DNA from: Tunturiibacter empetritectus
Lineage (GTDB): Bacteria; Acidobacteriota; Terriglobia; Terriglobales; Acidobacteriaceae
Reading direction: 5' to 3'
Assembly: GCF_013410875.1 (NCBI RefSeq)
Contig: NZ_JACCCU010000002.1
Coordinates: 1 to 64,000 of the forward strand
DNA: 64,000 nt
Below the pieces are notes generated by a model. That model worked only from the letters and a program-made list of their open reading frames with translations, had not been told where the DNA came from and searched no databases. Shown piece after piece: positions 1-64,000 of the stretch. Position numbers and translations under genes: made by a program. Position 1 is the first letter of the stretch. Each line of letters begins with the position of its first letter.

Positions 1-43
1 ACGCATCCCGGATCCGTTCATACTGCGCTTCTGTCAGTTCCAT
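1..43 (-). CDS. IS5-family transposase, N-terminal 14 codons (partial)
   Basis: The minus strand from 43 downward reads MELTEAQYERIRDA, a start typical of IS5-family DDE transposases (usual form M-x-L-T-x-x-Q-Y-x-R-I). The rest of the gene, including all catalytic residues, is outside the window, so integrity cannot be judged. The assignment rests on 14 residues, but this N-terminus is distinctive and it sits exactly where an IS end is expected. Confidence 0.7.
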   Translation of the reverse strand, partial: MELTEAQYERIRDA

Positions 44-91
44 CGGTAAGACCAGACTAACAGAAAACTAGAACATAGCGTGAACACGCCC
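1..91 (-). mobile_element. End of an IS5-family insertion sequence (rest lies left of the window)
   Basis: Read on the minus strand, the first 43 bases encode the start of a transposase typical of the IS5 family. The 48 bases between its ATG and position 91 have the look of an IS terminus: the outermost bases on the minus strand read GGGCGTGTTCACGC next to a CTAG tetranucleotide, and IS5-group elements often insert at CTAG or TA. The other terminal inverted repeat is outside the window, so the element boundary (about 91-93) is inferred from position and sequence only. Confidence 0.65.
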
Positions 92-1653
92 TAGTCGTTA
101 TTTGCCCTAAGCAGCATCTGGAGGACATCTCCCCAAGCGACCGGCGCCTGGTGCATCGCGTAGACGGTTTTCACTACGAGATGCTCGCGCTCTACAGCCT
201 GCTCCACCTCGTGTGCAAGTTCCGGGTCATACAGCGTATGGTCATCGTTCACGACTAGCGTGTCGCTTGCGTAGAGCAAGCTGCGTTCGGGAAAATAGAC
301 CATGTACTGGCGCTCCGTAGATGCGCCACGCAGCGGGTACAACACCATTCGGTTCGCCCCGGTTCCAATCTCCCTCTTGTCGCTGACGATCTGCCAATGT
401 GGAGCCTTCCTACTTTTCTGTAGGGAATCAGGATCGATGGTGTGCGGCGCCCTGACCATTCGCTGCAGTAAGGATTTGTTCAGATCCAGTATGAACACCG
501 GCAAACCCTCTGCAACATCCGATCGCACGCCGCCCACGTGAGGCCATGAATCCGAAGTCGACAGTACGGCTTTGATTTGCGTGCCCGGATAACGTCTTCG
601 AGCTTCCGTCAAAATCCCCTCGCTAAAAGAGCCGGAAATTGGTGTCTCCAGAATCACTACGCCGTCTTCCTGCTTCACAATGGTCGTGTTCCAAGGTCCC
701 AGGAAAAGATCGATCCCGGCCGCCAGCAACTTGTCTTGGCCGGTGTGGAATGTAGCTCCCTTCCATCCCTTCTGCTTTGTGCTCACCGTTGCTGCGTTCA
801 TGTCGAGAGCAAAATCTTGATCCCTGACAGGTTTGTTGAAAGCGATGTCTACCGCCTGTGTCGAACTCCACAGTGCGCCGTTTCTCTCCGTGACCTGGTT
901 ACTCGGGAATTCCACGCCATCAACCCAGCGCCAGTCATCGAAGTACACCCTCTGTTCGACGTCGCCCCAGTAAAACCAAAAATCATTGAACTCTTGTGTG
1001 GTTTCGACAGCGTCGGGCAGATGATTGAAGCGGTTCACCAGAATCCGCACGGGAATTCCGTTCCAGGTAAAGGCCAACACCGCGTGGAGTGTCGCGCGCA
1101 CGGTTTTCGGCGTCCCGTAATGCAGGTCCTGCGAGGCAATTGCGGTGAGGATAATTCTTTGCGGTCCAAGGGCCATGGCCTGACATGCCACGATGAGACT
1201 GGCAGTGTCGGACGGAGAATCCTGGCTCCCATTTCGCAGCACTCCCCCAGCTGGAGTCACAACGAGCGTCGTGTCCGAATCCGACTGTTTCAAGTCGGAT
1301 TCAGGCCAAACCGAATGCTCTTTCCTGATCATGCGCTGTCCAGCCAAATCCATTGTGATTTGGTCGCGAGTATAGGAAGTGATGAATGGTGTCTGTCGAT
1401 AAGACTGCTCCATCAGTTCTTTGTTCCCGATCACGTCGAGTTCAACTGTGCTGATCGCAGCTAGTTTGTCTTGTCCTCCCATAGCCCCGGCAGCGAGACT
1501 TAGGCAACCTTTGGGCGTTAGGCCCTCGCATCCCGGCGTGCGCTCCTGAGCTCCCGCCCGCGGCAGGGTGACTGCTCGCGGAGATATTTGTGCTGAACTC
1601 GCTTCCGCGAAAGCGAGTATTGCTGCCACCCAGATGCTGAAACCCTTCTGCAT
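91..1653 (-). CDS. Exported metallo-beta-lactamase-fold-like protein with a degenerate metal site
   Basis: A 520-residue protein with an N-terminal signal peptide (first 22 residues, ending near SSAQ). The C-terminal half (from about residue 300) resembles an MBL-fold hydrolase: hydrophobic strands, then T-S-D-S-W-P-H-V-G-G at residues 366-375 where active family members have T-H-x-H-x-D-H-x-G-G, and a later 'LLYASDTL' strand in the place of the L-x-G-D metal ligand motif. Two of the three metal-binding His and the Asp are replaced, so hydrolase activity is doubtful. The N-terminal 300 residues look like a separate beta-rich domain I cannot name. Start is ATG with a weak TTGGA upstream. The stop codon lies in the CTAG at the IS edge, so the last residues may have been changed by the insertion. 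Confidence 0.6.
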   Translation of the reverse strand: MQKGFSIWVAAILAFAEASSAQISPRAVTLPRAGAQERTPGCEGLTPKGCLSLAAGAMGGQDKLAAISTVELDVIGNKELMEQSYRQTPFITSYTRDQITMDLAGQRMIRKEHSVWPESDLKQSDSDTTLVVTPAGGVLRNGSQDSPSDTASLIVACQAMALGPQRIILTAIASQDLHYGTPKTVRATLHAVLAFTWNGIPVRILVNRFNHLPDAVETTQEFNDFWFYWGDVEQRVYFDDWRWVDGVEFPSNQVTERNGALWSSTQAVDIAFNKPVRDQDFALDMNAATVSTKQKGWKGATFHTGQDKLLAAGIDLFLGPWNTTIVKQEDGVVILETPISGSFSEGILTEARRRYPGTQIKAVLSTSDSWPHVGGVRSDVAEGLPVFILDLNKSLLQRMVRAPHTIDPDSLQKSRKAPHWQIVSDKREIGTGANRMVLYPLRGASTERQYMVYFPERSLLYASDTLVVNDDHTLYDPELAHEVEQAVEREHLVVKTVYAMHQAPVAWGDVLQMLLRANND

Positions 1654-2003
1654 TCCAAGAGTCTAGATTGGTAGGGTCGGCAAAAAAACGTTTTTGCGCC
1701 AGAACGACCCGACGATGCGGCGAGCCGATACCCTTGATTGGGAGTCTCCCCAAAATTGCCACCCTCCTCAATAGATCGTGCGTGCTGACGCACGCGCATA
1801 CAAGAAGCGATTACGGCCGACCCAACCAAAGCCCTGGACGTTACGCGGTGTCGAGGATTGGGGGCGAAAGCAGCAGGCATCTCACGCGGCTATTTCAGGA
1901 GTATGCGGCAATGAGCATTGCGGCCTATAAAATAGTCAGAGGGTGACGCTGGCTCGTGAACTGATTACTCAGACGTGTCTGGACGTGGAGCAAGTGGCGA
2001 AGT

Positions 2004-2317
2004 GTGCCGGGAACCGCGTTGATGCTGGCAAGGCAGCACGGAATCCGCCAGAATCGCGACGATGGAAGCATCGGCAAAACGCTGACTGCGTTTATTCGCC
2101 GTGCGGATGGAGGTACACTCTCCCGGCTGATGGTGGAAGCAAGCATCCTGCTGGCGTCCTCGCGGGGCAATCCCACTGCGATCTGAAGGAAGCTGCTACC
2201 GCCTACATGGTGGACGCCGATGTCATCGCCGCAAAGGTGAAGCAGGAGTTCACCGCAAAGGAGAACGCAAGGAAAGCGCCACATCCAACAGCTAAGACCG
2301 CGAAACAGGTTGCCTAG
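2004..2317 (+). pseudogene. Decayed C-terminal part of a ParB/RepB-like partition protein
   Basis: Frame 3 at 2004-2183 reads ...GSIGKTLTAFIRRADG..., then LSRLMVEASILLASSRGNPTAI and a stop; from 2185 another frame continues LKEAATAYMVDADVIAAKVKQEF to a stop at 2317. The two parts join naturally if one base is restored near 2184, giving the helical, lysine-ending C-terminus I associate with plasmid- or island-borne ParB-like proteins. No N-terminal nuclease or HTH part is found upstream. The family call is from memory of that C-terminal pattern and is moderate; the frameshift itself is visible. It suggests a past plasmid or integrative element. Confidence 0.45.
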
Positions 2318-2629
2318 TTATCCACCACCGAGAGGCGGCGTTGCACCGTCCCTCGTCTTTGACACAAAACCCGCGGCAGGGAGAAACCTTGCTAGTTTCT
2401 CTCTGGACCCTCTTCCAGCCTCGCTTATAACCGTCGCTCGCCTAGCTACGAATCTACTGCCTACGCCGCCGCTACCGACGGAAACCCAGGTTATGGATAC
2501 TTGTAGTGCGATGTCACTGCGATTACTAATCCGACCCGGCCTCACCCTTCGGCGTGACCACCCTAGCCGATGCGTCCGGCGTCATTATCAAAATCGGAAA
2601 CCTGTAGTTGATCGGACATGGACTTCGCT
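2318..2629. other. Gap without a recognisable gene
   Basis: 312 bases between the ParB-like remnant and the stop of the next minus-strand gene. Open frames of 75 codons (minus) and 150 codons (plus, running into the neighbouring gene) exist, but neither shows a recognisable domain, a convincing start or a ribosome-binding site. It is probably decayed DNA. Confidence 0.4.
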
Positions 2630-3157
2630 TCATGGCGTTGGAGCAACCGACCGTTTCAGCAGAAGACGACCGATCTGTTCTTTCGCACCCGCATACCGAG
2701 TGGCCATATCCCCACTGAACAGACCCTGTATACCTCCCGCACGATCGAGAATCAAGATGTAGGCGTCATCTGGCGTCGAATAATGGACCAGTTGCTTGAA
2801 AACTGCCTCAGACTCGAAAATGGGAATAACCTCGTCTCGATCCTGTCCCGCCGATCTCTCGACGCCCGATTTGGCGAGCCCGCGGAATAGTTTTGGGACG
2901 TCCTCCAAGAAGGGTAGCCGCAGCACAACTAGTTCTCCGTTATGGCTGAAGTCTGTTCTGAATCGATTTGCCCATGCCCCGGCCGGTTCTGAAGAACCAC
3001 GAGTGAAGCCGACGATTAGCACTGCTACCTTTCCTTTCAGTTCGTCCGGCAGAACGTGTGCGTGGCCGCTCACGGCAGTGCCGTGAACTTGAGGCAGTGT
3101 TTGCGCTTGCAGCATTATGCAAGAGAGGCAGAGGACCATCACAGCCGCGAATCTCAT
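2630..3157 (-). CDS. Exported thioredoxin-fold-like protein
   Basis: A 175-residue protein with a signal peptide (MRFAAVMVLCLSCIMLQAQ). The mature part begins with a beta strand KVAVLIVGFTRGSS, followed by a helix with W-A-N-R-F, then a strand LVVLRLPFLEDVP, and later AYILILDRAGGIQGLFSGD: the layout of an ATP10/thioredoxin-like fold. There is no CxxC, so it is not a disulfide reductase. The start ATG has AAAGGA eight bases upstream. It stands alone on its strand; its partner and role are unknown. Confidence 0.55.
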   Translation of the reverse strand: MRFAAVMVLCLSCIMLQAQTLPQVHGTAVSGHAHVLPDELKGKVAVLIVGFTRGSSEPAGAWANRFRTDFSHNGELVVLRLPFLEDVPKLFRGLAKSGVERSAGQDRDEVIPIFESEAVFKQLVHYSTPDDAYILILDRAGGIQGLFSGDMATRYAGAKEQIGRLLLKRSVAPTP

Positions 3158-3446
3158 CAGGGTTCCTTTCGGTACGCACTTTCGTGAAACTAGAAATTGC
3201 TACTGTGAGGGCACTTGCCAGGCCTCGGTCTCGATCAATGGTTATCGAAATGCTGTAATCGGCGCGGCCTCGGACCTGCACATTGGCGTCCCGCGACCAC
3301 GGGATCCGATGTCAGGGATGTCGATCATGGACCATTGGGCTTGAAAGCCTGACGGTCGTCTGGAATTCTAATCGAGTATTGTGAGGGAACGTGACTTCTT
3401 TGCCGCGCCGGATGATGCGTTCATAGATCGATACTGCTGCCGAATA

Positions 3447-4679
3447 TTAGCCGATCCCGGCGGCGATATTTCTTTGACCGGCTGCGGTGCCGACAATGAA
3501 TCCGATAAGCCCAAGCCCGCCGGAAGCTGCACCGTTCTTCACAAGCGCGCCTCCATCGCCGTCAAATGGTCGAGAGGCAAGCGCAGCCAAAATGATTGGT
3601 ATCACCACCTTGTTCTGGGGCTTTGGCTTTACTTCGCCTTCCGAATTCATGATCATTGCCGAGCTTTGGGAAGAATCGATTCCGTTCACGACTGCATCAA
3701 CGTTCAATGGCGTTTGGCCGTGAATTTCGAGTTGATGAAATCTAAATCGAAGAATTCCGGCCCGGCCCCAGGAGCGCGCCGGCTTTGCTTGTGAGACCGC
3801 GCCCAAAATGACTGAGCCTTGAGGAACAACCACGCTACCTTCAGAATTAAGAATCGGCTCTGCCACCCTTGCGCTTATCGCTTGACCACTTTTCGAGGTC
3901 AACGATGAAATGTCGTCGCTGAGGTAGGCACGTATAAGCCACGTTGGCTCGTGCTTTCCAGCAGTTATTTCTGTTGGTATGGGTGGACGACCCGTGACCA
4001 TTCCAGCCTCATCGGAGGATTGCGTCTGAGGTTGAGTTGGAATAATGAGGGGAGCGCTCGTCTCGACGGTCCAGGCCGTCTCGCGCTCGATGCGTTCAGG
4101 ATGCCATGGGATCTGACTGTATATGAACTGCTTGAAGCGGTCCTCCTTGTCGGGCCCTGTAAATGTTGCAATAAAACTCTTGGATACCTGCTTAAGGTCC
4201 GACAATTGTCGAGACAGGAAACTTCCGGTGCGCGGTGGATTAGGAATGACCCGGTAAATCTTGGCCCCCTTGGTCGCGGCGTAGGTCGTGACGGCAATGA
4301 TCGACCCGTCAACTGCAACAAGTTGGTCAAACCGAACCACAGGCGTGTGAAACGGGGTAAAGTCGCCGCGTAATCGAGCATGAATGCGTCGGCTGCGGTC
4401 TGCATCTAGAGCGGTAATGGTTCCGTTGAGCGGTGTGTTTTCTGGTAGTACCAGCTCGTCGTTCACATATACAGGGTACATAAGCTCGGCTCGCACCTGC
4501 TCGCCGATTCTCATCGCGGAAGGGGACACGGCCTTGATGGGTAGAGGTGTCCCGATCGGGATTGTTATCGACAGCGACTGGCAGTGAGCGCATGGCCAAA
4601 TGAAAATCCCAATTACCATTCCGAACGACAGGCGGATGCCGACGATGAGGGCAATCGTTTCAACTCTGTTGATCGGCAC
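3447..4679 (-). CDS. Exported protein with two VirB10/TrbI-like beta segments, function unknown
   Basis: A 410-residue protein starting at GTG with AAGGGA seven bases upstream and a long N-terminal hydrophobic segment ending near CAHCQS. Two similar blocks are visible: residues about 70-125 (V-L-P-E-N-T-P-L-N-G-T-I followed by a charged stretch and F-D-Q-L) and about 285-335 (V-V-P-Q-G-S-V-I-L-G-A-V followed by a charged stretch and F-H-Q-L-E). This 'P-x-G-T-x-L-x-G-x-V' pattern is seen in the C-terminal beta domain of VirB10/TrbI proteins and in acidobacterial exported proteins. The C-terminus is glycine- and alanine-rich. It starts 12 bases after the O-methyltransferase stop, so it is probably the last gene of the TetR-controlled operon. 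Confidence 0.5.
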   Translation of the reverse strand: MPINRVETIALIVGIRLSFGMVIGIFIWPCAHCQSLSITIPIGTPLPIKAVSPSAMRIGEQVRAELMYPVYVNDELVLPENTPLNGTITALDADRSRRIHARLRGDFTPFHTPVVRFDQLVAVDGSIIAVTTYAATKGAKIYRVIPNPPRTGSFLSRQLSDLKQVSKSFIATFTGPDKEDRFKQFIYSQIPWHPERIERETAWTVETSAPLIIPTQPQTQSSDEAGMVTGRPPIPTEITAGKHEPTWLIRAYLSDDISSLTSKSGQAISARVAEPILNSEGSVVVPQGSVILGAVSQAKPARSWGRAGILRFRFHQLEIHGQTPLNVDAVVNGIDSSQSSAMIMNSEGEVKPKPQNKVVIPIILAALASRPFDGDGGALVKNGAASGGLGLIGFIVGTAAGQRNIAAGIG

Positions 4680-4691
4680 TATAAATTCCCT

Positions 4692-5762
4692 TCATTTCCC
4701 GGTTGGAGCTGGCTTCCGCGCGACCTGTATTTTGCAGTCAGGCAAAAGACGAAACGACACGGGGCGTTCCGGACAAAGACCTGCCTCTTCTTGCCAGGCT
4801 CGAATGTCGCTTAGCTCCCAAAGTTGCGCTCCACTAACCGCGCCGAAATACAGATCCATCAGAGTGGTAATTTGGCCTCCCGATGCACTGGAAGGACGAC
4901 GAACCAGATCCATTGCAACTAGAATTCCGCCGGGCTTCAGTGCGCCCGCTACTCGCTGAACTAGGCAGCGGTTCGTCTTTTCATCGAAATGGTGCATGAG
5001 GTTGGCAATCAGAACCACGTCAGCCGAGCTTGGAGCGAGCACGATCGAGCGGGCGTCAGCCACTGCAAAGGTGACTCGATTCCATGCCGGGACCTTAGTG
5101 CGCTCCAAGCTACCGCTTAGCGGTATGGCAAGGTCGAGTACCCGCGCATGAAGGTGGGGATAGTGGGTACATAACGCCAGGGAATACAGGCCGTGGCCGC
5201 CCCCAATGTCCAACATTTCGGTCGCTCCAGACGGAAGGCGGAGGTTACTAACTAACTCACCCGCAATCAGTCGTGCCTGGTCAGCTTGCCCCTGATGGTA
5301 TAAATACCAGTCTTCCGGCTGCATCTCGCTGTGGAAGTCTTGGCCCCGCCCAGTGCGGACATACTGCCCAAACTCCATGAATCGCATGTCAAGCTCACGG
5401 TGCAACATCGCGTAGTGCAACGACTTATCGGCCCCTGCCAGCAGCCACCGTCGAGATGCCCGGGTCAGTCGGTAGAGTGACGGTCGTGGAGAAGGAGCGT
5501 AGCTTTCGTGCAAGTACTTACTCGCGCTCAAAGCTCGCAGGAGCCGCTCCGTTGCGTCGGGATCGGTCTCACAGCGGGAGGCGACTCCCCCTGCCGCGAG
5601 CGGCCCTTGTTCTAGGGCATCGAAAATGCCGAGCGACGAAGCGGCGATAACCGCTTTGGCCAGCATCGGCCCAATAATCACATCGCACAGCGGCGTAGGC
5701 ACCTGACCAAACATCAGAGCGACCCACTCGGCGGGATTTTCTGGAACTGTGGAGAGTCTCAT
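4692..5762 (-). CDS. SAM-dependent O-methyltransferase (COMT-like)
   Basis: A 356-residue small-molecule O-methyltransferase of the plant COMT / acetylserotonin type: an N-terminal winged-helix dimerisation domain (about residues 20-100), then the SAM-binding motif MLDIGGGHGLYSLALC, then LANLMHHFDE, the region with the usual catalytic base, and MDLVRRPSS. Such enzymes methylate hydroxyls of phenols, quinones or polyketides; the substrate here is unknown. The ATG at 5762 is preferred because AGGA lies about six bases upstream; an upstream TTG at 5795 would overlap the preceding gene by 8 bases. It is the third gene of a tightly packed minus-strand operon. Confidence 0.85.
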   Translation of the reverse strand: MRLSTVPENPAEWVALMFGQVPTPLCDVIIGPMLAKAVIAASSLGIFDALEQGPLAAGGVASRCETDPDATERLLRALSASKYLHESYAPSPRPSLYRLTRASRRWLLAGADKSLHYAMLHRELDMRFMEFGQYVRTGRGQDFHSEMQPEDWYLYHQGQADQARLIAGELVSNLRLPSGATEMLDIGGGHGLYSLALCTHYPHLHARVLDLAIPLSGSLERTKVPAWNRVTFAVADARSIVLAPSSADVVLIANLMHHFDEKTNRCLVQRVAGALKPGGILVAMDLVRRPSSASGGQITTLMDLYFGAVSGAQLWELSDIRAWQEEAGLCPERPVSFRLLPDCKIQVARKPAPTGK

Positions 5763-5787
5763 CGGTATCCTGCCTGCGTTGAGTTGG

Positions 5788-6420
5788 TTAGCCAATGAAG
5801 ACGGCTTTACGGACGTACTCGTTCTTTCGCAACTCCGAGGTGATGAAATGCGCCACCGTCGCGCAAGGCACGGACATCGTTCCGGGGATGATGCCCTCGG
5901 TGGAAAGACGGTAATCCGCGAATGTCTGGGAATTGGTAAGACGAGAAGGTCGGACGATCGTCCAGTCCAGCTGTGTACCGGTGACGAGCTTCTCTACTGC
6001 CCTGTGTTCCTTGCGAATGTTTCGGAAAAGCGTGGCAAGAAGAATGCGGAAGATCGTTGCAGGTATGACCCCCAGTGGCAAAACGCGCGTGTCCACCATC
6101 CCCGCTGACATTCCGATATAGCGGCGAATGGAGGTCTTCTGAATCGTGCGTAAAATTACACTAGTCGTCTCGGATTCGATCGAGTTCCTCCGGAGCGTTC
6201 CGGCACCGATCGCGTTCACTACCGCATCTTGGCCCTCAAGCGCCGCTGCCACTGCGCCAGTGTTCATCGCATCGCCTACCGCGACCCTAACGCCGACGGG
6301 TGCCCGGTATGAAGACAGATTGCGGACGGACGCCGTAACCGAAAAGCCTTCTCGCAACAGGGCCGCCACGATTGCTCTTCCCAGCTTTCCGCCCGCACCA
6401 AAGACGAGGACGTTGTTCAT
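5788..6420 (-). CDS. NmrA-type NAD(P)-binding protein
   Basis: A 210-residue atypical short-chain dehydrogenase: it begins MNNVLVFGAGGKLGRAI, the Rossmann G-x-G-G-x-x-G dinucleotide-binding loop, followed by VGDAMNTGAV, DAVVNAIGAG and, near the C-terminus, LDWTIVRPSRL, all typical of the NmrA/SDR_a5 group. These proteins act as NAD(P)H-dependent reductases or redox sensors. The ATG at 6420 overlaps the TGA of the upstream gene as ATGA, showing translational coupling; a longer frame to 6495 is therefore rejected. Its end overlaps or abuts the O-methyltransferase. Confidence 0.85.
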   Translation of the reverse strand: MNNVLVFGAGGKLGRAIVAALLREGFSVTASVRNLSSYRAPVGVRVAVGDAMNTGAVAAALEGQDAVVNAIGAGTLRRNSIESETTSVILRTIQKTSIRRYIGMSAGMVDTRVLPLGVIPATIFRILLATLFRNIRKEHRAVEKLVTGTQLDWTIVRPSRLTNSQTFADYRLSTEGIIPGTMSVPCATVAHFITSELRKNEYVRKAVFIG

Positions 6421-6893
6421 CGTGTGTTCCCCCATTGAAAGAACACGTAGCCTGCTACAGCCAATATGCATCGAATCGTATCGGCACGATTCCACCGATC
6501 AATGATTTTTGCGGCATCCACTGGCGGATTGTCGGACCACGCCAATATTTGAAGATTGATCGGTCGATGTACAGCCAGAGTCATTATGAACACAGATAAG
6601 GAAAGAAGGGATGCGGCCCAGTCGCAAATGCGGTTGGCCGGACCGCCGTAAAATAGCGTGAGCCCGGACAATACTATGGAGAGGATCATCAGCAGAGGCA
6701 TCGCCTTACTAATACGATGGATAAGGAGAGGGCGTAATCTCAGCTGCAAATCCAATGGGAGTTTACCCACAGCGGGCCGCAACCCTAAGGTCCCAAATAC
6801 GAAGGACCCAGCAAGCAAACCGTACACCACTGCGGCAGCGCAGGAGAGGAAGGGGTGCGGCGGGATTGGACTAGTTGCACCGTTAATGAGCAT
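6417..6893 (-). CDS. DUF1772 (anthrone-oxygenase-like) membrane protein
   Basis: A 158-residue protein with four hydrophobic segments (starting near residues 16, 65, 90 and 140) and the DUF1772 hallmarks P-I-N-x-x-I-x-x-W (in HRPINLQILAW) and a terminal W-N-R-A-D-T-I-R. The family includes fungal anthrone oxygenases; bacterial members are mostly uncharacterised. The start is placed at ATG 6893 because a promoter (TTGACA at 6924-6929, CATTAT at 6901-6906) would initiate at about 6894, excluding the longer frame that begins upstream at TTG 6962. This makes the mRNA nearly leaderless, which fits the absence of a ribosome-binding site. It is the first gene of the operon. Confidence 0.75.
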   Translation of the reverse strand: MLINGATSPIPPHPFLSCAAAVVYGLLAGSFVFGTLGLRPAVGKLPLDLQLRLRPLLIHRISKAMPLLMILSIVLSGLTLFYGGPANRICDWAASLLSLSVFIMTLAVHRPINLQILAWSDNPPVDAAKIIDRWNRADTIRCILAVAGYVFFQWGNTR

Positions 6894-6929
6894 TCGCTCA
6901 ATAATGCCGCAGAGCAGTTGGCTTGTCAA
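6883..6929 (-). promoter_or_regulatory. Promoter and TetR-type operator of the DUF1772 operon
   Basis: On the minus strand: TTGACA (6929-6924), a 17-base spacer, CATTAT (6906-6901), and a 22-base palindrome at 6883-6904 with arms TTA-x-TGAGC and GCTCA-x-TAA. The palindrome covers the -10 box, the predicted start point and the start codon, so a bound repressor would block initiation. A second, nearly identical palindrome with the same promoter layout is at 7758-7804. Binding by the TetR protein encoded between them is inferred. Confidence 0.7.
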
Positions 6930-7003
6930 GATGCCAGTAAGGAACGAGTGTTTGCCCCTCAACGTGGAGCGGTATAGTTGTCAGTGTAGAAAATGCTCCA
7001 ATA

Positions 7004-7627
7004 GTGCGAGTTCGCTCGCAAGGACACGAATTGAGACCTCAATCGATTACAAAGGAAATGATCGTTGACGCCGCTTTGTCGGTGATCCACGCGAAGGGCG
7101 TTGCAGGGGCTACGACCCGTGCGATCGTCAAGGCAGTGCCGTGTTCCGAGGGAAGCCTCTATGTTCACTTCACAGACCGGACCCAGTTGCTAGTCGCCGT
7201 CATCCGCAAGGTAGTGGGTGGTTTCTCAAAATCTCTGTCTCTCTTGGACGGTCAAGAGGGGAAGGGACATGATCCTTATGAGAGGCTTGTAGCGCTGATG
7301 CTCGAAGGATTGCAGTTTTACCGCGCTGCGCTGCCCGTTTTGGCCGGCGTAATTTCTGACCCGCAAGTCCTTCTAGCGCAACAAGAAGCCTTTTCTGCTT
7401 TAGATCGTGGGCCGAAGACCTCACGAGGAACGATTGCGGCGTTTATCAGCAAGGAAATCAAGCAACACAGACTTTCTGCGTCCATCAATCCAGATAGCGC
7501 AGCAGCGATGATGCTCTATGTTCCGTTGGGAAGAGCATTCGAAGAGCGATTTACCGGGAGACGCCCGGTTGGCAGCGACGTTAGTTTCTGCAAGCAATCT
7601 GTCGCTACCATTTTGCAAATCGGCTGA
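7004..7627 (+). CDS. TetR/AcrR-family transcriptional repressor
   Basis: A 207-residue regulator. The N-terminal HTH is clear: IVDAALSVIHAKGVAGATTRAI, then GSLYVHFTDRTQLL, the recognition helix and its following helix. The C-terminal ligand-binding domain (residues 70-207) is variable and gives no ligand. It lies divergent to the DUF1772 operon and between two matching palindromic operators (6883-6904 and 7782-7804), so it most likely represses both and perhaps itself. The start is GTG at 7004 with no strong ribosome-binding site; an additional perfect 6-bp inverted repeat (TGCGAG/CTCGCA) covers the start codon. Confidence 0.85.
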   Translation: MRVRSQGHELRPQSITKEMIVDAALSVIHAKGVAGATTRAIVKAVPCSEGSLYVHFTDRTQLLVAVIRKVVGGFSKSLSLLDGQEGKGHDPYERLVALMLEGLQFYRAALPVLAGVISDPQVLLAQQEAFSALDRGPKTSRGTIAAFISKEIKQHRLSASINPDSAAAMMLYVPLGRAFEERFTGRRPVGSDVSFCKQSVATILQIG

Positions 7628-7757
7628 GATGGATCTCCTTGACGCGGGAAACGCCGTTTGCGCAGGAGAAGCTCGCCGCTTGTCCAAGGTTCGCCTTGGA
7701 CAGCAAATTGCCACCCCCTCCTTCGACACTGGACGCCATAGGTCGATCAGCGATGCA

Positions 7758-7804
7758 TTGACAAACTAAGCCGATTGAGAGTTAATGAGCGTGTGCTCAA
7801 TTAA
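7758..7804 (+). promoter_or_regulatory. Second promoter with the same TetR-type operator
   Basis: TTGACA (7758-7763), a 17-base spacer, GTTAAT (7781-7786), and a palindrome at 7782-7804 with arms TTAATGAGC and GCTCAATTA. Over 22 aligned positions it matches the 6883-6904 operator at 18. Position relative to the -10 box differs by a single base. It points right, toward the exported protein starting at 7994, leaving an untranslated leader of roughly 200 bases with no gene that I recognise. Confidence 0.65.
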
Positions 7805-7993
7805 GGCTTTGGCTGCCAAATTGCGCCCGCTGTCCGCATGCCCAGTGGAACTTTACTGAGTAGTGCAATCGCCGAAAAGGCATTTCTCTGACGATTGCCA
7901 TAGGGAGTGCAGAGATTGTTGATGTTTCTCGCCAAATGTCGTTGGACACCTGCAGTGCCCGAACAATCACAGCAAAACATGAGGAATATAGAA

Positions 7994-8548
7994 ATGCCCA
8001 AACTGAATCGGTTCGCGAAGTCATTACTTCTCACGATAACGGCGCTCGGTGCAGTGCCATCCGCGTTTTGCCAACTTATCATTCCGGCCGATCGGAGACT
8101 CCCGCCGCCGGTCGGGTTCTCCTTCGACGGCACATGGGCTTGCGGATCGGGAGATTCAGTTGCCAATCTTAGGATTGGAAGTCAAGACCGCAGCCGAAGT
8201 GCCCATTTGACTTCACGATACTGGACGGGACTGCAGGAATCGCAGGAGTGGTTTCACGGGAGCTATCTCGTGGGGTACGACCGCGACCGGAGGAGCTTCA
8301 TTTTGATCGATCTAAGGGACCCCGCCGCAATGGTATACAAAACTGACGGATGGCAAGGCAACGAATTGTCTTTGACCCAAGCAAGCGACGGAGGTGACCT
8401 TGTTTCCACTTACCGCGTCCTCTTCCAGATCAAAGATCGTCAACATTTCGACGTGACATGGGAGGAATCTGAAGCGGGCGTGTGGCACAAAGATCCACCG
8501 ACAGGGTGCCGGAAATTGGGGCAGAGAATGAGATCGCCACACAATTAG
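7994..8548 (+). CDS. Exported protein of unknown function
   Basis: A 184-residue protein with a signal peptide (MPKLNRFAKSLLLTITALGAVPSAFCQ). The mature part begins F-D-G-T-W-A-C-G-S-G and continues with alternating polar/hydrophobic strands, suggesting a small beta-barrel or lipocalin-like fold; two cysteines (in WACGSG and TGCRKLG) could form a disulfide. ATG 7994 is chosen because GAGG lies about nine bases upstream and the signal peptide starts there. The operator-bearing promoter at 7758-7804 is the nearest upstream signal. I do not recognise the family. Confidence 0.65.
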   Translation: MPKLNRFAKSLLLTITALGAVPSAFCQLIIPADRRLPPPVGFSFDGTWACGSGDSVANLRIGSQDRSRSAHLTSRYWTGLQESQEWFHGSYLVGYDRDRRSFILIDLRDPAAMVYKTDGWQGNELSLTQASDGGDLVSTYRVLFQIKDRQHFDVTWEESEAGVWHKDPPTGCRKLGQRMRSPHN

Positions 8549-8673
8549 GGGCTCGTGCGAGACGCGTCACAAGTCACAACTACGAGCTCAATTGAAGCGG
8601 AGAGTTTCCGCGCGGGCGGCTTCCTATCAGCAGAAGCAACGTTGCCAACTCAAGCAACCGGACATTGAAAAGC

Positions 8674-9090
8674 ATGGATGATTTGAAGGACGAAGCGGCT
8701 CGGAAGCCAAACAGGATGCAGAGAGATCCTAATCAAAGAGTTGGTGCGCAGAACGTCGACTCGGGATACAACCGGCGCGCAAGCCTTTCGATCGATGTGC
8801 TGTTCCAAAGCAAGTGGAGAGTGCAAATTCTCTGTGCTATGCGCCCCGGACCCGTCCGCTTGGGCCAGCTCGCACGACTTATCCCGGGGGCCTCAAAGAA
8901 GATGCTCACTCAAAATCTTAGGAAACTGGAGGTTGACGGGATCATTGTCCGCGAGGACTTGAGTGAAATTGTGCTTCATATCGAATACGGTTTGAAGGAC
9001 GAAGTAAGAGATTCCGTCTGCGCACTGCTGGATCACCTTGCAGAGTGGGGCGGAAGTTATCTTAGCCAGTCGAGAACCGACAAGGAATAG
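8674..9090 (+). CDS. HxlR-family winged-helix regulator
   Basis: A 138-residue protein with a central HxlR domain: IDVLFQSKWRVQILCAMRPGPVRLGQLARLIPGASKKMLTQNLRKLEVDGIIVRED is the usual 'K-W-x-x-x-I-L' helix, the HTH, and the wing. The family's usual first cysteine before the HTH is absent (SLSIDVL). The N-terminal 40 residues are a polar extension. ATG 8674 is chosen over TTG 8665, though neither has a clear ribosome-binding site. No partner enzyme is adjacent: the nearest upstream gene is the exported protein at 7994 and downstream is a 400-base gap. Confidence 0.8.
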   Translation: MDDLKDEAARKPNRMQRDPNQRVGAQNVDSGYNRRASLSIDVLFQSKWRVQILCAMRPGPVRLGQLARLIPGASKKMLTQNLRKLEVDGIIVREDLSEIVLHIEYGLKDEVRDSVCALLDHLAEWGGSYLSQSRTDKE

Positions 9091-9491
9091 GGGAAAGCGT
9101 CACAATGCCTTCAATCTATCCGCAGCCGCCGAATTGGGCTTGCAGGGGCTTCACCTGACATTGACTGCTCTAGCCCGTGCGGCATCCAGTACGACGGGCA
9201 GCACTTTTTCACAACATAGCGACGACCGTTGAACGCAACCGGTGTCGTTCTGGACGAATAGCTACGGTAACAACACCACATATCAAAAACCGTAGGTATG
9301 GGATTTGGGCCACTTGTTTGAAGCTGCGAAGGCTTGCAGCAGCCCCATGGAGCCTTCGTGGAGGCGTCCTGCAGCTTGCCAGGCGTAGTCCGCTGCTTAG
9401 GTGAGGAATAGGCGGGAGCTTGGAGGTCGCTTATGATGCTGTGCTCGCGCAAATCGGCGATGACAGGTTCTAGGTAGTTGCGCTAGTCCTC
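9091..9491. other. Gap without a recognisable gene
   Basis: About 400 bases between the HxlR gene and the ArsR promoter. Frames of 113 codons (minus, 9111-9452) and 75 codons (plus) overlap each other; neither has a recognisable domain, a start with ribosome-binding site, or a signal peptide. It is likely non-coding or decayed. Confidence 0.4.
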
Positions 9492-9540
9492 TTGACATAT
9501 GGAAACCATTTGGTTACGTTATTCGTAACCGTATGGTTCC
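9492..9540 (+). promoter_or_regulatory. ArsR promoter with a large inverted repeat covering the start codon
   Basis: TTGACA at 9492-9497, with a weak -10 (TACGTT at 9515-9520, or CGTTAT at 9517-9522). The region 9501-9540 is an inverted repeat: the left arm GGAAACCATTTGGTTACG and the right arm CGTAACCGTATGGTTCC are separated by five bases. The right arm contains the ATG (9533). ArsR-family repressors bind such repeats, so autorepression is likely. The predicted start point is only a few bases before the ATG, so the mRNA is probably leaderless. Confidence 0.65.
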
Positions 9541-9862
9541 CAAACGATACAAGCAACGTGACGCTGTCTTCAGGGCAATATCGGATCCCACTCGCAGGGA
9601 AATACTGAGCATTCTCCGTGACGGCCAACAAACGGTGGGCCAAATCGCGGAGAATTTTCGGATGAGCCGTCCTGCAATCTCAAAGCACCTGCGTTTGCTG
9701 CATTCGGCAGGCCTAGTCGCGACTCGCAAACGCGGCACCGCGAACCTGTGCAGTTTAGACGCGAAACCGTTGCGCGTCGTGGATGAATGGGTTCAGGACT
9801 ATGAGACGTTCTGGAGCGATTCTTTACAAGCTCTCAAGAGATATATGGAGGAGAAGGAATGA
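9533..9862 (+). CDS. ArsR-family HTH regulator
   Basis: A 109-residue winged-helix protein: VFRAISDPTRREILSILRDG, then VGQIAENFRMSRPAISKHLRLLHSAGLV and TRKRGTANLCSLDAKPLRVVDEWV. This is the group usually paired with SRPBCC/AHSA1 proteins rather than the metal sensors; the metal-binding C-V-C motif in the recognition region is absent. Its last four bases overlap the next gene as ATGA, and the inverted repeat over its start codon suggests autoregulation. Confidence 0.9.
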   Translation: MVPKRYKQRDAVFRAISDPTRREILSILRDGQQTVGQIAENFRMSRPAISKHLRLLHSAGLVATRKRGTANLCSLDAKPLRVVDEWVQDYETFWSDSLQALKRYMEEKE

Positions 9863-10317
9863 ATTCGATAAACGTGATCGGCGATGCTATCGTTCAGGAG
9901 GTACAGATCAAGGCTTCGCCGAGGCAAATTTTTGATGCTCTAACGAATCCCTCCGAACTCTTAAAATGGTGGGTAGTCAGGGAACGATTCAAGACCACAG
10001 AAGTAGAGGTGGACTTGCGGCCCGGTGGCAAATGGATGATGCGCGTAGAGGGCGGCTGCGGACCCGGGACCACCTCAAGCATGGTCCATGGTGAGTATCG
10101 GAAAATCGAACCGCCGCACTTATTGGCCTTCACGTGGATTCGCGATGGTGAAAATGCTCCGGAAACACTCGTGTGCTGGGAGCTTCATGAGGGTGACGAC
10201 GCCACGACGGTTCGGGTGACACACTCAGGTCTAACGAGCGAAAGTTTACGGCTCCGCAACAGCGGCTGGCCACTCATCCAGAGCCTGCTGCAAACCTACC
10301 TTGAGCAAAACATTTAG
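9859..10317 (+). CDS. SRPBCC (AHSA1-like) protein coupled to ArsR
   Basis: A 152-residue START/Bet-v-1-fold protein: VQEVQIKASPRQIFDALTNP, then LLKWWVV, DLRPGGKWMMRVEG and LLAFTWIRDGENAPETLV. Members bind hydrophobic ligands in a deep cavity; most bacterial ArsR-linked ones have no proven ligand. The gene starts inside the ArsR stop (ATGA), so the two are made together. A second SRPBCC gene follows 150 bases downstream. A role as ligand carrier or enzyme acting on the compound sensed by the regulon is inference. Confidence 0.85.
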   Translation: MNSINVIGDAIVQEVQIKASPRQIFDALTNPSELLKWWVVRERFKTTEVEVDLRPGGKWMMRVEGGCGPGTTSSMVHGEYRKIEPPHLLAFTWIRDGENAPETLVCWELHEGDDATTVRVTHSGLTSESLRLRNSGWPLIQSLLQTYLEQNI

Positions 10318-10467
10318 GAACTCCGACCATCCTGCTGGCAAATGGCGATATTAACGTCACTCCAGTGCGCGGGGTGGAGCTGTGATGCTCTTATCGATTG
10401 CTCGACCCAGCAACTACAACAATGCTCGTCAGAGCCTAACCTTCAGGAGTAAGGGGAGTGATTCACA

Positions 10468-10929
10468 ATGGCAAAACGCGAAATCTGGCATGAGATTGTC
10501 ATCAACGCTTCGTCCTGTGAGCTGTACGAAGCTGTGACTGACGTGAACAAGCTTGCGCATTGGTGGACCACCGATGTTCGCGGAGAGTCCGCTATCGGCG
10601 AGAAACTGGAGTTTTGGTTTAGCGGCTTTCGCGCAGCGGTGATGGAGGTAACCACGCTCAAGCCCGGTGAGCTTGTGCAATGGCATGTGATTGACGGAGG
10701 TGCGGAGGACTGGATCGACACTAATGTTGAATTCAGGATCTTTTGCGATCAGGGCAAAACTCTCCTCCATTTCCAGCACTCTCTATGGCAAGAAGATGCA
10801 AAAGCGTTTCCTCACTGTTCAATGGGATGGGCAATCTTTCTGTTGAGCCTCAAGGAATTTGTAGAGACCGGGAAAGGCCGCCCCCATCCGTACGATATGC
10901 CGATCAACATGTGGAGTCCACCCCAGTAA
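10468..10929 (+). CDS. Second SRPBCC-domain protein
   Basis: A 153-residue Bet-v-1-fold protein: IWHEIVINASSCELYEAVTDVNKLAHWWTTDV, then GEKLEFWFSGF, a tryptophan-rich core, and a C-terminal helix GWAIFLLSLKEFVETGKG. It is only distantly similar to the preceding SRPBCC protein. ATG 10468 is preceded by AGGGGAG about nine bases upstream. It is separated by 150 bases from the ArsR-SRPBCC pair, so co-transcription is possible but unproven. Its 3' end overlaps the decayed LytTR gene on the other strand. Confidence 0.75.
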   Translation: MAKREIWHEIVINASSCELYEAVTDVNKLAHWWTTDVRGESAIGEKLEFWFSGFRAAVMEVTTLKPGELVQWHVIDGGAEDWIDTNVEFRIFCDQGKTLLHFQHSLWQEDAKAFPHCSMGWAIFLLSLKEFVETGKGRPHPYDMPINMWSPPQ

Positions 10930-11298
10930 CAGGATGAGAAACCCAGGGATTAGCGGGGCAACCGTTCCCATCGTTGTGAAGCCACACCTCCGGCCGCAAA
11001 TCTCTCGGATATGATCAAGGTTGACGATAGACGACCGATGTATGCGGACGAACTCACGCGGGTCTAGCTTGTCACTGAAATCTGTAATCGTCTCCCGCAG
11101 CATGTACGTGTGTCCACTTGAATGAAGGCAGCAGTAGTACGCAGCTGCTTCAATCCAGCTAATCTTATCCGCTGGCAGGAGGATGTCGTTTTCGCCATCC
11201 TTCACCAGAAAGCGAGCTGAAATACGCTTCGATTCTCCCGAAGAATTACGAATCCCCTTGAGCACCGACGCCAGTTGTTCCTGGTCAGTAGCGCGGCC
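10904..11298 (-). pseudogene. Remnant of a LytTR-type response regulator
   Basis: The minus frame from 11298 begins, directly after a stop codon, with RATDQEQLASVLKGIRN, the linker that follows a receiver domain in LytTR regulators, then ISWIEAAAYYCCLHSSGHTY and REFVRIHRSSIVNLDHI, the heart of the LytTR DNA-binding domain. The receiver domain is missing. After DHIRE the correct reading continues in another frame (DLRPEVWLHNDGNG) and stops at 10904, so there is a frameshift near 11010. The unshifted frame runs on to 10819 with unrelated residues. It overlaps the SRPBCC gene tail-to-tail. Confidence 0.65.
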
Positions 11299-11301
11299 TT
11301 A

Positions 11302-11663
11302 GAGGCAATTCATTCGTGGACGCGCTCTAGACGCGCCCTCCGTCTAACGCTTCGTCAGGTAGTCCACGGCATTCACATCGAAGGCTTGACTGGATCGATC
11401 AAAACGCTAAGACTGCGATGAGCAGGTGATGAGCAGGTAAGGATGCTTACTCCCTGTGGCTTTGCCAAGTCCGTTCGTCACTGAATTGCGTCAGAAACCA
11501 CGCTGTCGAAAGCAACGTTCCGCTCAACGGTCGTAAAGGATGGCGACTTGTAGCCGTCGGTTCACACGAGAAGACAAATGCGACGCCGGAAGTCCGTCAA
11601 CATTTGCGCCTCGCTGTTGGTTGCTTCCCAATACGCTGTACTTAGAAAAGGCGAACTCTCATT
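11302..11663. other. Gap upstream of an exported-protein gene
   Basis: About 360 bases. A 93-codon plus frame (11540-11821) runs into the next gene in a different frame and shows no domain. I see no hairpin terminator, tRNA or clear promoter. Together with the flanking LytTR remnant it looks like decayed DNA. Confidence 0.4.
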
Positions 11664-12563
11664 ATGAAATCGCTGTTTGTTGCTTTCGCCGCTTTATCGC
11701 TCACATCCGGAGCCGATTGCGGACAGCACGTCATGACACAGGTAGGTCAGTCAAAAAGTTTGATACGGGGGTGTTATCAAAATGCCTCCCGTCCGGTCGA
11801 GCGAGTTGTTTATTTCAATGACTTCGACACGACGCCAGGTTCTAATTTTCCGGAATGGTCGTCGCCAGGGTATTCCTACGTCGGGGCAGGGATTTCGGGT
11901 TCAGGTCCGCAGAGAGTCACCAACGTGCGCTCGCCAAATCGGTCGCAAACATTTCTCGGTGAGTTTGGTGGTCCCTACGTGCTTCCGCAGGGATCGAAGC
12001 CGGTGATGAGAGTCTCCGAGATCATCAAACTTTCGTTGGATCATCTTCCTCGGCACAAGGTCATGACTATCCAATTCGATCTTTATGTCCTGAAATCGTG
12101 GGACGGCGATAGTCCGCAGTACGGGCCGGACCGATTCCGACTCAGTGTCGATTCGGGGTCGTCCCTAATTAATACGACCTTCTCCAACAACCGCAAGATA
12201 AAAACCGACGGGAGCACGCAAAATTACCCAAGTCCCGCCAGCGCACCGCAATCTGGAGCGCTTTCGATAGGCACCTTAGGTTACAGTGATTTTTTCAAAG
12301 ACAGCGTTTATCGTTTAGCGTTTAGCTTCGCGCACTCGTCGGAGTCTGTCCGGTTCGCGTTTTCAAGCGATTTATTCGAGGGGAAGGGCACCGACGACGA
12401 GAGTTGGGGACTTGACAACGTCTGCGTGAGGATCAGTGATGCGGCTGACCATCAATACGCTGTGCCGCAATGCGGATCAGGATTCACGCGCCTCCACCTA
12501 CCCGCGGTCAGAAATCGCAAGACTGGCGAGTTTTCTCTTCGGCACCATGAGGTCATGCGATGA
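11664..12563 (+). CDS. Exported lectin-like protein of unknown function
   Basis: A 299-residue protein with a short signal peptide (MKSLFVAFAALSLTSGADC). The mature part reads VVYFNDFDTTPGSNFPEWSS near residue 50, IQFDLYVLKSWDGD near residue 135, and ends its core with ESWGLDNVCVRI: the 'F-D...DESWGIDNV' layout of concanavalin-like/LEV-type exported domains that bind carbohydrate or coat surfaces. No C-terminal anchor (PEP-CTERM or similar) is seen. The last 35 residues are basic and unlike the core, so the natural C-terminus may have been altered. It is followed by a decayed gene. Confidence 0.6.
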   Translation: MKSLFVAFAALSLTSGADCGQHVMTQVGQSKSLIRGCYQNASRPVERVVYFNDFDTTPGSNFPEWSSPGYSYVGAGISGSGPQRVTNVRSPNRSQTFLGEFGGPYVLPQGSKPVMRVSEIIKLSLDHLPRHKVMTIQFDLYVLKSWDGDSPQYGPDRFRLSVDSGSSLINTTFSNNRKIKTDGSTQNYPSPASAPQSGALSIGTLGYSDFFKDSVYRLAFSFAHSSESVRFAFSSDLFEGKGTDDESWGLDNVCVRISDAADHQYAVPQCGSGFTRLHLPAVRNRKTGEFSLRHHEVMR

Positions 12564-12742
12564 AGTTTCGCAGCGAATTATGCATTTTGATCTCGGCATC
12601 GCTGACCTCGTTTGCGTGTTTACCTTCCTGGGTTTCGACCGATCGCAGAGTTCGATTCGGGACTCAGGCCAGCCTGATGAGAAACAGCTTGTTCGGGGAC
12701 AGATCCCAAGCTTTGCGGCGAAAGCTGAGGTGGCGTCGTTAA

Positions 12743-13040
12743 GGCGGTTTATGGTTTCGGATTTCCGCCGTCCTGCTGGCGCTGCTCGCGGTAGGACATA
12801 CGTTCGGTGTTCTGACCTTTCGCTCAGATTCCGATGAGGGCCGCGCAGTTTTGGCGGCGATGAACAACGCTCGCTTTTCCGAACGCTCGACGACCTTTAG
12901 CTATGACAACTTTTACTTAGGGTTTGGTCATCCGGGCGCCTGTTTCAATTGGTTACTCGATCTTCCTTGCTGTCACGGCGGAGGTCGCCGACCCAGAGAG
13001 TAGCAACGGAATGCGGGATGGATTGGGTGCAGTGTTCTAG
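12743..13040 (+). pseudogene. Decayed LIC_13387-like small membrane protein
   Basis: Directly after a stop at 12740-12742 the frame reads LWFRISAVLLALLAVGHTFG, then VLAAMNNARFSERSTTFSYDNFYLGFG, a pattern typical of LIC_13387-like four-helix membrane proteins. After YLGFG (about 12925) the hydrophobic continuation is in another frame (VSIGYSIFLAVTAEVADPES) and stops at 13040. The start codon is absent, there is at least one frameshift, and the last helices are missing. The family name is from memory of the motif. Confidence 0.55.
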
Positions 13041-13291
13041 AGTGCCTTGAGCAGCAGGCGCCATCAGCGTTATCAGTTTGAAAACGGGTCTCGATAGCCG
13101 AATGTTTGGCAAGACATGGATTTGCGGCGTTAGCCAAAGCGAGCTCGGTGAGTGCATCCGCCTGTTAGCGTCAGTTGAGAGTGCCACGAACAGTTGCTTC
13201 CAAGAAGCCTTTCCTTGGAACCAATCAACCCATCTGTCTAAGCGGTGATTGATACGAGCATCGAAGAAAACGGATCAAACCGGTTCCGGCG

Positions 13292-14224
13292 TCAGAAACC
13301 TCTCACGAGCAATCCTCCATTTACGAATGAATCGATCGCTGCGGCGTCGTGACCCGGCATCATGTGAATTTCTGGATGGGCAACATGAAGCTGATTGAGC
13401 CCGGCCAACTCTTCCCTCACCTTCATGCGATCCTCGTCAGCGATCCAATCTACAAGGCGCGCCTTTTCCTTCTGAGTTTCGACATTGCGCATAATCCAGG
13501 CGACATCGCCCAGAAAAAGGAACTCCACGCCATCGGCGCGGCGAACATAGATCATCTGGCTTCCCGGAGTGTGGCCCGGCGACTTGATGAGCACAATCCC
13601 GGGTGCCAGGGCCAAATATCGAACGTAGTCGAGCGGCTGGTAACCATCAAAGACATTGGACGGCAAATGCAGTGGGGCGAAAGAATCCTTGCCGAGGTTG
13701 GGCCTCAGCTCGGCAACCTGTTCACGCGTGAGTCGCGTAACGGCCAGCAGTTTCTTTAGGTCGGGCTGAGCCAATAGACCGCCAATGTGATCCGGATGCT
13801 CATGCGTAACTACGATTAAGGAGGCATGCGCTAGCGCGTCGCTCATCCGTGCGTACGCAGCGCTGTCGAAGTTCGTAGCGCTCATAGATTTGGCGACGTC
13901 CGCGTTGAGCGCTGTGTCCAGGACCGCAAGATGATCCCGGTAGACTGGCTCGTAGGAAGATATCGGCAAGTCGATGCTATGCCAACTATCCCCCGCCACA
14001 ACGAACACCCTGGGCGGCGACACATGCGCCACCGTTTCCACGCGAACGAGCAGCGGTTTCTCGCCGAGCTGCGTGTCCGCAAGTCGTCTCACTTCGGCGA
14101 TGTCGATGGCGTAGATTCCTGGGAGAGCCCGATGGCTTTCCGCGAAGAACCACCAATAGGCCGGAATGCACGCGACGATGAGCGCTAGAAGGCCGTAGCC
14201 TCCCCACTTCAACCACTTATTCAT
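13292..14224 (-). CDS. Membrane-anchored metallo-beta-lactamase-fold hydrolase
   Basis: A 310-residue protein with an N-terminal transmembrane anchor (LLALIVACIPAYWWFFAES) and an intact MBL site: THEHPDHIGG, then SPGHTPGSQ (third His), FLGDVAW (bridging Asp) and MMPGHD (last His). This is the AHL-lactonase/glyoxalase-II type of zinc hydrolase; the substrate cannot be told. ATG 14224 is chosen because GGAGAG lies just upstream; the longer frame to 14245 has no such site. It contrasts with the degenerate MBL-like protein at 91-1653. It lies 84 bases after the RibD-like gene and may be co-transcribed with it. Confidence 0.85.
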   Translation of the reverse strand: MNKWLKWGGYGLLALIVACIPAYWWFFAESHRALPGIYAIDIAEVRRLADTQLGEKPLLVRVETVAHVSPPRVFVVAGDSWHSIDLPISSYEPVYRDHLAVLDTALNADVAKSMSATNFDSAAYARMSDALAHASLIVVTHEHPDHIGGLLAQPDLKKLLAVTRLTREQVAELRPNLGKDSFAPLHLPSNVFDGYQPLDYVRYLALAPGIVLIKSPGHTPGSQMIYVRRADGVEFLFLGDVAWIMRNVETQKEKARLVDWIADEDRMKVREELAGLNQLHVAHPEIHMMPGHDAAAIDSFVNGGLLVRGF

Positions 14225-14308
14225 GGGCTCTCCATGCCATCTCATTTGAAGCCTGCCGGAGCCGCTCTACTCCATGCGACTTAGCGGTAGCGAGCGAAAA
14301 GAATGGGT

Positions 14309-14857
14309 TCATGCTGGCACGTACGTCAGGCAGACCGCTTCGGCTCCAATCGCTTCGAAATGCGTCAGACGAAGCTTGGGCACATTGGATCCCATGAAGA
14401 AGGGTTTGCCAGCGCCCAGTACAGCCGGGCGAAAGTAGAGACGATACTCGTCGATCAGCCCCGCCGCCGAAAGTACGCCCGCAATCTCCGGCCCAGAAAC
14501 AGAAATCTCTCCTGGACGCTCGTATTTCAGTTTCGCTACAAAGTCGATCAGGTCGCCTTGGACGAGGGTGGCGTTTGGACCCACGGAGGTTGAAGTGCGC
14601 GAAGCCACCCACTTTGGCTTCGACCGCCAGGCTTTCGCAAAGACGTGTCCAATTTCTTCCCACCCAGGCTGATCCTCATCCCAGTACTGCATGATCTGGT
14701 ACATCCGACGGCCGCAAAGAGTGCCTTCAAGGCTGTTGAAGTGATCGGCGAAGTGGCAGAAGAGGACCGTATCGGGAGGGCCCAATTGGATGTTGCCCGC
14801 AGCGCCATCCACGTACCCATCGAGAGATTGCATCATTCCGAAGCTCAGTTTTGCCAA
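14309..14857 (-). CDS. RibD C-terminal / dihydrofolate-reductase-fold reductase
   Basis: A 182-residue NADPH-dependent reductase-like protein: SFGMMQSLDGYVDG near the start, TLCGRRMYQIMQYW, then ISVSGPEIAGVLSAAGLIDEYRLYFRPAVLGAGKPFF, the standard RibD_C pattern of the stand-alone family often called 'dihydrofolate reductase family protein'. TTG 14857 is chosen as the start because AGGAGG stands four bases upstream; the ORF itself opens at 14890. It is divergent from the HxlR gene at 14944, a common pairing in which the HxlR protein controls the reductase. Confidence 0.8.
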   Translation of the reverse strand: MAKLSFGMMQSLDGYVDGAAGNIQLGPPDTVLFCHFADHFNSLEGTLCGRRMYQIMQYWDEDQPGWEEIGHVFAKAWRSKPKWVASRTSTSVGPNATLVQGDLIDFVAKLKYERPGEISVSGPEIAGVLSAAGLIDEYRLYFRPAVLGAGKPFFMGSNVPKLRLTHFEAIGAEAVCLTYVPA

Positions 14858-14943
14858 AGCGCCTCCTGCTAATCTGCTTGCATGTTGCAATTTGTTTTGT
14901 ACGATACCCTAAACTGAGTGCAGCTTGCAAGTGGTAACCACCG

Positions 14944-15459
14944 ATGAAAAATGAAATTCCGACCGGCAAAGCGATGCGCTCAGGTTGCCCCATCAATCTA
15001 ACGCTGGAGGTGCTCGGCGACCGTTGGAGCCTGATCGTGATTCGAGACATCATGTTCGGCAATCGCCGGCATTATGGTGATTTGCTCAGGTTGTCGGATG
15101 AAAAGATCGCTTCGAACATCCTCGCAGACAGGCTTTCCCGCCTTGTTCAGACAGGTCTCCTGTCGCGCACCAACAACCCAGCCCACAAACAGAAAGCGTT
15201 TTACAGTCTGACGGAAGCCTCCATTCAACTCGTACCGCTGTTAGCGCACATGGGGGCGTGGGGATGCAGGTTCACTTCTCCGTCTCGTCAACTCTCGGTC
15301 CGCGCTCAGCTGCTGAAAGACGGCGGTGAGCCAATGTGGAAGGCGTTCATGACAGAACTTAGAAGCATTCATCTAGGAGCGCCCATACCCCGCCGTTCGG
15401 TGTTCGCTGAACTAAGGAGTGCATTTGAAGCCGCTATGGATCGCGATGCCGAAGTCTGA
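14944..15459 (+). CDS. HxlR-family winged-helix regulator
   Basis: A 171-residue regulator: R-S-G-C-P-I-N-L-T-L-E-V-L-G-D-R-W-S-L-I-V-I-R-D at the start holds the redox-sensitive cysteine typical of HxlR proteins, followed by RHYGDLLRLSDEKIASNILADRLSRLVQTGLL and a basic wing. A C-terminal 60-residue extension is unusual for the family. The divergent RibD-like gene lies 86 bases away; that gap contains CTTGCA, TTGCAA and CTTGCAAG, which could be binding half-sites. Confidence 0.88.
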   Translation: MKNEIPTGKAMRSGCPINLTLEVLGDRWSLIVIRDIMFGNRRHYGDLLRLSDEKIASNILADRLSRLVQTGLLSRTNNPAHKQKAFYSLTEASIQLVPLLAHMGAWGCRFTSPSRQLSVRAQLLKDGGEPMWKAFMTELRSIHLGAPIPRRSVFAELRSAFEAAMDRDAEV

Positions 15460-15800
15460 CGAGCGACAGAGACTCCATTGCATGATGCCTGGGTAGTTAC
15501 CGTTGAATGCTATTCAGGTAAAGGATGCAAATTGATCGGTGACTAATCGCCGATCCACGTTTCCAGTGGCGCCAGGCTTGGAAGAGTGCATTGGCCTGAT
15601 CTCGCCAGTTGAGATGTCGCTGGGAAAACACAACCAGGATTTTCAGGGTTGAGCGTTTGGCTGTTGAAGTCAACCGCTGTGATGCAGTGAGGTGATTCGC
15701 CTGGATTGGATAAAGCTGGATATTGACACCCGCTTATCATTGCTCAGGTGAAATCGCTTTGGCCGGGCCTTTCGCATTCTCCCCGACCGATCACAGTCGG
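15460..15800. other. Gap with no recognisable gene
   Basis: About 340 bases between a rightward HxlR gene and the end of a leftward gene. Only short frames (65-67 codons) are present. A segment at 15,573-15,612 is an imperfect repeat of one at 25,880-25,903 (see findings). No terminator hairpin with a T-tract is obvious. Confidence 0.4.
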
Positions 15801-16328
15801 TCACAGAGGAGGATTTGATGAATAAGTTATATCGGCGATCCTCCATCCGCCGTCCGATTTTACAAGAACCCAAGTCTCACTTCCGCGATTCGTTTCCTTT
15901 CCATCAACCAGGAAAATGAAGTCGAAGTACACGGAGGCGACTGTTCCATCAGTGTGAATCGTCATGTTTGTGTGGGTCGGATCGAAGCTTGCCTTCGAAG
16001 TGGACACCAACTTAGCAAAGTCCGTATAACTGCCAACGCGAACTCTTGTCGCATTCGGCGACTTAGCTTTGACACGCGCGTAGGCTTCGTCAGAAAGCAC
16101 GTTGATCCAGGTGCTCCCCTGAGGAAGAAACAGGCTGGCGAGTCGCGCTCCATCGTGAGCGAGAACCGCTGCGTGATACGCGTCGAGTACGTGCCGCACA
16201 TCCATGGTGTCCGACACGATGTTGCTTGTGGCAGCCGGAACCATCTGCGGGGACTGCGGGCTCTGGCCGCGAACTACAAGAGCTAAACTTAAAAATAAAA
16301 GGAATAGCTTGCCGATTTGTCGTTTCAT
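15801..16328 (-). CDS. Exported NTF2-like (SnoaL/DUF4440-type) protein
   Basis: A 175-residue protein with a signal peptide (MKRQIGKLFLLFLSLALVVRGQ). The mature part is a compact NTF2-like fold: VRHVLDAYHAAVLAHDGARLASLF, then a beta-sheet region ending FIFLVDGKETNRGSETWVLVKSDGGWRIADI. Such proteins are ligand-binding or enzymatic cones; catalytic residues are not conserved enough to choose. ATG 16328 has GGAGAG five bases upstream. It follows the Gfo/Idh/MocA gene by 55 bases on the same strand and could share its mRNA. Confidence 0.75.
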   Translation of the reverse strand: MKRQIGKLFLLFLSLALVVRGQSPQSPQMVPAATSNIVSDTMDVRHVLDAYHAAVLAHDGARLASLFLPQGSTWINVLSDEAYARVKAKSPNATRVRVGSYTDFAKLVSTSKASFDPTHTNMTIHTDGTVASVYFDFIFLVDGKETNRGSETWVLVKSDGGWRIADITYSSNPPL

Positions 16329-16383
16329 TATCTCTCCTTCAACTAACACTCGCCACCCGGTTATCGGGCAGGCATAGGCCTCT

Positions 16384-17475
16384 CTAGCTGCCGCCTGCTT
16401 TATAGATTTCTTCGACGGCGATTAAATCTTTCAGGCCTTCTTCGCCTGGAGTTGCGGGCTCAGTGTTCTGCAAAACGCAATTTGCGAAGTGTGTGACCTC
16501 AGTGACAAACTGGTCGGGATCGTATACAGCACCGCTGCCAGAGAGATCGCCCGACTCGGTATTGCCCTCATATTTGAGGATTGAGTCTCCGTAGGTGAAG
16601 GCGGGTTCCACCCGAACGTGTCCTGTAGTCCCGTTGATTTGGAAATAATTTGTGCCACTCTGTCCATAAGAGCTTCCGCATTCTGCAAGGATGCCGGATG
16701 GAAACTTCAAAAGACAATTGACGGTCTCCTCTACCGAGCTAAACTTCCCAGTCTTATCTCGTGTCGCCACCAGAGTCCTGAAGTCCACTGGCTCTTCGCG
16801 GGTAAACCAGCGAATCGTGTTGAGTGCATAAATGCCGAGGTCAAACATGGATCCGCCACCGGCGAGGGCACGATTGAGCCTCCATTCCTGTTTATTTTTC
16901 ATCCCGTAAAAGCCAGCTTGGAACTGCAGAATCTCGCCAAAGGCCCCAGACCGAACCATCTCACGCAATTTCAGAAACACGGGCTCGTAGTGTAGACGGT
17001 AGCCAATCATCAGCTTGACGCCCGCATGGCGACACGCATCGATCATTCGATTGCACTCATTGGAAGAGATAGCCATCGGCTTTTCACAGAAGACATGTTT
17101 GCCCGCCTCGGCTGCCCTGATCGTGTATTCGCAATGCATGCTATTGGGTAAAGCCACGTAAACAGCATCAATCTCGTGGTTGTTGCGAATCTTATCGAAT
17201 GTCTCGTAGGTGTATATGGAGCTGTCAGCGACACCGTACATCGCTGCGAACTTCTTACCCTTTTCTACTGGATGACCTGTAACCAAACCTGTCAGCTTCG
17301 CATTCTGAGACTTGCCTACCGAACGCATGAAGACCTCTGCACAGCTTCCTAGGCCGATCGGGGCGATGCCCACTCTTCGCTGGGAGGGGGCGGTTTGCGA
17401 AAAGCCGTCCAGAGCAAACGAAGCAGATGCGACGACGACACTTTTGGTGAACGTTCTTCTTGTGAGGCTATGCAT
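16384..17475 (-). CDS. Gfo/Idh/MocA-family oxidoreductase with a Tat signal
   Basis: A 363-residue NAD(P)-dependent oxidoreductase. The N-terminus MHSLTRRTFTKSVVVASASF is a twin-arginine signal, so the folded enzyme is exported to the periplasm. It then has GIAPIGLGSCAEVFMR (dinucleotide site), AVYVALPNSMH and HVFCEKPMAI, the family's E-K-P with the catalytic Lys, and a C-terminal substrate domain from about residue 155. The substrate is probably a sugar or polyol. ATG 17475 is preferred because GGAG lies six bases upstream. It starts two bases after the stop of a small upstream frame. Confidence 0.88.
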   Translation of the reverse strand: MHSLTRRTFTKSVVVASASFALDGFSQTAPSQRRVGIAPIGLGSCAEVFMRSVGKSQNAKLTGLVTGHPVEKGKKFAAMYGVADSSIYTYETFDKIRNNHEIDAVYVALPNSMHCEYTIRAAEAGKHVFCEKPMAISSNECNRMIDACRHAGVKLMIGYRLHYEPVFLKLREMVRSGAFGEILQFQAGFYGMKNKQEWRLNRALAGGGSMFDLGIYALNTIRWFTREEPVDFRTLVATRDKTGKFSSVEETVNCLLKFPSGILAECGSSYGQSGTNYFQINGTTGHVRVEPAFTYGDSILKYEGNTESGDLSGSGAVYDPDQFVTEVTHFANCVLQNTEPATPGEEGLKDLIAVEEIYKAGGS

Positions 17476-17477
17476 AT

Positions 17478-17714
17478 TCATCTCCGACTCATTAATTCCG
17501 TTGCCGCGCCTTTGGCCGCCCAGCCAATCAGCGACTTGACGATTAGACGCTCGGAAAAACCATTGGTCGCAAAGTACTCAATGGTTTCTTGTCTGCTTTG
17601 GATGCACAGACCTGCCAACTCTTTAGCTATGCTGTTGGGCTGTGGCTGGTCGTTTCCCACTTGGGGTATAGCAGCACGCCTTTGCCGCTGCTCTGTACTG
17701 GGATTTTCGCTCAC
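17478..17714 (-). CDS. Possible small protein between TetR and the Gfo/Idh gene
   Basis: A 78-codon frame beginning at GTG 17714, 26 bases after the TetR stop, and ending just before the Gfo/Idh start. It contains SIAKELAGLCIQSRQETIEYF and LIVKSLIGWAAKGAATELM, which look helical. No ribosome-binding site is visible and I do not recognise it, so it may be a remnant or spurious. It is included because its position between two genes of the same strand fits an operon. Confidence 0.3.
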   Translation of the reverse strand: MSENPSTEQRQRRAAIPQVGNDQPQPNSIAKELAGLCIQSRQETIEYFATNGFSERLIVKSLIGWAAKGAATELMSRR

Positions 17715-17740
17715 GCGGAAGGGCTAGGAGATTGAAGCTG

Positions 17741-18421
17741 TTATTGCTTTGAGGCCGAGGACCGGCCGGATCGCTTGGCGTTTGCACTCTTTGGCAATCG
17801 AGGAACAGCCTGAAGGCCCGCCCAAAGCGTCGCGATCGTTTGCTCGGTCACGAGGCTCTGGTCAGACAATCCAGGTACAACTCCTTGGATAACAAAGAGA
17901 GTGGCAAGCCCAAAGATATTGAACCACCAGGTGTGGGCTACCACGATGTCGTGCTTGTTTGGCAATCCTTCAGCCTCGGCAACCTCGAAAAAGAGCTGCA
18001 CGAAGCGAGCGAACAATGGCGAGCCAAGGTCGTCGATATATTGTCCAGCGTGAATACCGTTCCGGTTTTCAGGACCGAACCAGACGTTGCGGAACTGCTG
18101 CGGATGGGCAATGCAGAATTGAATCAAGCCGCGTGAAGTCGCAAAAAGGCGCTCTTTCGGTGCAGGATATTTAGCGGCAGTCGCGTCGAAGTTCTGAATC
18201 ATCAACCCGATCGTCTCGCGGCTCAACTCAGCAAGAATGTGCCATTTGTCGGGGAAATGCTGGTAAATCACGGCGTGCGTATAGCCGATCTCTTTAGCGA
18301 TCTCGCGAAGCGTCACGGCTTCGTAGCCGCGATCGGCAAACATCTTGCTTGCAGCCGCAAGGATTTCGCCTCGCAGTCTTTCCTTACGCTCTACCCGGCG
18401 ACTTGGCGATGTGGTTGTCAT
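17741..18421 (-). CDS. TetR/AcrR-family regulator with a WHG-type C-terminal domain
   Basis: A 226-residue regulator. HTH: ILAAASKMFADRGYEAVTLREIAKEIGYTHAVIYQHFPDKWHIL. The C-terminal part contains FCIAHPQQFRNVWFGPEN and HTWWFNIFGLATLFVIQG, a pattern seen in TetR regulators with a WHG-like ligand domain. ATG 18421 has AAGGAG 13 bases upstream. A perfect 17-base palindrome (18470-18486) lies in the divergent gap, and a similar one lies before the NmrA-type gene at 19527, so autoregulation plus control of those genes is likely. Confidence 0.88.
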   Translation of the reverse strand: MTTTSPSRRVERKERLRGEILAAASKMFADRGYEAVTLREIAKEIGYTHAVIYQHFPDKWHILAELSRETIGLMIQNFDATAAKYPAPKERLFATSRGLIQFCIAHPQQFRNVWFGPENRNGIHAGQYIDDLGSPLFARFVQLFFEVAEAEGLPNKHDIVVAHTWWFNIFGLATLFVIQGVVPGLSDQSLVTEQTIATLWAGLQAVPRLPKSANAKRSGRSSASKQ

Positions 18422-18469
18422 TTTAATAGCTTAGCTCCTTTTGATAATATTCTCGACCAATCGTTGACT

Positions 18470-18486
18470 TATAACCAGTGGTTATA
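18470..18486. promoter_or_regulatory. Perfect palindrome, probable TetR operator (site 1)
   Basis: TATAACCAGTGGTTATA, a perfect 17-base palindrome centred at 18478, lies between the TetR gene (minus) and the DUF2141 gene (plus). TTGACT stands immediately before it on the plus strand. It shares the AACCA-N-TGGTT core with the site at 19443-19459. Binding of the TetR protein is inferred. Confidence 0.65.
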
Positions 18487-18632
18487 CTAGAACCGATGGA
18501 TGCTGCGCGCGAGCCCCGCCTGCCACCGCCCTCGGTGCAGACGGCAGAGAAAACTTCGTCAAGGGCTTCAATGGAACAAGCGGACGAGTGCCAAACGAAA
18601 TCACCGAAGCGAACACCAAAGGAGAATCATCG

Positions 18633-19094
18633 ATGCGAATCAACCGAATTCATATAATTTCAACTCTTCTTCTTGCCATGTTCGTTTTCGCCGGCTTGAC
18701 CCCGCAGCGACTTTACGCGCAACAGACCTCAACGCTGACCTTTCAGGTCACTGGGCTGAAGAACGACAATGGACAGGTTTGTATCAGGCTGTGGAACAAG
18801 AAAGATGGATTCCCCACGGACGACAGGAAAGCATTGCGAACCGCAGAGGTGCCCATCGTTAACGGCACCGCAAGTGTGGTGTTTACCGGAATTCCGTTTG
18901 GCAAATACGCGGTGAGCACTTGGCACGATGAGAACAAGAACGGAAAGTTCGACACACGATTCCCTGGTATTCCACTGGAAGGTTATGGCATATCGAACGG
19001 TACGCGCGGGAAGCTGGGGCCTCCCCCGTTTGATCCCTCGGTCTTCCCGGTCGACAACTTGACGACCACAGTTCCCATCGCGATCCGGTACTGA
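18633..19094 (+). CDS. Exported DUF2141 protein
   Basis: A 153-residue protein with a signal peptide (residues 1-30, ending YAQQ) and the DUF2141 pattern: LTFQVTGLKNDNGQVCIRLWN, FTGIPFGKYAVSTWHDENKNGKFDTRF, and GYGISNGTRG. The family has a single immunoglobulin-like beta domain of unknown function, usually exported. ATG 18633 has GGAG eight bases upstream, so the longer frame is rejected. It is divergent from the TetR gene across the palindrome at 18470-18486 and may be controlled by it. Confidence 0.85.
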   Translation: MRINRIHIISTLLLAMFVFAGLTPQRLYAQQTSTLTFQVTGLKNDNGQVCIRLWNKKDGFPTDDRKALRTAEVPIVNGTASVVFTGIPFGKYAVSTWHDENKNGKFDTRFPGIPLEGYGISNGTRGKLGPPPFDPSVFPVDNLTTTVPIAIRY

Positions 19095-19442
19095 CCTGAA
19101 GTAAGTTCCGCTTTCAAGCGCAGTCTTGATGACGAATCTCGGTTCCGGGACCACCTTGAAGTCACCTGGAACGTCGGTACCTTTCCCTCTCTGCTGATGA
19201 ATTGCAGCGTGCTTTGCGAAGTTCATCCTCCCTAAGTAAACGAGCATCTTTGATCCTGCCGTCGTTTCCACAGAACTCTCGGAAGTGACACCGGCTTTTG
19301 GCTGATGGCCAAAGGCTGAAGCACAAGCGTGAAGAATATCCCTCCAAACAAACGGCCCGGGAGTACCAGGTACGATCTCCGGGAGTTGTGTTTACGGGTC
19401 TGTAAGGCCGAATTCACCCACAATATAAACCCGTGATATTTT

Positions 19443-19459
19443 TGCAACCAATGGTTACA
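19443..19459. promoter_or_regulatory. Second AACCA-N-TGGTT palindrome, probable TetR operator (site 2)
   Basis: TGCAACCAATGGTTACA, matching the 18470-18486 site at 13 of 17 positions and keeping the AACCA-N-TGGTT core. It lies 68 bases upstream of the NmrA-type gene that starts at 19527, in the expected place for a repressor site. No clear -35/-10 pair could be chosen. Confidence 0.55.
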
Positions 19460-19526
19460 TCACGCCTCTAATCGTCAGGTCGCGTATTTGGATCGGCGGC
19501 CATCTACGAGGCAAAAGGAGAATGCG

Positions 19527-20153
19527 ATGAAAGTTCTAGTGATTGGAGCAGCGGGCAAGAGCGGCGAGGCGCTGGTAAATGAGGCGCTTGCGGCCGGACA
19601 TAACGTGACGGCTTTCGTGCGAGGTACTTCGCAATACAGGAAGGAGAACGTCAGAGTTGTTGCGGGAGACGTGCTGGACGCGGCTGCGGTCGACATTGCA
19701 GTTGCCGGGCAGGATGCGGTCATCGACGCGTTGGGCGGCAAGACGCCTTGGAAAGTGACGACGATGGAAACGAAAGCCGCACACAATATTGTGGACGCGA
19801 TGCGGCGCAATGGCGTGCGTCGTCTACTGAAGATTTCAGTAGTGGGTGCGGGAGAGAGCGTCAAGAACGCCGGCTTCTTCAATGAGCACGTACTGATGCG
19901 GACGTTCTTGAAGGGTCTGCTGGTAGACAAGGCGGGCATGGAGGCCAAGATCGAAGGCAGCAACTTGGACTGGACGCTTGTGCGGCCGCCGATGTTGACC
20001 GACCACGTGAAGACCGGCATTGCCAGGGTGCTGAGTACGGAGGGCGGTGAGAAGGCGCACAAGATCGGGCGTGCGGATCTGGCAGCCTTCATGGTGGAGC
20101 AACTGGAAAACGGTCGGTATTTGCGTCAGGCCGTGACAGTCACGACCACGTAG
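19527..20153 (+). CDS. NmrA-type NAD(P)H-binding protein
   Basis: A 208-residue atypical SDR: MKVLVIGAAGKSGEALVNEALAAGHNVTAFVRG, then VVAGDVLDAAAVDIAVAGQDAVIDALGG and LDWTLVRPPML. It is the group annotated as NAD(P)-binding or NAD(P)H azoreductase-like; the substrate is unknown. ATG 19527 has AAAAGGAG six bases upstream. Its promoter region carries a palindrome shared with the TetR gene. It resembles the proteins at 5788 and 20975 only in fold and binding loops. Confidence 0.88.
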   Translation: MKVLVIGAAGKSGEALVNEALAAGHNVTAFVRGTSQYRKENVRVVAGDVLDAAAVDIAVAGQDAVIDALGGKTPWKVTTMETKAAHNIVDAMRRNGVRRLLKISVVGAGESVKNAGFFNEHVLMRTFLKGLLVDKAGMEAKIEGSNLDWTLVRPPMLTDHVKTGIARVLSTEGGEKAHKIGRADLAAFMVEQLENGRYLRQAVTVTTT

Positions 20154-20338
20154 CAAGCCTCCGCGAGGATCATCACCTCTCCCACCGAAGCGCTCCGATC
20201 GGGTGTCTCAAGCCAGCAACGATTCATGCGACAGATGACTGCGGAAACGCCACGGACCTAGCGAATTGCTAGCTGCGCAACTCACAAGCTCTGAGGGTCA
20301 GATCAGGGCACCAACTTCGTTCACGAAAGGACTGTCTT

Positions 20339-20860
20339 ATGCCAAACTTCCCCACACCGCTCGAAGAAGTCATTCATCACAACGTCATTAAGAACAACAA
20401 AACAGGCGGCCCGACGCTGGATATCGGGCCTATGCAATTGCTATGGAGGGCATTGGGAGAAAATACGGGTTACACCTTTTCCATTTATGAGATGACGGTT
20501 GTGCCGGGTATGGGTATTCCGCTTCATAGGCACCCATTCGCGGAGTTTTTCTATGTCCTTGAAGGCGATCTGTCGATCGCGTATTGGAACAACAAAGGTG
20601 TCACTGAGTGGGACACGTGTGAAGCCGGAGAAAGTCTGATGGTGCAACCCAATGCGCCTCACTCATTCTTCAATAAGAGTGAGCGTCCGTGCCGCGTGCT
20701 GAGTGTCTCAACATATCACCATGAACGAATGATGAAGGATGCGGTGCATCCGGATGGCAAAACAGATTTCTTGCCTGCTCAACTCACCCAGGCCGACTTT
20801 GAGAAGTTGACCAAGTCCATGGAAACGAACCAGACGTTTCTCGTCGCAGACCACGTGTAG
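20339..20860 (+). CDS. Cupin-domain protein
   Basis: A 173-residue single-domain cupin. Motif 1 is GMGIPLHRHPFAEFFYVLEG (His, His, Glu metal ligands), motif 2 is LMVQPNAPHSFFN (fourth His), so a mononuclear metal site is complete. Members include dioxygenases, isomerases and sugar-binding proteins; this one cannot be assigned. ATG 20339 has AAAGGA eight bases upstream. It is in a run of rightward genes (DUF2141, NmrA, cupin, NmrA) that may be one regulon. Confidence 0.85.
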   Translation: MPNFPTPLEEVIHHNVIKNNKTGGPTLDIGPMQLLWRALGENTGYTFSIYEMTVVPGMGIPLHRHPFAEFFYVLEGDLSIAYWNNKGVTEWDTCEAGESLMVQPNAPHSFFNKSERPCRVLSVSTYHHERMMKDAVHPDGKTDFLPAQLTQADFEKLTKSMETNQTFLVADHV

Positions 20861-20974
20861 CACGGGACGTCTCTTGAGTTCACGTTTGAACCTAAGAGAT
20901 ATCCCCCGACACAGAAACGGGGCTGCAAGATCCGGCCCCATATCGCTTCAACAACAGACAAGGAGAAAATCATC

Positions 20975-21862
20975 ATGTATTTAGTCATGGGCATTACAGG
21001 AAAAGTGGGCGGCGCCACCGCGCGCCATCTGCTGGAGCAAGGGAATAAGGTGCGAGCACTTGTTCGCGATCGTGCAAAAGCGACGAAGTGGGCAGACCAG
21101 GGCGTCGAGTTGGTAGAGGGAGACTGGAACGATGCGACAGCAATAACGACGGCGCTCAAAGGTGTTGAGGGCGCGTTTGTGATGCTGCCAGCTGTATGGG
21201 CACCCTCGCCTGATTTTAGAGAAGCAAAGGGCGTAATAGCGAACTACGTCGAGGCGCTGACCTACACAGTGCCCCCGCGGGTGGTAGCACTCTCGTCGAT
21301 GGGCGCAGATAGAACAAGCGGGTTGGGGATGATCACGGGCTTAGCACTTTTGGAACAGAGTTTTCGCAACCTGTCCTCTCCAGTCGCATACGTGCGCGCA
21401 GGCGGATTCTTCGAAAACTTTCTTTTCGGCTTGCAGGCCGCCCAGGGCGGAACGCTACCGGTCTTCTACAATCCGACTAACCGGAAATCGACCATGGTTG
21501 CGTCAGACGACATCGGTGCGGAGGTGGCAACGCTTCTCACGGGGCCGGCTTGGTCAGGGCAGCGCGTCATCGAGCTCGGTTCGATGGTAAGCGCGGATGA
21601 GGTGGCTGCAGAGTTGGGTGAAGTCCTCAAACTCGACGTAAAAGCCTTTGCACTACCGCGCGCCGCCTGGGCGGATGCGTTCCAACAGTTTGGCGTTCCG
21701 AAGGGCCACACAGGGGCTGCCGAAGAACTGTATGAAGGCGTTAACGTGGGATCGATGGACCTTGGAGTCGCGGGTACGGAGCACGTGGCAGGTAAGACGT
21801 CCGCACGCGAGGTGTTCGCAGCTGCACAGAACGCCGCCAAGGCGAAAGCCCAGGCAAACTAA
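20975..21862 (+). CDS. NmrA-family NAD(P)-binding protein
   Basis: A 295-residue NmrA/HSCARG-type protein: MYLVMGITGKVGGATARHLLEQGNKVRALVRD is the dinucleotide-binding loop, followed by VELVEGDWNDA, GAFVMLPAVW, VVALSSMGAD and YVRAGGFFENFL. The C-terminal third (from about residue 190) is the substrate domain, ending in an alanine- and lysine-rich tail. ATG 20975 has AAGGAG about ten bases upstream. Such proteins act as NADPH-dependent reductases or redox sensors. It is the third NmrA-type protein in the island. Confidence 0.88.
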   Translation: MYLVMGITGKVGGATARHLLEQGNKVRALVRDRAKATKWADQGVELVEGDWNDATAITTALKGVEGAFVMLPAVWAPSPDFREAKGVIANYVEALTYTVPPRVVALSSMGADRTSGLGMITGLALLEQSFRNLSSPVAYVRAGGFFENFLFGLQAAQGGTLPVFYNPTNRKSTMVASDDIGAEVATLLTGPAWSGQRVIELGSMVSADEVAAELGEVLKLDVKAFALPRAAWADAFQQFGVPKGHTGAAEELYEGVNVGSMDLGVAGTEHVAGKTSAREVFAAAQNAAKAKAQAN

Positions 21863-21986
21863 TCAGCCCGGTTTCTCGGAAACCTGCGGCACCGACGTCA
21901 ACGGGCGGAACCGGAAGGCTGATCGTCCGGTTCCGCGCTGTCGATAGGCCAGCACATCCCATCAAAAGACGAGGAATCTTTTCACC

Positions 21987-22406
21987 ATGAAAGCCGAACA
22001 AACAATCGATAAATCCGTGCAGGCAGGTCGAGCAATTCAAATTGCCGCGATGGTAACAACCGGCCTTGTCGCCCTCAGCTGGTTGTATTTCGGAAGGCTA
22101 TATCTTATTCACGATCCTGGCGAATGGTGGGATGCCCATCAGCAGCTTGGATATCCGCTCTACATCATCCCTCTGCTGGGCGTGACCCACATCCTTGGTG
22201 GCGTGGGGGTTCTGATTCCTAATGTGCCTTGATTGACGGAGTGGGTTTATGCCGGTCTCGTGATCAATCTCTTGCTGGCGTTCTACTCCCAGCTAAATGG
22301 TGGCGGAAGTACCTTTGAGAAATTTGATCCAATCCTCGTCCTAGCGTTCGTCATTGCCTCGTATGGATTGAGGCGCCGCATGCGCGCAAACAGGTGGTCA
22401 ATATGA
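21987..22406 (+). pseudogene. DoxX-like membrane protein gene interrupted by a TGA codon
   Basis: The frame runs 139 codons, with a TGA at 22230-22232 inside it. The part before reads IPLLGVTHILGGVGVLIPNVP and the part after reads LTEWVYAGLVINLLLAFYSQLNGG...LVLAFVIASYGL, the continuous DoxX-like pattern of four helices. The intact family commonly has W-L-x-E-W at this place, so a TGG to TGA change explains it. All else is in frame. The gene ends in ATGA overlapping a small downstream frame. Either it is a pseudogene or there is read-through of TGA; the first is more likely. Confidence 0.7.
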
Positions 22407-22543
22407 AGAACACCCTGGTGCGCTTTGCGTTTTCAAAGCACACCGCTGATGGCACCATCAGTCCTGCCAGACCGCCCTTGCCAGCTTCCGATCACTTCTC
22501 GCGTAACAGCACGTCAAACGACACGAAAGAGACGACAACATAA
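22403..22543 (+). CDS. Possible 46-residue protein coupled to the DoxX-like frame
   Basis: ATG 22403 overlaps the final TGA of the DoxX-like frame as ATGA, and its TAA is immediately followed by the ATG of the next gene at 22544. The product begins MKNTLVRFAFSK and is polar, with no recognisable domain. Tight placement on both sides favours coupling, but the peptide could also be an accidental frame. Confidence 0.3.
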   Translation: MKNTLVRFAFSKHTADGTISPARPPLPASDHFSRNSTSNDTKETTT

Positions 22544-23137
22544 ATGCAAGACCCGAAACCGCCAATATTCCTAGTCGCTATTTTGGCGCTTCTGATTGCA
22601 GGACTCGTCGGCGGTGCGATGGTGATGCGCCAAAGACACGAGCGCATGGCAGCCGAAGAGGGCATACGACAAGAGCTTCGAGAGAACAGTGAAGGAGTGG
22701 AGGAAATGAGAGCCGCCATTCCGACGGAGATCGAGAACATCTCCAGCACAGTCGCGCTTCTCGAACAAAGACAAGCCGGACACGCGGTGGACGGGTCGAA
22801 GGTCAAGATCGGCTTAGCCGTACTGTCTCTCACGAACGCCAACTGGCAAACGGCCTCAGTGACTGGGGCGATTGGAACAGTTGACTACGCCACGGTCGAG
22901 CGATTCGCTGCAGCCTATTTCGAGCAGGCGCGACTGGCGCAACTCCAAACGTCCACGATGGAGTCGATGATGTCGCTTACTTCCTATGTTGGGAATGCGG
23001 AGAAAATTCAGGCAATGTCTCCAGCAGAATCCCGAGCCGCCGAGATAGAGGCTCAGGGACTGCTCGCGCACCTGAGGATGATGTTACGCATGACCGATGG
23101 AGTCGAAGGAGCCTATAAGACAGCGCTTGGCTCTTAA
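22544..23137 (+). CDS. Single-pass membrane protein with a coiled coil, unknown function
   Basis: A 197-residue protein: one N-terminal transmembrane helix (FLVAILALLIAGLVGGAMVM), then a charged heptad-rich stretch from about residue 25 to 75 (RHERMAAEEGIRQELRENSE...), and a soluble helical tail. No enzymatic motif is seen. It starts directly after a TAA without a clear ribosome-binding site, so it may depend on coupling to the preceding frame. I do not recognise the family. Confidence 0.55.
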   Translation: MQDPKPPIFLVAILALLIAGLVGGAMVMRQRHERMAAEEGIRQELRENSEGVEEMRAAIPTEIENISSTVALLEQRQAGHAVDGSKVKIGLAVLSLTNANWQTASVTGAIGTVDYATVERFAAAYFEQARLAQLQTSTMESMMSLTSYVGNAEKIQAMSPAESRAAEIEAQGLLAHLRMMLRMTDGVEGAYKTALGS

Positions 23138-23193
23138 CTGTGGTGAGCAAGCGTGACGGCTCAGGCGATTCATTTGATGGAAAGGTATTTGAT

Positions 23194-23913
23194 ATGTCCT
23201 GGCTTCGCTCGACCCTGACTGCCATCGTGTCAGCGACTGTTTCATTTGTACCAGCAAGCTCACATGCCGCACAGACGATCGGACCAGACCAACATCTGGC
23301 AACACAACTGCGTCAGAGTGATGAGATTTTGCTTAAGGCAGTTCATACGGCGAATCGCTCAGCGTGGCAGACATTTGCGGCACCCGATTTCTTCTATCTC
23401 GACGAGGAAGGTGGGGTTACATACCTCGACGCCTTTCTTCGGCAGTTAGTGCCAATGACGTCTGAGCCACTAAAAATACAGACTTACTCGCTGACTCGGG
23501 CGGGTGACACGGCTGTCGTCTTCCACGAAGATACAGACGAGATTAGGGTTCGATACGTCTTTACAGAGACGTGGCAGCGTTTGAATGGCGCTTGGAAGCT
23601 ACGCGTACTCCACATCACAAATGTGCTTTCCGACCCGCCATCTATACAGCTTTCGAAAGCCCAAATTGAGGAGCTTGCGGGTACCTACTATTCAGATTCA
23701 GTCACCTACACGATCCGCCGAGATGGTGATCATATCCTCGCAAAGCGTCCGGATGGCCAAGAAACTGAACTGAAGGCTGAGACACGCGACATGCTGTTTT
23801 CGCCGGGTAATCCTCGCGTGCGAAAGGTCTTTCCGCGAGACGCGGCAGGTAAAGTGACCGGCTTCGTCGTGCGGTATGAAAACAGTGACACCTTGTGGAC
23901 GAAGGTGGATTGA
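23194..23913 (+). CDS. Exported NTF2-like protein with a C-terminal beta domain
   Basis: A 239-residue protein with a signal peptide (MSWLRSTLTAIVSATVSFVPASSHAAQ). The first domain is NTF2/DUF4440-like: SDEILLKAVHTANRSAWQTFAAPDFFYLDEEGGVTYLDAFL, then FTETWQRLNGAWKLRVLHIT. The second (from about residue 150) reads IEELAGTYYSDSVTYTIRRDGDHILAKRPDGQ, like the small beta domain following many acidobacterial peptidases and beta-lactamase-like proteins. ATG 23194 has GGAAAGG upstream and starts the signal peptide. The next gene (an M61-like peptidase) starts 44 bases later on the same strand, so the two are probably co-transcribed. Confidence 0.75.
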   Translation: MSWLRSTLTAIVSATVSFVPASSHAAQTIGPDQHLATQLRQSDEILLKAVHTANRSAWQTFAAPDFFYLDEEGGVTYLDAFLRQLVPMTSEPLKIQTYSLTRAGDTAVVFHEDTDEIRVRYVFTETWQRLNGAWKLRVLHITNVLSDPPSIQLSKAQIEELAGTYYSDSVTYTIRRDGDHILAKRPDGQETELKAETRDMLFSPGNPRVRKVFPRDAAGKVTGFVVRYENSDTLWTKVD

Positions 23914-23956
23914 CCGATGGTGTCAGCAGACTAATTCACTCGTGTTGAGGTGTTGC

Positions 23957-25831
23957 ATGTTTCATATGCGTCTTAAGCCGTTGTTTCTATCATTGCTCGT
24001 GGTGAGCGTTTGCCATTTGCGAGCGCAATCGTCGATCAATCTATCTGTAGATCTGCGCGACGCTCCGAGGAAGCTGCTTCACACTACAGAAATTCTCCCT
24101 GTGCAGCCGGGCCCCTTGACGCTCGCCTTTCCAGAATGGATACGCAACGAGCATGAGCCCGCTCCGCTCACGCAGCAGGTTGGGCTATTCATCACAACTC
24201 GCAATGGTGACGGGGCGAACGGCCAGCCTATTCGTTGGACACGCGATCCCATCAACCTCTACCTGTACCGCGTGATCATTCCGACCGGAGTCCGCTCCAT
24301 CGACGTAAAATTCGATTTCATTACCTCCGATACAGGCGGCGACGCCCGCGCATCTTCAGATGCAGACCTCGCGGTGTTGGATTGGAATACCGTCGTCCTT
24401 TACCCCTACGGCGGACCCGATACGCGAGTTGCCAATATCACCGTCACGGCGACAGTCGTCTTGCCAAGCGGTTGGCATACGGCCACCTCGCTCAAGACTG
24501 TGGCGGGCGCAATGGAGCCGGTTAGTTCGGTCGTAAAATTTCAGCCCGTATCGCTCGAACAACTAGTGGATTCCCCGATGATTGTGGGACGCTACTTCCG
24601 AGAGATCGCCCTTGCCCCCGAAGTTTCACCCAGGCACTACCTCGACATAGTAGCGGATCACCCGGAAGATCTCGAAGTCCCTCCAGCACGAATTGATGAA
24701 TTGAGCCGGGCGATTCGCCAGGCCGGGCTACTGTTTCGCAGCCATCACTATGACGAATATCGCTTTCTCATCACGCTTTCGAACAACATCTCGGGCGCAG
24801 CGATCGATCACCTCCAATCACTGGACAACCGGCGGCCGGCAAAGTTTTTCTATAACGAGAAATGGCAGAAACTTGCCGCAAGTTACACGATCCACGATTT
24901 TCTTCATAGCTGGAACGGCAAGTATCGGCGCCCTGAAGGACTCGCAACACCAAACTTTCAAACTGCTCCGGTTACGAGCGGAATGTGGGTATACGAAGGG
25001 CTGACAGACTATCTGACCAATGTGATGACCGCGAGAGCGGGCATCTGGACAAAGGAAGAGTATTTGGATGCCCTGGCATCGAAAGCTGCCTACTATGATC
25101 GCCGTCCAGGTCTGCAGTGGAGGGATCTTGACGACGTCGACACGATGGCATACCCGCTTTGGAGCACTGAGGATTCCAATTACGATAACTGGCGTCTCAA
25201 CGGCTTTGATTTCTATAGCGAAGGGACCTTAATCTGGCTCGATGTCGACGTGGCGATACGCAACAAGTCGAACGAGAAGAAGTCACTTAACGACTTTGTC
25301 GCTCTCTTTTATGGTCTCGGTGGGGATACCGGCCCCAGAGTTGTTCCGTACTCCTTGGACGACATCCTAGCTTGCTTGGATCAGGTCATTCCAAACGACT
25401 GGGGAGGCTTCCTCACCGAACGCCTTCACGCTCTGGCAAAAGCACCCCTTCAAGGCATCTCCGGAGCCGGCTACAGGCTGGTCTATACAGAAGGCGCCGA
25501 CGACGACTTCCGGTATTCCCTTGCCATGAGCATCAAAGCGGACGGCGTGCTCTCAGATGTCTTGATAGGCGACATTGCCTATCAGGCAGGTTTTGGCCCT
25601 GGGATGAAAATACTTGGGGTGAACGGTCAACCCTTCGCGCGCGCGATCCTGCAGCAGGCAATCGACGCCGCGAAGACGACGACAAAGCCCATCGAATTCA
25701 AGGTTGACAATACTGGCGTAATCTCGGACCTGCATCTTGACTATCACGGCGGGCAAAGGCATCCCGTGCTGGAGCGTGTTCCGAATACCCCTGATCGGAT
25801 CGCTGAAATTCTGCAACCGATGAGCAGATAG
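23957..25831 (+). CDS. Exported M61-family peptidase-like protein with an altered zinc motif
   Basis: A 624-residue exported protein of the M61 (glycyl aminopeptidase) family: signal peptide to about residue 23, an N-terminal beta domain, a catalytic domain with TIHDFLHSWNGKYRRPEGL (residues 311-329) and MWVYEGLTDYL (third zinc ligand E347), and a C-terminal PDZ domain from about residue 525 (GDIAYQAGFGPGMKILGVNG). Active gluzincins have HExxH; here it is H313-D-F-L-H317, with Asp in place of the catalytic Glu. ATG 23957 has GAGG seven bases upstream. Confidence 0.85.
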   Translation: MFHMRLKPLFLSLLVVSVCHLRAQSSINLSVDLRDAPRKLLHTTEILPVQPGPLTLAFPEWIRNEHEPAPLTQQVGLFITTRNGDGANGQPIRWTRDPINLYLYRVIIPTGVRSIDVKFDFITSDTGGDARASSDADLAVLDWNTVVLYPYGGPDTRVANITVTATVVLPSGWHTATSLKTVAGAMEPVSSVVKFQPVSLEQLVDSPMIVGRYFREIALAPEVSPRHYLDIVADHPEDLEVPPARIDELSRAIRQAGLLFRSHHYDEYRFLITLSNNISGAAIDHLQSLDNRRPAKFFYNEKWQKLAASYTIHDFLHSWNGKYRRPEGLATPNFQTAPVTSGMWVYEGLTDYLTNVMTARAGIWTKEEYLDALASKAAYYDRRPGLQWRDLDDVDTMAYPLWSTEDSNYDNWRLNGFDFYSEGTLIWLDVDVAIRNKSNEKKSLNDFVALFYGLGGDTGPRVVPYSLDDILACLDQVIPNDWGGFLTERLHALAKAPLQGISGAGYRLVYTEGADDDFRYSLAMSIKADGVLSDVLIGDIAYQAGFGPGMKILGVNGQPFARAILQQAIDAAKTTTKPIEFKVDNTGVISDLHLDYHGGQRHPVLERVPNTPDRIAEILQPMSR

Positions 25832-26038
25832 CGCATAATCTCCAATGCGCGTTGGAGACGAATCGCGCTGGAAACGTGCTTTGGCCTGCTCTCGCCATTT
25901 GAGTTTCCACCATCGCCCGTGCTTCGTAAAAACAATAAGGCCTCACTAACCTATCGAGGTGGAACCGACACGTGATCCCGTTAGCTCTGCTCTGCGCCTC
26001 AAGTAAACAAGATGACCGATTCAGATGCAGTGTGAACC
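25832..26038. other. Intergenic region with a short repeat
   Basis: Between convergent genes. The segment 25,880-25,903 resembles 15,590-15,612 (21 of 23 bases). No strong hairpin terminator with a T-tract was seen. Confidence 0.4.
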
Positions 26039-26827
26039 TCAAACAAAGAGATCAGGTTCTGCGTGATGGGCAACAATACCGGTTCGTCCGGGAGCTATCT
26101 CCGCCGCAAGCTGATGTTTATCCTGGTAATCCCCGCTGTTTTGGGCACGAAACGGTATCGGTGCATCGGTGAACAATCCATCGAGCCGATTGTTCAGTCC
26201 CTCTATAGCGAGCCCGGTCTCTGCTTCGCTAAGACGACCGGTGCCATAGACGGCAAATGTGGGCAGCACTTCCATGCCGGAGAAGAACAAGGTTCCGTGA
26301 GTGATGGGAAAGAGGATCTGCTCTAGCGAACCGTTGATACCGCGCGCACCATAATCCTCAAAAGGACCACCAACTGTGACGGAGAGCAGTGCCCGTTTGC
26401 CCGCAAAGCCGCCTTCTCCATAGCGGTGTTGATTCCCAGCATCCTTGTATCCGTAGGCCAACCCGTACGCAAAGACGCGGTCAACCCAGCCTTTCAGGAT
26501 CGCCGGAAAGCTGAACCACCATATCGGAAATTGAAAGACGATAGCGTCTGCCTGGCGCAGCTTGGCCTGTTCGTCCTCCACGTCCTGAGTTTGCGCGCGC
26601 TTCGCATATGCGTTCCCGGATTCGCTGACGAAGCACAGTCGGTCCTCGTTCACTCGCTGAGGAAAGTCAGCCGCATCGAAGACCGCTTTCCAGTTCATCG
26701 CGTATAGATCGCTTTCGAGAACGCGATGTCCAGACGCAAGCAAGCTTGTCTTGGCGGCTTCCACGAGCGTGCGTGTTAGGGACGTAGGCTCTGGGTGAGC
26801 ATGGATCAGCAAAACAGTCTTCTGCAT
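26039..26827 (-). CDS. Flavodoxin-fold NAD(P)H:quinone oxidoreductase
   Basis: A 262-residue protein of the NQO1/KefF/MdaB group: TVLLIHAHPEPTSLTRTLVEAA (phosphate-binding start), ADAIVFQFPIWWFSFPAILKGWVDRVFAYGLAYGY (the F-P-x-W-W-x-x-P-A motif for FMN/FAD and quinone), ALLSVTVGGPFEDYG. It reduces quinones or azo compounds by two-electron transfer. It is divergent from the HxlR gene at 26959, a classical pairing for quinone or aldehyde response (YodB/HypR type). ATG 26827 has GAGG eight bases upstream. Confidence 0.9.
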   Translation of the reverse strand: MQKTVLLIHAHPEPTSLTRTLVEAAKTSLLASGHRVLESDLYAMNWKAVFDAADFPQRVNEDRLCFVSESGNAYAKRAQTQDVEDEQAKLRQADAIVFQFPIWWFSFPAILKGWVDRVFAYGLAYGYKDAGNQHRYGEGGFAGKRALLSVTVGGPFEDYGARGINGSLEQILFPITHGTLFFSGMEVLPTFAVYGTGRLSEAETGLAIEGLNNRLDGLFTDAPIPFRAQNSGDYQDKHQLAAEIAPGRTGIVAHHAEPDLFV

Positions 26828-26923
26828 TTGGCTTCCTCTGGGTGGTACATCCTGACTCCCTAAAGAGATGAAGAGTGAAGCTTCTAAGATGCAGAAATAA
26901 TGGTACTTACAAATATGTGATGT

Positions 26924-26941
26924 ACTATCAAAAAAGATAGT
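26924..26941. promoter_or_regulatory. Inverted repeat, probable HxlR operator
   Basis: ACTATC, six A bases, GATAGT: a perfect 6-bp inverted repeat in the divergent gap between the quinone reductase (minus) and the HxlR gene (plus), ending 17 bases before the HxlR start codon. YodB/HypR-type HxlR regulators bind short dyads with a similar A/T core. The binding itself is inferred. Confidence 0.6.
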
Positions 26942-26958
26942 GTAGTGAGGAGCAGCCG

Positions 26959-27330
26959 GTGACGAAGCGTCGTTTCAAAGAATACGAACTGGAAACCGGC
27001 TGCGGCGTCGAGGCCTGTTTAGAAGTGGTCGGAGGAAAGTGGAAGGGGCTCATTCTCCACCACCTTATGCAACATGGGACGCTGCGCTTCAATCAGCTTC
27101 AGAAGCTGAAGCCGAACCTGAGCCCCCGCATCCTCACCGCCCAGCTTCGAGAACTGGAGCGAGATGAGGTAATAGTCCGTGAGGTCTATCCAGTCGTTCC
27201 ACCGAAGGTGGAGTACTCGCTGTCACCTGCCGGGGAATCGCTTCGTGAACTGATTCAAGCGATGCAGAAATGGGGTGATCGTTTCCTCGTTCGGGTCAAT
27301 GCACCCGTTCGGAAAACCTCGGCCAAGTGA
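26959..27330 (+). CDS. HxlR-family (YodB/HypR-type) redox regulator
   Basis: A 123-residue HxlR regulator: ELETGCGVEACLEVVGGKWKGLILHHLMQHGTLRFNQLQKLKPNLSPRILTAQLRELERDEVIVREVYPVVPPKVEYSLSPAGESL. Two cysteines near the start (G-C-G-V-E-A-C) include the conserved redox-sensing position of YodB/HypR. GTG 26959 has GAGGAG seven bases upstream. It is divergent from the quinone reductase, which it probably represses until quinones or other electrophiles modify the cysteines. Confidence 0.92.
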   Translation: MTKRRFKEYELETGCGVEACLEVVGGKWKGLILHHLMQHGTLRFNQLQKLKPNLSPRILTAQLRELERDEVIVREVYPVVPPKVEYSLSPAGESLRELIQAMQKWGDRFLVRVNAPVRKTSAK

Positions 27331-27453
27331 CACCAGTCGAAAATCCCATGGTTGACCTCTCTGGGAAGAGGCAAGCTCCCGCGAGACACATTCGGTGAAC
27401 TTCGGAGAGTTATGATTTGTCGAGTCCATGTCGCTTGGTGGTAAATCGCCGAG

Positions 27454-27678
27454 TCACTCAACGAGGCCCAATTCCCGACAAGATGTCGGCTCTTCGTCAG
27501 GCAACGTGCCACTGGCCTCGTACGCCAGTGCGAGAACGGGAGAGTGGCGCATCCGGCTAGACCACAGTGAGATCTCAAAGTTCGTTCTGTCCACGACCAG
27601 GTTTCCAGCGAACGGTTGAGGGAAGAGCATTCGGGTAGTTTCCGAAGGGTGATCTCCACGAAAAACTTCGTCAAACAC
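27454..27678 (-). pseudogene. Possible remnant of a TIGR03435-type protein
   Basis: The minus frame reads FAGNLVVDRTNFEISLWSS, then PVLALAYEASGTLP and ELGLVE, a sequence that resembles the C-terminus of the abundant acidobacterial TIGR03435 family (G-R-P-V-V-D-K-T-G-L-x-G ... LQEQLGLKLE). The family's final 'IDHIEKPTEN'-like segment seems to continue in another frame at about 27,380-27,420 (STNHNSPKFTE). No N-terminus is present. It probably is island decay; the assignment is tentative. Confidence 0.4.
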
Positions 27679-27772
27679 TCCGTCAAATTGTGTGCCGAAA
27701 GGGCTCCAAAAACGTCACCCGACTCCGACTTATCCTACTGAAAACAAACGTGCTCCAGACCCTACACGTGCC

Positions 27773-27817
<45 letters not shown>

Positions 27818-28055
27818 TAAGCCAATCATTTGCGCGCTCCCTCATAAATACCCTCACCACACAAAGTAGAAACCACTCTCAGGCAGGAATCCGTCTGGGC
27901 TAACTCCGCCTCTTGCCTCTGACCTCTAGCTTTTAGCTCTGCACGCCCACTCCACAGCCCGCTGTAAAAGCTTTACTGCCAATGTCAAAGTGTTTTGCAA
28001 TATTGAGCCAGTTTCCCTGATCGATTCTCCGATTCGATTCTGAAACTCAATCTGC
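27818..28055. other. Intergenic region after the tRNA fragment
   Basis: About 240 bases without a gene. Nothing is recognisable apart from the tRNA fragment at its left edge. It marks the change from island to core gene content. Confidence 0.4.
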
Positions 28056-28814
28056 TCAAGGCTTAAGGGCTGGGAGACGGCTGCGGTTGCGGAGCATGAT
28101 AGCTAAGAGCTTTCGCGCCTCCCAGTAGCGAGGAATATACCGTTTAGGTTCAGCCAGCGAGCGAAATAGCCAGCCCAGATAGAATCTGTCGGCCCAGACG
28201 GGGATGTGGACCTGATCGCCGCTGAGAAAGGCAATCGCTGCGCCGATGCAGTGAATCGCGGGTCGATAGGCCAGGTTGCGTTTGAGGTAGAGCCCCAGAC
28301 GCTCCTGGGTCCCGCCGCCAATCGTGACGATGACGTGCTCTGGTAGCAGCCGGTTGAGGCGTTCGAGCAGAGCAGGATCGTCAATGAGACCATTTCCGTA
28401 CATGGGGGCCATATAGACGTTGTCTTCAGGAATGACGATTCCCTGCGAAGCGAGCCAGGCGAGATTGCGTCTGGCGCTGACTGGACTCGCCATGATCCAG
28501 AAGGAATTACCTGGTTTGCGAACGTCAGCTTCGGAGAGAAGTTCACGGAGATACACGAGGCCGGAGAGGCGCCTGATGGGGACAGGCTGCAGGCGGTTCC
28601 AGACAAGAACCATGAAGGCAGAATCGGTGATGGCGAGGTCGGCGCTTAGGAGTGCGTCGCGATAGTCAGGACTGCAATCAAGGTCTTTGAGGGCCGGAGC
28701 TGCGGGAACGACCAGAAGACCTCTGTTGGTTCGCATAATCTCGATAGCTTCCTTTGCAGAGCCGTCGAAGAAATCAATGCCAAGAATGCGGTGGGTGACG
28801 GGAGGTGTAGGCAT
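28056..28814 (-). CDS. WecG/TagA/CpsF-family glycosyltransferase
   Basis: A 252-residue inverting glycosyltransferase of the GT26 family: HRILGIDFFDGSAKEAIEIM, ITDSAFMVLVWNRLQ (the T/A-D-G-M-x-x-V region), ELLSEADVRKPGNSFWIMASP, VTIGGGTQERLGLYL, and AEPKRYIPRYW near the end, the usual R-Y motif. These enzymes add a sugar (for example N-acetylmannosaminuronic acid) to an undecaprenyl-linked carrier in surface polysaccharide assembly. Start ATG 28814. A GDP-mannose epimerase gene follows in genome order, supporting an exopolysaccharide context. Confidence 0.88.
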   Translation of the reverse strand: MPTPPVTHRILGIDFFDGSAKEAIEIMRTNRGLLVVPAAPALKDLDCSPDYRDALLSADLAITDSAFMVLVWNRLQPVPIRRLSGLVYLRELLSEADVRKPGNSFWIMASPVSARRNLAWLASQGIVIPEDNVYMAPMYGNGLIDDPALLERLNRLLPEHVIVTIGGGTQERLGLYLKRNLAYRPAIHCIGAAIAFLSGDQVHIPVWADRFYLGWLFRSLAEPKRYIPRYWEARKLLAIMLRNRSRLPALKP

Positions 28815-29008
28815 GAAAGAGGTGTTGCTTCGTATCTTATTCGAAGGTGAGTTAAATAAGCGCTACGCTTCGTAATAGAACATGAGGCTACTCGTTGCGG
28901 AAGGCGCTCAGTTTCAGTCGAGACGGCTAGCTGGCGACTATTGCTGCAAGCGTGCTCTCTACTCGAAGATCCTGCGCTGAGAAACTCTCTTGGTTCTGTT
29001 GGAGCATG

Positions 29009-29052
29009 ACACGACAGCCCCCGCAAGTGTGCTGCTCCGGGGGCTATCGTGT
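29009..29052. terminator. Strong hairpin terminator
   Basis: Inverted arms of about 15 bases (left begins ACACGACAGCCCCCG, right ends CGGGGGCTATCGTGT) with a 14-base loop, followed on the plus strand by GTTTTCG. It lies just past the stop of the leftward GDP-mannose epimerase gene. It has no strong T-tract on the minus strand, so direction is uncertain, but the stem is long. Confidence 0.6.
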
Positions 29053-29067
29053 TTTCGTGATCGGTTA

Positions 29068-30072
29068 CTACCTCGTTGCAGCTGCCAGAGGCTTAGCGGA
29101 GAGGATCTCCTCTTCGATCCAGGCGTAGGTCTTTGCCAAGCCGTCGCGAAGCTTGATCGACGGTGCCCAGTTCATCTTTTCCTGGATGAGCGTGTTGTCA
29201 CTGTTGCGGCCGTTGACGCCTTTTGGGGCGCCAAGGTTGTAGTTGCGTTTGAGCTTGATGCCGGCGATGTCTTCGGCAATATCGACGAGTTGGTTGATGG
29301 TGACGAGCTCATCGGAGCCGAGGTTGAGGGGCTCATGGATCTCGCTCTCGGCGATCATCTGTGTGCCCTTGGTGCAATCGTCGATGTACATAAAGGAGCG
29401 AGTCTGCTTCCCGTCACCCCAGATCTCGATCTCGTGCTTGCCGGAGTGCTTCGCCTCGATGACCTTGCGACAGACTGCGGCGGGAGCCTTCTCGCGGCCG
29501 CCGGTCCAGGTGCCCAGCGGGCCGTAGACGTTGTGGTAGCGTGCGACGCGAGTCTGCAAGCCATAGTCCTCCTCGAAGTGGCGGCACATGCGCTCGGAGA
29601 AGAGCTTCTCCCAACCGTAGCCATCTTCCGGAAGCGCAGGATACGCGTCCTCTTCCTTGAGGGCGACGACGTCGGGGTTGGTCTGCTTTTCGCCGTTGTA
29701 GACGCAGGCGGAAGAGGAGTAGAAGAAGCGCTCAACACCCTTTTCCCGAGCCGCCATCAGCATGTGGGTGTTCGTCAGGACCGAGAGCATGCACAGAGCT
29801 TTGTTGTTTTCGATGAAGCCCATCCCACCCATGTCGGCTGCGAGCTGAAAGACCACATTGGTGCCGGCTGCCGCTTTAAGGCAGCTGTCCTTATCCTTGA
29901 GATCAAGGGAGAGGCTTTCGACGCCTTTGGATACCTGATACCACTCATCGAGCGGCTTGATGTCGACCGCACGTACAACGTCAACGCCATTGGCGAGCAG
30001 GCTTTGAACTAGGTGGCCACCGATGAATCCACCGGCACCACAGACGACTGCTTTCTGTCCTTTGAGCTTCAT
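29068..30072 (-). CDS. GDP-mannose 3,5-epimerase-like NAD-dependent epimerase
   Basis: A 334-residue extended SDR: AVVCGAGGFIGGHLVQSLL binding loop, then QLAADMGGMGFI, FFYSSSACVYNGEKQ, a catalytic Y-G-W-E-K in DGYGWEKLF, RYHNVYGPLGTWTGGREKAPAAVCRK and NLGSDELVTINQLVD. These blocks are the signature of GDP-mannose 3,5-epimerase (GME), known best from plants where it makes GDP-L-galactose for cell walls and ascorbate. In bacteria it is likely to feed cell-surface polysaccharide. ATG 30072 is preferred (internal to a longer frame to 30096). Confidence 0.88.
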   Translation of the reverse strand: MKLKGQKAVVCGAGGFIGGHLVQSLLANGVDVVRAVDIKPLDEWYQVSKGVESLSLDLKDKDSCLKAAAGTNVVFQLAADMGGMGFIENNKALCMLSVLTNTHMLMAAREKGVERFFYSSSACVYNGEKQTNPDVVALKEEDAYPALPEDGYGWEKLFSERMCRHFEEDYGLQTRVARYHNVYGPLGTWTGGREKAPAAVCRKVIEAKHSGKHEIEIWGDGKQTRSFMYIDDCTKGTQMIAESEIHEPLNLGSDELVTINQLVDIAEDIAGIKLKRNYNLGAPKGVNGRNSDNTLIQEKMNWAPSIKLRDGLAKTYAWIEEEILSAKPLAAATR

Positions 30073-30096
30073 AGAGGGAGAGACTCCTTGGGTCAT

Positions 30097-30427
30097 AAGT
30101 TAGAAGCTATTGAAGTGGTTCAGGTTACCTGGTGGGACACTCTGGCAATGCATTTTCCGCTTTGCTTCCAAGTCCCAGTATAGCTGTGAGGGGTAGCGGG
30201 CTGCCATGAGAAATAAATCCTAACGAGAGGGATTGACTTTTCGAAGTTTCGGATAATAGATGTGACGACTTTATCAGCCTCACACTCACGGACTCGGCTA
30301 ATTGCTTACGCATCTCTTATCTCGTGTCGCGATTTATCCCAAAAGAATTGGAGAGATGACTCGGATCTGATGTAGCATCGTTTCGCATTTGACATTGACG
30401 CTTACGCACTTCTCGGAGGAACACCCG
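30097..30427. other. Divergent promoter region
   Basis: About 330 bases between the leftward epimerase and the rightward DUF3011 gene. No gene and no clear operator could be named; promoters for both neighbours are expected here. Confidence 0.4.
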
Positions 30428-30970
30428 ATGGGGGTCTCTCGTGCAGTCGCCGCTCTCCTGATTGTTTCCACTTCTGCTTTAACGATTGCCCAGACTGGGG
30501 GGCTTACCTGCTCGAGCGACGATGGGGGTTACAGATACTGTCGCGCGGACACTCAAAACCAGGTTCAGCTGACACGGCAGATCTCGGGTTCGCGGTGCGA
30601 GCAGGGGTATAGCTGGGGATACGATCCGCGCGGAATCTGGGTGGACCGCGGATGTCGAGCCCAGTTTGTCTATGGCCGAGGGCGCTCGCGTGGGGATGAC
30701 AACACCGGCGCCGCGATTGCGGGCGGGATTTTGGGTGCGCTGATTTTGGGAGCGGCGGTGGCTGCAGCCAAGGACAATGAGAACGGTGGAGACCGCGAGC
30801 GCACGAACTACTACAACGACGGATACCGCATGGGACGGCAGGATGCTGATAACGGACGGCGGAACTTTTACCAGTGGTGGAGCGAACGCTACCCGATGAA
30901 GTATGAGAGGGATTTTGCCGCTGGATACACCGACGGCTACAACAATAATGGGCGACGTCCGCCGCGATAG
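30428..30970 (+). CDS. Exported DUF3011 protein
   Basis: A 180-residue exported protein: signal peptide to about residue 22 (LTIAQ), then the DUF3011 core: LTCSSDDGGYRYCRADTQNQVQLTRQISGSRCEQGYSWGYDPRGIWVDRGCRAQFVYG, with four conserved cysteines. Next comes a short hydrophobic glycine/alanine segment (AAIAGGILGALILGAAVAAA), which may insert in or span a membrane, and a hydrophilic Gly/Asn/Arg-rich tail. ATG 30428 has GGAGGA seven bases upstream. Function unknown. Confidence 0.88.
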   Translation: MGVSRAVAALLIVSTSALTIAQTGGLTCSSDDGGYRYCRADTQNQVQLTRQISGSRCEQGYSWGYDPRGIWVDRGCRAQFVYGRGRSRGDDNTGAAIAGGILGALILGAAVAAAKDNENGGDRERTNYYNDGYRMGRQDADNGRRNFYQWWSERYPMKYERDFAAGYTDGYNNNGRRPPR

Positions 30971-31048
30971 ACCCAGGTTTGCGAGCAGAAGCGGCTGCAA
31001 TCAGTGCCGTAGATTTCGACACACTGCAAGGACGGAGGAATTGACGCA

Positions 31049-31936
31049 ATGAAGAGCTCAGCAGTTTCCGCATCGATGCAACGGATGGCCGGTTTGGTCT
31101 TGCTTTTGGCATGCGCAGTGGTGGCGCAGGCACAGGAGTCCCCGGCGTCCCCTCCTCCGCCCGCTATCCCCTCTACCTCCAAAGATGTTGAGATTCCAAC
31201 ACGCAGCACGGTCGATATGCTGGCCGAGATCAAGAAGAGCGGCAAGCTCCGTGTGGGCGTCTCGGAGATTGTTCCGTGGGCGATGCATGATAAAGATGGA
31301 AACCTGGTGGGATTCGAGATCGATGTGGCAAGAAAGCTCGCACGCGACATGGGAGTGCAAGTGGAGTTTCATCCGGATGAGTTTCGTTATTTGATTCCGG
31401 ATCTCGAAGCGAATCGTTTCGACATTATCGTCGCAGGTTTTTCGATTGAGGCGCGGCGGGCGCTGGCGGTGAACTTCAGCCAGCCTTACAACGTGACCGA
31501 CGTGACAATTGCCGCCAGCAAAAAATTGGGCGGCGAGTTGAAGACGATGGAAGACTTCAATAAAAAGGGCATCACGATTGGGGTGGTGGAGGGAATGACG
31601 TCGGAAGACCTGGCAGCGTTGGCGTTTCCGAAGGCCTCAATCCAGACCTATACGGAAGACAGCGCGTTGTTCAGCGATCTGGTCGCGGGCAGGCTTGCTG
31701 CGGCTGTTGCAGACAATCCCCGGTTGGACATCCTGGCAAAGCTCTATCCTGATGCTGTAACGGTGCCGACTGTGGCCCCGCTGGGAAGGTTTCCCGCGGC
31801 CTTCGCTGTGAGGCGTGGTGATATGGACTTCGTCAACTACCTGAACTCCTGGATCGCCGCGCGAAATGCGGATCAATGGATCGACACACGACGGAAGTAC
31901 TGGTTCAAGTCGACGGATTGGGCAGGAAGCCTCTAA
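31049..31936 (+). CDS. Periplasmic amino-acid-type solute-binding protein
   Basis: A 295-residue SBP of the bacterial solute-binding family 3: signal peptide (residues 1-27, ending AQAQE), a proline-rich linker, then LAEIKKSGKLRVGVSEIVPWAMHDKDGNLVGFEIDVARKLARDMG, DIIVAGFSIEARRALAVNFSQPYNVTDVTI, IGVVEGMTSEDLAALAFPKASIQTY. The binding-lobe residues of polar amino acid binders are partly present. ATG 31049. No permease or ATPase of this system is adjacent, so it may work with components elsewhere or as a sensor. Confidence 0.88.
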   Translation: MKSSAVSASMQRMAGLVLLLACAVVAQAQESPASPPPPAIPSTSKDVEIPTRSTVDMLAEIKKSGKLRVGVSEIVPWAMHDKDGNLVGFEIDVARKLARDMGVQVEFHPDEFRYLIPDLEANRFDIIVAGFSIEARRALAVNFSQPYNVTDVTIAASKKLGGELKTMEDFNKKGITIGVVEGMTSEDLAALAFPKASIQTYTEDSALFSDLVAGRLAAAVADNPRLDILAKLYPDAVTVPTVAPLGRFPAAFAVRRGDMDFVNYLNSWIAARNADQWIDTRRKYWFKSTDWAGSL

Positions 31937-33814
31937 TTAAACCTTCGCCAGCTCCTCTTGATCAGTAGTCGATGGAGTGAGTGCTGTGTTCGCCGGCTTG
32001 TGCAGTAGATCAATGACTGACTGGTAGAGGCGATTGCGCACCTCGAAGCGGTCGCCGGCACGAATGACATAGCGAACGACGATGTCCACGCCAGAGGCCG
32101 CCGGCCGCATATCGACCGAGGGTGTGGCCTTGAACTGGCTCAGGCCATTATGACGCGTGGCACTCTGCCACTCCTGCTCGGCGAGCTTGGCGTCACGTTC
32201 GGTCTGTTTCAGCACGGTGTTGTGGATAGCTTCGATAGTCTTGTACGAATCGACGCCCGGTGGAATGTTGACCGTGATCTCATCCCACATCCACTGGCCA
32301 GTCGTGGAGAAGTTGAAGTATTGGCCTGAGATGGCAAAGTTGTTGATGAAGGTGACGCGGCGACCGGTGGGATGGCCTTTGTCGGTCCAATTACCGGTCT
32401 CTAGGAGAGCCGTACGGAAGAGGCCGATCTCGACGACCTCGCCGCCTACGCCGTTGATCTCAACCCAGTCGCCAACGCGGATGCCATTTTTGCCCATAAG
32501 GATGAACCAGCCGAAGAAGGCGAGGATAAAGTCTTGGAAGACAACGGTGAGGCCGGCGGCACCAAGGCCCAGGATAGTTGGAACCTGACTCGGCGCCCCA
32601 AAGATAACGAGTAATACCAGCAACAATGTGACCAGCTGGATGCCGAGACCGATGATGGTGCGGAGGGTGTGGAGGCGGCGCTGCTCCATGCGGGAGCGGT
32701 CGATAAGTTGACCGACAAATGTGGCGAGAAGGACCCCGCAAAGAATCAGGAAGGCGATGAGCGAAAGTGATTGCAGCGCAAGGTGCGTGACGATTGAGTG
32801 TTGAAGCTCCACCTGCGCGAGCCATTTGCCGTAGACGGAGGAAAGCTGCTGCTGGGTCTGTAGCTGATCCTCCGCGATGCTATGCATCTGCGAGAAGGCA
32901 TGAGCCTTAGCCATGCGAGCTACACGGCTCTTTACGGCGTCCTGCGGGGCGGCACCGTTGGGTTGAGCACTCGGTGCATCGACCTTGGATCCATCGACAC
33001 TCGATACATTGACGGAAGCGTTGATGCTGGCTGCAGCCGCTGAGGCTTTCTTTTCGAACTCTGCATGCCTCGCGGTGAGCGTGGCGATGTCGGCATCGGT
33101 CTCGGCTTTGGCCTGGCGAATAAGATTCATGCGGCTGCGCTGGTCGAACCAGGCGGAGACGCGGCCATAGAGCGTGCCATAACGCCGGGCAGAGAGAACG
33201 GCGATCTGCCCCCCGGTATTTCCCTGGGCCGCATCGTACTTCTTCATGGCAGCTTCGCGAGCGGTGAGCTCCTGTTGAATCTGGCTGCGTTGGTCGCCGC
33301 TCACCCGGGCGAGCTGTTCGGTGAGGTCGGCCAGTTCATCGCTGTCCAGCTGAAGCTGAGCCTTGGCAACGTCGAGGTCATCGGAGTCGGCAGTCGTCCC
33401 GTTGGGCTGTTTGAGAGAAGCAGTAACAGCGTCCACTTTGCCCTGATCTTCTTTGACGAGCGACTGGACCTGTGCCTCTTTTTCCTGGAGCACTAAGGCG
33501 TCACCAGTGAGAGTGCGAGTCTGTAACGCAGCCTGGCGAAGAGCGAGGGCAAACGCCTGATCCACCTCATGGTCAGCTAGCCGGGCCGCCTCATGCGCAA
33601 AAGATTGCTCTTCGGCAGAGACGGCAAGAGGAGCGAGCGACTCGATAGTCTGCCACGGACGCTGGTCGATGAGATTTTGCCCGCCGGCAGGACCGCCGTT
33701 GGATTTGAGAAAAGGCATGTGAGCCATGGCACCACGCGTCCACCACGCTGCCGCGAGGCAGAGAACGAGGAGGGCGGCGGGAACTGCTATGGCGAGACGA
33801 CGGAGTTCCTTCAT
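31937..33814 (-). CDS. MscS-type mechanosensitive channel with a long periplasmic coiled-coil domain
   Basis: A 625-residue protein. N-terminal hydrophobic segment (AVPAALLVLCLAAAWWTRGAM), then about 260 residues rich in heptads (ADHEVDQAFALALRQAA..., VKEDQGKVDAVTASLKQ), three or four transmembrane helices (about residues 340-445) and the MscS pore/beta domain: FFGWFILMGKNGIRVGDWVEINGVGGEVVEIGLFRTALLE, TFINNFAISGQYFNFS. This is the large, MscK/YbdG-like arrangement; it releases solutes on osmotic downshock. Start ATG 33814. Confidence 0.88.
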   Translation of the reverse strand: MKELRRLAIAVPAALLVLCLAAAWWTRGAMAHMPFLKSNGGPAGGQNLIDQRPWQTIESLAPLAVSAEEQSFAHEAARLADHEVDQAFALALRQAALQTRTLTGDALVLQEKEAQVQSLVKEDQGKVDAVTASLKQPNGTTADSDDLDVAKAQLQLDSDELADLTEQLARVSGDQRSQIQQELTAREAAMKKYDAAQGNTGGQIAVLSARRYGTLYGRVSAWFDQRSRMNLIRQAKAETDADIATLTARHAEFEKKASAAAASINASVNVSSVDGSKVDAPSAQPNGAAPQDAVKSRVARMAKAHAFSQMHSIAEDQLQTQQQLSSVYGKWLAQVELQHSIVTHLALQSLSLIAFLILCGVLLATFVGQLIDRSRMEQRRLHTLRTIIGLGIQLVTLLLVLLVIFGAPSQVPTILGLGAAGLTVVFQDFILAFFGWFILMGKNGIRVGDWVEINGVGGEVVEIGLFRTALLETGNWTDKGHPTGRRVTFINNFAISGQYFNFSTTGQWMWDEITVNIPPGVDSYKTIEAIHNTVLKQTERDAKLAEQEWQSATRHNGLSQFKATPSVDMRPAASGVDIVVRYVIRAGDRFEVRNRLYQSVIDLLHKPANTALTPSTTDQEELAKV

Positions 33815-34035
33815 TCCTTAACCCTACATGCTCCTTCAGTTAGCTTCAAAGCCCCGTTAGCGTCATTGCGGATGTGGATCGGCTGCGTGCTCATATCTGT
33901 TGCAACTGCCAGAGTTATGCCCAGCACCCTAAGACAGAACACGAGACTGTCCCGCGCAGGTAGTAACCGGAAATTAACGAAAGCCCAATGGAGGGAGGAG
34001 TAAATTTCAAAATAGTCCGTACTGTGGGAGTTAGA

Positions 34036-34371
34036 GTGACCAATACATCAGAGGTTCCGTTTCATTGCGACGTAGAAAGTTCGACCGAAAACGGAGTCAC
34101 GGTTACGACGGTTCGGTGCCATGGCCGTTTGATTAACCAGACGGCTGGTGAGGTCAAAGAGATCGTGAAGCCGTTGATCCCTCAGGGCGGCACGATAGTG
34201 ATCGACCTGGAGGATGTGACGTTTCTGGATAGCCTCGGGTTGGGAACGCTCGTCGGGCTGAAGGTCTCTGCGATCAACGAAGGGTATTGCACCTTGAAGT
34301 TACAGAATCTCTCACCACGCATTCAGGAACTGGTGAAGCTTACGAGTCTTACAAAGCTGTTCGCGTCCTAG
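34036..34371 (+). CDS. STAS-domain anti-sigma-factor antagonist
   Basis: A 111-residue STAS domain: VTVTTVRCHGRLINQTAGEVKEIVKPLIPQGGTIVIDLEDVTFLDSLGLGTLVGLKVSAINEGYCTLKLQNLSPRIQELVKLT, with a regulatory D-S-L-G-L-G near the usual D-S-S-G position. It would act in a partner-switching circuit that controls a sigma factor or other target. GTG 34036 is preferred because GGAG stands six bases upstream; the frame opens at 33988. No anti-sigma kinase is adjacent. Confidence 0.82.
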   Translation: MTNTSEVPFHCDVESSTENGVTVTTVRCHGRLINQTAGEVKEIVKPLIPQGGTIVIDLEDVTFLDSLGLGTLVGLKVSAINEGYCTLKLQNLSPRIQELVKLTSLTKLFAS

Positions 34372-34416
34372 CCTCAGTTATGGGAGCGACGCTAGCCAGC
34401 ATGTAGGATCTAGGTC

Positions 34417-35295
34417 GTGGAAACTTCTGTTGCAAACGCCGGCATCGTTCCGGGACTTTCGGTCGTGGCTGTCAAGAGACAGCCACTGGCAGCGATAGGA
34501 CTTGCCCTGCTGGTCGTCTTTGTGGCTTGCGCAGTCTTTGCTCCCTGGCTGGCGCCGTGGGATCCAGCACAGTTGGATCTGACGGGACGTCTGATGAGTC
34601 CGTCGTGGACTCACTGGTTTGGCACAGACGAACTGGGACGGGACATCCTCTCGCGAACGTTGTTTGGGGCGAGAATCTCGTTAGTAGTAGCTGTAAGCGT
34701 AGTAGGACTCTCGCTGGCGGTGGGGCTGGTGGCGGGCGGTCTGGCTGGATTCTACGGCGGGTGGACGGACACGGTCGTGAACATCTACGTGACTAACGCA
34801 TTTCTGGCGCTGCCTGGAATTCTGCTGGCGATTGCGTTTGTTGCATTCATGGGGCCGGGGTTGGGCAATGTGATTCTGGCCCTAGCCATCTCAGGTTGGG
34901 TGGGATACGCGCGCTTGGTACGTGCGCAGGTCATGGCCGTGAAGGAGCGCGAGTTTGTCGAGGCGGCGCGAGCCCTTGGCGCGACGGATCTTCGCATTAT
35001 GACGCGGCATATTCTGCCGAACATCCTGCAGCCGCTGATCGTGCAGGCGGCGATCGGCATGGCGGGCGCCGTACTGGCCGAGGCTACGCTGAGCTTTCTG
35101 GGGCTGGGGGTTCCGCCACCAGCAGCGAGTTGGGGATCGATGCTTAACGATGCGCGGTCGCACCTGTTCGACTCACCGCATCTGGTCTTCTTTCCGGCCA
35201 TGGCAGTAATGCTCTGCGTACTCTCGTTCAACTTCATCGGGGATGCCCTACGGGACTATCTCGACCCTCGAACGCGGATGAGCACTGGGCTTTGA
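34417..35295 (+). CDS. Dpp/Opp-type ABC transporter permease (DppC-like)
   Basis: A 292-residue permease: an N-terminal transmembrane helix, then DELGRDILSRTLFGARISLVVAVSVVGLSLAVGLVAGGLAGFYGGWTDTVVN, and the EAA-type loop EFVEAARALGATDLRIMTRHILPNILQPLIVQAAIGMAGAVLAEATLSFLGLG, standard for the DppC/OppC family. GTG 34417. No substrate-binding protein or ATPases are adjacent; a DppB-like permease lies at 38680-39636 on the other strand. Substrate (peptide, nickel, sugar) cannot be told. Confidence 0.9.
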   Translation: METSVANAGIVPGLSVVAVKRQPLAAIGLALLVVFVACAVFAPWLAPWDPAQLDLTGRLMSPSWTHWFGTDELGRDILSRTLFGARISLVVAVSVVGLSLAVGLVAGGLAGFYGGWTDTVVNIYVTNAFLALPGILLAIAFVAFMGPGLGNVILALAISGWVGYARLVRAQVMAVKEREFVEAARALGATDLRIMTRHILPNILQPLIVQAAIGMAGAVLAEATLSFLGLGVPPPAASWGSMLNDARSHLFDSPHLVFFPAMAVMLCVLSFNFIGDALRDYLDPRTRMSTGL

Positions 35296-35507
35296 CGGCG
35301 CAAATGGAAGGCGTAAAGATGATCAAAGCGATAAGGATCGATAAAAAGCTGATCGAATCCCTGCGGCTAATCTGGTTCTAGCTTGGCTGTGGTTTCATCT
35401 CTTTTGTCGCTCTTATCACCGCTACGCCCCCTCGGGTGCGTCTTCCATGCGCGGCATCACCGCCGGTTATCGGATATGCTTGGCCTAGCAACGGAAAGGC
35501 AGTACCA

Positions 35508-35987
35508 ATGCGTAAGAGTATCGTTTCACCGTCGACGACGACAGCAACTCCGATCAGCGATCTATGGCGCGACCTGGAGCGGATTGCGCGTGTCGAGATT
35601 AGCTCCGAAGATGAGAAGTTTCCGATTGAACACGCGCTGGACAGGAAATCAACGACCGGCTGGAAAGCTGCGACGCCGGGTCCTCAATTAATACGTCTGC
35701 ACTTTGATGAGCCACTGACGATCAAGCGGCTGCAGCTGCACTTTGTGGATCGAACTTCGGAGCGGTCACAGGAGTTCGCGTTGTTTGCAGGTGCGGGCAC
35801 CGAGCTGAAAGAAATCGTGCGCCAGCAGTGGACATTCAGTCCGAATGGCTCGACCGAAGAGATAGAAGACTATGTGGAGAACCTAAGCGGTATTACGACG
35901 CTCGAGCTGCGGATCGATCCAGACCGGAGCCACGATCCGAAGTTGAGCCGCGAGTATGCCTCGCTGCAGAGTTTGAAGCTGGCATAA
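35508..35987 (+). CDS. F5/8 type C (discoidin)-like domain protein
   Basis: A 159-residue cytosolic-looking protein without a signal peptide: ISSEDEKFPIEHALDRKSTTGWKAATPGPQLIRLHFDEPLTIKRLQLHFVDRTSERSQEFALFAGAG and IEDYVENLSGITTLELRIDPDRS, the strand pattern of galactose-binding/F5-8C-type beta-sandwich domains, which bind sugars or other ligands. ATG 35508 has GGAAAGG upstream and the frame continues a further 24 codons upstream. It precedes the phosphodiesterase by 68 bases. Confidence 0.6.
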   Translation: MRKSIVSPSTTTATPISDLWRDLERIARVEISSEDEKFPIEHALDRKSTTGWKAATPGPQLIRLHFDEPLTIKRLQLHFVDRTSERSQEFALFAGAGTELKEIVRQQWTFSPNGSTEEIEDYVENLSGITTLELRIDPDRSHDPKLSREYASLQSLKLA

Positions 35988-36055
35988 GACTGACTGCGAA
36001 TCTGCGCGGATATTACGGATTAGAAACAAGCAGAAGCAAAACGGGTTTAGTCGCT

Positions 36056-36514
36056 ATGTTGATTGGGGTGATCTCCGATACACACGGATTGCTGCGGCCG
36101 GAGGCTCTGGCTGCACTGCGCGGCGTGGAACATATTCTGCACGCTGGCGATGTTGGGGATATTGCAATCCTCGATGCCCTTCGCGAGATCGCTCCGGTGA
36201 CGGCGATTCGCGGGAATGTAGACGTGTCGGGAGCTTGCGCGGAGCTGCCCGCAACCGATGTCGTGGAGCTAAGTGGCCAGCTGTTTTATCTGGTTCACTC
36301 GGTGAACGATCTGGATATCAACCCAAAGGCCGCCGGCGTAGCGATGGTGGTAAGCGGGCATTCGCATAAAGCTAAAGTCGAAGTGAAAGATGGAGTGATT
36401 TATTTCAATCCCGGTAGCGCGGGACCACGAAGATTTTCGCTACCGGTCACCGTGGGATTTGTGACGGTGGAGGATAGGGTCGAGGCCAGCGTCATGGAGC
36501 TCATGGTTGGGTAA
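36056..36514 (+). CDS. YfcE/MJ0936-type metallophosphoesterase
   Basis: A 152-residue calcineurin-like phosphodiesterase: MLIGVISDTHGLLRPEAL (D and H metal ligands), ILHAGDVGD (second Asp), AIRGNVD (Asn), FYLVHSVN and MVVSGHSHKA with final His and Y-F-N-P-G-S-A-G-P. All ligands of the dinuclear site are present. It hydrolyses phosphodiesters in vitro in homologues; its physiological substrate is unknown. ATG 36056 starts the domain exactly. Confidence 0.9.
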   Translation: MLIGVISDTHGLLRPEALAALRGVEHILHAGDVGDIAILDALREIAPVTAIRGNVDVSGACAELPATDVVELSGQLFYLVHSVNDLDINPKAAGVAMVVSGHSHKAKVEVKDGVIYFNPGSAGPRRFSLPVTVGFVTVEDRVEASVMELMVG

Positions 36515-36541
36515 GAATGCGATACGCGCCCGGTGCAAATA

Positions 36542-36763
36542 CTAGTTTCTCGCGTTTCTCGTTAAGTGAACACCTGAGATAACACTAGCGAAGATAATGA
36601 GGACGCCAAGGATACCGGCAACATAAAACGGCGCTTTTAAAGTCCAGTGGATATCCATGCCCATTGAACCCAATAGGACGCCCAAGAGACAGCCACCTGC
36701 GAGAACCACAAACGGAGTCAGAATAAGCAGAGTACCGAAAACTACTCTCCATCTTGGCATCAC
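36542..36763 (-). CDS. Small two-helix membrane protein, unknown
   Basis: A 73-residue protein with two transmembrane helices (VVFGTLLILTPFVVLAGGCLLG and FYVAGILGVLIIFASVISGV) and a short charged tail. It is on the minus strand between two unrelated genes. No family recognised; frame position and hydrophobicity suggest it is real. Confidence 0.5.
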   Translation of the reverse strand: MMPRWRVVFGTLLILTPFVVLAGGCLLGVLLGSMGMDIHWTLKAPFYVAGILGVLIIFASVISGVHLTRNARN

Positions 36764-36812
36764 GTTTGCAGCACCTCAGACAATCTTTAGTGGTAAATTG
36801 CTCGGTTGGACA

Positions 36813-37886
36813 TTAGCCTTTGCTGCGGTCTGTGAAGCGGAAGAAGAGGGACTGCTCAGCAACTGGAGCGGCAAGTTCGTTGAGCGCAGCCATCTGGGAG
36901 TTGGAGAGGGGCGTGAAGTCCTGGGCGATCTTTACGTTCTCTTCTAGTTGAGGAATATTGTCGCAGCCGATGATGACCGTACTGACAGGGTGCGAGAGCG
37001 TGAAGTTCATTGCATCCTTCATGGTCATTACGCCAGGGCGATGGGCAATAGCAGAGCCCTCCCATGAGTGACGCTGCGCATCGAGCGAGGGTGGCGTCCA
37101 CGAAGCAAGGAGACGGCCACGCGAGGGAACTTTCATGCCGATGATGCCCATCTGCTTCTCGACGACCAGCGGAAGCAGCTTGTCGGTGAAGCTGTGAATG
37201 TGGGTATCGGCGGCGTTCATAGCCATCAAGATAGTGTCGAAGTTGTGGCGGTTGACCGCGTCGATGAGAGCTTCGGGGCGATAGTGGCCAGTGACGCCGA
37301 GGTAGCGGACGACCTTCTGGTCCTGCATCTCGAGCAGCGCTTCCATCGCGCCTCCCTTGGCAAAGATCGTGTCGACGTCCTCGGGAAGGCCAACATCATG
37401 AAGCTGCCAGAGGTCGACGTGATCGGTGTTGAGAAGCTGGAGAGACTTCTCAATCATACGGAGCGAGCCATCGCGGGTACGCTCCTTGGTCTTGGTGGCG
37501 AGGAATGCCTCGTTGCGTCGGCTCTTCATGACGCGACCGACATACTGCTCGCTCCAGCGTTCAGGCCCACCATAGATGGAGGAGGTATCGATGTAGTTGA
37601 CGCCGAGATCGAGCGCACGCTCGATGATGGGAACAGCAACATCAAAGTTCGCGGGCTTCTCCAGGGCCGCCTGCCCGCCAAGCGAGAAGATCCCAACCTT
37701 GTAGCCGGTCTTGCCGAGATTGCGAGTGGGCATCGTCGTACGAGTGTTCGTATTGGCTGGGAGCGGTGGCAGCGTGTGCGCGGTCTCAACGGCGATAGCG
37801 CCTTTGGTAAGAAGGGCTGCGGCGGCAACGCCTCCGGTCTTGAGAAAGGTACGGCGGTCAGGAGTAGTGGGCAGATTCTTCTTCAT
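36813..37886 (-). CDS. Exported (Tat) aldo/keto reductase
   Basis: A 357-residue AKR: an N-terminal twin-arginine signal (DRRTFLKTGGVAAAALL), then a (beta/alpha)8 barrel with the AKR catalytic tetrad region VNYIDTSSIYGGPERWSEQYVGRVMKSRRNEAFLATKTKER, HVDLWQLHDVG (His), and HPVSTVIIGCDNIPQLEENVK, the NADP-binding end. It reduces aldehydes or sugars. ATG 37886 has GAGGA eight bases upstream. The signal suggests action in the periplasm with cofactor bound before export. Confidence 0.9.
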   Translation of the reverse strand: MKKNLPTTPDRRTFLKTGGVAAAALLTKGAIAVETAHTLPPLPANTNTRTTMPTRNLGKTGYKVGIFSLGGQAALEKPANFDVAVPIIERALDLGVNYIDTSSIYGGPERWSEQYVGRVMKSRRNEAFLATKTKERTRDGSLRMIEKSLQLLNTDHVDLWQLHDVGLPEDVDTIFAKGGAMEALLEMQDQKVVRYLGVTGHYRPEALIDAVNRHNFDTILMAMNAADTHIHSFTDKLLPLVVEKQMGIIGMKVPSRGRLLASWTPPSLDAQRHSWEGSAIAHRPGVMTMKDAMNFTLSHPVSTVIIGCDNIPQLEENVKIAQDFTPLSNSQMAALNELAAPVAEQSLFFRFTDRSKG

Positions 37887-37984
37887 CGCGGAGTCCTCAG
37901 GTCGAGCCACGTCGTGGACAGTTTAGCCTGTTCCACGAGACAGCGTCGCCCACCGGCTCGTTTCACATCTTTTGGACAAGTTCG

Positions 37985-38659
37985 CTAGTTGGTGTCGAAG
38001 TGGACAGAGTCGAGGATCTTCTGCATCCGATGGCGAACGGCGTCTAACTCCCGTGGCGAGATATCCTGCACCCCGCTGACATCCCCGCCACAGAAGGTGT
38101 TGATGACAGCGTCAAAGCGATAGCACGCGTTGTTGTGCGCGGTGGTGTAGATCTCATCGCGGGATTCAGTGCAGATTCCCCCATGCTCGTCGTAACCGTG
38201 GGTAAATGGTATGCCCCCGATCTGCGCACTGGAGGCGGTGTGAGGATCGCGCACCGTCGCCTGTGCGCTGCACTCGGCAGAGCCAAGGTGCGGAGTGACG
38301 CTGAAGTAGAAGAAGGCTCCGCTGAAGGTGGAGTTGGGGTGCGGGTTGAAGCTGATGCTGGCAACGGCACGCAACTGTGTGCTGTGAGCAATGGACCGGG
38401 CATCGAGATTAAAAGTGCTCACCTCGGAGTCTTTGCGGTTAAGCTCCCAGGCCGCAGGAACAGTAAAAGTAACTCCGTAGCGCGAATCATGAAAGGGATG
38501 TGCGGGTGGCATGCTGGGCTCGATCGCCGGAGGTTTCGGACGAAGCATGGGCGGAACGGCCTCCAACCCGGAAGACTTGCTCTGCGCCGCGCAGGCGATC
38601 ACTGTCACGACGGTCATCAGAACAGCAGTGGTACAACGGACAAGGTGGGCGGTTTTCAT
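37985..38659 (-). CDS. Exported protein of unknown function
   Basis: A 224-residue protein with a signal peptide (MKTAHLVRCTTAVLMTVVTVIACAAQ). Mature part: RYGVTFTVPAAWELNRKDSEVSTFNLD, SISFNPHPNSTFSGAFFYFSV and ELDAVRHRMQKILDSVHF. The F-T-V-P-x-x-W-E pattern is shared with PsbP/DUF-type lipoproteins of Acidobacteria. It is 20 bases downstream of the DppB-like permease gene on the same strand, so it is probably co-transcribed. ATG 38659 has AAGGA five bases upstream. Confidence 0.6.
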   Translation of the reverse strand: MKTAHLVRCTTAVLMTVVTVIACAAQSKSSGLEAVPPMLRPKPPAIEPSMPPAHPFHDSRYGVTFTVPAAWELNRKDSEVSTFNLDARSIAHSTQLRAVASISFNPHPNSTFSGAFFYFSVTPHLGSAECSAQATVRDPHTASSAQIGGIPFTHGYDEHGGICTESRDEIYTTAHNNACYRFDAVINTFCGGDVSGVQDISPRELDAVRHRMQKILDSVHFDTN

Positions 38660-38679
38660 GCTTCCTTCTCTAGGCGCTA

Positions 38680-39636
38680 TTACTCGGCGCGCATGCGCGG
38701 ATTGGCTACAGTGTAGGCGATGTCGGTCAGAAGATTCACTACAACATAAGTTAGCCCCACGGCAAGGATGCAACCCTGAACTAAAGCATAGTCCCGGTTG
38801 GAGATAGCAGACAGAGTGAGCCGGCCAATCCCGGGCCAGCTGAAGATTGTTTCGGTTACGATGGCACCCGCAAGAAGACTGCCAAACTGCAGCCCAATAA
38901 CCGTTAGAACCGGGATCAGAGCGTTGCGCAGGGCATGGCGGTAGACAACCGCGTTCTCCGTAAGACCCTTGGCGCGAGCCGTGCGGATGTAGTCCTGGTT
39001 TAGCTCTTCCAACATGGCAGTGCGGACCATCCGGGTGAGGATGGCGGCCAGCGAGAGACCGAGCGTGATAGCAGGCAGGATGAGGTGGAGGACGAAGCTG
39101 GTGGCCTCACCCGTGCCGGCTCCCGAGACTGGTAGCCACCCAAACTGAATAGAAAAGACAAGGATAAGAATCGGCCCGAGAGCGAAGTTAGGGAAGGACA
39201 GGCCAACGAGAGAGACGACGCCGAGAAAGCGGTCCTGCCAGCGGTTGCGGTGGAGAGCCGAGGCAATCCCGGCAGGAATGGATAGCAATATACCTATCAG
39301 CAACGCCGCGGCAGTAAGAGCGAGGGTGTATGGGTACCGCTGAAGAACGAGGTGGACGACGGAGTCGTGCAGCCGTAAGGATTGGCCGAGGTTAGCGTGA
39401 AGAATGCCATGCCAGTAGTGGGCGTACTGCTGGCCGAGCGGGGCGTCCAGACCATAGGAGTGGCGGAGTGCGTCTATGTCAGATGCGGTGGCGCCTTCGC
39501 CAAGCATCTGGACGATCGGGTCCCCCGGGACGAGGTGGATGAGGAGGAAGACCACCGAGACCACGACCCACAGCACTGGCAGGGTGAGGAGGATACGGCG
39601 GAGTGGTCGCCAGATGGCCGCGCGATTCAGAGTCAC
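38680..39636 (-). CDS. Dpp/Opp-type ABC transporter permease (DppB-like)
   Basis: A 318-residue permease of the DppB/OppB family: LPVLWVVVSVVFLLIHLVPGDPIVQMLGEGA near the start (typical P-G-D-P), then about six transmembrane helices, and the EAA-type loop TARAKGLTENAVVYRHALRNALIPVLTVIGLQFGSLLAGAIVTETIFSWPGIGRL. GTG 39636 overlaps the stop of the upstream CorC-like gene (GTGA). The likely DppC partner lies at 34417 on the other strand, 4 kb away, an unusual separation for this pair. Confidence 0.9.
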   Translation of the reverse strand: MTLNRAAIWRPLRRILLTLPVLWVVVSVVFLLIHLVPGDPIVQMLGEGATASDIDALRHSYGLDAPLGQQYAHYWHGILHANLGQSLRLHDSVVHLVLQRYPYTLALTAAALLIGILLSIPAGIASALHRNRWQDRFLGVVSLVGLSFPNFALGPILILVFSIQFGWLPVSGAGTGEATSFVLHLILPAITLGLSLAAILTRMVRTAMLEELNQDYIRTARAKGLTENAVVYRHALRNALIPVLTVIGLQFGSLLAGAIVTETIFSWPGIGRLTLSAISNRDYALVQGCILAVGLTYVVVNLLTDIAYTVANPRMRAE

Positions 39637-41030
39637 TGGATCGCTTCCCTGCTATCGGCTTCGTCTTCGACCTGGTTGGGCGGCGGAGCTACGTCCTCCA
39701 CAATCACGCGGCTGATACGACGCCCCGCCATCTCAGCAACTTCGTAGCGGCGGCCTCCATGCTCGACACTCTCCCCTGCGGCAGGAATATGGCCCAGGTT
39801 CGCGAGGAGAAAGCCAGCCAGAGTTTCAACTCCAGGCTCGCGCGGGAATGTCCAGTGAAGCTGGTTGCCAAGATCGCGGAGGGTGGTGCTGCCGTCGAGC
39901 ACCATGGCTCCGGTAGTACTGAGCAGAGGCGATTTGCTGACGTCGAACTCGTCTTCCAGTTCGCCGACGATCTGCTCGAGAACATCTTCAGCCGTGACCA
40001 GGCCGACCGTCGAGCCGAACTCGTCAACGACGATGGCAATGTGCCGGCGTCTCTCTTGGAACTCCTGCAGAAGCTCGATCGCAAGCTTGGTCTCCGGAAC
40101 AACGGTCAGCTCACGCATCACCTGGCGGAGAGTAAGTCCGGACTCGCCCTTGCCGCCAAGCGAAAGAGCGACGGTCCGGAAGTGCATCAGGCGCGAGATG
40201 TCCTTCGAGTAGACGATGCCGATGATGTGCTCAGGGCCGCTGACGGGATCATAGACCGGGACGCGGGAGTGCTGCTCTTCAACGATGCGGGCTGAGGCCT
40301 GCTGCAGCGGCAGGTCCGCAGAGAGCGAGAAGATGCTGCCGCGAGGCGTCATGATCTCGCGGACCGTGACGTGATTAAGCTCAATCGCGCGATGGATTAT
40401 CTCTTCCTGAAAGACGGGAAGCAGACCCATCCGGCGCGTGGCGGTGGCGATAAGCTTCAGCTCTTCAGGCGAGTGGACCGCCCCTTCGCCGCGCAGGGGA
40501 GCCCGAAAGAGCCTGAGAACAAGCGCCGCAGACGAGTTCATCAGCTTCACAATAGGCCGGGTGAGCCGAATAAAGACGTCCATAGGACCGGCAACCGCCA
40601 GAGCGATGCGTTCGGTTCGCTGTAAGGCGAGCGACTTCGGAACAAGTTCGCCCAAGAGAACCTCAAAATAAGTGATCAACGAAAAAGCGAAGATGACCGC
40701 CGCAGTATGGGCATACAAAACCGCATGAGCGGGCAGCCGGTGCAGAGGGCCACCCAGGAAATTAAGGATGATCTCGGCCACGGCAGGTTCGCCAATCCAT
40801 CCGAGAGCCAGACCGGCTACAGTAACGCCAAGCTGCACCGCAGGCAGAAACTCATCAATCGAGTGTTTGAGCTTGAGCACCGTACGCGCGCCAGGCCGCC
40901 CCAGCGCGATCAGCTGCTGAATGCGAGTCTCGCGGACGCTCACCAGGGCGAACTCTGCGGCCACGAAGAAGCTGCTGGCCAGAATGAAAAAGGCCACCAT
41001 GATTATGCGGAAGAGCATCCACTCGAGCAT
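39633..41030 (-). CDS. CNNM/CorC-family (hemolysin-like) membrane protein
   Basis: A 465-residue protein: a DUF21/CNNM transmembrane domain with four helices (residues 1-180), two CBS domains (about 200-320: ILPLREIMTPRGSIFSL..., DLPLQQASARIVEEQHSRVPVYD; VMRELTVVPETKLAIELLQEFQERRRHIAIVVDEFGSTVGLVTAEDVLEQIVGELEDEFD) and a C-terminal CorC_HlyC domain. Members are linked to Mg2+/Co2+ efflux. The stop overlaps the permease start, so both share an mRNA. Confidence 0.92.
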   Translation of the reverse strand: MLEWMLFRIIMVAFFILASSFFVAAEFALVSVRETRIQQLIALGRPGARTVLKLKHSIDEFLPAVQLGVTVAGLALGWIGEPAVAEIILNFLGGPLHRLPAHAVLYAHTAAVIFAFSLITYFEVLLGELVPKSLALQRTERIALAVAGPMDVFIRLTRPIVKLMNSSAALVLRLFRAPLRGEGAVHSPEELKLIATATRRMGLLPVFQEEIIHRAIELNHVTVREIMTPRGSIFSLSADLPLQQASARIVEEQHSRVPVYDPVSGPEHIIGIVYSKDISRLMHFRTVALSLGGKGESGLTLRQVMRELTVVPETKLAIELLQEFQERRRHIAIVVDEFGSTVGLVTAEDVLEQIVGELEDEFDVSKSPLLSTTGAMVLDGSTTLRDLGNQLHWTFPREPGVETLAGFLLANLGHIPAAGESVEHGGRRYEVAEMAGRRISRVIVEDVAPPPNQVEDEADSREAIQ

Positions 41031-41092
41031 TAAGGCTTGAGTTTATCAGGGCGGATTTGGAAGGCGGATAAGCAATCTTGCACGCAAACGAA

Positions 41093-41122
41093 ACGGCCCG
41101 CGAGTTGAACTCAACGGGCCGT
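41093..41122 (-). terminator. Rho-independent terminator after trxA
   Basis: Perfect 8-bp arms (ACGGCCCG / CGGGCCGT) around a 14-base loop. On the minus strand the hairpin is followed by TTTCGTTTG. It lies 20 bases past the thioredoxin stop and thus ends that transcript. Confidence 0.8.
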
Positions 41123-41142
41123 CCCTTGGCGTTGCTTGAAAC

Positions 41143-41475
41143 TTACGCCAGAACCTTATTCACGGACTTGTCGATGGTGTCCTTGGGAACGAAGCCAACA
41201 ATCTGCTCTGCGACCTTGCCATCCTTGAAGATGAGCAGGGCAGGAATACCGCGGATGCCATAGCGCATCGGGGTTGCAGTGTTGGAATCGACATCCATCT
41301 TCATAACCTTGAGCTTGCCCTGGTAGTGTGTGGCAACCTCATCGACAACCGGGGCGAGAGCGCGACAGGGGCCACACCAAGCAGCCCAAAAATCGACGAG
41401 AACAGGCTCTGTCGACTGAAGAACGTCTCTTTCAAAATTTGCATCATTTACTTCGGTGATGAACTGTCCTGCCAT
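41143..41475 (-). CDS. trxA: Thioredoxin
   Basis: A 110-residue classical thioredoxin without a signal peptide: VLVDFWAAWCGPCRALAPVVDEVATHYQGKLKVMKMDVDSN, with the WCGPC active site at residues 31-35, and GIRGIPALLIFKDGKVAEQIVG holding the cis-proline. It reduces cytoplasmic disulfides with electrons from thioredoxin reductase, which is not in this window. It stands alone and is closed by a terminator. Confidence 0.97.
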   Translation of the reverse strand: MAGQFITEVNDANFERDVLQSTEPVLVDFWAAWCGPCRALAPVVDEVATHYQGKLKVMKMDVDSNTATPMRYGIRGIPALLIFKDGKVAEQIVGFVPKDTIDKSVNKVLA

Positions 41476-41772
41476 TTATCTTCCTCCAGAATGCTCTGCA
41501 CTTTTTACACCCATCCGGTGCAGCGCAGTCTTCTCTATAGTAGATGCAATTTTGAACCGGGAGTTTCAGAGTGCGAAATACCACTTAAAGTGTAAACGCC
41601 CGGACCTCTGTAAAGAGGTCAACGGGCGGCGTAGCAGCCCTCCCCAGAACTGCCCACTCGGCTAAAGTACGGGGCTTTTTGCGATTCGTAAAGAACTCTT
41701 AGGTAACAAAATTACCATTACTGAGATGTTACTTCTGTCTGCCTAATCCCTTCTGCGTGAAAGGGATGGGTC

Positions 41773-42720
41773 TCAGCCTTCAAGTGCTCCCATAGAAATT
41801 GTCGTCTGTAGAACTTCAAGTGACTCGTCGCCAGCGGCTTCGCGAATCATAGCAGGAAGAGCCGAAGGCTTGGCATCTTCGGTAATGATCAGAACAGACG
41901 GACCGGCGCCGCTGAGAGCAACGCCCAGAATCCTGGGGCTCGCGATCTTTGGACTGAGTGTCGCCGAACTGTCCGCCAGGGGCAGCAGCAGTGGGAGCAG
42001 CGGGCAAACCTTCATGCGGTACGGCTGGTGGATACGATCCTGCATAGCAATTCGGAGAAGATCGCCCCGCCCCTGGGCAAAGGCAGCCACCAGCAGGGCG
42101 GTTGACTGAATATTGGCAACTACGTCCTCCCGGGGATAGGTAGCAGGAAGCAGCGCGCGCGCCTTTTCCGTGGCAAGGCTGGCGGGGGGCATCGCTAAGT
42201 TCAATCCCCAGATTAGATTTTCTCCGCAAGTAGATGTTGATAATGAGTTTTTACTCATCAAAGAAGCCGTCATCCCGCCGAGATAGCACGCCGCCACATT
42301 ATCGGGATGACCTTCCCGAATACAGGCCTCTTCGAGTATCTGTTGGCCCGTCCAGCCCAGGTTGCCGAAGTGATTCGCCAGAAAGACGCCGGCCAGGAGT
42401 GCCGAGGCGCTCGAGCCGCAACCCATCCCAAGAGGAATCTCATTATTGATCAGGAGGTGGAGCCGTGGAGCCAGAACTCCGGCGACCGCCAGAACGTCGA
42501 CGTAGGTCGTCAGGATGAGATTGTCTTCGAGCCTGGCACATAAGTCAGCGTCGCGACCAGTAGCCTCGATGTAAAAGCCGTCGGCGACCCAGGCGTCGAT
42601 AGTGAGATAAAGCGCCATCGCCAGGCCGAGCGCGTCAAACCCGGGACCCAGATTCGCCGAGGTAGCAGGCAGACGCAGATGGTACGGCTTGCCTCGGTCC
42701 GTTGTGGTGCTTTGACTCAT
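41773..42720 (-). CDS. thrB: Homoserine kinase
   Basis: A 315-residue GHMP kinase: LPATSANLGPGFDALGLAMALYL at the start (homoserine-binding and P-S/T-A-N motif), IPLGMGCGSSASALLAGVFLANHF (the G-L-G-S-S-A ATP loop, here with Cys), and GVALSGAGPSVLIIT at the end. It phosphorylates L-homoserine to O-phosphohomoserine. Its ATG overlaps the stop of thrC by four bases (ATGA), so threonine synthase is translated first and homoserine kinase is coupled. Confidence 0.95.
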   Translation of the reverse strand: MSQSTTTDRGKPYHLRLPATSANLGPGFDALGLAMALYLTIDAWVADGFYIEATGRDADLCARLEDNLILTTYVDVLAVAGVLAPRLHLLINNEIPLGMGCGSSASALLAGVFLANHFGNLGWTGQQILEEACIREGHPDNVAACYLGGMTASLMSKNSLSTSTCGENLIWGLNLAMPPASLATEKARALLPATYPREDVVANIQSTALLVAAFAQGRGDLLRIAMQDRIHQPYRMKVCPLLPLLLPLADSSATLSPKIASPRILGVALSGAGPSVLIITEDAKPSALPAMIREAAGDESLEVLQTTISMGALEG

Positions 42721-44105
42721 ACTGGTTGCGGCTGGTGCATGTGGGATTCGAGGGTCCGGAGAACCAAACTGGCGTCCGCTTCAAGAACCATAGGAGGTTT
42801 TCTTAAGGCCGCGTGTCGAGTTTTATCCTTAACGCTAAGGTCAGCATTTTCAGCATCCGAGAACAATTCGTTGCGGTGATAGTCGATGGTATAAGCGGAG
42901 TCTTTAAGGGTGTGCCCAGTGAGGATGAGGACAACCCGCTCCTCTGTGGAAATCTTGCCTTGGGCCACTAGCTTTTTGAGCCCGGCAAGGGTGACAGCAG
43001 AGGCAGGCTCGCAGCCGACCCCCTCGGCACCGATCTCCGCCTTGGCTAGGGCGATCTCCTGCTCAGTAACCTGTTCGCACCAGCCGCCGGTGGTCTGAAG
43101 GGCATTGACGGCTTTACGCCACGAGGCCGGGTTACCAATCCGAATCGCAGTAGCGCGGGTATTAGCCACGACGGGAGTCAGGCGCTCTCCGCCGTTCTCC
43201 TGCAAGCTGCGATAAAGGGGGTTGGCCCCCTCGGCCTGAATGATGCTGATCTTCGCAGTGCGCGGTATCAGGCCAAGCTCACGCATCTCGGCGAAGCCCT
43301 TGGCCAGCGCGGAGGAATTGGCAAGGTTCCCACCAGGGACGATGACGTGCTCAGGAACCTGCCACTCCATCTGCTCGACCAGCTCAAAGGCTGGCGTCTT
43401 CTGACCTTCCAGACGGTAAGGATTGACGGAGTTGAGCAGGTAGATCGGGAACTGCTTCACCAGCTCGCCAAGAATCTTGACGCAGCCGTCGAAGTCGGTC
43501 TTGAGCTGGATCGTAAGAGCGCCGTAGTCCATCGACTGCGAGAGCTTGCCCCAGGCGATCTTGCCCTCGGGGATGAAGACGATGCTGCGCAAACCCGCCC
43601 GCGCCGCGTAGGCGGCCATGGCGGCAGAGGTATTGCCGGTCGAGGCGCAAGCGACCCACTCGAAGCCGCTCTGCGCGGCGACCGACAGTGCGGCAGTCAT
43701 ACCAGTGTCCTTGAAGGACCCTGTAGGATTCATGCCCTGATGCTTCGCCAGTAGCCAGTCGATCCCCGCAGCCTTCGCGCAGCGAGGGAGATCGTAGAGA
43801 GGAGTATTGCCCTCGCGCAGCGTAATCACCTTCTCCAGGTCGTCGACGATAGGCAGCAGATCGCGGAAGCGCCAGACGCCGGACTGGTCCACGGCCATCG
43901 TTGAGGACCGCCGTTCCTGCCAGAGCCAGCGAAGGGCGCTGGGATTGGGAAGCCGGCTATCGGGACCGGCGGCGGCGTTGGTCCAGGGGTACACCACCTC
44001 ATAGAGACCGTTGCAGACCGGGCAGCGAAAGTTGCTGCTAACCTCATCCTTGCCGATGACGGTCGCGCATTCGGTGCATCTAAGGTGATGTGTTGCTACT
44101 TTCAT
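42717..44105 (-). CDS. thrC: Threonine synthase
   Basis: A 462-residue PLP enzyme. A zinc-ribbon N-terminus (H-L-R-C-T-E-C ... F-R-C-P-V-C) precedes the catalytic fold. PLP lysine in NPTGSFKDTGM; phosphate-cradle VACASTGNTSAAMAAYAARAG; VPGGNLANSSALAKGF. It converts O-phosphohomoserine to threonine. The N-terminal ribbon is typical of this acidobacterial and actinobacterial-type enzyme. It is coupled to thrB; the divergent modA start overlaps its 5' end by 16 bases. Confidence 0.95.
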   Translation of the reverse strand: MKVATHHLRCTECATVIGKDEVSSNFRCPVCNGLYEVVYPWTNAAAGPDSRLPNPSALRWLWQERRSSTMAVDQSGVWRFRDLLPIVDDLEKVITLREGNTPLYDLPRCAKAAGIDWLLAKHQGMNPTGSFKDTGMTAALSVAAQSGFEWVACASTGNTSAAMAAYAARAGLRSIVFIPEGKIAWGKLSQSMDYGALTIQLKTDFDGCVKILGELVKQFPIYLLNSVNPYRLEGQKTPAFELVEQMEWQVPEHVIVPGGNLANSSALAKGFAEMRELGLIPRTAKISIIQAEGANPLYRSLQENGGERLTPVVANTRATAIRIGNPASWRKAVNALQTTGGWCEQVTEQEIALAKAEIGAEGVGCEPASAVTLAGLKKLVAQGKISTEERVVLILTGHTLKDSAYTIDYHRNELFSDAENADLSVKDKTRHAALRKPPMVLEADASLVLRTLESHMHQPQPV

Positions 44106-44905
44106 GGTTGCTTCTAGCCTATCGTAAACGTCGAAGTGCGTCTGCGGCCTTCGTGTGTCTTGTCATATGCCTAGGCGTGATGTTGGGTAGTCGAAGTGCC
44201 TGGGGGCAGAAAGAGCTACGCGTGGCCGCCGCGGCAGATCTGCAACCAGTCATGCCAGCACTGGCGCAAAGATATGAGCATGAAACCGGAATCAAGCTGG
44301 TCGTCAGCTTCGGATCGTCCTCGACACTCGTCACGCAGATCCTGAACGGCGCTCCCTTTGATATCTTCCTGGCGGCAGACTACGTCTTCCCGGAGAAGAT
44401 TGTGACGGCTGGGCTGGCCGATGGTGCCCAGCCAACGGCTTACGCCAAGGGCACGCTGGTGCTGTGGACCCGGAAAGACTCCGGCCTCTTGCCACTCACC
44501 CTGGACACGTTGTCTGATCCGCGCGTGAAGACAGTCGCCATCGCGAATGAGTTGCACGCACCCTATGGTCGGGCGGCGGCGGCGGCACTCCGTAGGATGA
44601 AGCTCTACGACCAGGTCGCTCCGCACTTGGTCGTGGGGGAGAATATCTCGCAGACAGCGCAGTTTGTGGAGTCTGGGAACGCGCAGCTCGGATTGATCTC
44701 ACTCACAGCGGCGAGCACTCAGCGCTTCAAAGAGATTGGAACCTACATCCTGGTGCCCACCTCGCAGTACCCGGAGATACGGCAATGCGCGGTAATCATG
44801 GCAAAGTCTGAGCACAAGGCAGAGGCGCATCTCTTTTTGAACTGGCTGCTCTCTCCGGCGATTCAGGGAGACCTTCCGCAAGTGGGTCTGCGCCCAGTGC
44901 AGTAG
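44090..44905 (+). CDS. modA: Molybdate-binding periplasmic protein
   Basis: A 271-residue ModA: an N-terminal signal (SASAAFVCLVICLGVMLGSRSAWGQ), then ELRVAAAADLQPVMPALAQRYEHETGIKLVVSFGSSSTLVTQILNGAPFDIFLAADYVFP and NAQLGLISLTAAS. Ser and Asn/Tyr positions for oxyanion binding are present. GTG 44090 may not be the true start; the signal peptide begins a few codons later. It is followed by modB and modC, but only after a 207-base gap with an inverted repeat. Confidence 0.92.
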   Translation: MLLLSWLLLAYRKRRSASAAFVCLVICLGVMLGSRSAWGQKELRVAAAADLQPVMPALAQRYEHETGIKLVVSFGSSSTLVTQILNGAPFDIFLAADYVFPEKIVTAGLADGAQPTAYAKGTLVLWTRKDSGLLPLTLDTLSDPRVKTVAIANELHAPYGRAAAAALRRMKLYDQVAPHLVVGENISQTAQFVESGNAQLGLISLTAASTQRFKEIGTYILVPTSQYPEIRQCAVIMAKSEHKAEAHLFLNWLLSPAIQGDLPQVGLRPVQ

Positions 44906-44966
44906 GAAGGCTGTATACCGGCCGGGCGTCCTTCCCGGAGGGCAGTCGCTTCGTGACGTGTATACC

Positions 44967-45034
44967 GCTTCGCTCGGCGCTCCCGATGATCGCGAACTAT
45001 ACTCATTCCGACCATCGGGAGGACCACGCGAAGC
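44967..45034. repeat. 22-base imperfect inverted repeat between modA and modB
   Basis: Arms at 44967-44988 and 45013-45034 (beginning GCTTCGC and ending GCGAAGC, inner part CTCCCGATG/CATCGGGAG) enclose a 24-base A/T-rich loop. Such long-armed palindromes in intergenic gaps are usually REP/MITE-like repeats or attenuators. There is no T-tract. Flanking GTATACC copies (44911-44917 region and 44960-44966) may be relevant. Confidence 0.55.
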
Positions 45035-45112
45035 TCTAAAGAGGCGTGCGAACGCCCGTCCCACGCGCAGTGGGCCCGTCCGGCAGGACAGCTTGTCATA
45101 GACTGACGCTGT

Positions 45113-45799
45113 ATGGATTTTGAAGCGCTCTTGTTGACTTTGCGGCTGGCAGTGGGAACGACGGCAATTCTGCTTGTAATAGCGCTGCCGCTGGCATGGT
45201 GGATCGCTTCAGGACACGGGGCGGCCCGCGCCTTCGTCCAGTCGATAGTAGCTCTGCCATTGGTGCTGCCGCCAACCGTACTTGGGTTCTACCTGTTGAT
45301 CGCCATGGGGCCGCTCACCGCACCGGGAAGGCTCCTAATGCAAGTCTTCGGGCATCCATTGGCGTTCAGCTTCGGCGGCCTCCTTATAGGGTCGATCCTC
45401 TACAGCCTGCCATTTGCCGTACAACCTCTGGTAGCCGGCTTTCAGGCGGTGGACCGAGGCTTCATAGAAGCCGCGGCGGGTCTAGGTGCAAAACCCACAA
45501 AGAGATTCACGACAGTAGTGCTTCCGATGGCGCGCGCTTCCCTGCTCACCAGTGCAGTCCTGGCCTTCACCCACACCGTAGGCGAGTTCGGCGTGGTGCT
45601 TATGCTTGGCGGCAACATCCCCGGGGCCACGCGGACCCTGTCCATCTCGCTCTACGACCTCGTGCAGGACGGAAACTATGCGGCTGCCAATCGCACGGCG
45701 CTCGTGCTGATCGGTTTTGCAACGGTGGCGCTGCTAACAATCTATCTTCTCCCCTCAATGCGGAAGACCGACGGAAGGCAGGCTGACATTGTCCGATAG
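45113..45799 (+). CDS. modB: Molybdate ABC transporter permease
   Basis: A 228-residue permease with five to six transmembrane helices and the EAA loop GFIEAAAGLGAKPTKRFTTVVLPMARASLLTSAVLAFTHTVGEFGVVLMLGGNIPG, diagnostic of ModB. Start ATG 45113. Its last 11 bases overlap modC. Together with modA and modC it imports molybdate needed for molybdenum cofactor. Confidence 0.95.
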   Translation: MDFEALLLTLRLAVGTTAILLVIALPLAWWIASGHGAARAFVQSIVALPLVLPPTVLGFYLLIAMGPLTAPGRLLMQVFGHPLAFSFGGLLIGSILYSLPFAVQPLVAGFQAVDRGFIEAAAGLGAKPTKRFTTVVLPMARASLLTSAVLAFTHTVGEFGVVLMLGGNIPGATRTLSISLYDLVQDGNYAAANRTALVLIGFATVALLTIYLLPSMRKTDGRQADIVR

Positions 45800-46586
45800 G
45801 CTGACATCATCTGATAGGTCGTCCGATAGTCTGCCGGGGGAATCGAACCAGTTGCTCACTGTGAGTATCGAACATCGAGTGGGAGCCATCTCGCTCGATG
45901 TCAGGTTCGCGTTAACCAAACCCTGGACAGTCCTCTTTGGACCATCCGGCAGTGGCAAAACCACCGTGCTCAGAGTCATCGCCGGCTTTGTGCACCCGGA
46001 CTCGGGTTCAATCGTGCAGAAAGGAAATGTATTGGTCGATCGAGTTTCGGGTGTGTTCGTTCCTCCGCACCTTCGCCCGGTGAGAACCGCAGCCCAGACC
46101 GCCCGGCTATTTCCAAACATGACTGTGCATTCGAACGTGACCTATGGCCTCGGGCAGAGTGCGAGGCCCGACGATACGAGCAGGATCGTCGATGAGATCA
46201 CGAGTCTGTTTCGCATACAGGAGCTTGCCGATCGAAGACCTCATCAGCTCAGTGGAGGAGAAAAGCAGCGAGTGTCGGTGGCGCGTGCGGTCGTCTCTGC
46301 GATCACCTACGAGGGGTCGGGAGCCGCACTATTGCTGCTCGACGAACCATTCTCAGGACTCGACTACGCCATGCGAGATCAACTTGTCGACGGCTTGCGA
46401 ACGTACCTGATGCGATGGAAGACGCCGGTACTCTCCGTAACCCACGACGTCGGAGAAGCCTTTCAGCTTGAAGCCGAGGTCATCAGGATCACAGAGGGAA
46501 AGATCGTGCAGCAAGGCTCAGTCTTTGAAGTGCTTGGAGAAGAACGGCGGCGGCTGATGAGCCAGTTGCGGGTCGGACCCTCTTAG
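45789..46586 (+). CDS. modC: Molybdate ABC transporter ATP-binding protein
   Basis: A 265-residue ATPase: Walker A GPSGSGKTT, signature LSGGEKQRVSVARAV, Walker B LLLLDEPFSGLD and the H-loop SVTHD. A C-terminal TOBE-like regulatory domain (usual in E. coli ModC) is absent or very short, as the protein ends about 30 residues after the ABC core. Start TTG 45789 overlaps modB by 11 bases. Its stop overlaps murB tail-to-tail by four bases. Confidence 0.93.
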   Translation: MSDRLTSSDRSSDSLPGESNQLLTVSIEHRVGAISLDVRFALTKPWTVLFGPSGSGKTTVLRVIAGFVHPDSGSIVQKGNVLVDRVSGVFVPPHLRPVRTAAQTARLFPNMTVHSNVTYGLGQSARPDDTSRIVDEITSLFRIQELADRRPHQLSGGEKQRVSVARAVVSAITYEGSGAALLLLDEPFSGLDYAMRDQLVDGLRTYLMRWKTPVLSVTHDVGEAFQLEAEVIRITEGKIVQQGSVFEVLGEERRRLMSQLRVGPS

Positions 46587-47668
46587 GCGCCCAACTGGAC
46601 CGGCTCCTGTTCAAGTTGGATCTTGAAGCGGCGGTAAACTTCACGCTGAATGGTATCGCGCAACGCCGAGATATCGGCAAACGTAGCGTGGCCGCGATTG
46701 ATCAGTGCGAGTGTATGGCGGGACGAGATGCCGGCCTCGCCGAGTTGGAAGCCCTTAGTGAAGCCGACGCGTTCGAGCAACCACGCGGCGGGCAACTTGA
46801 TAAGGTCTTCTCCAGCAGTCCAGTGGGGAATCTTATCGACGGAGAGATCCAGCGTCGTCGCGATATCAAGCAGAAGACGCTCTGGAACAATGGGATTTTT
46901 GAAGAACGATCCCGCACTGCGGCAGTCAGATTCGCCTTCGACGATCAACATGCCCTTGCCATGTCGAATCTCACGAACAGCATGATAGATATCGATAGGT
47001 TTAAGCGCGGAGCCACGACCCGCAAAGTAGTTCTGCAGGTCTGCATAGCGGAGACTGGGTGTTGCATGAAGGTCTAACCTGAATGTGACTGAGATGACGA
47101 TGTACCGGTTGCGGTGGGTGGTGTTGAAGATGCTGCGGCGATAGGCGAAGCCGCACTGTTCGGCAGTCAGCGTGACAAATTTGAGGGTTTCAAGATCGAG
47201 TGCATTAACCCAAAGAATGCTGGTGGAGACCTCCTGTCCATAAGCGCCGATGTTCTGAATGGGCGCACCGCCGACGAATCCGGGGATTCCTGCTAGACAC
47301 TCGATCCCCGTGATCCCCGCCTCGGCGACCTTAAGAACGAACGCGTCCCAGTCCATTCCGCCGGGGACGTCATATGTAATGCTCGTCTGCCGGGGCCTAT
47401 CGTCTCGGTAGCCGCCGTTGATATTGATCGCCCCTTCGATCTTGACTCGAAGGACCAGACCATCGAAACCTCGATCTGTCACCAGAAGGTTGCTGCCACC
47501 GCCGAGCACAAATAAAGGTAGGCTCCGTTCCCGCACAAAAGTGACAGCCTCAAGTAGCTCCTCCATCGATGTCACTTCGCAGAAAAAACGAGCCGGACCG
47601 CCGATGCGAAAGGTCGTATAGGGTGCTAGCGAAACGTTCTCCTGAAGGTAAAGGTCGCGAGAGGGCAC
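46583..47668 (-). CDS. murB: UDP-N-acetylenolpyruvoylglucosamine reductase
   Basis: A 361-residue type I MurB (E. coli-like length): FAD-binding LPLFVLGGGSNLLVTDRGFDGLVLRV, GITGIECLAGIPGFVGGAPIQNIGAYGQE, YRRSIFN, and SAGSFFKNPIV holding the catalytic Ser, then C-terminal EAGISSRHTLALINRGHATFADI. It makes UDP-N-acetylmuramate, the second step of peptidoglycan synthesis. It is converge-oriented with modC. Confidence 0.95.
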   Translation of the reverse strand: MPSRDLYLQENVSLAPYTTFRIGGPARFFCEVTSMEELLEAVTFVRERSLPLFVLGGGSNLLVTDRGFDGLVLRVKIEGAININGGYRDDRPRQTSITYDVPGGMDWDAFVLKVAEAGITGIECLAGIPGFVGGAPIQNIGAYGQEVSTSILWVNALDLETLKFVTLTAEQCGFAYRRSIFNTTHRNRYIVISVTFRLDLHATPSLRYADLQNYFAGRGSALKPIDIYHAVREIRHGKGMLIVEGESDCRSAGSFFKNPIVPERLLLDIATTLDLSVDKIPHWTAGEDLIKLPAAWLLERVGFTKGFQLGEAGISSRHTLALINRGHATFADISALRDTIQREVYRRFKIQLEQEPVQLGA

Positions 47669-47917
47669 GGGTTAGAGAGTACAACATCGCCCGGCCGTTG
47701 AAACTAGACACACTCGACGCCTTCAAAAGGTTAGTTCGCTCGGAGGTAGTTCTTCCTAAGCTAGAAAAGTCTATTTGAAGTCCAGACCTATCCATTTTAT
47801 TTAGAATACTTTGCGCGCTTTTTACGGGGGGAGGGGTGCAAGGGGCAGAAGTAGAACGTAGAATCGAAACAAGCGCGGCTTTTACCCGCGAGCAAAATGG
47901 GTTAAAGGGAGAGTGTT

Positions 47918-48343
47918 ATGTATCCAGAGATTATGGTGATTCCAATGCGCGAAGAACTGACGCGCGCTGGCTTGACGGAGGCCCGCAGTGCGGCCGAGGT
48001 AGATGCCGCAGTTGCAAAGCCGGGAACAACGATGGTGGTGGTCAACTCCATCTGCGGCTGTGCCGCCGGCAAGATGCGTCCGGGAGTTCGCCTGGCGATG
48101 CAGCATTCCGCCAAGCCCGATCACTCCGTAACCGTCTTCGCAGGTCAGGACCGCGAAGCCACCGAGAAAGCACGCAGCTACTTCGGGGGACATCCGCCGA
48201 CCTCGCCCGCGATTGCGATCCTGCGCGACGGCCAGCTCGTCTACCTCATGCAGCGTTCGGCTATCGAGACCTCGACCGCCCCGGCCATTGCGCAGGAGCT
48301 TCAGCGCGCCTTTGACACCTACTGCGCGCCAACCACTGCCTAA
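47918..48343 (+). CDS. BrxA/BrxB-family bacilliredoxin
   Basis: A 141-residue thioredoxin-fold protein of the YphP/YqiW family: MYPEIMVIPMREELTRAGLTEARSAAEVDAAV, then VVVNSICGCAAGKMRPGVR with the C-G-C active site of this family (in place of CxxC), and FAGQDREATEKARSYFGGHPPTSPAIAILRDGQLVYLMQR. In Firmicutes they de-bacillithiolate proteins; bacillithiol is also reported from some Acidobacteria. ATG 47918 starts the canonical N-terminus. A terminator hairpin follows at 48368. Confidence 0.93.
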   Translation: MYPEIMVIPMREELTRAGLTEARSAAEVDAAVAKPGTTMVVVNSICGCAAGKMRPGVRLAMQHSAKPDHSVTVFAGQDREATEKARSYFGGHPPTSPAIAILRDGQLVYLMQRSAIETSTAPAIAQELQRAFDTYCAPTTA

Positions 48344-48367
48344 TCGCGAAGTTGTTGAAATCTAACG

Positions 48368-48406
48368 CCGGAGACTCGCTGTTGCATCGAGCGGTCTCCG
48401 GTTTTT
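48368..48406 (+). terminator. Rho-independent terminator after bacilliredoxin
   Basis: Arms CCGGAGAC / GTCTCCGG with an inner CGCT/AGCG pairing, followed by TTTTT. It lies 25 bases past the bacilliredoxin stop. Confidence 0.8.
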
Positions 48407-48457
48407 CGTGTCTTCGGGCTCAACGGAAGACTGATTCTGCCGATGTAAGAAACAGTC

Positions 48458-49483
48458 ATGTCGATTACACGATCTACCACCATCCTTGATCCTTCTCCTG
48501 CGCCTATCGAAGAGCCTTGGCCCGAGGGGAGTGGGCTCGAGATCGTGGGCTCGAGTGCGGAGATGCGCAGGCTGCGGCTGCAAGTCCGGCGGATCGGCCC
48601 ACACTTCCGAACTGTACTGGTGCATGGTGAGGCCGGGACCGGAAAGGAACAGGTGGCTCGAGCGCTCCACGGAATGAGCCACGCCGCCGACGGTCCGTTT
48701 GTGGTCTGTCATGGAGCCGCTCTTGAAGAAGCAATCGCCGGACATCTGAAGGAGAACGATTGGAGCTCGCACCCCGCAGATGCAATCGGTTGCCTGGCCA
48801 GGATGGCGCAGCGAGGAACCCTCTTTCTCGATGGAATCCACGAGATGCCACTCCAGACCCAGCTTCGTCTGCTTCGCCTGTTACAGCGGCACGACTCGAC
48901 ACAGAATCACATCGAAGCCAGCAGGCCCAACTTACACGACATGCGGCCCAACCTGCGAATGATCGCCGCCAGCAGCGAAAATCTCAAAATATTATCTTCC
49001 GCAGGCAGATTCCAACCGGAGCTTTACCAGCGATTCGCCATGGTTGAAATTACCCTCCCACCATTGCGGGACCGCAGAGAAGATATTCCGGATCTAACGA
49101 AGTTTTTTATCTCTCAGCTTGCACCGCTCTACGAGAGAAAGGTGCTAGCCGTCTCTGACGAAGCGCTGGAGCGAATGCTGAGCTACAGCTGGCCTGGGAA
49201 TGTAAGCGAACTGAAAGGTGTTGTGCGGAGCAGCATCTCACAGGTTGAAGGCGATAGGCTCGAATCGCATCATCTGCCTATGCTCGCTCAAGAGAATCCA
49301 CCAACATCCGCATCGGATGCGACCGCAAAAAGCGCAAAGCTCCAGGATGTAATCGAACAGCACGTGCTGCGCGTATTGAAGGGCTGCGGAGGCAACAAGG
49401 TGCGCGCGGCGGAGACGCTGGGAATCAGCCGCTCGACCCTCTACAGGATGCTGGACGCCTCTGTTTCGACAATCTTGCAATAA
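48458..49483 (+). CDS. AAA+/Fis regulator lacking the sigma-54 contact motif
   Basis: A 341-residue protein. N-terminal short region, then AAA+ domain: Walker A GEAGTGKEQVARALH (57-71), a region FVVCHGAALEEAIAGHLKEN (81-100), Walker B RGTLFLDGIHEMP (119-131), arginine-finger region and PPLRDRREDIP, then a Fis-type HTH near the C-terminus (GGNKVRAAETLGISRSTLYRML). Normal sigma-54 activators have G-A-F-T-G-A between residues about 90 and 110 and a Walker B ending D-E; here the loop motif is missing and the second acidic residue is Gly. No receiver domain. It is probably a sigma-54-independent regulator or an inactive relative. Confidence 0.8.
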   Translation: MSITRSTTILDPSPAPIEEPWPEGSGLEIVGSSAEMRRLRLQVRRIGPHFRTVLVHGEAGTGKEQVARALHGMSHAADGPFVVCHGAALEEAIAGHLKENDWSSHPADAIGCLARMAQRGTLFLDGIHEMPLQTQLRLLRLLQRHDSTQNHIEASRPNLHDMRPNLRMIAASSENLKILSSAGRFQPELYQRFAMVEITLPPLRDRREDIPDLTKFFISQLAPLYERKVLAVSDEALERMLSYSWPGNVSELKGVVRSSISQVEGDRLESHHLPMLAQENPPTSASDATAKSAKLQDVIEQHVLRVLKGCGGNKVRAAETLGISRSTLYRMLDASVSTILQ

Positions 49484-49599
49484 GAGTTCACCTTGTCCCG
49501 CCGCGAAAAGACCCTGCGATGAAATGCGCTTCACTCTAAGCCGCCGACGCAGAAGCTCTGCTCGCCACGATAGACTGAAGGTCAAGGTTGAGGACAGAG

Positions 49600-51405
49600 A
49601 TGACGAGATTGTGGCAAAGCCGCACGTGCAGGTGGATACTTATTTGTTGTTTCAGCGTAGCGCCAAAGATGGTGCAGGGCCAGTTAACAGCCACGCCGCC
49701 AGTCGCCACTTCGGTTGCAGCACAGAGCAAAGCCTTATCCACGCTCTTCACCCAGATCTGGGAGGACAGGCTCAAGCGCTCGCCCGAGTTTGCTTCCTCG
49801 ATCGGCGATAAACGCTACAACGACCAGCTGACGGACTACTCCACTCAGGCGTTGAACGCTGCCCTGGCCCGTGGACGCGACTACATTCAGAAGCTCTCGG
49901 AGATCGATACCACCAGCCTTACCGACCAGGAAAAACTGTCGGCGGATCTGATGCTGCGTCAGTCGATCGAGGAGCAGGAGGCGGCAAAGTTCAAACAGTG
50001 GCAGATGCCCGTCAATCAGTTCTACGGCTTCCACACCGATCTTCCCCAGCTTCCTAGCCGGCTGCAATTCGATTCCGTCAAAGACTACGACGACTACATC
50101 ACGCGGCTCAAGAAAGTTCCGAACGCCTTCTCGCAGATCATGACCAATATGCAACTCGGCGCCGACGAAGGCCGCGTTCAGGTGCAGTATTTGATGGAGA
50201 AGGTGCTGGTGCAGACTCTCGCGTTGGCCAACCAGAAGCCGGAGGAGAGCCCGTTTGCCCAGCCTCTCAAGAAATTCCCTAAGACTGTAGGCGCGGCAGA
50301 GCAGAAGCGGATTTCGTCAGAGATGCTTGATGCGATCTCCACCGACGTACTGCCATCCTACAAACGCTTCGCCGGATTTCTGAAGGCCGAGTACATTCCG
50401 AAATCTCGCAAGGAGATTGGCGCCTCTGCGCTGCCCGATGGTGAGGCATACTATGCGTTTCGCATTCGCCAGAGCACTACATTGAGCAAGTCCGCCGCGG
50501 AGATCCATCAGATCGGACTCGACGAGGTGAAGCGCGATGAGACAGAGATGCTGGCCATCGTGAAGAGCCTTGGCTTCTCTGACATCAAGAGCTTCAGCGC
50601 AGCTCTGAAGACAAATCCCAAGGAACATCCAGCCTCTCCCGAAGCCCTGATCGAGGACTACAAAGGATATATCGCCGGAATGAAGCCGAAGCTGCCTGAT
50701 CTGTTCGGTCGTCTCCCGAAGGCTCCGCTGGAGATCGTTCCCGTACCCGCGTACATGGAAAAAGATCAATCAGCTGCCTACTACGACAATGGCACTCCCG
50801 ATGGCAGTAGGGCCGGCCGGGTTTATGTGAACGAGTACAACTTCGCGGAGCGCTCGCTCGCCCCCGTCGAAGCGGTCTCCTATCACGAAGGAATTCCAGG
50901 GCACCATCTTCAGATCTCCATTGCTCAGGAGCTTACCGGAATCCCGGAGTTTCGAAAGTACACCTACTACACGGCCTACACCGAAGGCTGGGGTCTCTAC
51001 AGCGAACGGCTGGGCAAGGACGTCGGGTTCTACAAAGACCCGTACAGCGACTACGGAAGGCTCGAGGCCGACATCTGGCGCGCGATCCGGCTGGTCGTCG
51101 ACACCGGCGTGCACTCCCAGCACTGGACGCGCCAGCAGATGGTCGACTACTTCCACGATCACTCCGCCATCGACGAGACCAACATCCAGGCTGAGGTCGA
51201 TCGCTACATTGCGTGGCCGGCGCAGGCCCTGGGCTACAAGATGGGTCAGTTGAAGCTCCTCGAGTTGCGGGAGCGCGCGAAGACGGCGCTGGGCCCGAAG
51301 TTCGACATCAAGGCGTTTCACGATGAGGTCCTCGACTCGGGCGCACTGCCGATGGACGTACTCGAGCAGCGCATTGACGCCTGGATCGCCGCGCAGAAGA
51401 AGTAG
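49600..51405 (+). CDS. Exported DUF885 peptidase-like protein
   Basis: A 601-residue protein of the DUF885 family: signal peptide to about residue 28, all-helical bulk (LSTLFTQIWEDRLKRSPEFASSIGDKRYNDQLTDYS...) and the metal-site motif SYHEGIPGHHLQIS near residue 430, then YTAYTEGWGLYSERLGKDVGFY. The H-E-x-x-x-x-H-H and the following E-G-W are conserved in the family, which is related to zinc metallopeptidases. ATG 49600 has GAGG about six bases upstream; an earlier TTG opens the frame. Common in Acidobacteria. Confidence 0.9.
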   Translation: MTRLWQSRTCRWILICCFSVAPKMVQGQLTATPPVATSVAAQSKALSTLFTQIWEDRLKRSPEFASSIGDKRYNDQLTDYSTQALNAALARGRDYIQKLSEIDTTSLTDQEKLSADLMLRQSIEEQEAAKFKQWQMPVNQFYGFHTDLPQLPSRLQFDSVKDYDDYITRLKKVPNAFSQIMTNMQLGADEGRVQVQYLMEKVLVQTLALANQKPEESPFAQPLKKFPKTVGAAEQKRISSEMLDAISTDVLPSYKRFAGFLKAEYIPKSRKEIGASALPDGEAYYAFRIRQSTTLSKSAAEIHQIGLDEVKRDETEMLAIVKSLGFSDIKSFSAALKTNPKEHPASPEALIEDYKGYIAGMKPKLPDLFGRLPKAPLEIVPVPAYMEKDQSAAYYDNGTPDGSRAGRVYVNEYNFAERSLAPVEAVSYHEGIPGHHLQISIAQELTGIPEFRKYTYYTAYTEGWGLYSERLGKDVGFYKDPYSDYGRLEADIWRAIRLVVDTGVHSQHWTRQQMVDYFHDHSAIDETNIQAEVDRYIAWPAQALGYKMGQLKLLELRERAKTALGPKFDIKAFHDEVLDSGALPMDVLEQRIDAWIAAQKK

Positions 51406-51441
51406 CTGCGTGGTAAAAGCCTACTCTGGTAGCCTTTGGAG

Positions 51442-52293
51442 ATGAGCGACAGCTATGAAGTGACGGTTCCGGCTCCGGTAATGCCGGGGTCGCGGGTAGC
51501 AGTACTGGGCGCAGGAAAGATGGGCGGCATTCTTCTGCAGGCCTTCTTGAAGAATAACCTGCTTGCACCGGAGCAGATCTTTGCCACGGTCCAACATCCG
51601 GAGCGCGCGCAAGCATTGTCGGCGCAGTTTGGCGTCGAGGTGACGACAGATAACCTTGCCGCTGCGCGACAGGCAGATGTGATTCTGCTCGGAGTAAAGC
51701 CCACCCAGGTCCCTGCGCTGATCGAAGAGATCAAGCCTGCGCTGACCCCGAAGAAGACACTATTGTCATTTGCGGCTTCCGTAAAAACCCGAAGCATCGA
51801 AGAGGGCGCGGGATGCGAACTTGCTGTGATCCGCGCGATGCCGAACACACCGGCAATGCTGGCTGCGGCTATTACGGCCCTCTGCGGCGGACGTTTCGTC
51901 TCCGCGGAGCAGATGGCGGTAGCGCAAAAGATCTTCCAGACTGTCGGCCGCACAGTCGTCGTCGATGAAAAGCACATGGATGCGGTCACTGGCCTTTCAG
52001 GCTCGGGGCCGGCATTCCTCTACATCATCATCGAGGCCCTCGCCGAAGCTGGCGTAAACGTAGGCCTGCCGCGCGATGTAGCAACTCTGCTCGCCGCACA
52101 GACGACCCTCGGCTCCGCCAGAATGGTGCTCGAGACTGGATATCATCCTGCGCTGCTAAAGGACGCAGTGACCACCCCCGCCGGGTGCACCGTCGACGGC
52201 ATTCTGGAACTCGAAGAGGGTGGCCTCCGCGTAACTCTGATCAAAGCAGTGAAGCGAGCGACCCAACGTGCGAAGGAGTTGGCGAACGGCTAG
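51442..52293 (+). CDS. proC: Pyrroline-5-carboxylate reductase
   Basis: A 283-residue P5CR: SRVAVLGAGKMGGILLQAFL (NAD(P)-binding loop), VILLGVKPTQVPALIEEI, VIRAMPNTPAMLAAAITALCGG, and VTGLSGSGPAFLYIIIEALAEAGVNVGLPRDVATLLAAQTTLGSARMVLETG. It makes proline from pyrroline-5-carboxylate. ATG 51442 has TTTGGAG directly upstream (overlapping frame start). Follows the DUF885 gene by 36 bases. Confidence 0.96.
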   Translation: MSDSYEVTVPAPVMPGSRVAVLGAGKMGGILLQAFLKNNLLAPEQIFATVQHPERAQALSAQFGVEVTTDNLAAARQADVILLGVKPTQVPALIEEIKPALTPKKTLLSFAASVKTRSIEEGAGCELAVIRAMPNTPAMLAAAITALCGGRFVSAEQMAVAQKIFQTVGRTVVVDEKHMDAVTGLSGSGPAFLYIIIEALAEAGVNVGLPRDVATLLAAQTTLGSARMVLETGYHPALLKDAVTTPAGCTVDGILELEEGGLRVTLIKAVKRATQRAKELANG

Positions 52294-52367
52294 CCGTATC
52301 TCTCTGGGCCAGAACTCACAGCGCGATGCTCTGAAACGACGTCGTAAAAGCTGCGTAGAATAATGAT

Positions 52368-53351
52368 ATGGCTACGGCTGGAGCGGTAAAGACGCCGGAC
52401 GGTTCGACAACGACGAGGCTCGAAACCTCTCGAGCGCTGGTGCAGTTTGCCTGGGCCGTGGTCGGCTATAACGTGCTGGTGATCCTTTGGGGAGCGCTGG
52501 TCCGAGCCACCGGCTCCGGCGCAGGATGCGGAAATCACTGGCCGCTCTGCAATGGACAGGTCATTCCGCTGTCGCCGCGCATCGACACAATCATTGAGTT
52601 CACCCATCGATGCATGACCGGCGGTTCGACATTCCTAGTCATTGGGCTACTGATCTGGACGTTTCGCGGAACCCTCAAAGGGCAGGCAGCACGAACCCTC
52701 GCCGTCGTGTCCATGGTCTTGCTGTTGAACGAGGCGTTCCTGGGTGCACTGCTGGTGAAGCTGGGCTACGTAACCGGCAACCAGTCTATAGGACGAGTGG
52801 TCGTGCTCTCCATTCACCTCAGCAATACGCTGTTGCTTCTAGCTGCGCTGACCCTTACCGCACGGCTGCTGGGTACAGGACAAAGATGGGCTGAGTTCAG
52901 CGTAAGCGGAACAAAAAAGCTGTGGGCACTCCTGGGCCTTGGGGCCACGCTGATCGTCGGCGTTAGCGGATCGCTCGCAGCGTTGGGAGATACTTTGTTC
53001 CCTGCTTCTTCGCTGCGTGCGGCGTTCGCTCAGGACTTCGCAGCAAACTCCCCCTGGCTCCTGCGGCTGCGAGGCGTACATCCGGTCAGCGCTGTCATTG
53101 CGGCAGCATTCGTACTGTGGCTGGTGGCGCAGGCCAAGCGAGCAGGCGCTCGTCGAACCGCCGGGATCGTCCTATCTCTCCTCTGCTTCCAGTTCGCGCT
53201 CGGACTCGCGGACGTCCTGCTGCTGGCTCCCGTCTGGATGCAGATTCTGCATCTCCTGGGAGCAGACCTCTTCTGGGTAGCTCTCGTAGTGCTGGCAACA
53301 ACGGTAGTATGGCCGAAGCAGATCTCGGACAGAATCTATCGAACAGATTGA
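52368..53351 (+). CDS. ctaA: Heme A synthase (CtaA/COX15-like)
   Basis: A 327-residue membrane protein with eight helices: WGALVRATGSGAGCGNHWPLCNGQVIP (the cysteine pair loop), EFTHRCMTGG (first His heme ligand), GNQSIGRVVVLSIHLSNTLLL, and later RLRGVHPVSAVIAAAFVLW with the second His. It converts heme O to heme A for cytochrome oxidase. ATG 52368; follows proC by 74 bases. A hairpin (53357-53398) follows the stop. Confidence 0.94.
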   Translation: MATAGAVKTPDGSTTTRLETSRALVQFAWAVVGYNVLVILWGALVRATGSGAGCGNHWPLCNGQVIPLSPRIDTIIEFTHRCMTGGSTFLVIGLLIWTFRGTLKGQAARTLAVVSMVLLLNEAFLGALLVKLGYVTGNQSIGRVVVLSIHLSNTLLLLAALTLTARLLGTGQRWAEFSVSGTKKLWALLGLGATLIVGVSGSLAALGDTLFPASSLRAAFAQDFAANSPWLLRLRGVHPVSAVIAAAFVLWLVAQAKRAGARRTAGIVLSLLCFQFALGLADVLLLAPVWMQILHLLGADLFWVALVVLATTVVWPKQISDRIYRTD

Positions 53352-53356
53352 GACGC

Positions 53357-53398
53357 ACCTCTTTGAGTTCCACCAATAAGGCAGAAACTCAAAGAGGT
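53357..53398. terminator. Hairpin between convergent genes
   Basis: Perfect 13-bp arms (ACCTCTTTGAGTT at 53357-53369, its complement at 53386-53398) with a 16-base loop, between the rightward heme A synthase and the leftward repeat protein. No T-tract follows in either direction, so it may be a weak or Rho-assisted bidirectional terminator. Confidence 0.5.
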
Positions 53399-53420
53399 AG
53401 CTCTACACCCGCGCGGGATC

Positions 53421-53783
53421 TTACTGCGGAGTAGGCTTACCCGCGATCTTATCGCCGACCTTCTCGGTTCCGTGGGCCGTATCCTTGGCCGCAACCTTGG
53501 TGCCATGACCAATATCTTTGCCAACGGTCTTGGTCCCATCGGCCGTCTTATCCGCCGCCTTTTTCGTCCCGCTGACGCTCTTGTGGTAGACCTTCTTCGT
53601 TCCTGTGGCAGTCTTTTTGGACCCGGTCGCGATGGCGTGACCGGTATCCTTGGTTGCGTCTTTTGTATCGGTCCCAGCAGCCTTCATATCTTGACCAGCG
53701 CTCTGAGCGAGGGCAAAGCCGGCTGAAGCAGATACCGCGAACGCAGACGCCAAAACGAGAGGTCCTAGTTTTCTAAAATGCAT
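53421..53783 (-). CDS. Exported Lys/Thr-rich repetitive protein
   Basis: A 120-residue protein with a signal peptide (LVLASAFAVSASAGFALAQ) and a mature part made almost only of K, T, D, G, A in short repeats (for example TDTKDATKDTGH, TGSKKTATGTKK, GTKTVGKDIGHGTKVAAKDTAHGTEK). It resembles LEA/hydrophilin and histone-H1-like low-complexity proteins, which are intrinsically disordered and linked to stress. It has no enzymatic motif. The gene is convergent to ctaA, with a hairpin between. Confidence 0.75.
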   Translation of the reverse strand: MHFRKLGPLVLASAFAVSASAGFALAQSAGQDMKAAGTDTKDATKDTGHAIATGSKKTATGTKKVYHKSVSGTKKAADKTADGTKTVGKDIGHGTKVAAKDTAHGTEKVGDKIAGKPTPQ

Positions 53784-54154
53784 ATGTCTCCTTGAGTTCG
53801 AACAAATTTTTACTGGGTAGAGTATCGGCTCAGGAAAAGCAATTCATAAAGACACGGCATTTCGCTGTCCGACCGCCCCATGAGGCGAATCGTATAAGAG
53901 CCAGGGCAGTGTCGAATAGGCACGCTGATTGAGTCATGCTTGGCTACGAGGTCGCCACTGTATAGTTGCAGCGTTCGCGAGGCGACCTGTTCAAGACTCT
54001 GATGCCCCTGTGTGGAACGTCTGCAAATAATGTGATCTTCTTGAAACTATACAGACATTCGAAGCGGAAAGTGAACACCCTCGAGCGGCACCTTGAGCCA
54101 GCATGCTCACCGACGGCTCGCGGGGTCTTCGTCGAACTAACGCCTGCGCGCCGG
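53784..54154. other. Gap without a recognisable gene
   Basis: About 370 bases between two leftward transcription units. A plus frame (53966-54505) runs into the next genes and is a shadow. The promoter of the repetitive-protein gene should be here; nothing else was seen. Confidence 0.4.
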
Positions 54155-54352
54155 TTAGTCCGCTCTGCGAAGCTGCTGATTCTTGATCAACAGCTCCGCG
54201 ACCAGCCGATGAAGGCGAGCGTTTTCGATCTCAAGCTCGCCAACCCGATCCGTGAAGTCAGTGGCAGATTGCCGGCTATACCTCGAGGGAGAAGAGTTCA
54301 TCCCGCCGCCAGGTTCTCGAGCGTCGATGCGGTCTCTTTCAATCTCGTTCAT
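54155..54352 (-). CDS. Small coiled-coil protein coupled to a membrane protein
   Basis: A 65-residue protein: a polar N-terminus (MNEIERDRIDAREPGGG) and a leucine-rich helix (DRVGELEIENARLHRLVAELLIKNQQLRRAD) that looks like a parallel coiled coil. Its ATG overlaps the stop of the upstream gene as ATGA. It is the third gene of an operon starting with an ECF sigma factor. I do not recognise the family. Confidence 0.6.
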   Translation of the reverse strand: MNEIERDRIDAREPGGGMNSSPSRYSRQSATDFTDRVGELEIENARLHRLVAELLIKNQQLRRAD

Positions 54353-54699
54353 ATCTGTGTCTCCGCGTGCGAGGTCTCCGCGTGCGAGGCGAAAGGCCCG
54401 CGACCGCAACGCATCCCCTTGCGAAATTTCTCGCGATCTTCGGGCGTCATACGCTCCCAGCGATCTTTCATTCCCTGTCTCCAGCGGTTGCGGCCTCCGC
54501 CGTGACGATGAAAGCCCCCAAAAAGAATCTTGCTGAGCACAAACATGCCAAGCCCCTGCCAGAAGGTGATCGTGTGCCAGCCGAAGATCGGAGGCAGAAG
54601 CGCATTCCACAGACCCCTAACCACAAAACCCAGCACAGCGCTGGCAACGACGGCGAATAATGCGATCTTTACTGCTTTAACTGCTGGATGATGCCCCAT
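54349..54699 (-). CDS. Small membrane protein in a sigma-factor operon
   Basis: A 116-residue protein with two hydrophobic segments (VKIALFAVVASAVLGFVVRGLWNALL and ITFWQGLGMFVLSKILFGGF) and a basic, Arg/His-rich cytoplasmic-like tail ending with a Glu/Lys-rich stretch (MTPEDREKFRKGM), resembling the DUF1453/periplasmic-regulator type or small integral-membrane regulators. ATG 54699 has AAGGAG upstream. It follows the sigma-factor stop by 10 bases and could act as its anti-sigma factor; this is inference. Confidence 0.65.
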   Translation of the reverse strand: MGHHPAVKAVKIALFAVVASAVLGFVVRGLWNALLPPIFGWHTITFWQGLGMFVLSKILFGGFHRHGGGRNRWRQGMKDRWERMTPEDREKFRKGMRCGRGPFASHAETSHAETQI

Positions 54700-54709
54700 A
54701 TATAACTCC

Positions 54710-55288
54710 TTATTTCCTGACAAAATCTTCATAGATTAACTGCAGCCTTTGCCGCAGATGTGTCACGGCGTAGTGCTTTCGCGAGAGCAGCGTGTTGACG
54801 CTGAGGCCGGTCTCGGCGGATATCTCTTTGAAACTCTGCCCCTGCAACTCATGTGCGACGAAGACCTCACGCTGCGCCTGTGGCAACTCTTCAAGAGCTT
54901 CTTCCAAAGCTTCCAGCAGCAGACTCCTTGCGTAAACCGCCTCTGGCCCGGCATCGGCCGAAGGAAGCAGGTCTTCCAGTGTTCCGCCATCCTCTTCTTC
55001 ACCTGACGCAGGGCTACTCAGCGAGGCAGGCTTTTTCTTGCGGAAGAGATCGACCATCCGATTTCGAGCGACGCGAAACAGCCACGCCGTCACATGCTCT
55101 ACGGGCTTCATCAGCCGATAGGCCTCAAGTAGTTCGTAAAACACATCCTGAAGAATGTCCTCAGCCTCGCCCGTGTCGGCAACATGCTTGCGGATGAAGC
55201 TGCGCAGCCTGGGCCGGTCCCTCTCCAACGCCTGAGAGATCAGCTGGTCTTGCTCGATAATGCTCCAATTGCCAGGAACGTCAGTCAT
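54710..55288 (-). CDS. ECF-type RNA polymerase sigma factor
   Basis: A 192-residue sigma-70-family factor: region 2 in RSFIRKHVADTGEAEDILQDVFYELLEAYRLMKPVEHVTAWLFRVARNRMVDLFRKKKP, an acidic linker (GEEEDGGTLEDLLPSADAG), and region 4 in LEELPQAQREVFVAHELQGQSFKEISAETGLSVNTLLSRKHYAVTHLRQRL. It lacks region 3 as usual for ECF factors. Its two downstream genes form an operon with it; a promoter for the operon lies before 55288. Confidence 0.92.
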   Translation of the reverse strand: MTDVPGNWSIIEQDQLISQALERDRPRLRSFIRKHVADTGEAEDILQDVFYELLEAYRLMKPVEHVTAWLFRVARNRMVDLFRKKKPASLSSPASGEEEDGGTLEDLLPSADAGPEAVYARSLLLEALEEALEELPQAQREVFVAHELQGQSFKEISAETGLSVNTLLSRKHYAVTHLRQRLQLIYEDFVRK

Positions 55289-55450
55289 CTACAGGTGTAG
55301 ACGGATAGAGCCGACAAATATTTTATGGTGGCCCGGATTTGTTTCCAGCCTTTGGTGGCTCCGGCGGCCATCCTCATATAGGTAGCAAACGATATTTCAC
55401 GCTTGTTCACACAGAAGATTCACACCATTGCGGTAATCTTTTAGATCTCT

Positions 55451-57616
55451 ATGAGTGCTACGAAACGAACTATCGGAAACTCCGCCAGCGCCAAAAAAGC
55501 CACCGCCAAAACGGTCGAAAATCTCTTTTTCAGCCGCGACGAGTCCTGGATGCGGTTCAACCAGCGCGTGCTCGAAGAAGCACAGGACGAGACCAATCCC
55601 CTGCTCGAACGGGTAAAGTTCCTCGCAATTACCGCCAGCAACCTCGATGAGTTCGTGGAGATCAGGGTCGCCGGCTTTCTTCAGCGGATCGAGGATGGTT
55701 ACAATCTTGCCCAACCGCCAGACGAAGGCGGACTCACCCCACAGGAACGACTCGATGGGTTGATGGAGCGAATTCATCACTTTGTAGAGGCGCAGTACCA
55801 GTGCTGGAACGAACAACTGCTCCCCGCGATGCATGCAGCGAAGATTCGCGTCCTGCGCTGGAGCCAGTTGAGCGACGCGGCACGAAAGCAGGCGCTGGAC
55901 TTCTACGAGGACGAGGTCGACCCTCTTCTGACCCCGGTGACCATCGATCCCTCCCATCCTTTTCCAAGGGTGCTCAACAAGGCGCTCTGCATCGGCCTCC
56001 TGCTGAAGCACAAGCGGCGCGGAGTAAAGACGGCGACAGCCCTGGGTGTCGTAACCGTGCCTCGCGCCCTTCCCCGCCTCGTCCCGCTTAAAAGCACGGA
56101 CGGCAATTGCGACTTCATCCTGTTGCATGAGCTGGTGGAGTCTCAAGTGGAGCGCATGTACCGCGGATACGAGGTCCTGTCCCGATCGGCGTTTCGCGTC
56201 ACCCGCAACAGCAACCTCTACATGCAGGAGGAGGAGTCCCGCTCTGTACTGGAGAGTGTTCGAGCGGAGTTACATAATCGACGCAAAGGCGACGCCGTCC
56301 GAATGGAAATTGAAAGCTCAGCGATCGAAGAGATGGTCGAGCGACTGCGGATCAACTTCGAGCTCGAGCCGGAGCAGGTATTCAAGACCGACGGCCCCGT
56401 GAATCTGTCGCGTCTGATGAATCTTTACTCCGAAGTGAAGCAGCCTCAACTGAAGTATCCGGCTTTCGTCGCGAAGGAGTTCAAACTCAGTGCAAAGTCC
56501 ACCGATATCTTCGAGGAGATGAGAAAGCGGGATGTGATGTTGCACCATCCCTTCGACTCGTACAAGACCGTGGAGGAGTTCATCGAGGCCGGAGCGCAGG
56601 ATCCCAGTGTGATCTCGATGAAGCAGACCCTCTACCGCACAAGCAAAGATTCGCCCATCTTCACGGCTCTTACCGAGGCTGGACAGAGTAAAGAGGTGAC
56701 CGTCGTCGTTGAGCTGATGGCGCGCTTCGACGAAGACTCCAACATTCGGTGGGCGCGAGAGCTCGAGGACGCAGGTGTCGGCGTCTTTCACGGCATCTTC
56801 GGATTGAAGACCCACTGCAAGCTGTCGCTCCTGGTGCGCCGCGATCCAGACGGCGTGGTCCGCCGCTACGCACACCTTGGGACAGGAAACTACAACCCGG
56901 TCACCGCGCGCTTTTATACCGATATCAGCCTCCTTACCTCGAAGCCGGAGCTGACCAGTGAGGTACAAAAGGTCTTCAACTACCTCACCGCTGAGACCGA
57001 ATCAGAAAACTACAAGCCTCTGCTGGTAGCACCCTTGACGCTCGCCGATGGTTTGGTTGCCCTCATCGAAAGAGAGGCAGCCCACGCCAAGGCTGGCCGC
57101 CCGGCGTCGATCATCGCCAAGATGAACGGTCTGCTCGATCGCCGAACGGTAGAGGCCCTATACGCCGCTTCAACCGCGGGCGTAGAGATCGACCTGATCG
57201 TCCGTGGTATGTGTTCCCTGAGGCCTGGCGTCAAGGGCGTAAGCGAAAAAATCCGAGTGCGAAGCATCGTCGGTCGCTTTCTCGAGCACAGCCGCATCTT
57301 CTGCTTCGCAAACGGCGGCAAGGAAGAAATCTACTGCGGAAGCGCCGACTGGATGCCCCGAAATCTGATCGAGCGATGCGAGGTAGTCTTTCCAATAACC
57401 CAGCCAGACATTCACAAGCGGCTGCGCGAAGAGATTCTTGCCGCCTATCTGGCAGACAACACAAAAGCACGTTTTCTGCAGCCGGATGGTGAGTATGAAC
57501 GGGCACCGACGACAGGTGCTCCGTTCAGCGCGCAAAATTATCTGATGCGGATTGCCGAAGGCGCGGAGGAGAAGGTTCCCGAAGCTGCGAAACACGAAAA
57601 GATTACAGCCCATTAG
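55451..57616 (+). CDS. ppk: Polyphosphate kinase
   Basis: A 721-residue PPK1: N-terminal PP kinase domain (FFSRDESWMRFNQRVLEEAQDETNPLLERVKFLAITASNLDEFVEIRVAG), head and middle domains (HPFDSYKTVEEFIEAGAQDPSVISMKQTLYRTSKDSPI), and the C1/C2 catalytic domains with GLKTHCKLSLLVRRD (phospho-His), the second His in FLEHSRIFCFANGG and DWMPRNL. It makes inorganic polyphosphate from ATP, important in stress and phosphate storage. ATG 55451. Terminator not obvious downstream. Confidence 0.96.
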   Translation: MSATKRTIGNSASAKKATAKTVENLFFSRDESWMRFNQRVLEEAQDETNPLLERVKFLAITASNLDEFVEIRVAGFLQRIEDGYNLAQPPDEGGLTPQERLDGLMERIHHFVEAQYQCWNEQLLPAMHAAKIRVLRWSQLSDAARKQALDFYEDEVDPLLTPVTIDPSHPFPRVLNKALCIGLLLKHKRRGVKTATALGVVTVPRALPRLVPLKSTDGNCDFILLHELVESQVERMYRGYEVLSRSAFRVTRNSNLYMQEEESRSVLESVRAELHNRRKGDAVRMEIESSAIEEMVERLRINFELEPEQVFKTDGPVNLSRLMNLYSEVKQPQLKYPAFVAKEFKLSAKSTDIFEEMRKRDVMLHHPFDSYKTVEEFIEAGAQDPSVISMKQTLYRTSKDSPIFTALTEAGQSKEVTVVVELMARFDEDSNIRWARELEDAGVGVFHGIFGLKTHCKLSLLVRRDPDGVVRRYAHLGTGNYNPVTARFYTDISLLTSKPELTSEVQKVFNYLTAETESENYKPLLVAPLTLADGLVALIEREAAHAKAGRPASIIAKMNGLLDRRTVEALYAASTAGVEIDLIVRGMCSLRPGVKGVSEKIRVRSIVGRFLEHSRIFCFANGGKEEIYCGSADWMPRNLIERCEVVFPITQPDIHKRLREEILAAYLADNTKARFLQPDGEYERAPTTGAPFSAQNYLMRIAEGAEEKVPEAAKHEKITAH

Positions 57617-57814
57617 TCTGTCTTGGTCTGACGCAATCGCAAGTAAGCTATTGAATCGCGAAGCTGATTGAGAGCAGCCTGGATCGTCGAACCGCCGATG
57701 ACAATGAGCCCCGGTCAAGTCCTGAATCCGTAAGCCTGATATTGTCAGCAACCAATCCCCATTCCGAAAACCGCGGCGCCTGGGATATCCGAAAAACACT
57801 TCTAACAAGAAAAA

Positions 57815-57838
57815 GGCCGCGCCTTCGAGAGCGCGGCC
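57815..57838 (-). terminator. Rho-independent terminator of the S53 protease gene
   Basis: Perfect 8-bp arms GGCCGCGC / GCGCGGCC with an 8-base loop. On the minus strand it is followed by a run of T (TTTTTCTTGTT). It lies 21 bases past the stop of the leftward protease gene. Confidence 0.85.
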
Positions 57839-57859
57839 AGGAAATCACAACCACTCCTA

Positions 57860-60838
57860 TTACGGTACGACGTATGCAATCTGTGCACTATGCACCAAGG
57901 TGCCGCTTATTGCGGTAACCGTAAACGTATAGGTGCCCGGAGAAGCATTTGTCGTCCCAGCAGGAGGTGTAGTCCCACCGCCTCCACCAGTGGTCGAGGT
58001 ATTGGATCCGCAGCCAGCCGCTGTCAGAGCCGAAATCGTAATCACAGCGGCAAGCAGAGCGCCCCAGCGGCGACGACGTGGCAACATCAGCAGACACAAT
58101 CCAGCAAGCGTAGCTCCAGAGCCAGCTGCGTACCATGGCATCCTACCCGCCGGGCCTCGACCGAACGGTCTCAATCCCGGCCGCATTGACCTTGCGGCTG
58201 TCGTCGGCGCAGAAGCTACAACAACAAACGAAGTGGATACGCCGGCCGAAGTAGTGATCGAAACTGGCGACACGGAGAAACTAGGCGTCGCGACCATTCC
58301 ATCACCGTTGGTCGCGGTCAGACTGACCGAGCCCGTAAATCCATTGACCGGTGTGATCGTAAAAGTAACCCCCGCTGCGGTAGCCCCCGGCTGTACCGTC
58401 GTCGTCGCGCCACAGGTCGCAGGGGCGAAGGAGAAATCGGGTTTACCCGAAGATGTAGAAGAAACAATATCCACCGAAGCGATGCTGCCGCTTGGGTAAG
58501 CTGTGACTGGAGTGGATCCGTTGTAATAGACATAACTGAGGCTGACCGGTGAGAGGAGCGTCCCTTTGGAACCAACGTAGTTGCCATCACCGGAGTAGAC
58601 CGCGCTGATATTATGACCACCGGAAGAAAGCGACGACGTGACAAGACTATAGCTCGCGGTTCCACCCGATAAAGTGGTGGTGCCACCCACCACAGCTACG
58701 TTATCGACAAAGAACTGAACCGAACCTGTCGGTGTCGGACCCGAAGCAGTCCCCGCCACAGTCACGTTGAGCGCCAGAGTACCTGCCGAAACCGCGCAGA
58801 GAGAAGCGCTGGTCGTAAGCGCCGTCGTACTGATGCTCGTCCCAATACCACTACCGGTACCCGTGCCAACTGGCTTTACGCCACTCCAGCCCGTGACCAG
58901 GGCATTGATGTCAAAACTGCCGAGGCCTATAGCCTGATCATAGCCAGTCCCCGCGGTGAAGCCTGTCGGTTGGCCATTCGAACAGTTCGGTGTCCCCTGG
59001 GTGCAAGGAACTGAGTTGTTACCGGAGATGATGTCGTGAAAAACGCTGCTGTAGGTCGGCCCATTCAGGAAGCCATAGAGCGTTGGTCCTACATTGCCCA
59101 GCCAACCCGCTGTCGCGCCTGTCGGATCAACTTTCTGCTCGACCAGAGCCAAAATACCTGCAAAGGTTGGAGCAACAAATGAGGTCCCGCCAAACACATT
59201 CGGGTTACCGTTGGCGGAGAGGAAGCCGTTGGCGCAAGGCGTCTCACCTTGGCCATCGCCCGAGCTGCAAACCAGATATCCGTCGTGGATAGCAGCAGCG
59301 TTTAGCGCTATATCAGGAAGATCCCGTGAGGAATCGTTGGGAACGCCCGTGCCAGTCTGCCACGTTGGCTTGGAGAAGAAAGCGCTTGCTCCGCCTCCCC
59401 CAGCCCCGCCCCCAGTTCCATCGTTATAGCCAAGGCCAGCGCTGGACGTAGTTTCATTCCACGGCTGCTCTGGAATGTACAAGAGAGCGGAGCCGCCGTT
59501 GGTTCCATTAGCGCTGCTCCAATAGGTGGCAGGGGTTGCCACATCTCCACTGAACATGGTTCCGCCGGCAGAGGTAGCGTAAGGAGAACTGGAGGGAAAG
59601 TCAACGTTGAGCCCCTCTGTCGCAAGCCCCACCCCGTCGCAGTCGGTAGCACCGGCATCGCCAGAGGAACTAACTACGGTCTGCCCCTGCGCATTCGCCA
59701 GAGCCAGCAGATTGTTGTAACTCGCCAGCATAGCGGTCCCCCAACCGCTCTCGCACAAGCCATAGCTGATGGTAATAATCGGAGCGACCTTATTATCGAT
59801 GGCGTAAGTCAGGGAGTCCGCGAAGATGTTATTGCTGCTGAAAACATACAGAATCGTCGCTCCAGGAGCAGCCGCACTCGACCACTCAATATCCAGATGC
59901 GCCTCATCGATATCGTTCGCCGAAACCCCCGCGTCAGAGCCGCCAGCAGGAATAGCAGACTGCAGCTTGAGATTAATCGCGGGCAAACCAGCCGCCGTGC
60001 GGAACTGGGCAATGTTCGCGTCCGGAAGGACATTGCCCGCATTAAGATCCGTATTTCCCATCACAGCAACTGTCACGCCCGTGCCATTGATCGGCGTGGA
60101 AGCCGTAAGCAGAGGATTTTCGTCATAGATGGTGTAGAAATCAGCCGGCGAAATGTAATGACTCGTAACTCCGCTCAGAGTCTGCGTGTAGTGTGGCTGC
60201 GAGGGATCAATCGAAGCAGCACTCCGCGCGCGCAAGTGAGGCTTCGGCTTGAAGTCATTGAGTCCAACAATGGAAGTCACGACCCCCGCGATGGCAGATG
60301 GAAGCACCGGATCGGTGACATTGGAAAAATGAGCTTCCCCATTGACCGACAGGCTATGAATCGAAGTCCCAAACGCCTGCTGCACCTGCGCAACTGTGCC
60401 CGAAAAAGAGATAAAGGTATTGCTCCGAGCCGCCCGGGTGATCGTGAAGCCCTGACCAGTAAGCCATGTCGAAACCTTGGCAATATCCGCAGCGCTAAGG
60501 CCAAAGCGCGCCCCAAACTGCTCCGGCGTCAGCCACTGGTGATAACTCCCCGAGCCCGGATTCAACTGATTGGCTAGAAGCTGACTCAGATCGGCCTGCT
60601 GGGCCGGCGTCATGCTGAAGCGCAGTGACATCGACTCAAGCTTCTTGTCCGCGGGAGCGGCGCCAAGATCCGCAGCACGTTGGGCTCGCCCAGTAACAGT
60701 TCCGGGCAAAGGATTCCGCACTCCGCTGTTGACAGCACTGGCTATTCTGTTTTGAACGGCGGCCTGGCCAACAGGGCTGAACGCGGAGGCAAGGAGGATA
60801 ACAGGAGCAAACAGTTGAGAGAAAAGGCGGCTGCGCAT
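57860..60838 (-). CDS. Pro-kumamolisin (S53 sedolisin) protease with C-terminal Ig-like and membrane segments
   Basis: A 992-residue exported serine-carboxyl protease. Signal peptide (MRSRLFSQLFAPVILLASAF), activation pro-domain (about 60-200, SLRFSMTPAQQADLSQLLANQLNPGS), catalytic domain with E312 and D316 in DEAHLDIEW, oxyanion Asp in SSGDAG (394) and Ser553 in FGGTSFVAP. Then a beta-sandwich (Ig-like) domain (about 660-770), a basic-hydrophobic segment (LLMLPRRRRWGALLAAVITISALTAAGC) and a 50-residue exposed tail. This layout is widespread in Acidobacteria. It digests proteins at acidic pH. Confidence 0.95.
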   Translation of the reverse strand: MRSRLFSQLFAPVILLASAFSPVGQAAVQNRIASAVNSGVRNPLPGTVTGRAQRAADLGAAPADKKLESMSLRFSMTPAQQADLSQLLANQLNPGSGSYHQWLTPEQFGARFGLSAADIAKVSTWLTGQGFTITRAARSNTFISFSGTVAQVQQAFGTSIHSLSVNGEAHFSNVTDPVLPSAIAGVVTSIVGLNDFKPKPHLRARSAASIDPSQPHYTQTLSGVTSHYISPADFYTIYDENPLLTASTPINGTGVTVAVMGNTDLNAGNVLPDANIAQFRTAAGLPAINLKLQSAIPAGGSDAGVSANDIDEAHLDIEWSSAAAPGATILYVFSSNNIFADSLTYAIDNKVAPIITISYGLCESGWGTAMLASYNNLLALANAQGQTVVSSSGDAGATDCDGVGLATEGLNVDFPSSSPYATSAGGTMFSGDVATPATYWSSANGTNGGSALLYIPEQPWNETTSSAGLGYNDGTGGGAGGGGASAFFSKPTWQTGTGVPNDSSRDLPDIALNAAAIHDGYLVCSSGDGQGETPCANGFLSANGNPNVFGGTSFVAPTFAGILALVEQKVDPTGATAGWLGNVGPTLYGFLNGPTYSSVFHDIISGNNSVPCTQGTPNCSNGQPTGFTAGTGYDQAIGLGSFDINALVTGWSGVKPVGTGTGSGIGTSISTTALTTSASLCAVSAGTLALNVTVAGTASGPTPTGSVQFFVDNVAVVGGTTTLSGGTASYSLVTSSLSSGGHNISAVYSGDGNYVGSKGTLLSPVSLSYVYYNGSTPVTAYPSGSIASVDIVSSTSSGKPDFSFAPATCGATTTVQPGATAAGVTFTITPVNGFTGSVSLTATNGDGMVATPSFSVSPVSITTSAGVSTSFVVVASAPTTAARSMRPGLRPFGRGPAGRMPWYAAGSGATLAGLCLLMLPRRRRWGALLAAVITISALTAAGCGSNTSTTGGGGGTTPPAGTTNASPGTYTFTVTAISGTLVHSAQIAYVVP

Positions 60839-61126
60839 GGATATTCTTCTACCTTACTACCGGGTTACGGGGTGGCACTGCTGCTCCACACACCAAGATC
60901 GACTGGCCCGACGAACCAGAGTGGGGCTGAGGTACTTGCTTAGACAGACGATAAAAGAAAATGTTGCGTCTACAGAAGGAAAGACATTATTTCGTCTTCC
61001 GGTTGTGCCATTTCAGGAAGAAAAGCTGAAACCGAGAGCCACGCCTGTATGCCGCAAACCTTCGATCACTCCCCATCCCCAACACGAGGTACACCCTTTA
61101 TGGATCAAAGTGCGACCATAGAGAGT
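60839..61126. other. Divergent promoter region
   Basis: About 290 bases between the leftward protease and the rightward HAD gene. A frame of 94 codons on the plus strand is a shadow. Promoters of both genes should lie here; I cannot choose -10/-35 boxes with confidence. Confidence 0.4.
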
Positions 61127-61795
61127 ATGAGCGAACGAATTTTCCTGAGAGGCAAGGCAATTCTGTTTGATATGGACGGAACGCTGGTCGATTCGACGCG
61201 GGTGGTTGAACGTGCCTGGGGATGGTGGGCCGCGCGGCACAGCCTACCGCTTGAGGAGGTGTTGACCTTCTCGCACGGTCGCCCAGGTAAAGCTACGGTA
61301 GCGCATTTCCTGCCAGGGCAAGAGCACGCACAGGAGATCGCGGAGCTCTCTCACTTCGAAGAGACGGAAACGGAAGGCATCCTGGCAGTGCCAGGAGCGC
61401 TCAAGGTGCTGCAGGCACTTGAAGCGAACCACCTAACGTGGGCGATTGTGACCTCTGCTTGGCGCAAGCTTACGGAGATTCGCGTGGCTGGTGCTGGCTT
61501 GCCATTGCCTGCCATCATCGTGCCAATCGACGAAATTCACAACGGGAAGCCGGATCCGGAGGGCTTTTTGCGCGCGGCGGAGTTGTTAGGTGTTGCGCCC
61601 GAAGAGTGCGTGGTGTTCGAGGACACACGCCCCGGGATCGATGCCGGGCTGAGCGCGGGGATGCAGGTTGTGGGTTTGTCGACGACGTTCTCGGCGCAGC
61701 AGTTGAGGCATCGACCGGTGGTTAGTGACTTTCACGACGTGACGGTATTCCCGGATGGTGAGGGTTTGAGGATTGAGATTGAGGATCGGTCGTAA
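61127..61795 (+). CDS. HAD-superfamily phosphatase (sugar-phosphatase-like)
   Basis: A 222-residue HAD hydrolase: motif I ILFDMDGTLVDST (nucleophile Asp), motif II in VTSAW (Thr/Ser), motif III K in HNGKPDPEGF, motif IV ECVVFEDTRPGIDAG (acidic pair). A helical cap domain lies at about residues 20-95 (WGWWAARHSLPLEEVLTFSHGR). It is similar to 2-deoxyglucose/fructose phosphatases (YfbT/YniC-like). ATG 61127 has GAGAG four bases upstream; an earlier ATG at 61100 is possible. Confidence 0.88.
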   Translation: MSERIFLRGKAILFDMDGTLVDSTRVVERAWGWWAARHSLPLEEVLTFSHGRPGKATVAHFLPGQEHAQEIAELSHFEETETEGILAVPGALKVLQALEANHLTWAIVTSAWRKLTEIRVAGAGLPLPAIIVPIDEIHNGKPDPEGFLRAAELLGVAPEECVVFEDTRPGIDAGLSAGMQVVGLSTTFSAQQLRHRPVVSDFHDVTVFPDGEGLRIEIEDRS

Positions 61796-61985
61796 GGAAG
61801 CGGAAGCGCGCGTTTCACCGGGAACAAGATCCGGATTCGGCGCTCCTTGCGAGAAGGCTTCCGGAGTGTAGCCCTACAAAGACAGTACCCTTATATAACT
61901 TCCTGGAACTCAGCTCCTTCTCGGCTGCGAGCAGATAACCGGATGACAGACTTGCTCCTGGTGACAGCAATGTTGGGTCTACCCA

Positions 61986-62035
61986 ATACATAAAACGACC
62001 AGCCGAAGAATCAATCGGCTGGTCGTTTTATGTAT
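61986..62035. terminator. Perfect 21-bp bidirectional terminator
   Basis: Arms at 61986-62006 and 62015-62035 are exact inverted copies (21 bp) around an 8-base loop; the stem ends in A/T-rich segments (ATAAAA inside each arm) giving a T-run on both strands. It stands between the rightward HAD gene and the leftward acyl-CoA dehydrogenase gene and can end both transcripts. Confidence 0.85.
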
Positions 62036-62044
62036 CACATGTCT

Positions 62045-63865
62045 CTAAATGGCATACCTTCCAGCCTTCAGGACGTGCTGAGCCACCTGCCGCCTCAGCT
62101 TGATCGTATCCGCCGAGTCATGCTTGGAGAGTCGGCGGAGAATCGTAAGCTGCGTCCGCAGCATGTCCCCCTCAGCTACCGCCGCAATCACCTTCCGCGC
62201 CGAAAGCTCCACCGTAGCCATCGCCTTATCGGCATAGATCCGTGCCATCGCAACCTGCACAGCCGAAGCCTCCGCCGACTGTCCTTCTGCAATCTTCTCC
62301 GCCCGCAGAATCGCACTCTCCATCGCGAACACCTCGATAATCATGTCCGAAATCGCCCCCATCACCTCCTGCTCGTCCGCGATCTGCGTCATATACTTCT
62401 GCGTCGCGGCCCCAGCGACAAACAACGTCAGCTTCTTTGCGTTCGCCAGCAGGTTGCGCTCCTCACCCAGCGGCCCCTCGCGCTCCACCCTCTCGCTCGG
62501 GCCGGACATCACCTCATCCATCAGCTTCTTGATCGCCGGCATCAGCGCCAGCTTCCCGCTCATCGCCGACTTCATCAGCCAGCCGGTGATAATCAGCCGA
62601 TTGATCTCATTGGTCCCCTCGAAGATCCGATTAATTCGCGCATCCCGATAAGCCCGCTCCGCCGGAAACTCCTCAACATAGCCATAGCCCGCGAAGATCT
62701 GCAGCGTCTCATCGACAACCATATCCAGCATCTCGCTCGCCCACACCTTCACAATCGAGCACTCCACCGCATAGTCCTCAATCCGCTTCTGAATCTCCTT
62801 CGTATCGTTCTTATCCACACCCGCCAGAGCCTTATCAATCAGCCCTACCGTGCGATAACAAACTGCCCCGCCCACAAAAATCCCAGTGGCGCAGTTCGCA
62901 ATCTTCTCCTGGATCAACCCAAACTCCGAGATCGACTTGCCAAACGCCTTCCGATCGATCGCGTATCGAATCCCATTGTTAAGCGCCATCCGAGCGCCGC
63001 CAATCGCGGCATTGCCCAACTTGTATCGCCCCACATTCAGAATGTTGAACGCAATATGGTGGCCCTTCCCCACCTCCCCCAGCAGGCTGCCAACAGGAAT
63101 CACGCAGTCCGTCAAAATCAGCGGACACGTCGAGCTGCCGCGAATCCCCAGCTTGTGTTCTTCCTTCCCCTGCGTAAAGCCAGGCGTTCCCCGCTCGATC
63201 AAAAACGCCGTCAGCTTCTCCTTCCCCGCATCCGGTCCCTCCGGAATCGCGCACTTCGCAAACACCGTAAACAGATCCGCAAACCCCGCATTCGAGATCC
63301 ACATCTTTTCGCCATTCAGCGTGTACGTCTTCCCATCCGGAGACAGCACCGCCTTCGTCTTCGCATTCACCGCGTCCGAACCGCTCGTCGACTCCGACAA
63401 CGCATATGCCGAAACAATCTCACCCGAAGCAATCTTTGGCAGATACTTCTTCTTCTGTTCCGCATTGCCGTACCAGACTAGCGGCAGCGTACCGATCCCG
63501 GTATGCGCCGAGAACGCCACCGAAAAGCTGGCCTGCTTCGAGATATTCTCCGCAACAATAGCCGACGTAGCCTTATCCATCTCCAGGCCGCCATACTCCT
63601 CAGGAATATCGATCGCGGTAAGCCCAAGCTCCGCAGCCTCCTTCAGCAGGCGCTTCGTGACCGAAAAATCCTTCGCCTCAATCGAGTCCGACGCAGGCAT
63701 AATCTCGTTCACCGCAAAGTTTGCCGTCGTCTCCGCAATCTGTTTATGCTCGTCGGTAAAATCCTCAGGGAAGAAACAATCCGTAGGCGTCGGATCGCTG
63801 ATAAGAAAGCTGCCACCAGCGATGCGGGTAGCGGTAGTCGGTTCGGGGGTCGTCATCGTTGCCAT
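62045..63865 (-). CDS. Acyl-CoA dehydrogenase family protein
   Basis: A 606-residue ACAD with an N-terminal domain (DEHKQIAETTANFAVNEIMPASDSIEAKDF), the FAD/substrate middle (ALSESTSGSDAVNAKTKAVLSPDGKTYTLNGEKMWISNAGFADLFTVFA), the C-terminal helical domain with the catalytic Glu region (LQIFAGYGYVEEFPAERAYRDARINRIFEGTNEINRLIITGWL), plus a 150-residue C-terminal extension as in VLCAD/ACAD9-type enzymes. It oxidises acyl-CoA in beta-oxidation. ATG 63865. It lies downstream of a partial gene on the same strand; the bidirectional terminator follows. Confidence 0.94.
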   Translation of the reverse strand: MATMTTPEPTTATRIAGGSFLISDPTPTDCFFPEDFTDEHKQIAETTANFAVNEIMPASDSIEAKDFSVTKRLLKEAAELGLTAIDIPEEYGGLEMDKATSAIVAENISKQASFSVAFSAHTGIGTLPLVWYGNAEQKKKYLPKIASGEIVSAYALSESTSGSDAVNAKTKAVLSPDGKTYTLNGEKMWISNAGFADLFTVFAKCAIPEGPDAGKEKLTAFLIERGTPGFTQGKEEHKLGIRGSSTCPLILTDCVIPVGSLLGEVGKGHHIAFNILNVGRYKLGNAAIGGARMALNNGIRYAIDRKAFGKSISEFGLIQEKIANCATGIFVGGAVCYRTVGLIDKALAGVDKNDTKEIQKRIEDYAVECSIVKVWASEMLDMVVDETLQIFAGYGYVEEFPAERAYRDARINRIFEGTNEINRLIITGWLMKSAMSGKLALMPAIKKLMDEVMSGPSERVEREGPLGEERNLLANAKKLTLFVAGAATQKYMTQIADEQEVMGAISDMIIEVFAMESAILRAEKIAEGQSAEASAVQVAMARIYADKAMATVELSARKVIAAVAEGDMLRTQLTILRRLSKHDSADTIKLRRQVAQHVLKAGRYAI

Positions 63866-63906
63866 GGTGTTACTCCTTCTATAGCTTCTACGCTCAAGGT
63901 TGCAAA

Positions 63907-64000
63907 CTAATCCACTTCAGCAATCAGTTCTTCGGGCTTAGTGGCCTTCCATCGAACAACACAATGTTGGCCCTTCCAGCGAAACGTCTGCAGTTGTGCT
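63907..64000 (-). CDS. C-terminal end of an unidentified gene (partial)
   Basis: On the minus strand the last bases of the window read in one frame AQLQTFRWKGQHCVV, then RWKATKPEELIAEVD and a TAG at 63907-63909. The charged tail with a clean stop looks like a real C-terminus. It lies 41 bases before the acyl-CoA dehydrogenase start, so it is probably its operon partner. The product cannot be identified from 30 residues. Confidence 0.5.
   Translation of the reverse strand, partial: AQLQTFRWKGQHCVVRWKATKPEELIAEVD

What the first reader, a model, noticed from the sequence alone, without database searches (positions are those of the whole stretch)
6883..7804. Two promoters with the same TetR-operator architecture flank a TetR gene
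The palindromes at 6883-6904 and 7782-7804 match at 18 of 22 positions, and each overlaps the -10 box of a promoter with TTGACA and a 17-base spacer, facing away from the TetR gene. Two independent copies with the same spacing are unlikely by chance. This predicts a defined regulon: leftward DUF1772, NmrA, O-methyltransferase and an exported protein; rightward an exported protein at 7994.
Basis: partly seen in the sequence, partly recalled or inferred. Interest (0 to 1): 0.72.

Follow-up and report, generated by a model that had tools for sequence, protein, structure and literature searches.

The report
TetR repressor with two matching operators
A soil bacterium (Granulicella) carries a TetR-type gene switch whose two near-identical DNA landing sites sit on the start signals of the genes to its left and right; relatives of the switch in other bacteria have the same kind of landing site beside them, so the prediction is solid, but it is an ordinary kind of bacterial gene control.

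Summary
Palindromes at 6883-6904 and 7782-7803 match at 18 of 22 positions. Their core TGAGC-N4-GCTCA occurs at only four places in the 5.07 Mb genome, two of them here. Each has an exact TTGACA (15 copies in 64 kb, both strands) at nearly the same distance, 28 and 29 bases from hexamer start to core start.

The decisive evidence is new. Seven TetR homologues in other genomes of the family (about 33% identity, near-identical recognition helix) each have TGAG-N6-CTCA, with the same spacing, in the gap to a divergent gene. Similar sites flank Streptomyces and Priestia relatives. A matrix built only from outside sites ranks the two window sites 1st and 3rd.

Corrections: the operators are 1 bp out of register with the promoters; the right -10 is weak; the left operator probably holds the start codon of the DUF1772 gene (ATG 6893); tetR's own promoter may carry a degenerate third site (7005-7020). 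The rightward gene is frameshifted in a sister strain.

Most likely a TetR repressor of a DUF1772-NmrA-O-methyltransferase operon and a rightward exported-protein gene. No binding or expression data exist. New member of a known kind, modest interest.

The parts
6883..6904 (.). left operator TTAATGAGCATTCGCTCAATAA (core 6887-6900, TGAG-N6-CTCA)
   Evidence: ranked 1st in the window by a matrix built only from outside homologues
6901..6929 (-). leftward promoter: TTGACA 6929-6924, 17-base spacer, CATTAT 6906-6901; predicted start of transcription about 6894
   Evidence: 10 of 12 matches; sequence; start site inferred from spacing
7782..7803 (.). right operator TTAATGAGCGTGTGCTCAATTA (core 7786-7799)
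   Evidence: ranked 3rd in the window by the outside matrix
7758..7786 (+). rightward promoter: TTGACA 7758-7763, 17-base spacer, GTTAAT 7781-7786 (weak -10); predicted start about 7793
   Evidence: sequence; not listed by the standard scan because A is missing at position 2 of the -10
7031..7627 (+). tetR gene, best start TTG 7031 with AAGGA at 7020-7024 (the mechanical ORF starts at GTG 7004)
   Evidence: Pfam TetR_N, 41.0 bits against cut-off 24; start chosen from the ribosome-binding site and alignment
6978..7005 (+). probable tetR promoter TTGTCA, 16-base spacer, AATAGT
   Evidence: 9 of 12 matches
7005..7020 (.). possible degenerate third operator TGCGAGTTCGCTCGCA at the tetR promoter
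   Evidence: matrix ranks 4th or 5th in the window but 0.5-1.2 such scores are expected per 64 kb; suggestive only
6417..6893 (-). DUF1772 / anthrone-oxygenase-like membrane protein, probable start ATG 6893 inside the left operator
   Evidence: Pfam Anthrone_oxy 39.7 bits, cut-off 27.3; N-terminus from homologues
5788..6420 (-). NmrA-like NAD(P)H-binding protein, ATGA overlap with the DUF1772 gene
   Evidence: Pfam NAD_binding_10 118 bits, NmrA 40.7 bits
4692..5762 (-). O-methyltransferase (dimerisation domain plus Methyltransf_2)
   Evidence: Pfam 61.5 and 52 bits
3447..4679 (-). predicted exported protein, last gene close behind the O-methyltransferase
   Evidence: spacing of 12 bp; no Pfam match
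7994..8548 (+). predicted exported protein, candidate rightward target
   Evidence: 28-46% identical homologues in 7 other genomes of 200 searched in the family; frameshifted in L013

Best explanation
The TetR protein encoded at 7031-7627 binds as a dimer (or pair of dimers) to two operators, TTAATGAGC-N4-GCTCAATWA, at 6883-6904 and 7782-7803. Each operator covers the -10 region and start of transcription of a promoter pointing away from tetR, so bound TetR blocks RNA polymerase at both. The left promoter drives DUF1772, NmrA-like reductase, O-methyltransferase and an exported protein; the right one drives the exported protein at 7994. A small ligand, plausibly an aromatic or quinone-like substrate of the leftward enzymes, would release TetR. 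Shown: the sites, their rarity, the promoter geometry, and conservation of site and spacing beside homologues. Inferred: binding, repression, the leaderless left mRNA, and the ligand.
For: Site pair present at 0.06 expected; only 4 core sites in the genome, 2 here. Exact TTGACA at 28 and 29 bases from the core. All 7 family homologues of this TetR have TGAG-N6-CTCA in the gap to a divergent gene, with the recognition region TTRAIxxAVPCSEGxxYxHF nearly identical although overall identity is about 30%. Similar sites stand beside Streptomyces (one) and Priestia (three) relatives. A matrix from outside sites ranks the window sites 1st and 3rd of 64,000 positions with p of about 5e-7 or less each. 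In the Granulicella aggregans copy both cores are intact. DUF1772 and tetR start codons are about 137 bp apart, within the 200 bp under which divergent TetR regulators were found to repress their neighbour (PMC3511530).
Against: No binding or expression data. The right -10 box is poor and its leader is about 200 nt. The rightward gene is frameshifted in the sister strain. The homologues have one operator, not a second one on the far side of tetR. Promoter geometry relative to the operator was not established in the homologues. A comparably scoring site lies inside a homoserine kinase gene at 42239, so a matrix hit alone is not proof.
Confidence: 0.82

Rival explanations
1. Only the left operator matters in the cell: TetR represses the divergent DUF1772 operon, and the right operator is a duplicate that binds TetR but no longer controls a useful gene, or only aids binding by looping over the 0.9 kb between the sites.
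For: In all 7 homologues only the divergent-side operator exists; the rightward gene is frameshifted in L013; the right -10 is weak.
Against: The right operator core is intact in both strains and keeps an exact TTGACA at the matching distance; the rightward protein has an intact frame in the window and 40-46% identical homologues.
Confidence: 0.25
2. The sites belong to another regulator, not the adjacent TetR; the match to TetR is coincidence.
For: No direct binding data; the genome holds other TetR-type genes (about 20 candidates in the first look).
Against: The same spaced site stands beside the same TetR subfamily in three genera of the family and in other phyla; a TetR with a different recognition helix (S. 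meliloti, L098) has a different palindrome.
Confidence: 0.07
3. TetR also represses its own promoter through a degenerate third site at 7005-7020, giving three promoters with the same operator-on-the-minus-10 design (27, 28 and 29 bases from -35 start to core). This is an addition to the best explanation rather than an exclusive rival.
For: Third site found by the outside matrix; promoter TTGTCA/AATAGT at the right place; a perfect 6+6 inverted repeat.
Against: Score is near chance for 64 kb (0.5-1.2 expected); the symmetric repeat has a spacing 2 bp shorter than the true operators; it could be an RNA hairpin instead.
Confidence: 0.35

Closest known systems
Divergent TetR-family regulators obeying the 200-bp rule (Ahn et al. 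2012, PMC3511530)
   Same: tetR and its main target are divergent with start codons about 137 bp apart, a palindromic operator lies at the divergent promoter, and the targets are a membrane protein and enzymes.
   Different: There is a second full operator beyond the 3' end of tetR on a promoter facing the other way.
TetR homologues beside DUF6640 membrane protein genes in the same bacterial family (L063-L069)
   Same: Same recognition helix, same TGAG-N6-CTCA operator in the divergent gap.
   Different: About 30% identity overall; outer operator bases differ (GTGAGT against ATGAGC or TTGAGC); the target is DUF6640, not DUF1772; only one operator.
TetR with NAD(P)H-binding protein gene on a Priestia megaterium plasmid (L095) and a divergent NmrA-like frame in Streptomyces (L093)
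   Same: Divergent tetR with an NAD(P)H-binding protein gene, GTGAGT...ACTCAC operators.
   Different: Three tandem operators in Priestia; no DUF1772 or O-methyltransferase found next to them.

Membership tests
TetR family of transcriptional regulators | N-terminal TetR_N helix-turn-helix domain | tested here: met
   Pfam PF00440 41.0 bits, cut-off 24
TetR family of transcriptional regulators | all-helical C-terminal ligand-binding domain | not tested
   no structure predicted; the C-terminal half aligns with homologues but no Pfam C-terminal family matched
TetR family of transcriptional regulators | palindromic operator next to the gene | tested here: met
   (by sequence and conservation)
TetR family of transcriptional regulators | binding to the operator and release by a ligand | not testable with these tools
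   needs mobility shift and ligand screen
TetR subgroup with recognition region TTRAIxxAVPCSEG and TGAG-N6-CTCA operator (defined here) | recognition helix and operator spacing shared with L063-L069 | tested here: met
DUF1772 / anthrone oxygenase (PF08592) | score above the Pfam cut-off | tested here: met
   39.7 bits against 27.3
DUF1772 / anthrone oxygenase (PF08592) | oxygenase activity | not testable with these tools
   no assay; membership by sequence does not show the reaction

The most novel reading that the evidence does not exclude
One TetR controls three promoters of one design in under 1 kb (leftward operon, rightward gene and its own), each with the operator laid over the -10 box and start site; on the left the operator also contains the start codon of a nearly leaderless message, so the same bases serve as promoter edge, operator and start codon.
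Probability: 0.3. Interest if true: 0.35.

Novelty: new member of a known kind. Interest (0 to 1): 0.27.

Why it matters
It gives an operator for a TetR subgroup, with its recognition helix, that can be followed from Acidobacteriota to Actinomycetota and Bacillota, and names a testable target operon (DUF1772, NmrA-like, O-methyltransferase). That is useful for predicting regulation in a poorly studied phylum and as a lead to the ligand, but it follows the standard TetR pattern.

Tried and rejected
DNA search of plasmids found nothing, and tblastn of DUF1772 in plasmids found nothing. Pattern search in 299 family genomes gave scattered 2-mismatch hits in about one genome in 10, near the level of the reversed-pattern control, so the exact window motif is not shared. 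No close TetR relative turned up in 396 phylum genomes; the only near-identical copy is that of G. aggregans M8UP14. The site at 42239 lies inside a homoserine kinase gene and was set aside as chance. Neighbourhoods of exported-protein homologues (L107-L109) have no operator and no tetR of this kind. Literature searches for this operator or this gene set found no description.

Full report
Observation. Both palindromes are present as described, apart from an end coordinate (7803, not 7804). They match each other at 18 of 22 positions, and dinucleotide shuffles give 0.06 matches at this stringency. In the whole 5.07 Mb genome the core TGAGC-N4-GCTCA occurs at four places, two of them flanking this tetR; allowing up to 3 mismatches to the full motif adds only two outside places, each with 2 mismatches, at least one of them inside a reading frame. 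TTGACA occurs 15 times on both strands of the window and stands 29 bases (left) and 28 bases (right) before the operator core. By simple multiplication the pair of exact -35 boxes has a chance of about 5e-7.

Corrections to the description. The -10 hexamers obtained with 17-base spacers are CATTAT and GTTAAT. They are one base out of register with respect to the operators, and the right one lacks the A at position 2, so the standard scan does not list it. The left operator lies inside the longest DUF1772 reading frame (6417-6962). Two distant homologues (L070, L071) begin at a position equal to about residue 36 of that frame, and the three substitutions against L013 before and within the operator all change amino acids of the long frame (inferred). 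The start is therefore probably ATG 6893, inside the operator, one base after the predicted start of transcription (6894). The message would be leaderless or nearly so. This is inference.

What binds there. TetR (TetR_N) has a 99% identical copy in Granulicella aggregans M8UP14 (L013), where 2552-8921 is 98% identical. That copy changes one outer base of the left operator and one spacer base of the right one, and keeps both cores. At 2% divergence this is weak evidence.

The strong evidence comes from seven TetR homologues of 31-34% identity in the same family. Each is divergent from a small membrane protein gene (DUF6640 by Pfam for the two tested) and each has TGAG-N6-CTCA, the same half-sites and spacing, 79-123 bp upstream of where the homology starts. 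Only one of these loci, L063, has further TGAG-N6-CTCA copies, and they are several kb away. Three of the seven are close to one another, so the independent number is about five.

The recognition region is TTRAIVKAVPCSEGSLYVHF here and TTRAIAEAVPCSEGAIYVHF there, while overall identity is about 30%. Further out, a Streptomyces relative has GGGTGAGTGTTCACTCACC and a Priestia plasmid relative has three tandem copies of the type GGTGAGTACACACTCACC; a Pseudonocardia relative has GGTGAGTGAGCACTCATT. A S. meliloti TetR with a different recognition helix has an unrelated palindrome.

Independent test. A weight matrix built only from the outside operators was run over the window. The two sites rank 1st and 3rd, with p of about 5e-7 or less per position in simulated sequence. 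The 2nd hit, 42239-42262, lies inside a homoserine kinase gene and is taken as chance. The next hit falls at the tetR promoter (7000-7023; a perfect 6+6 inverted repeat at 7005-7020). It has TTGTCA 27 bases before the core, but its score is expected 0.5-1.2 times per 64 kb by chance. Autoregulation is therefore only suggested.

Target genes. Leftward: DUF1772/Anthrone_oxy, then an NmrA-like NAD(P)H-binding protein overlapping by ATGA, an O-methyltransferase and a predicted exported protein, spaced as one operon. The start codons of DUF1772 and tetR are about 137 bp apart. Divergent TetR regulators closer than 200 bp repressed their neighbours in the tested Streptomyces cases (PMC3511530). Rightward: a predicted exported protein (7994-8548) with homologues of 28-46% identity in 7 other genomes of 200 searched, not next to a tetR of this kind or an operator in the three neighbourhoods examined. 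In L013 its frame is shifted after about residue 123. The rightward target is the less secure one.

Mechanism. Most likely TetR sits on both operators and excludes RNA polymerase from two outward promoters, until a ligand related to the substrate of the leftward enzymes releases it. The enzyme types (an anthrone-oxygenase-like protein, a reductase, an O-methyltransferase) suggest an aromatic or quinone-like compound; that is inference from family names only.

Novelty. This is a standard TetR arrangement with an extra outward operator. No paper found in the searches describes this operator or gene set. It is a new member of a known kind.

Noticed in passing
L013:9914-10809: In G. aggregans M8UP14 the HxlR-type regulator gene matching window 8665-9090 is interrupted by an insertion of about 0.9 kb that looks like an IS5-type transposase element (two overlapping frames).
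   Followed up: partly
window:1-15600: A same-species genome (G150) has no long DNA match to the first 15.6 kb of the window, so this end of contig C2, tetR locus included, is strain-variable.
   Followed up: partly
window:7681-7702: Perfect 9-bp inverted repeat with a TTCG loop (TGTCCAAGG-TTCG-CCTTGGACA) just after tetR, perhaps an RNA hairpin ending the tetR transcript; it has no T run.
   Followed up: no
L095:2720-2870: Three tandem GTGAGT-type palindromes lie between a Priestia plasmid tetR and divergent NTF2-like and NAD(P)H-binding protein genes.
   Followed up: no
L063-L069: A conserved pair of a TetR gene and a divergent DUF6640 small membrane protein gene with a strict operator in several genera of the family; no function is known for DUF6640.
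   Followed up: partly
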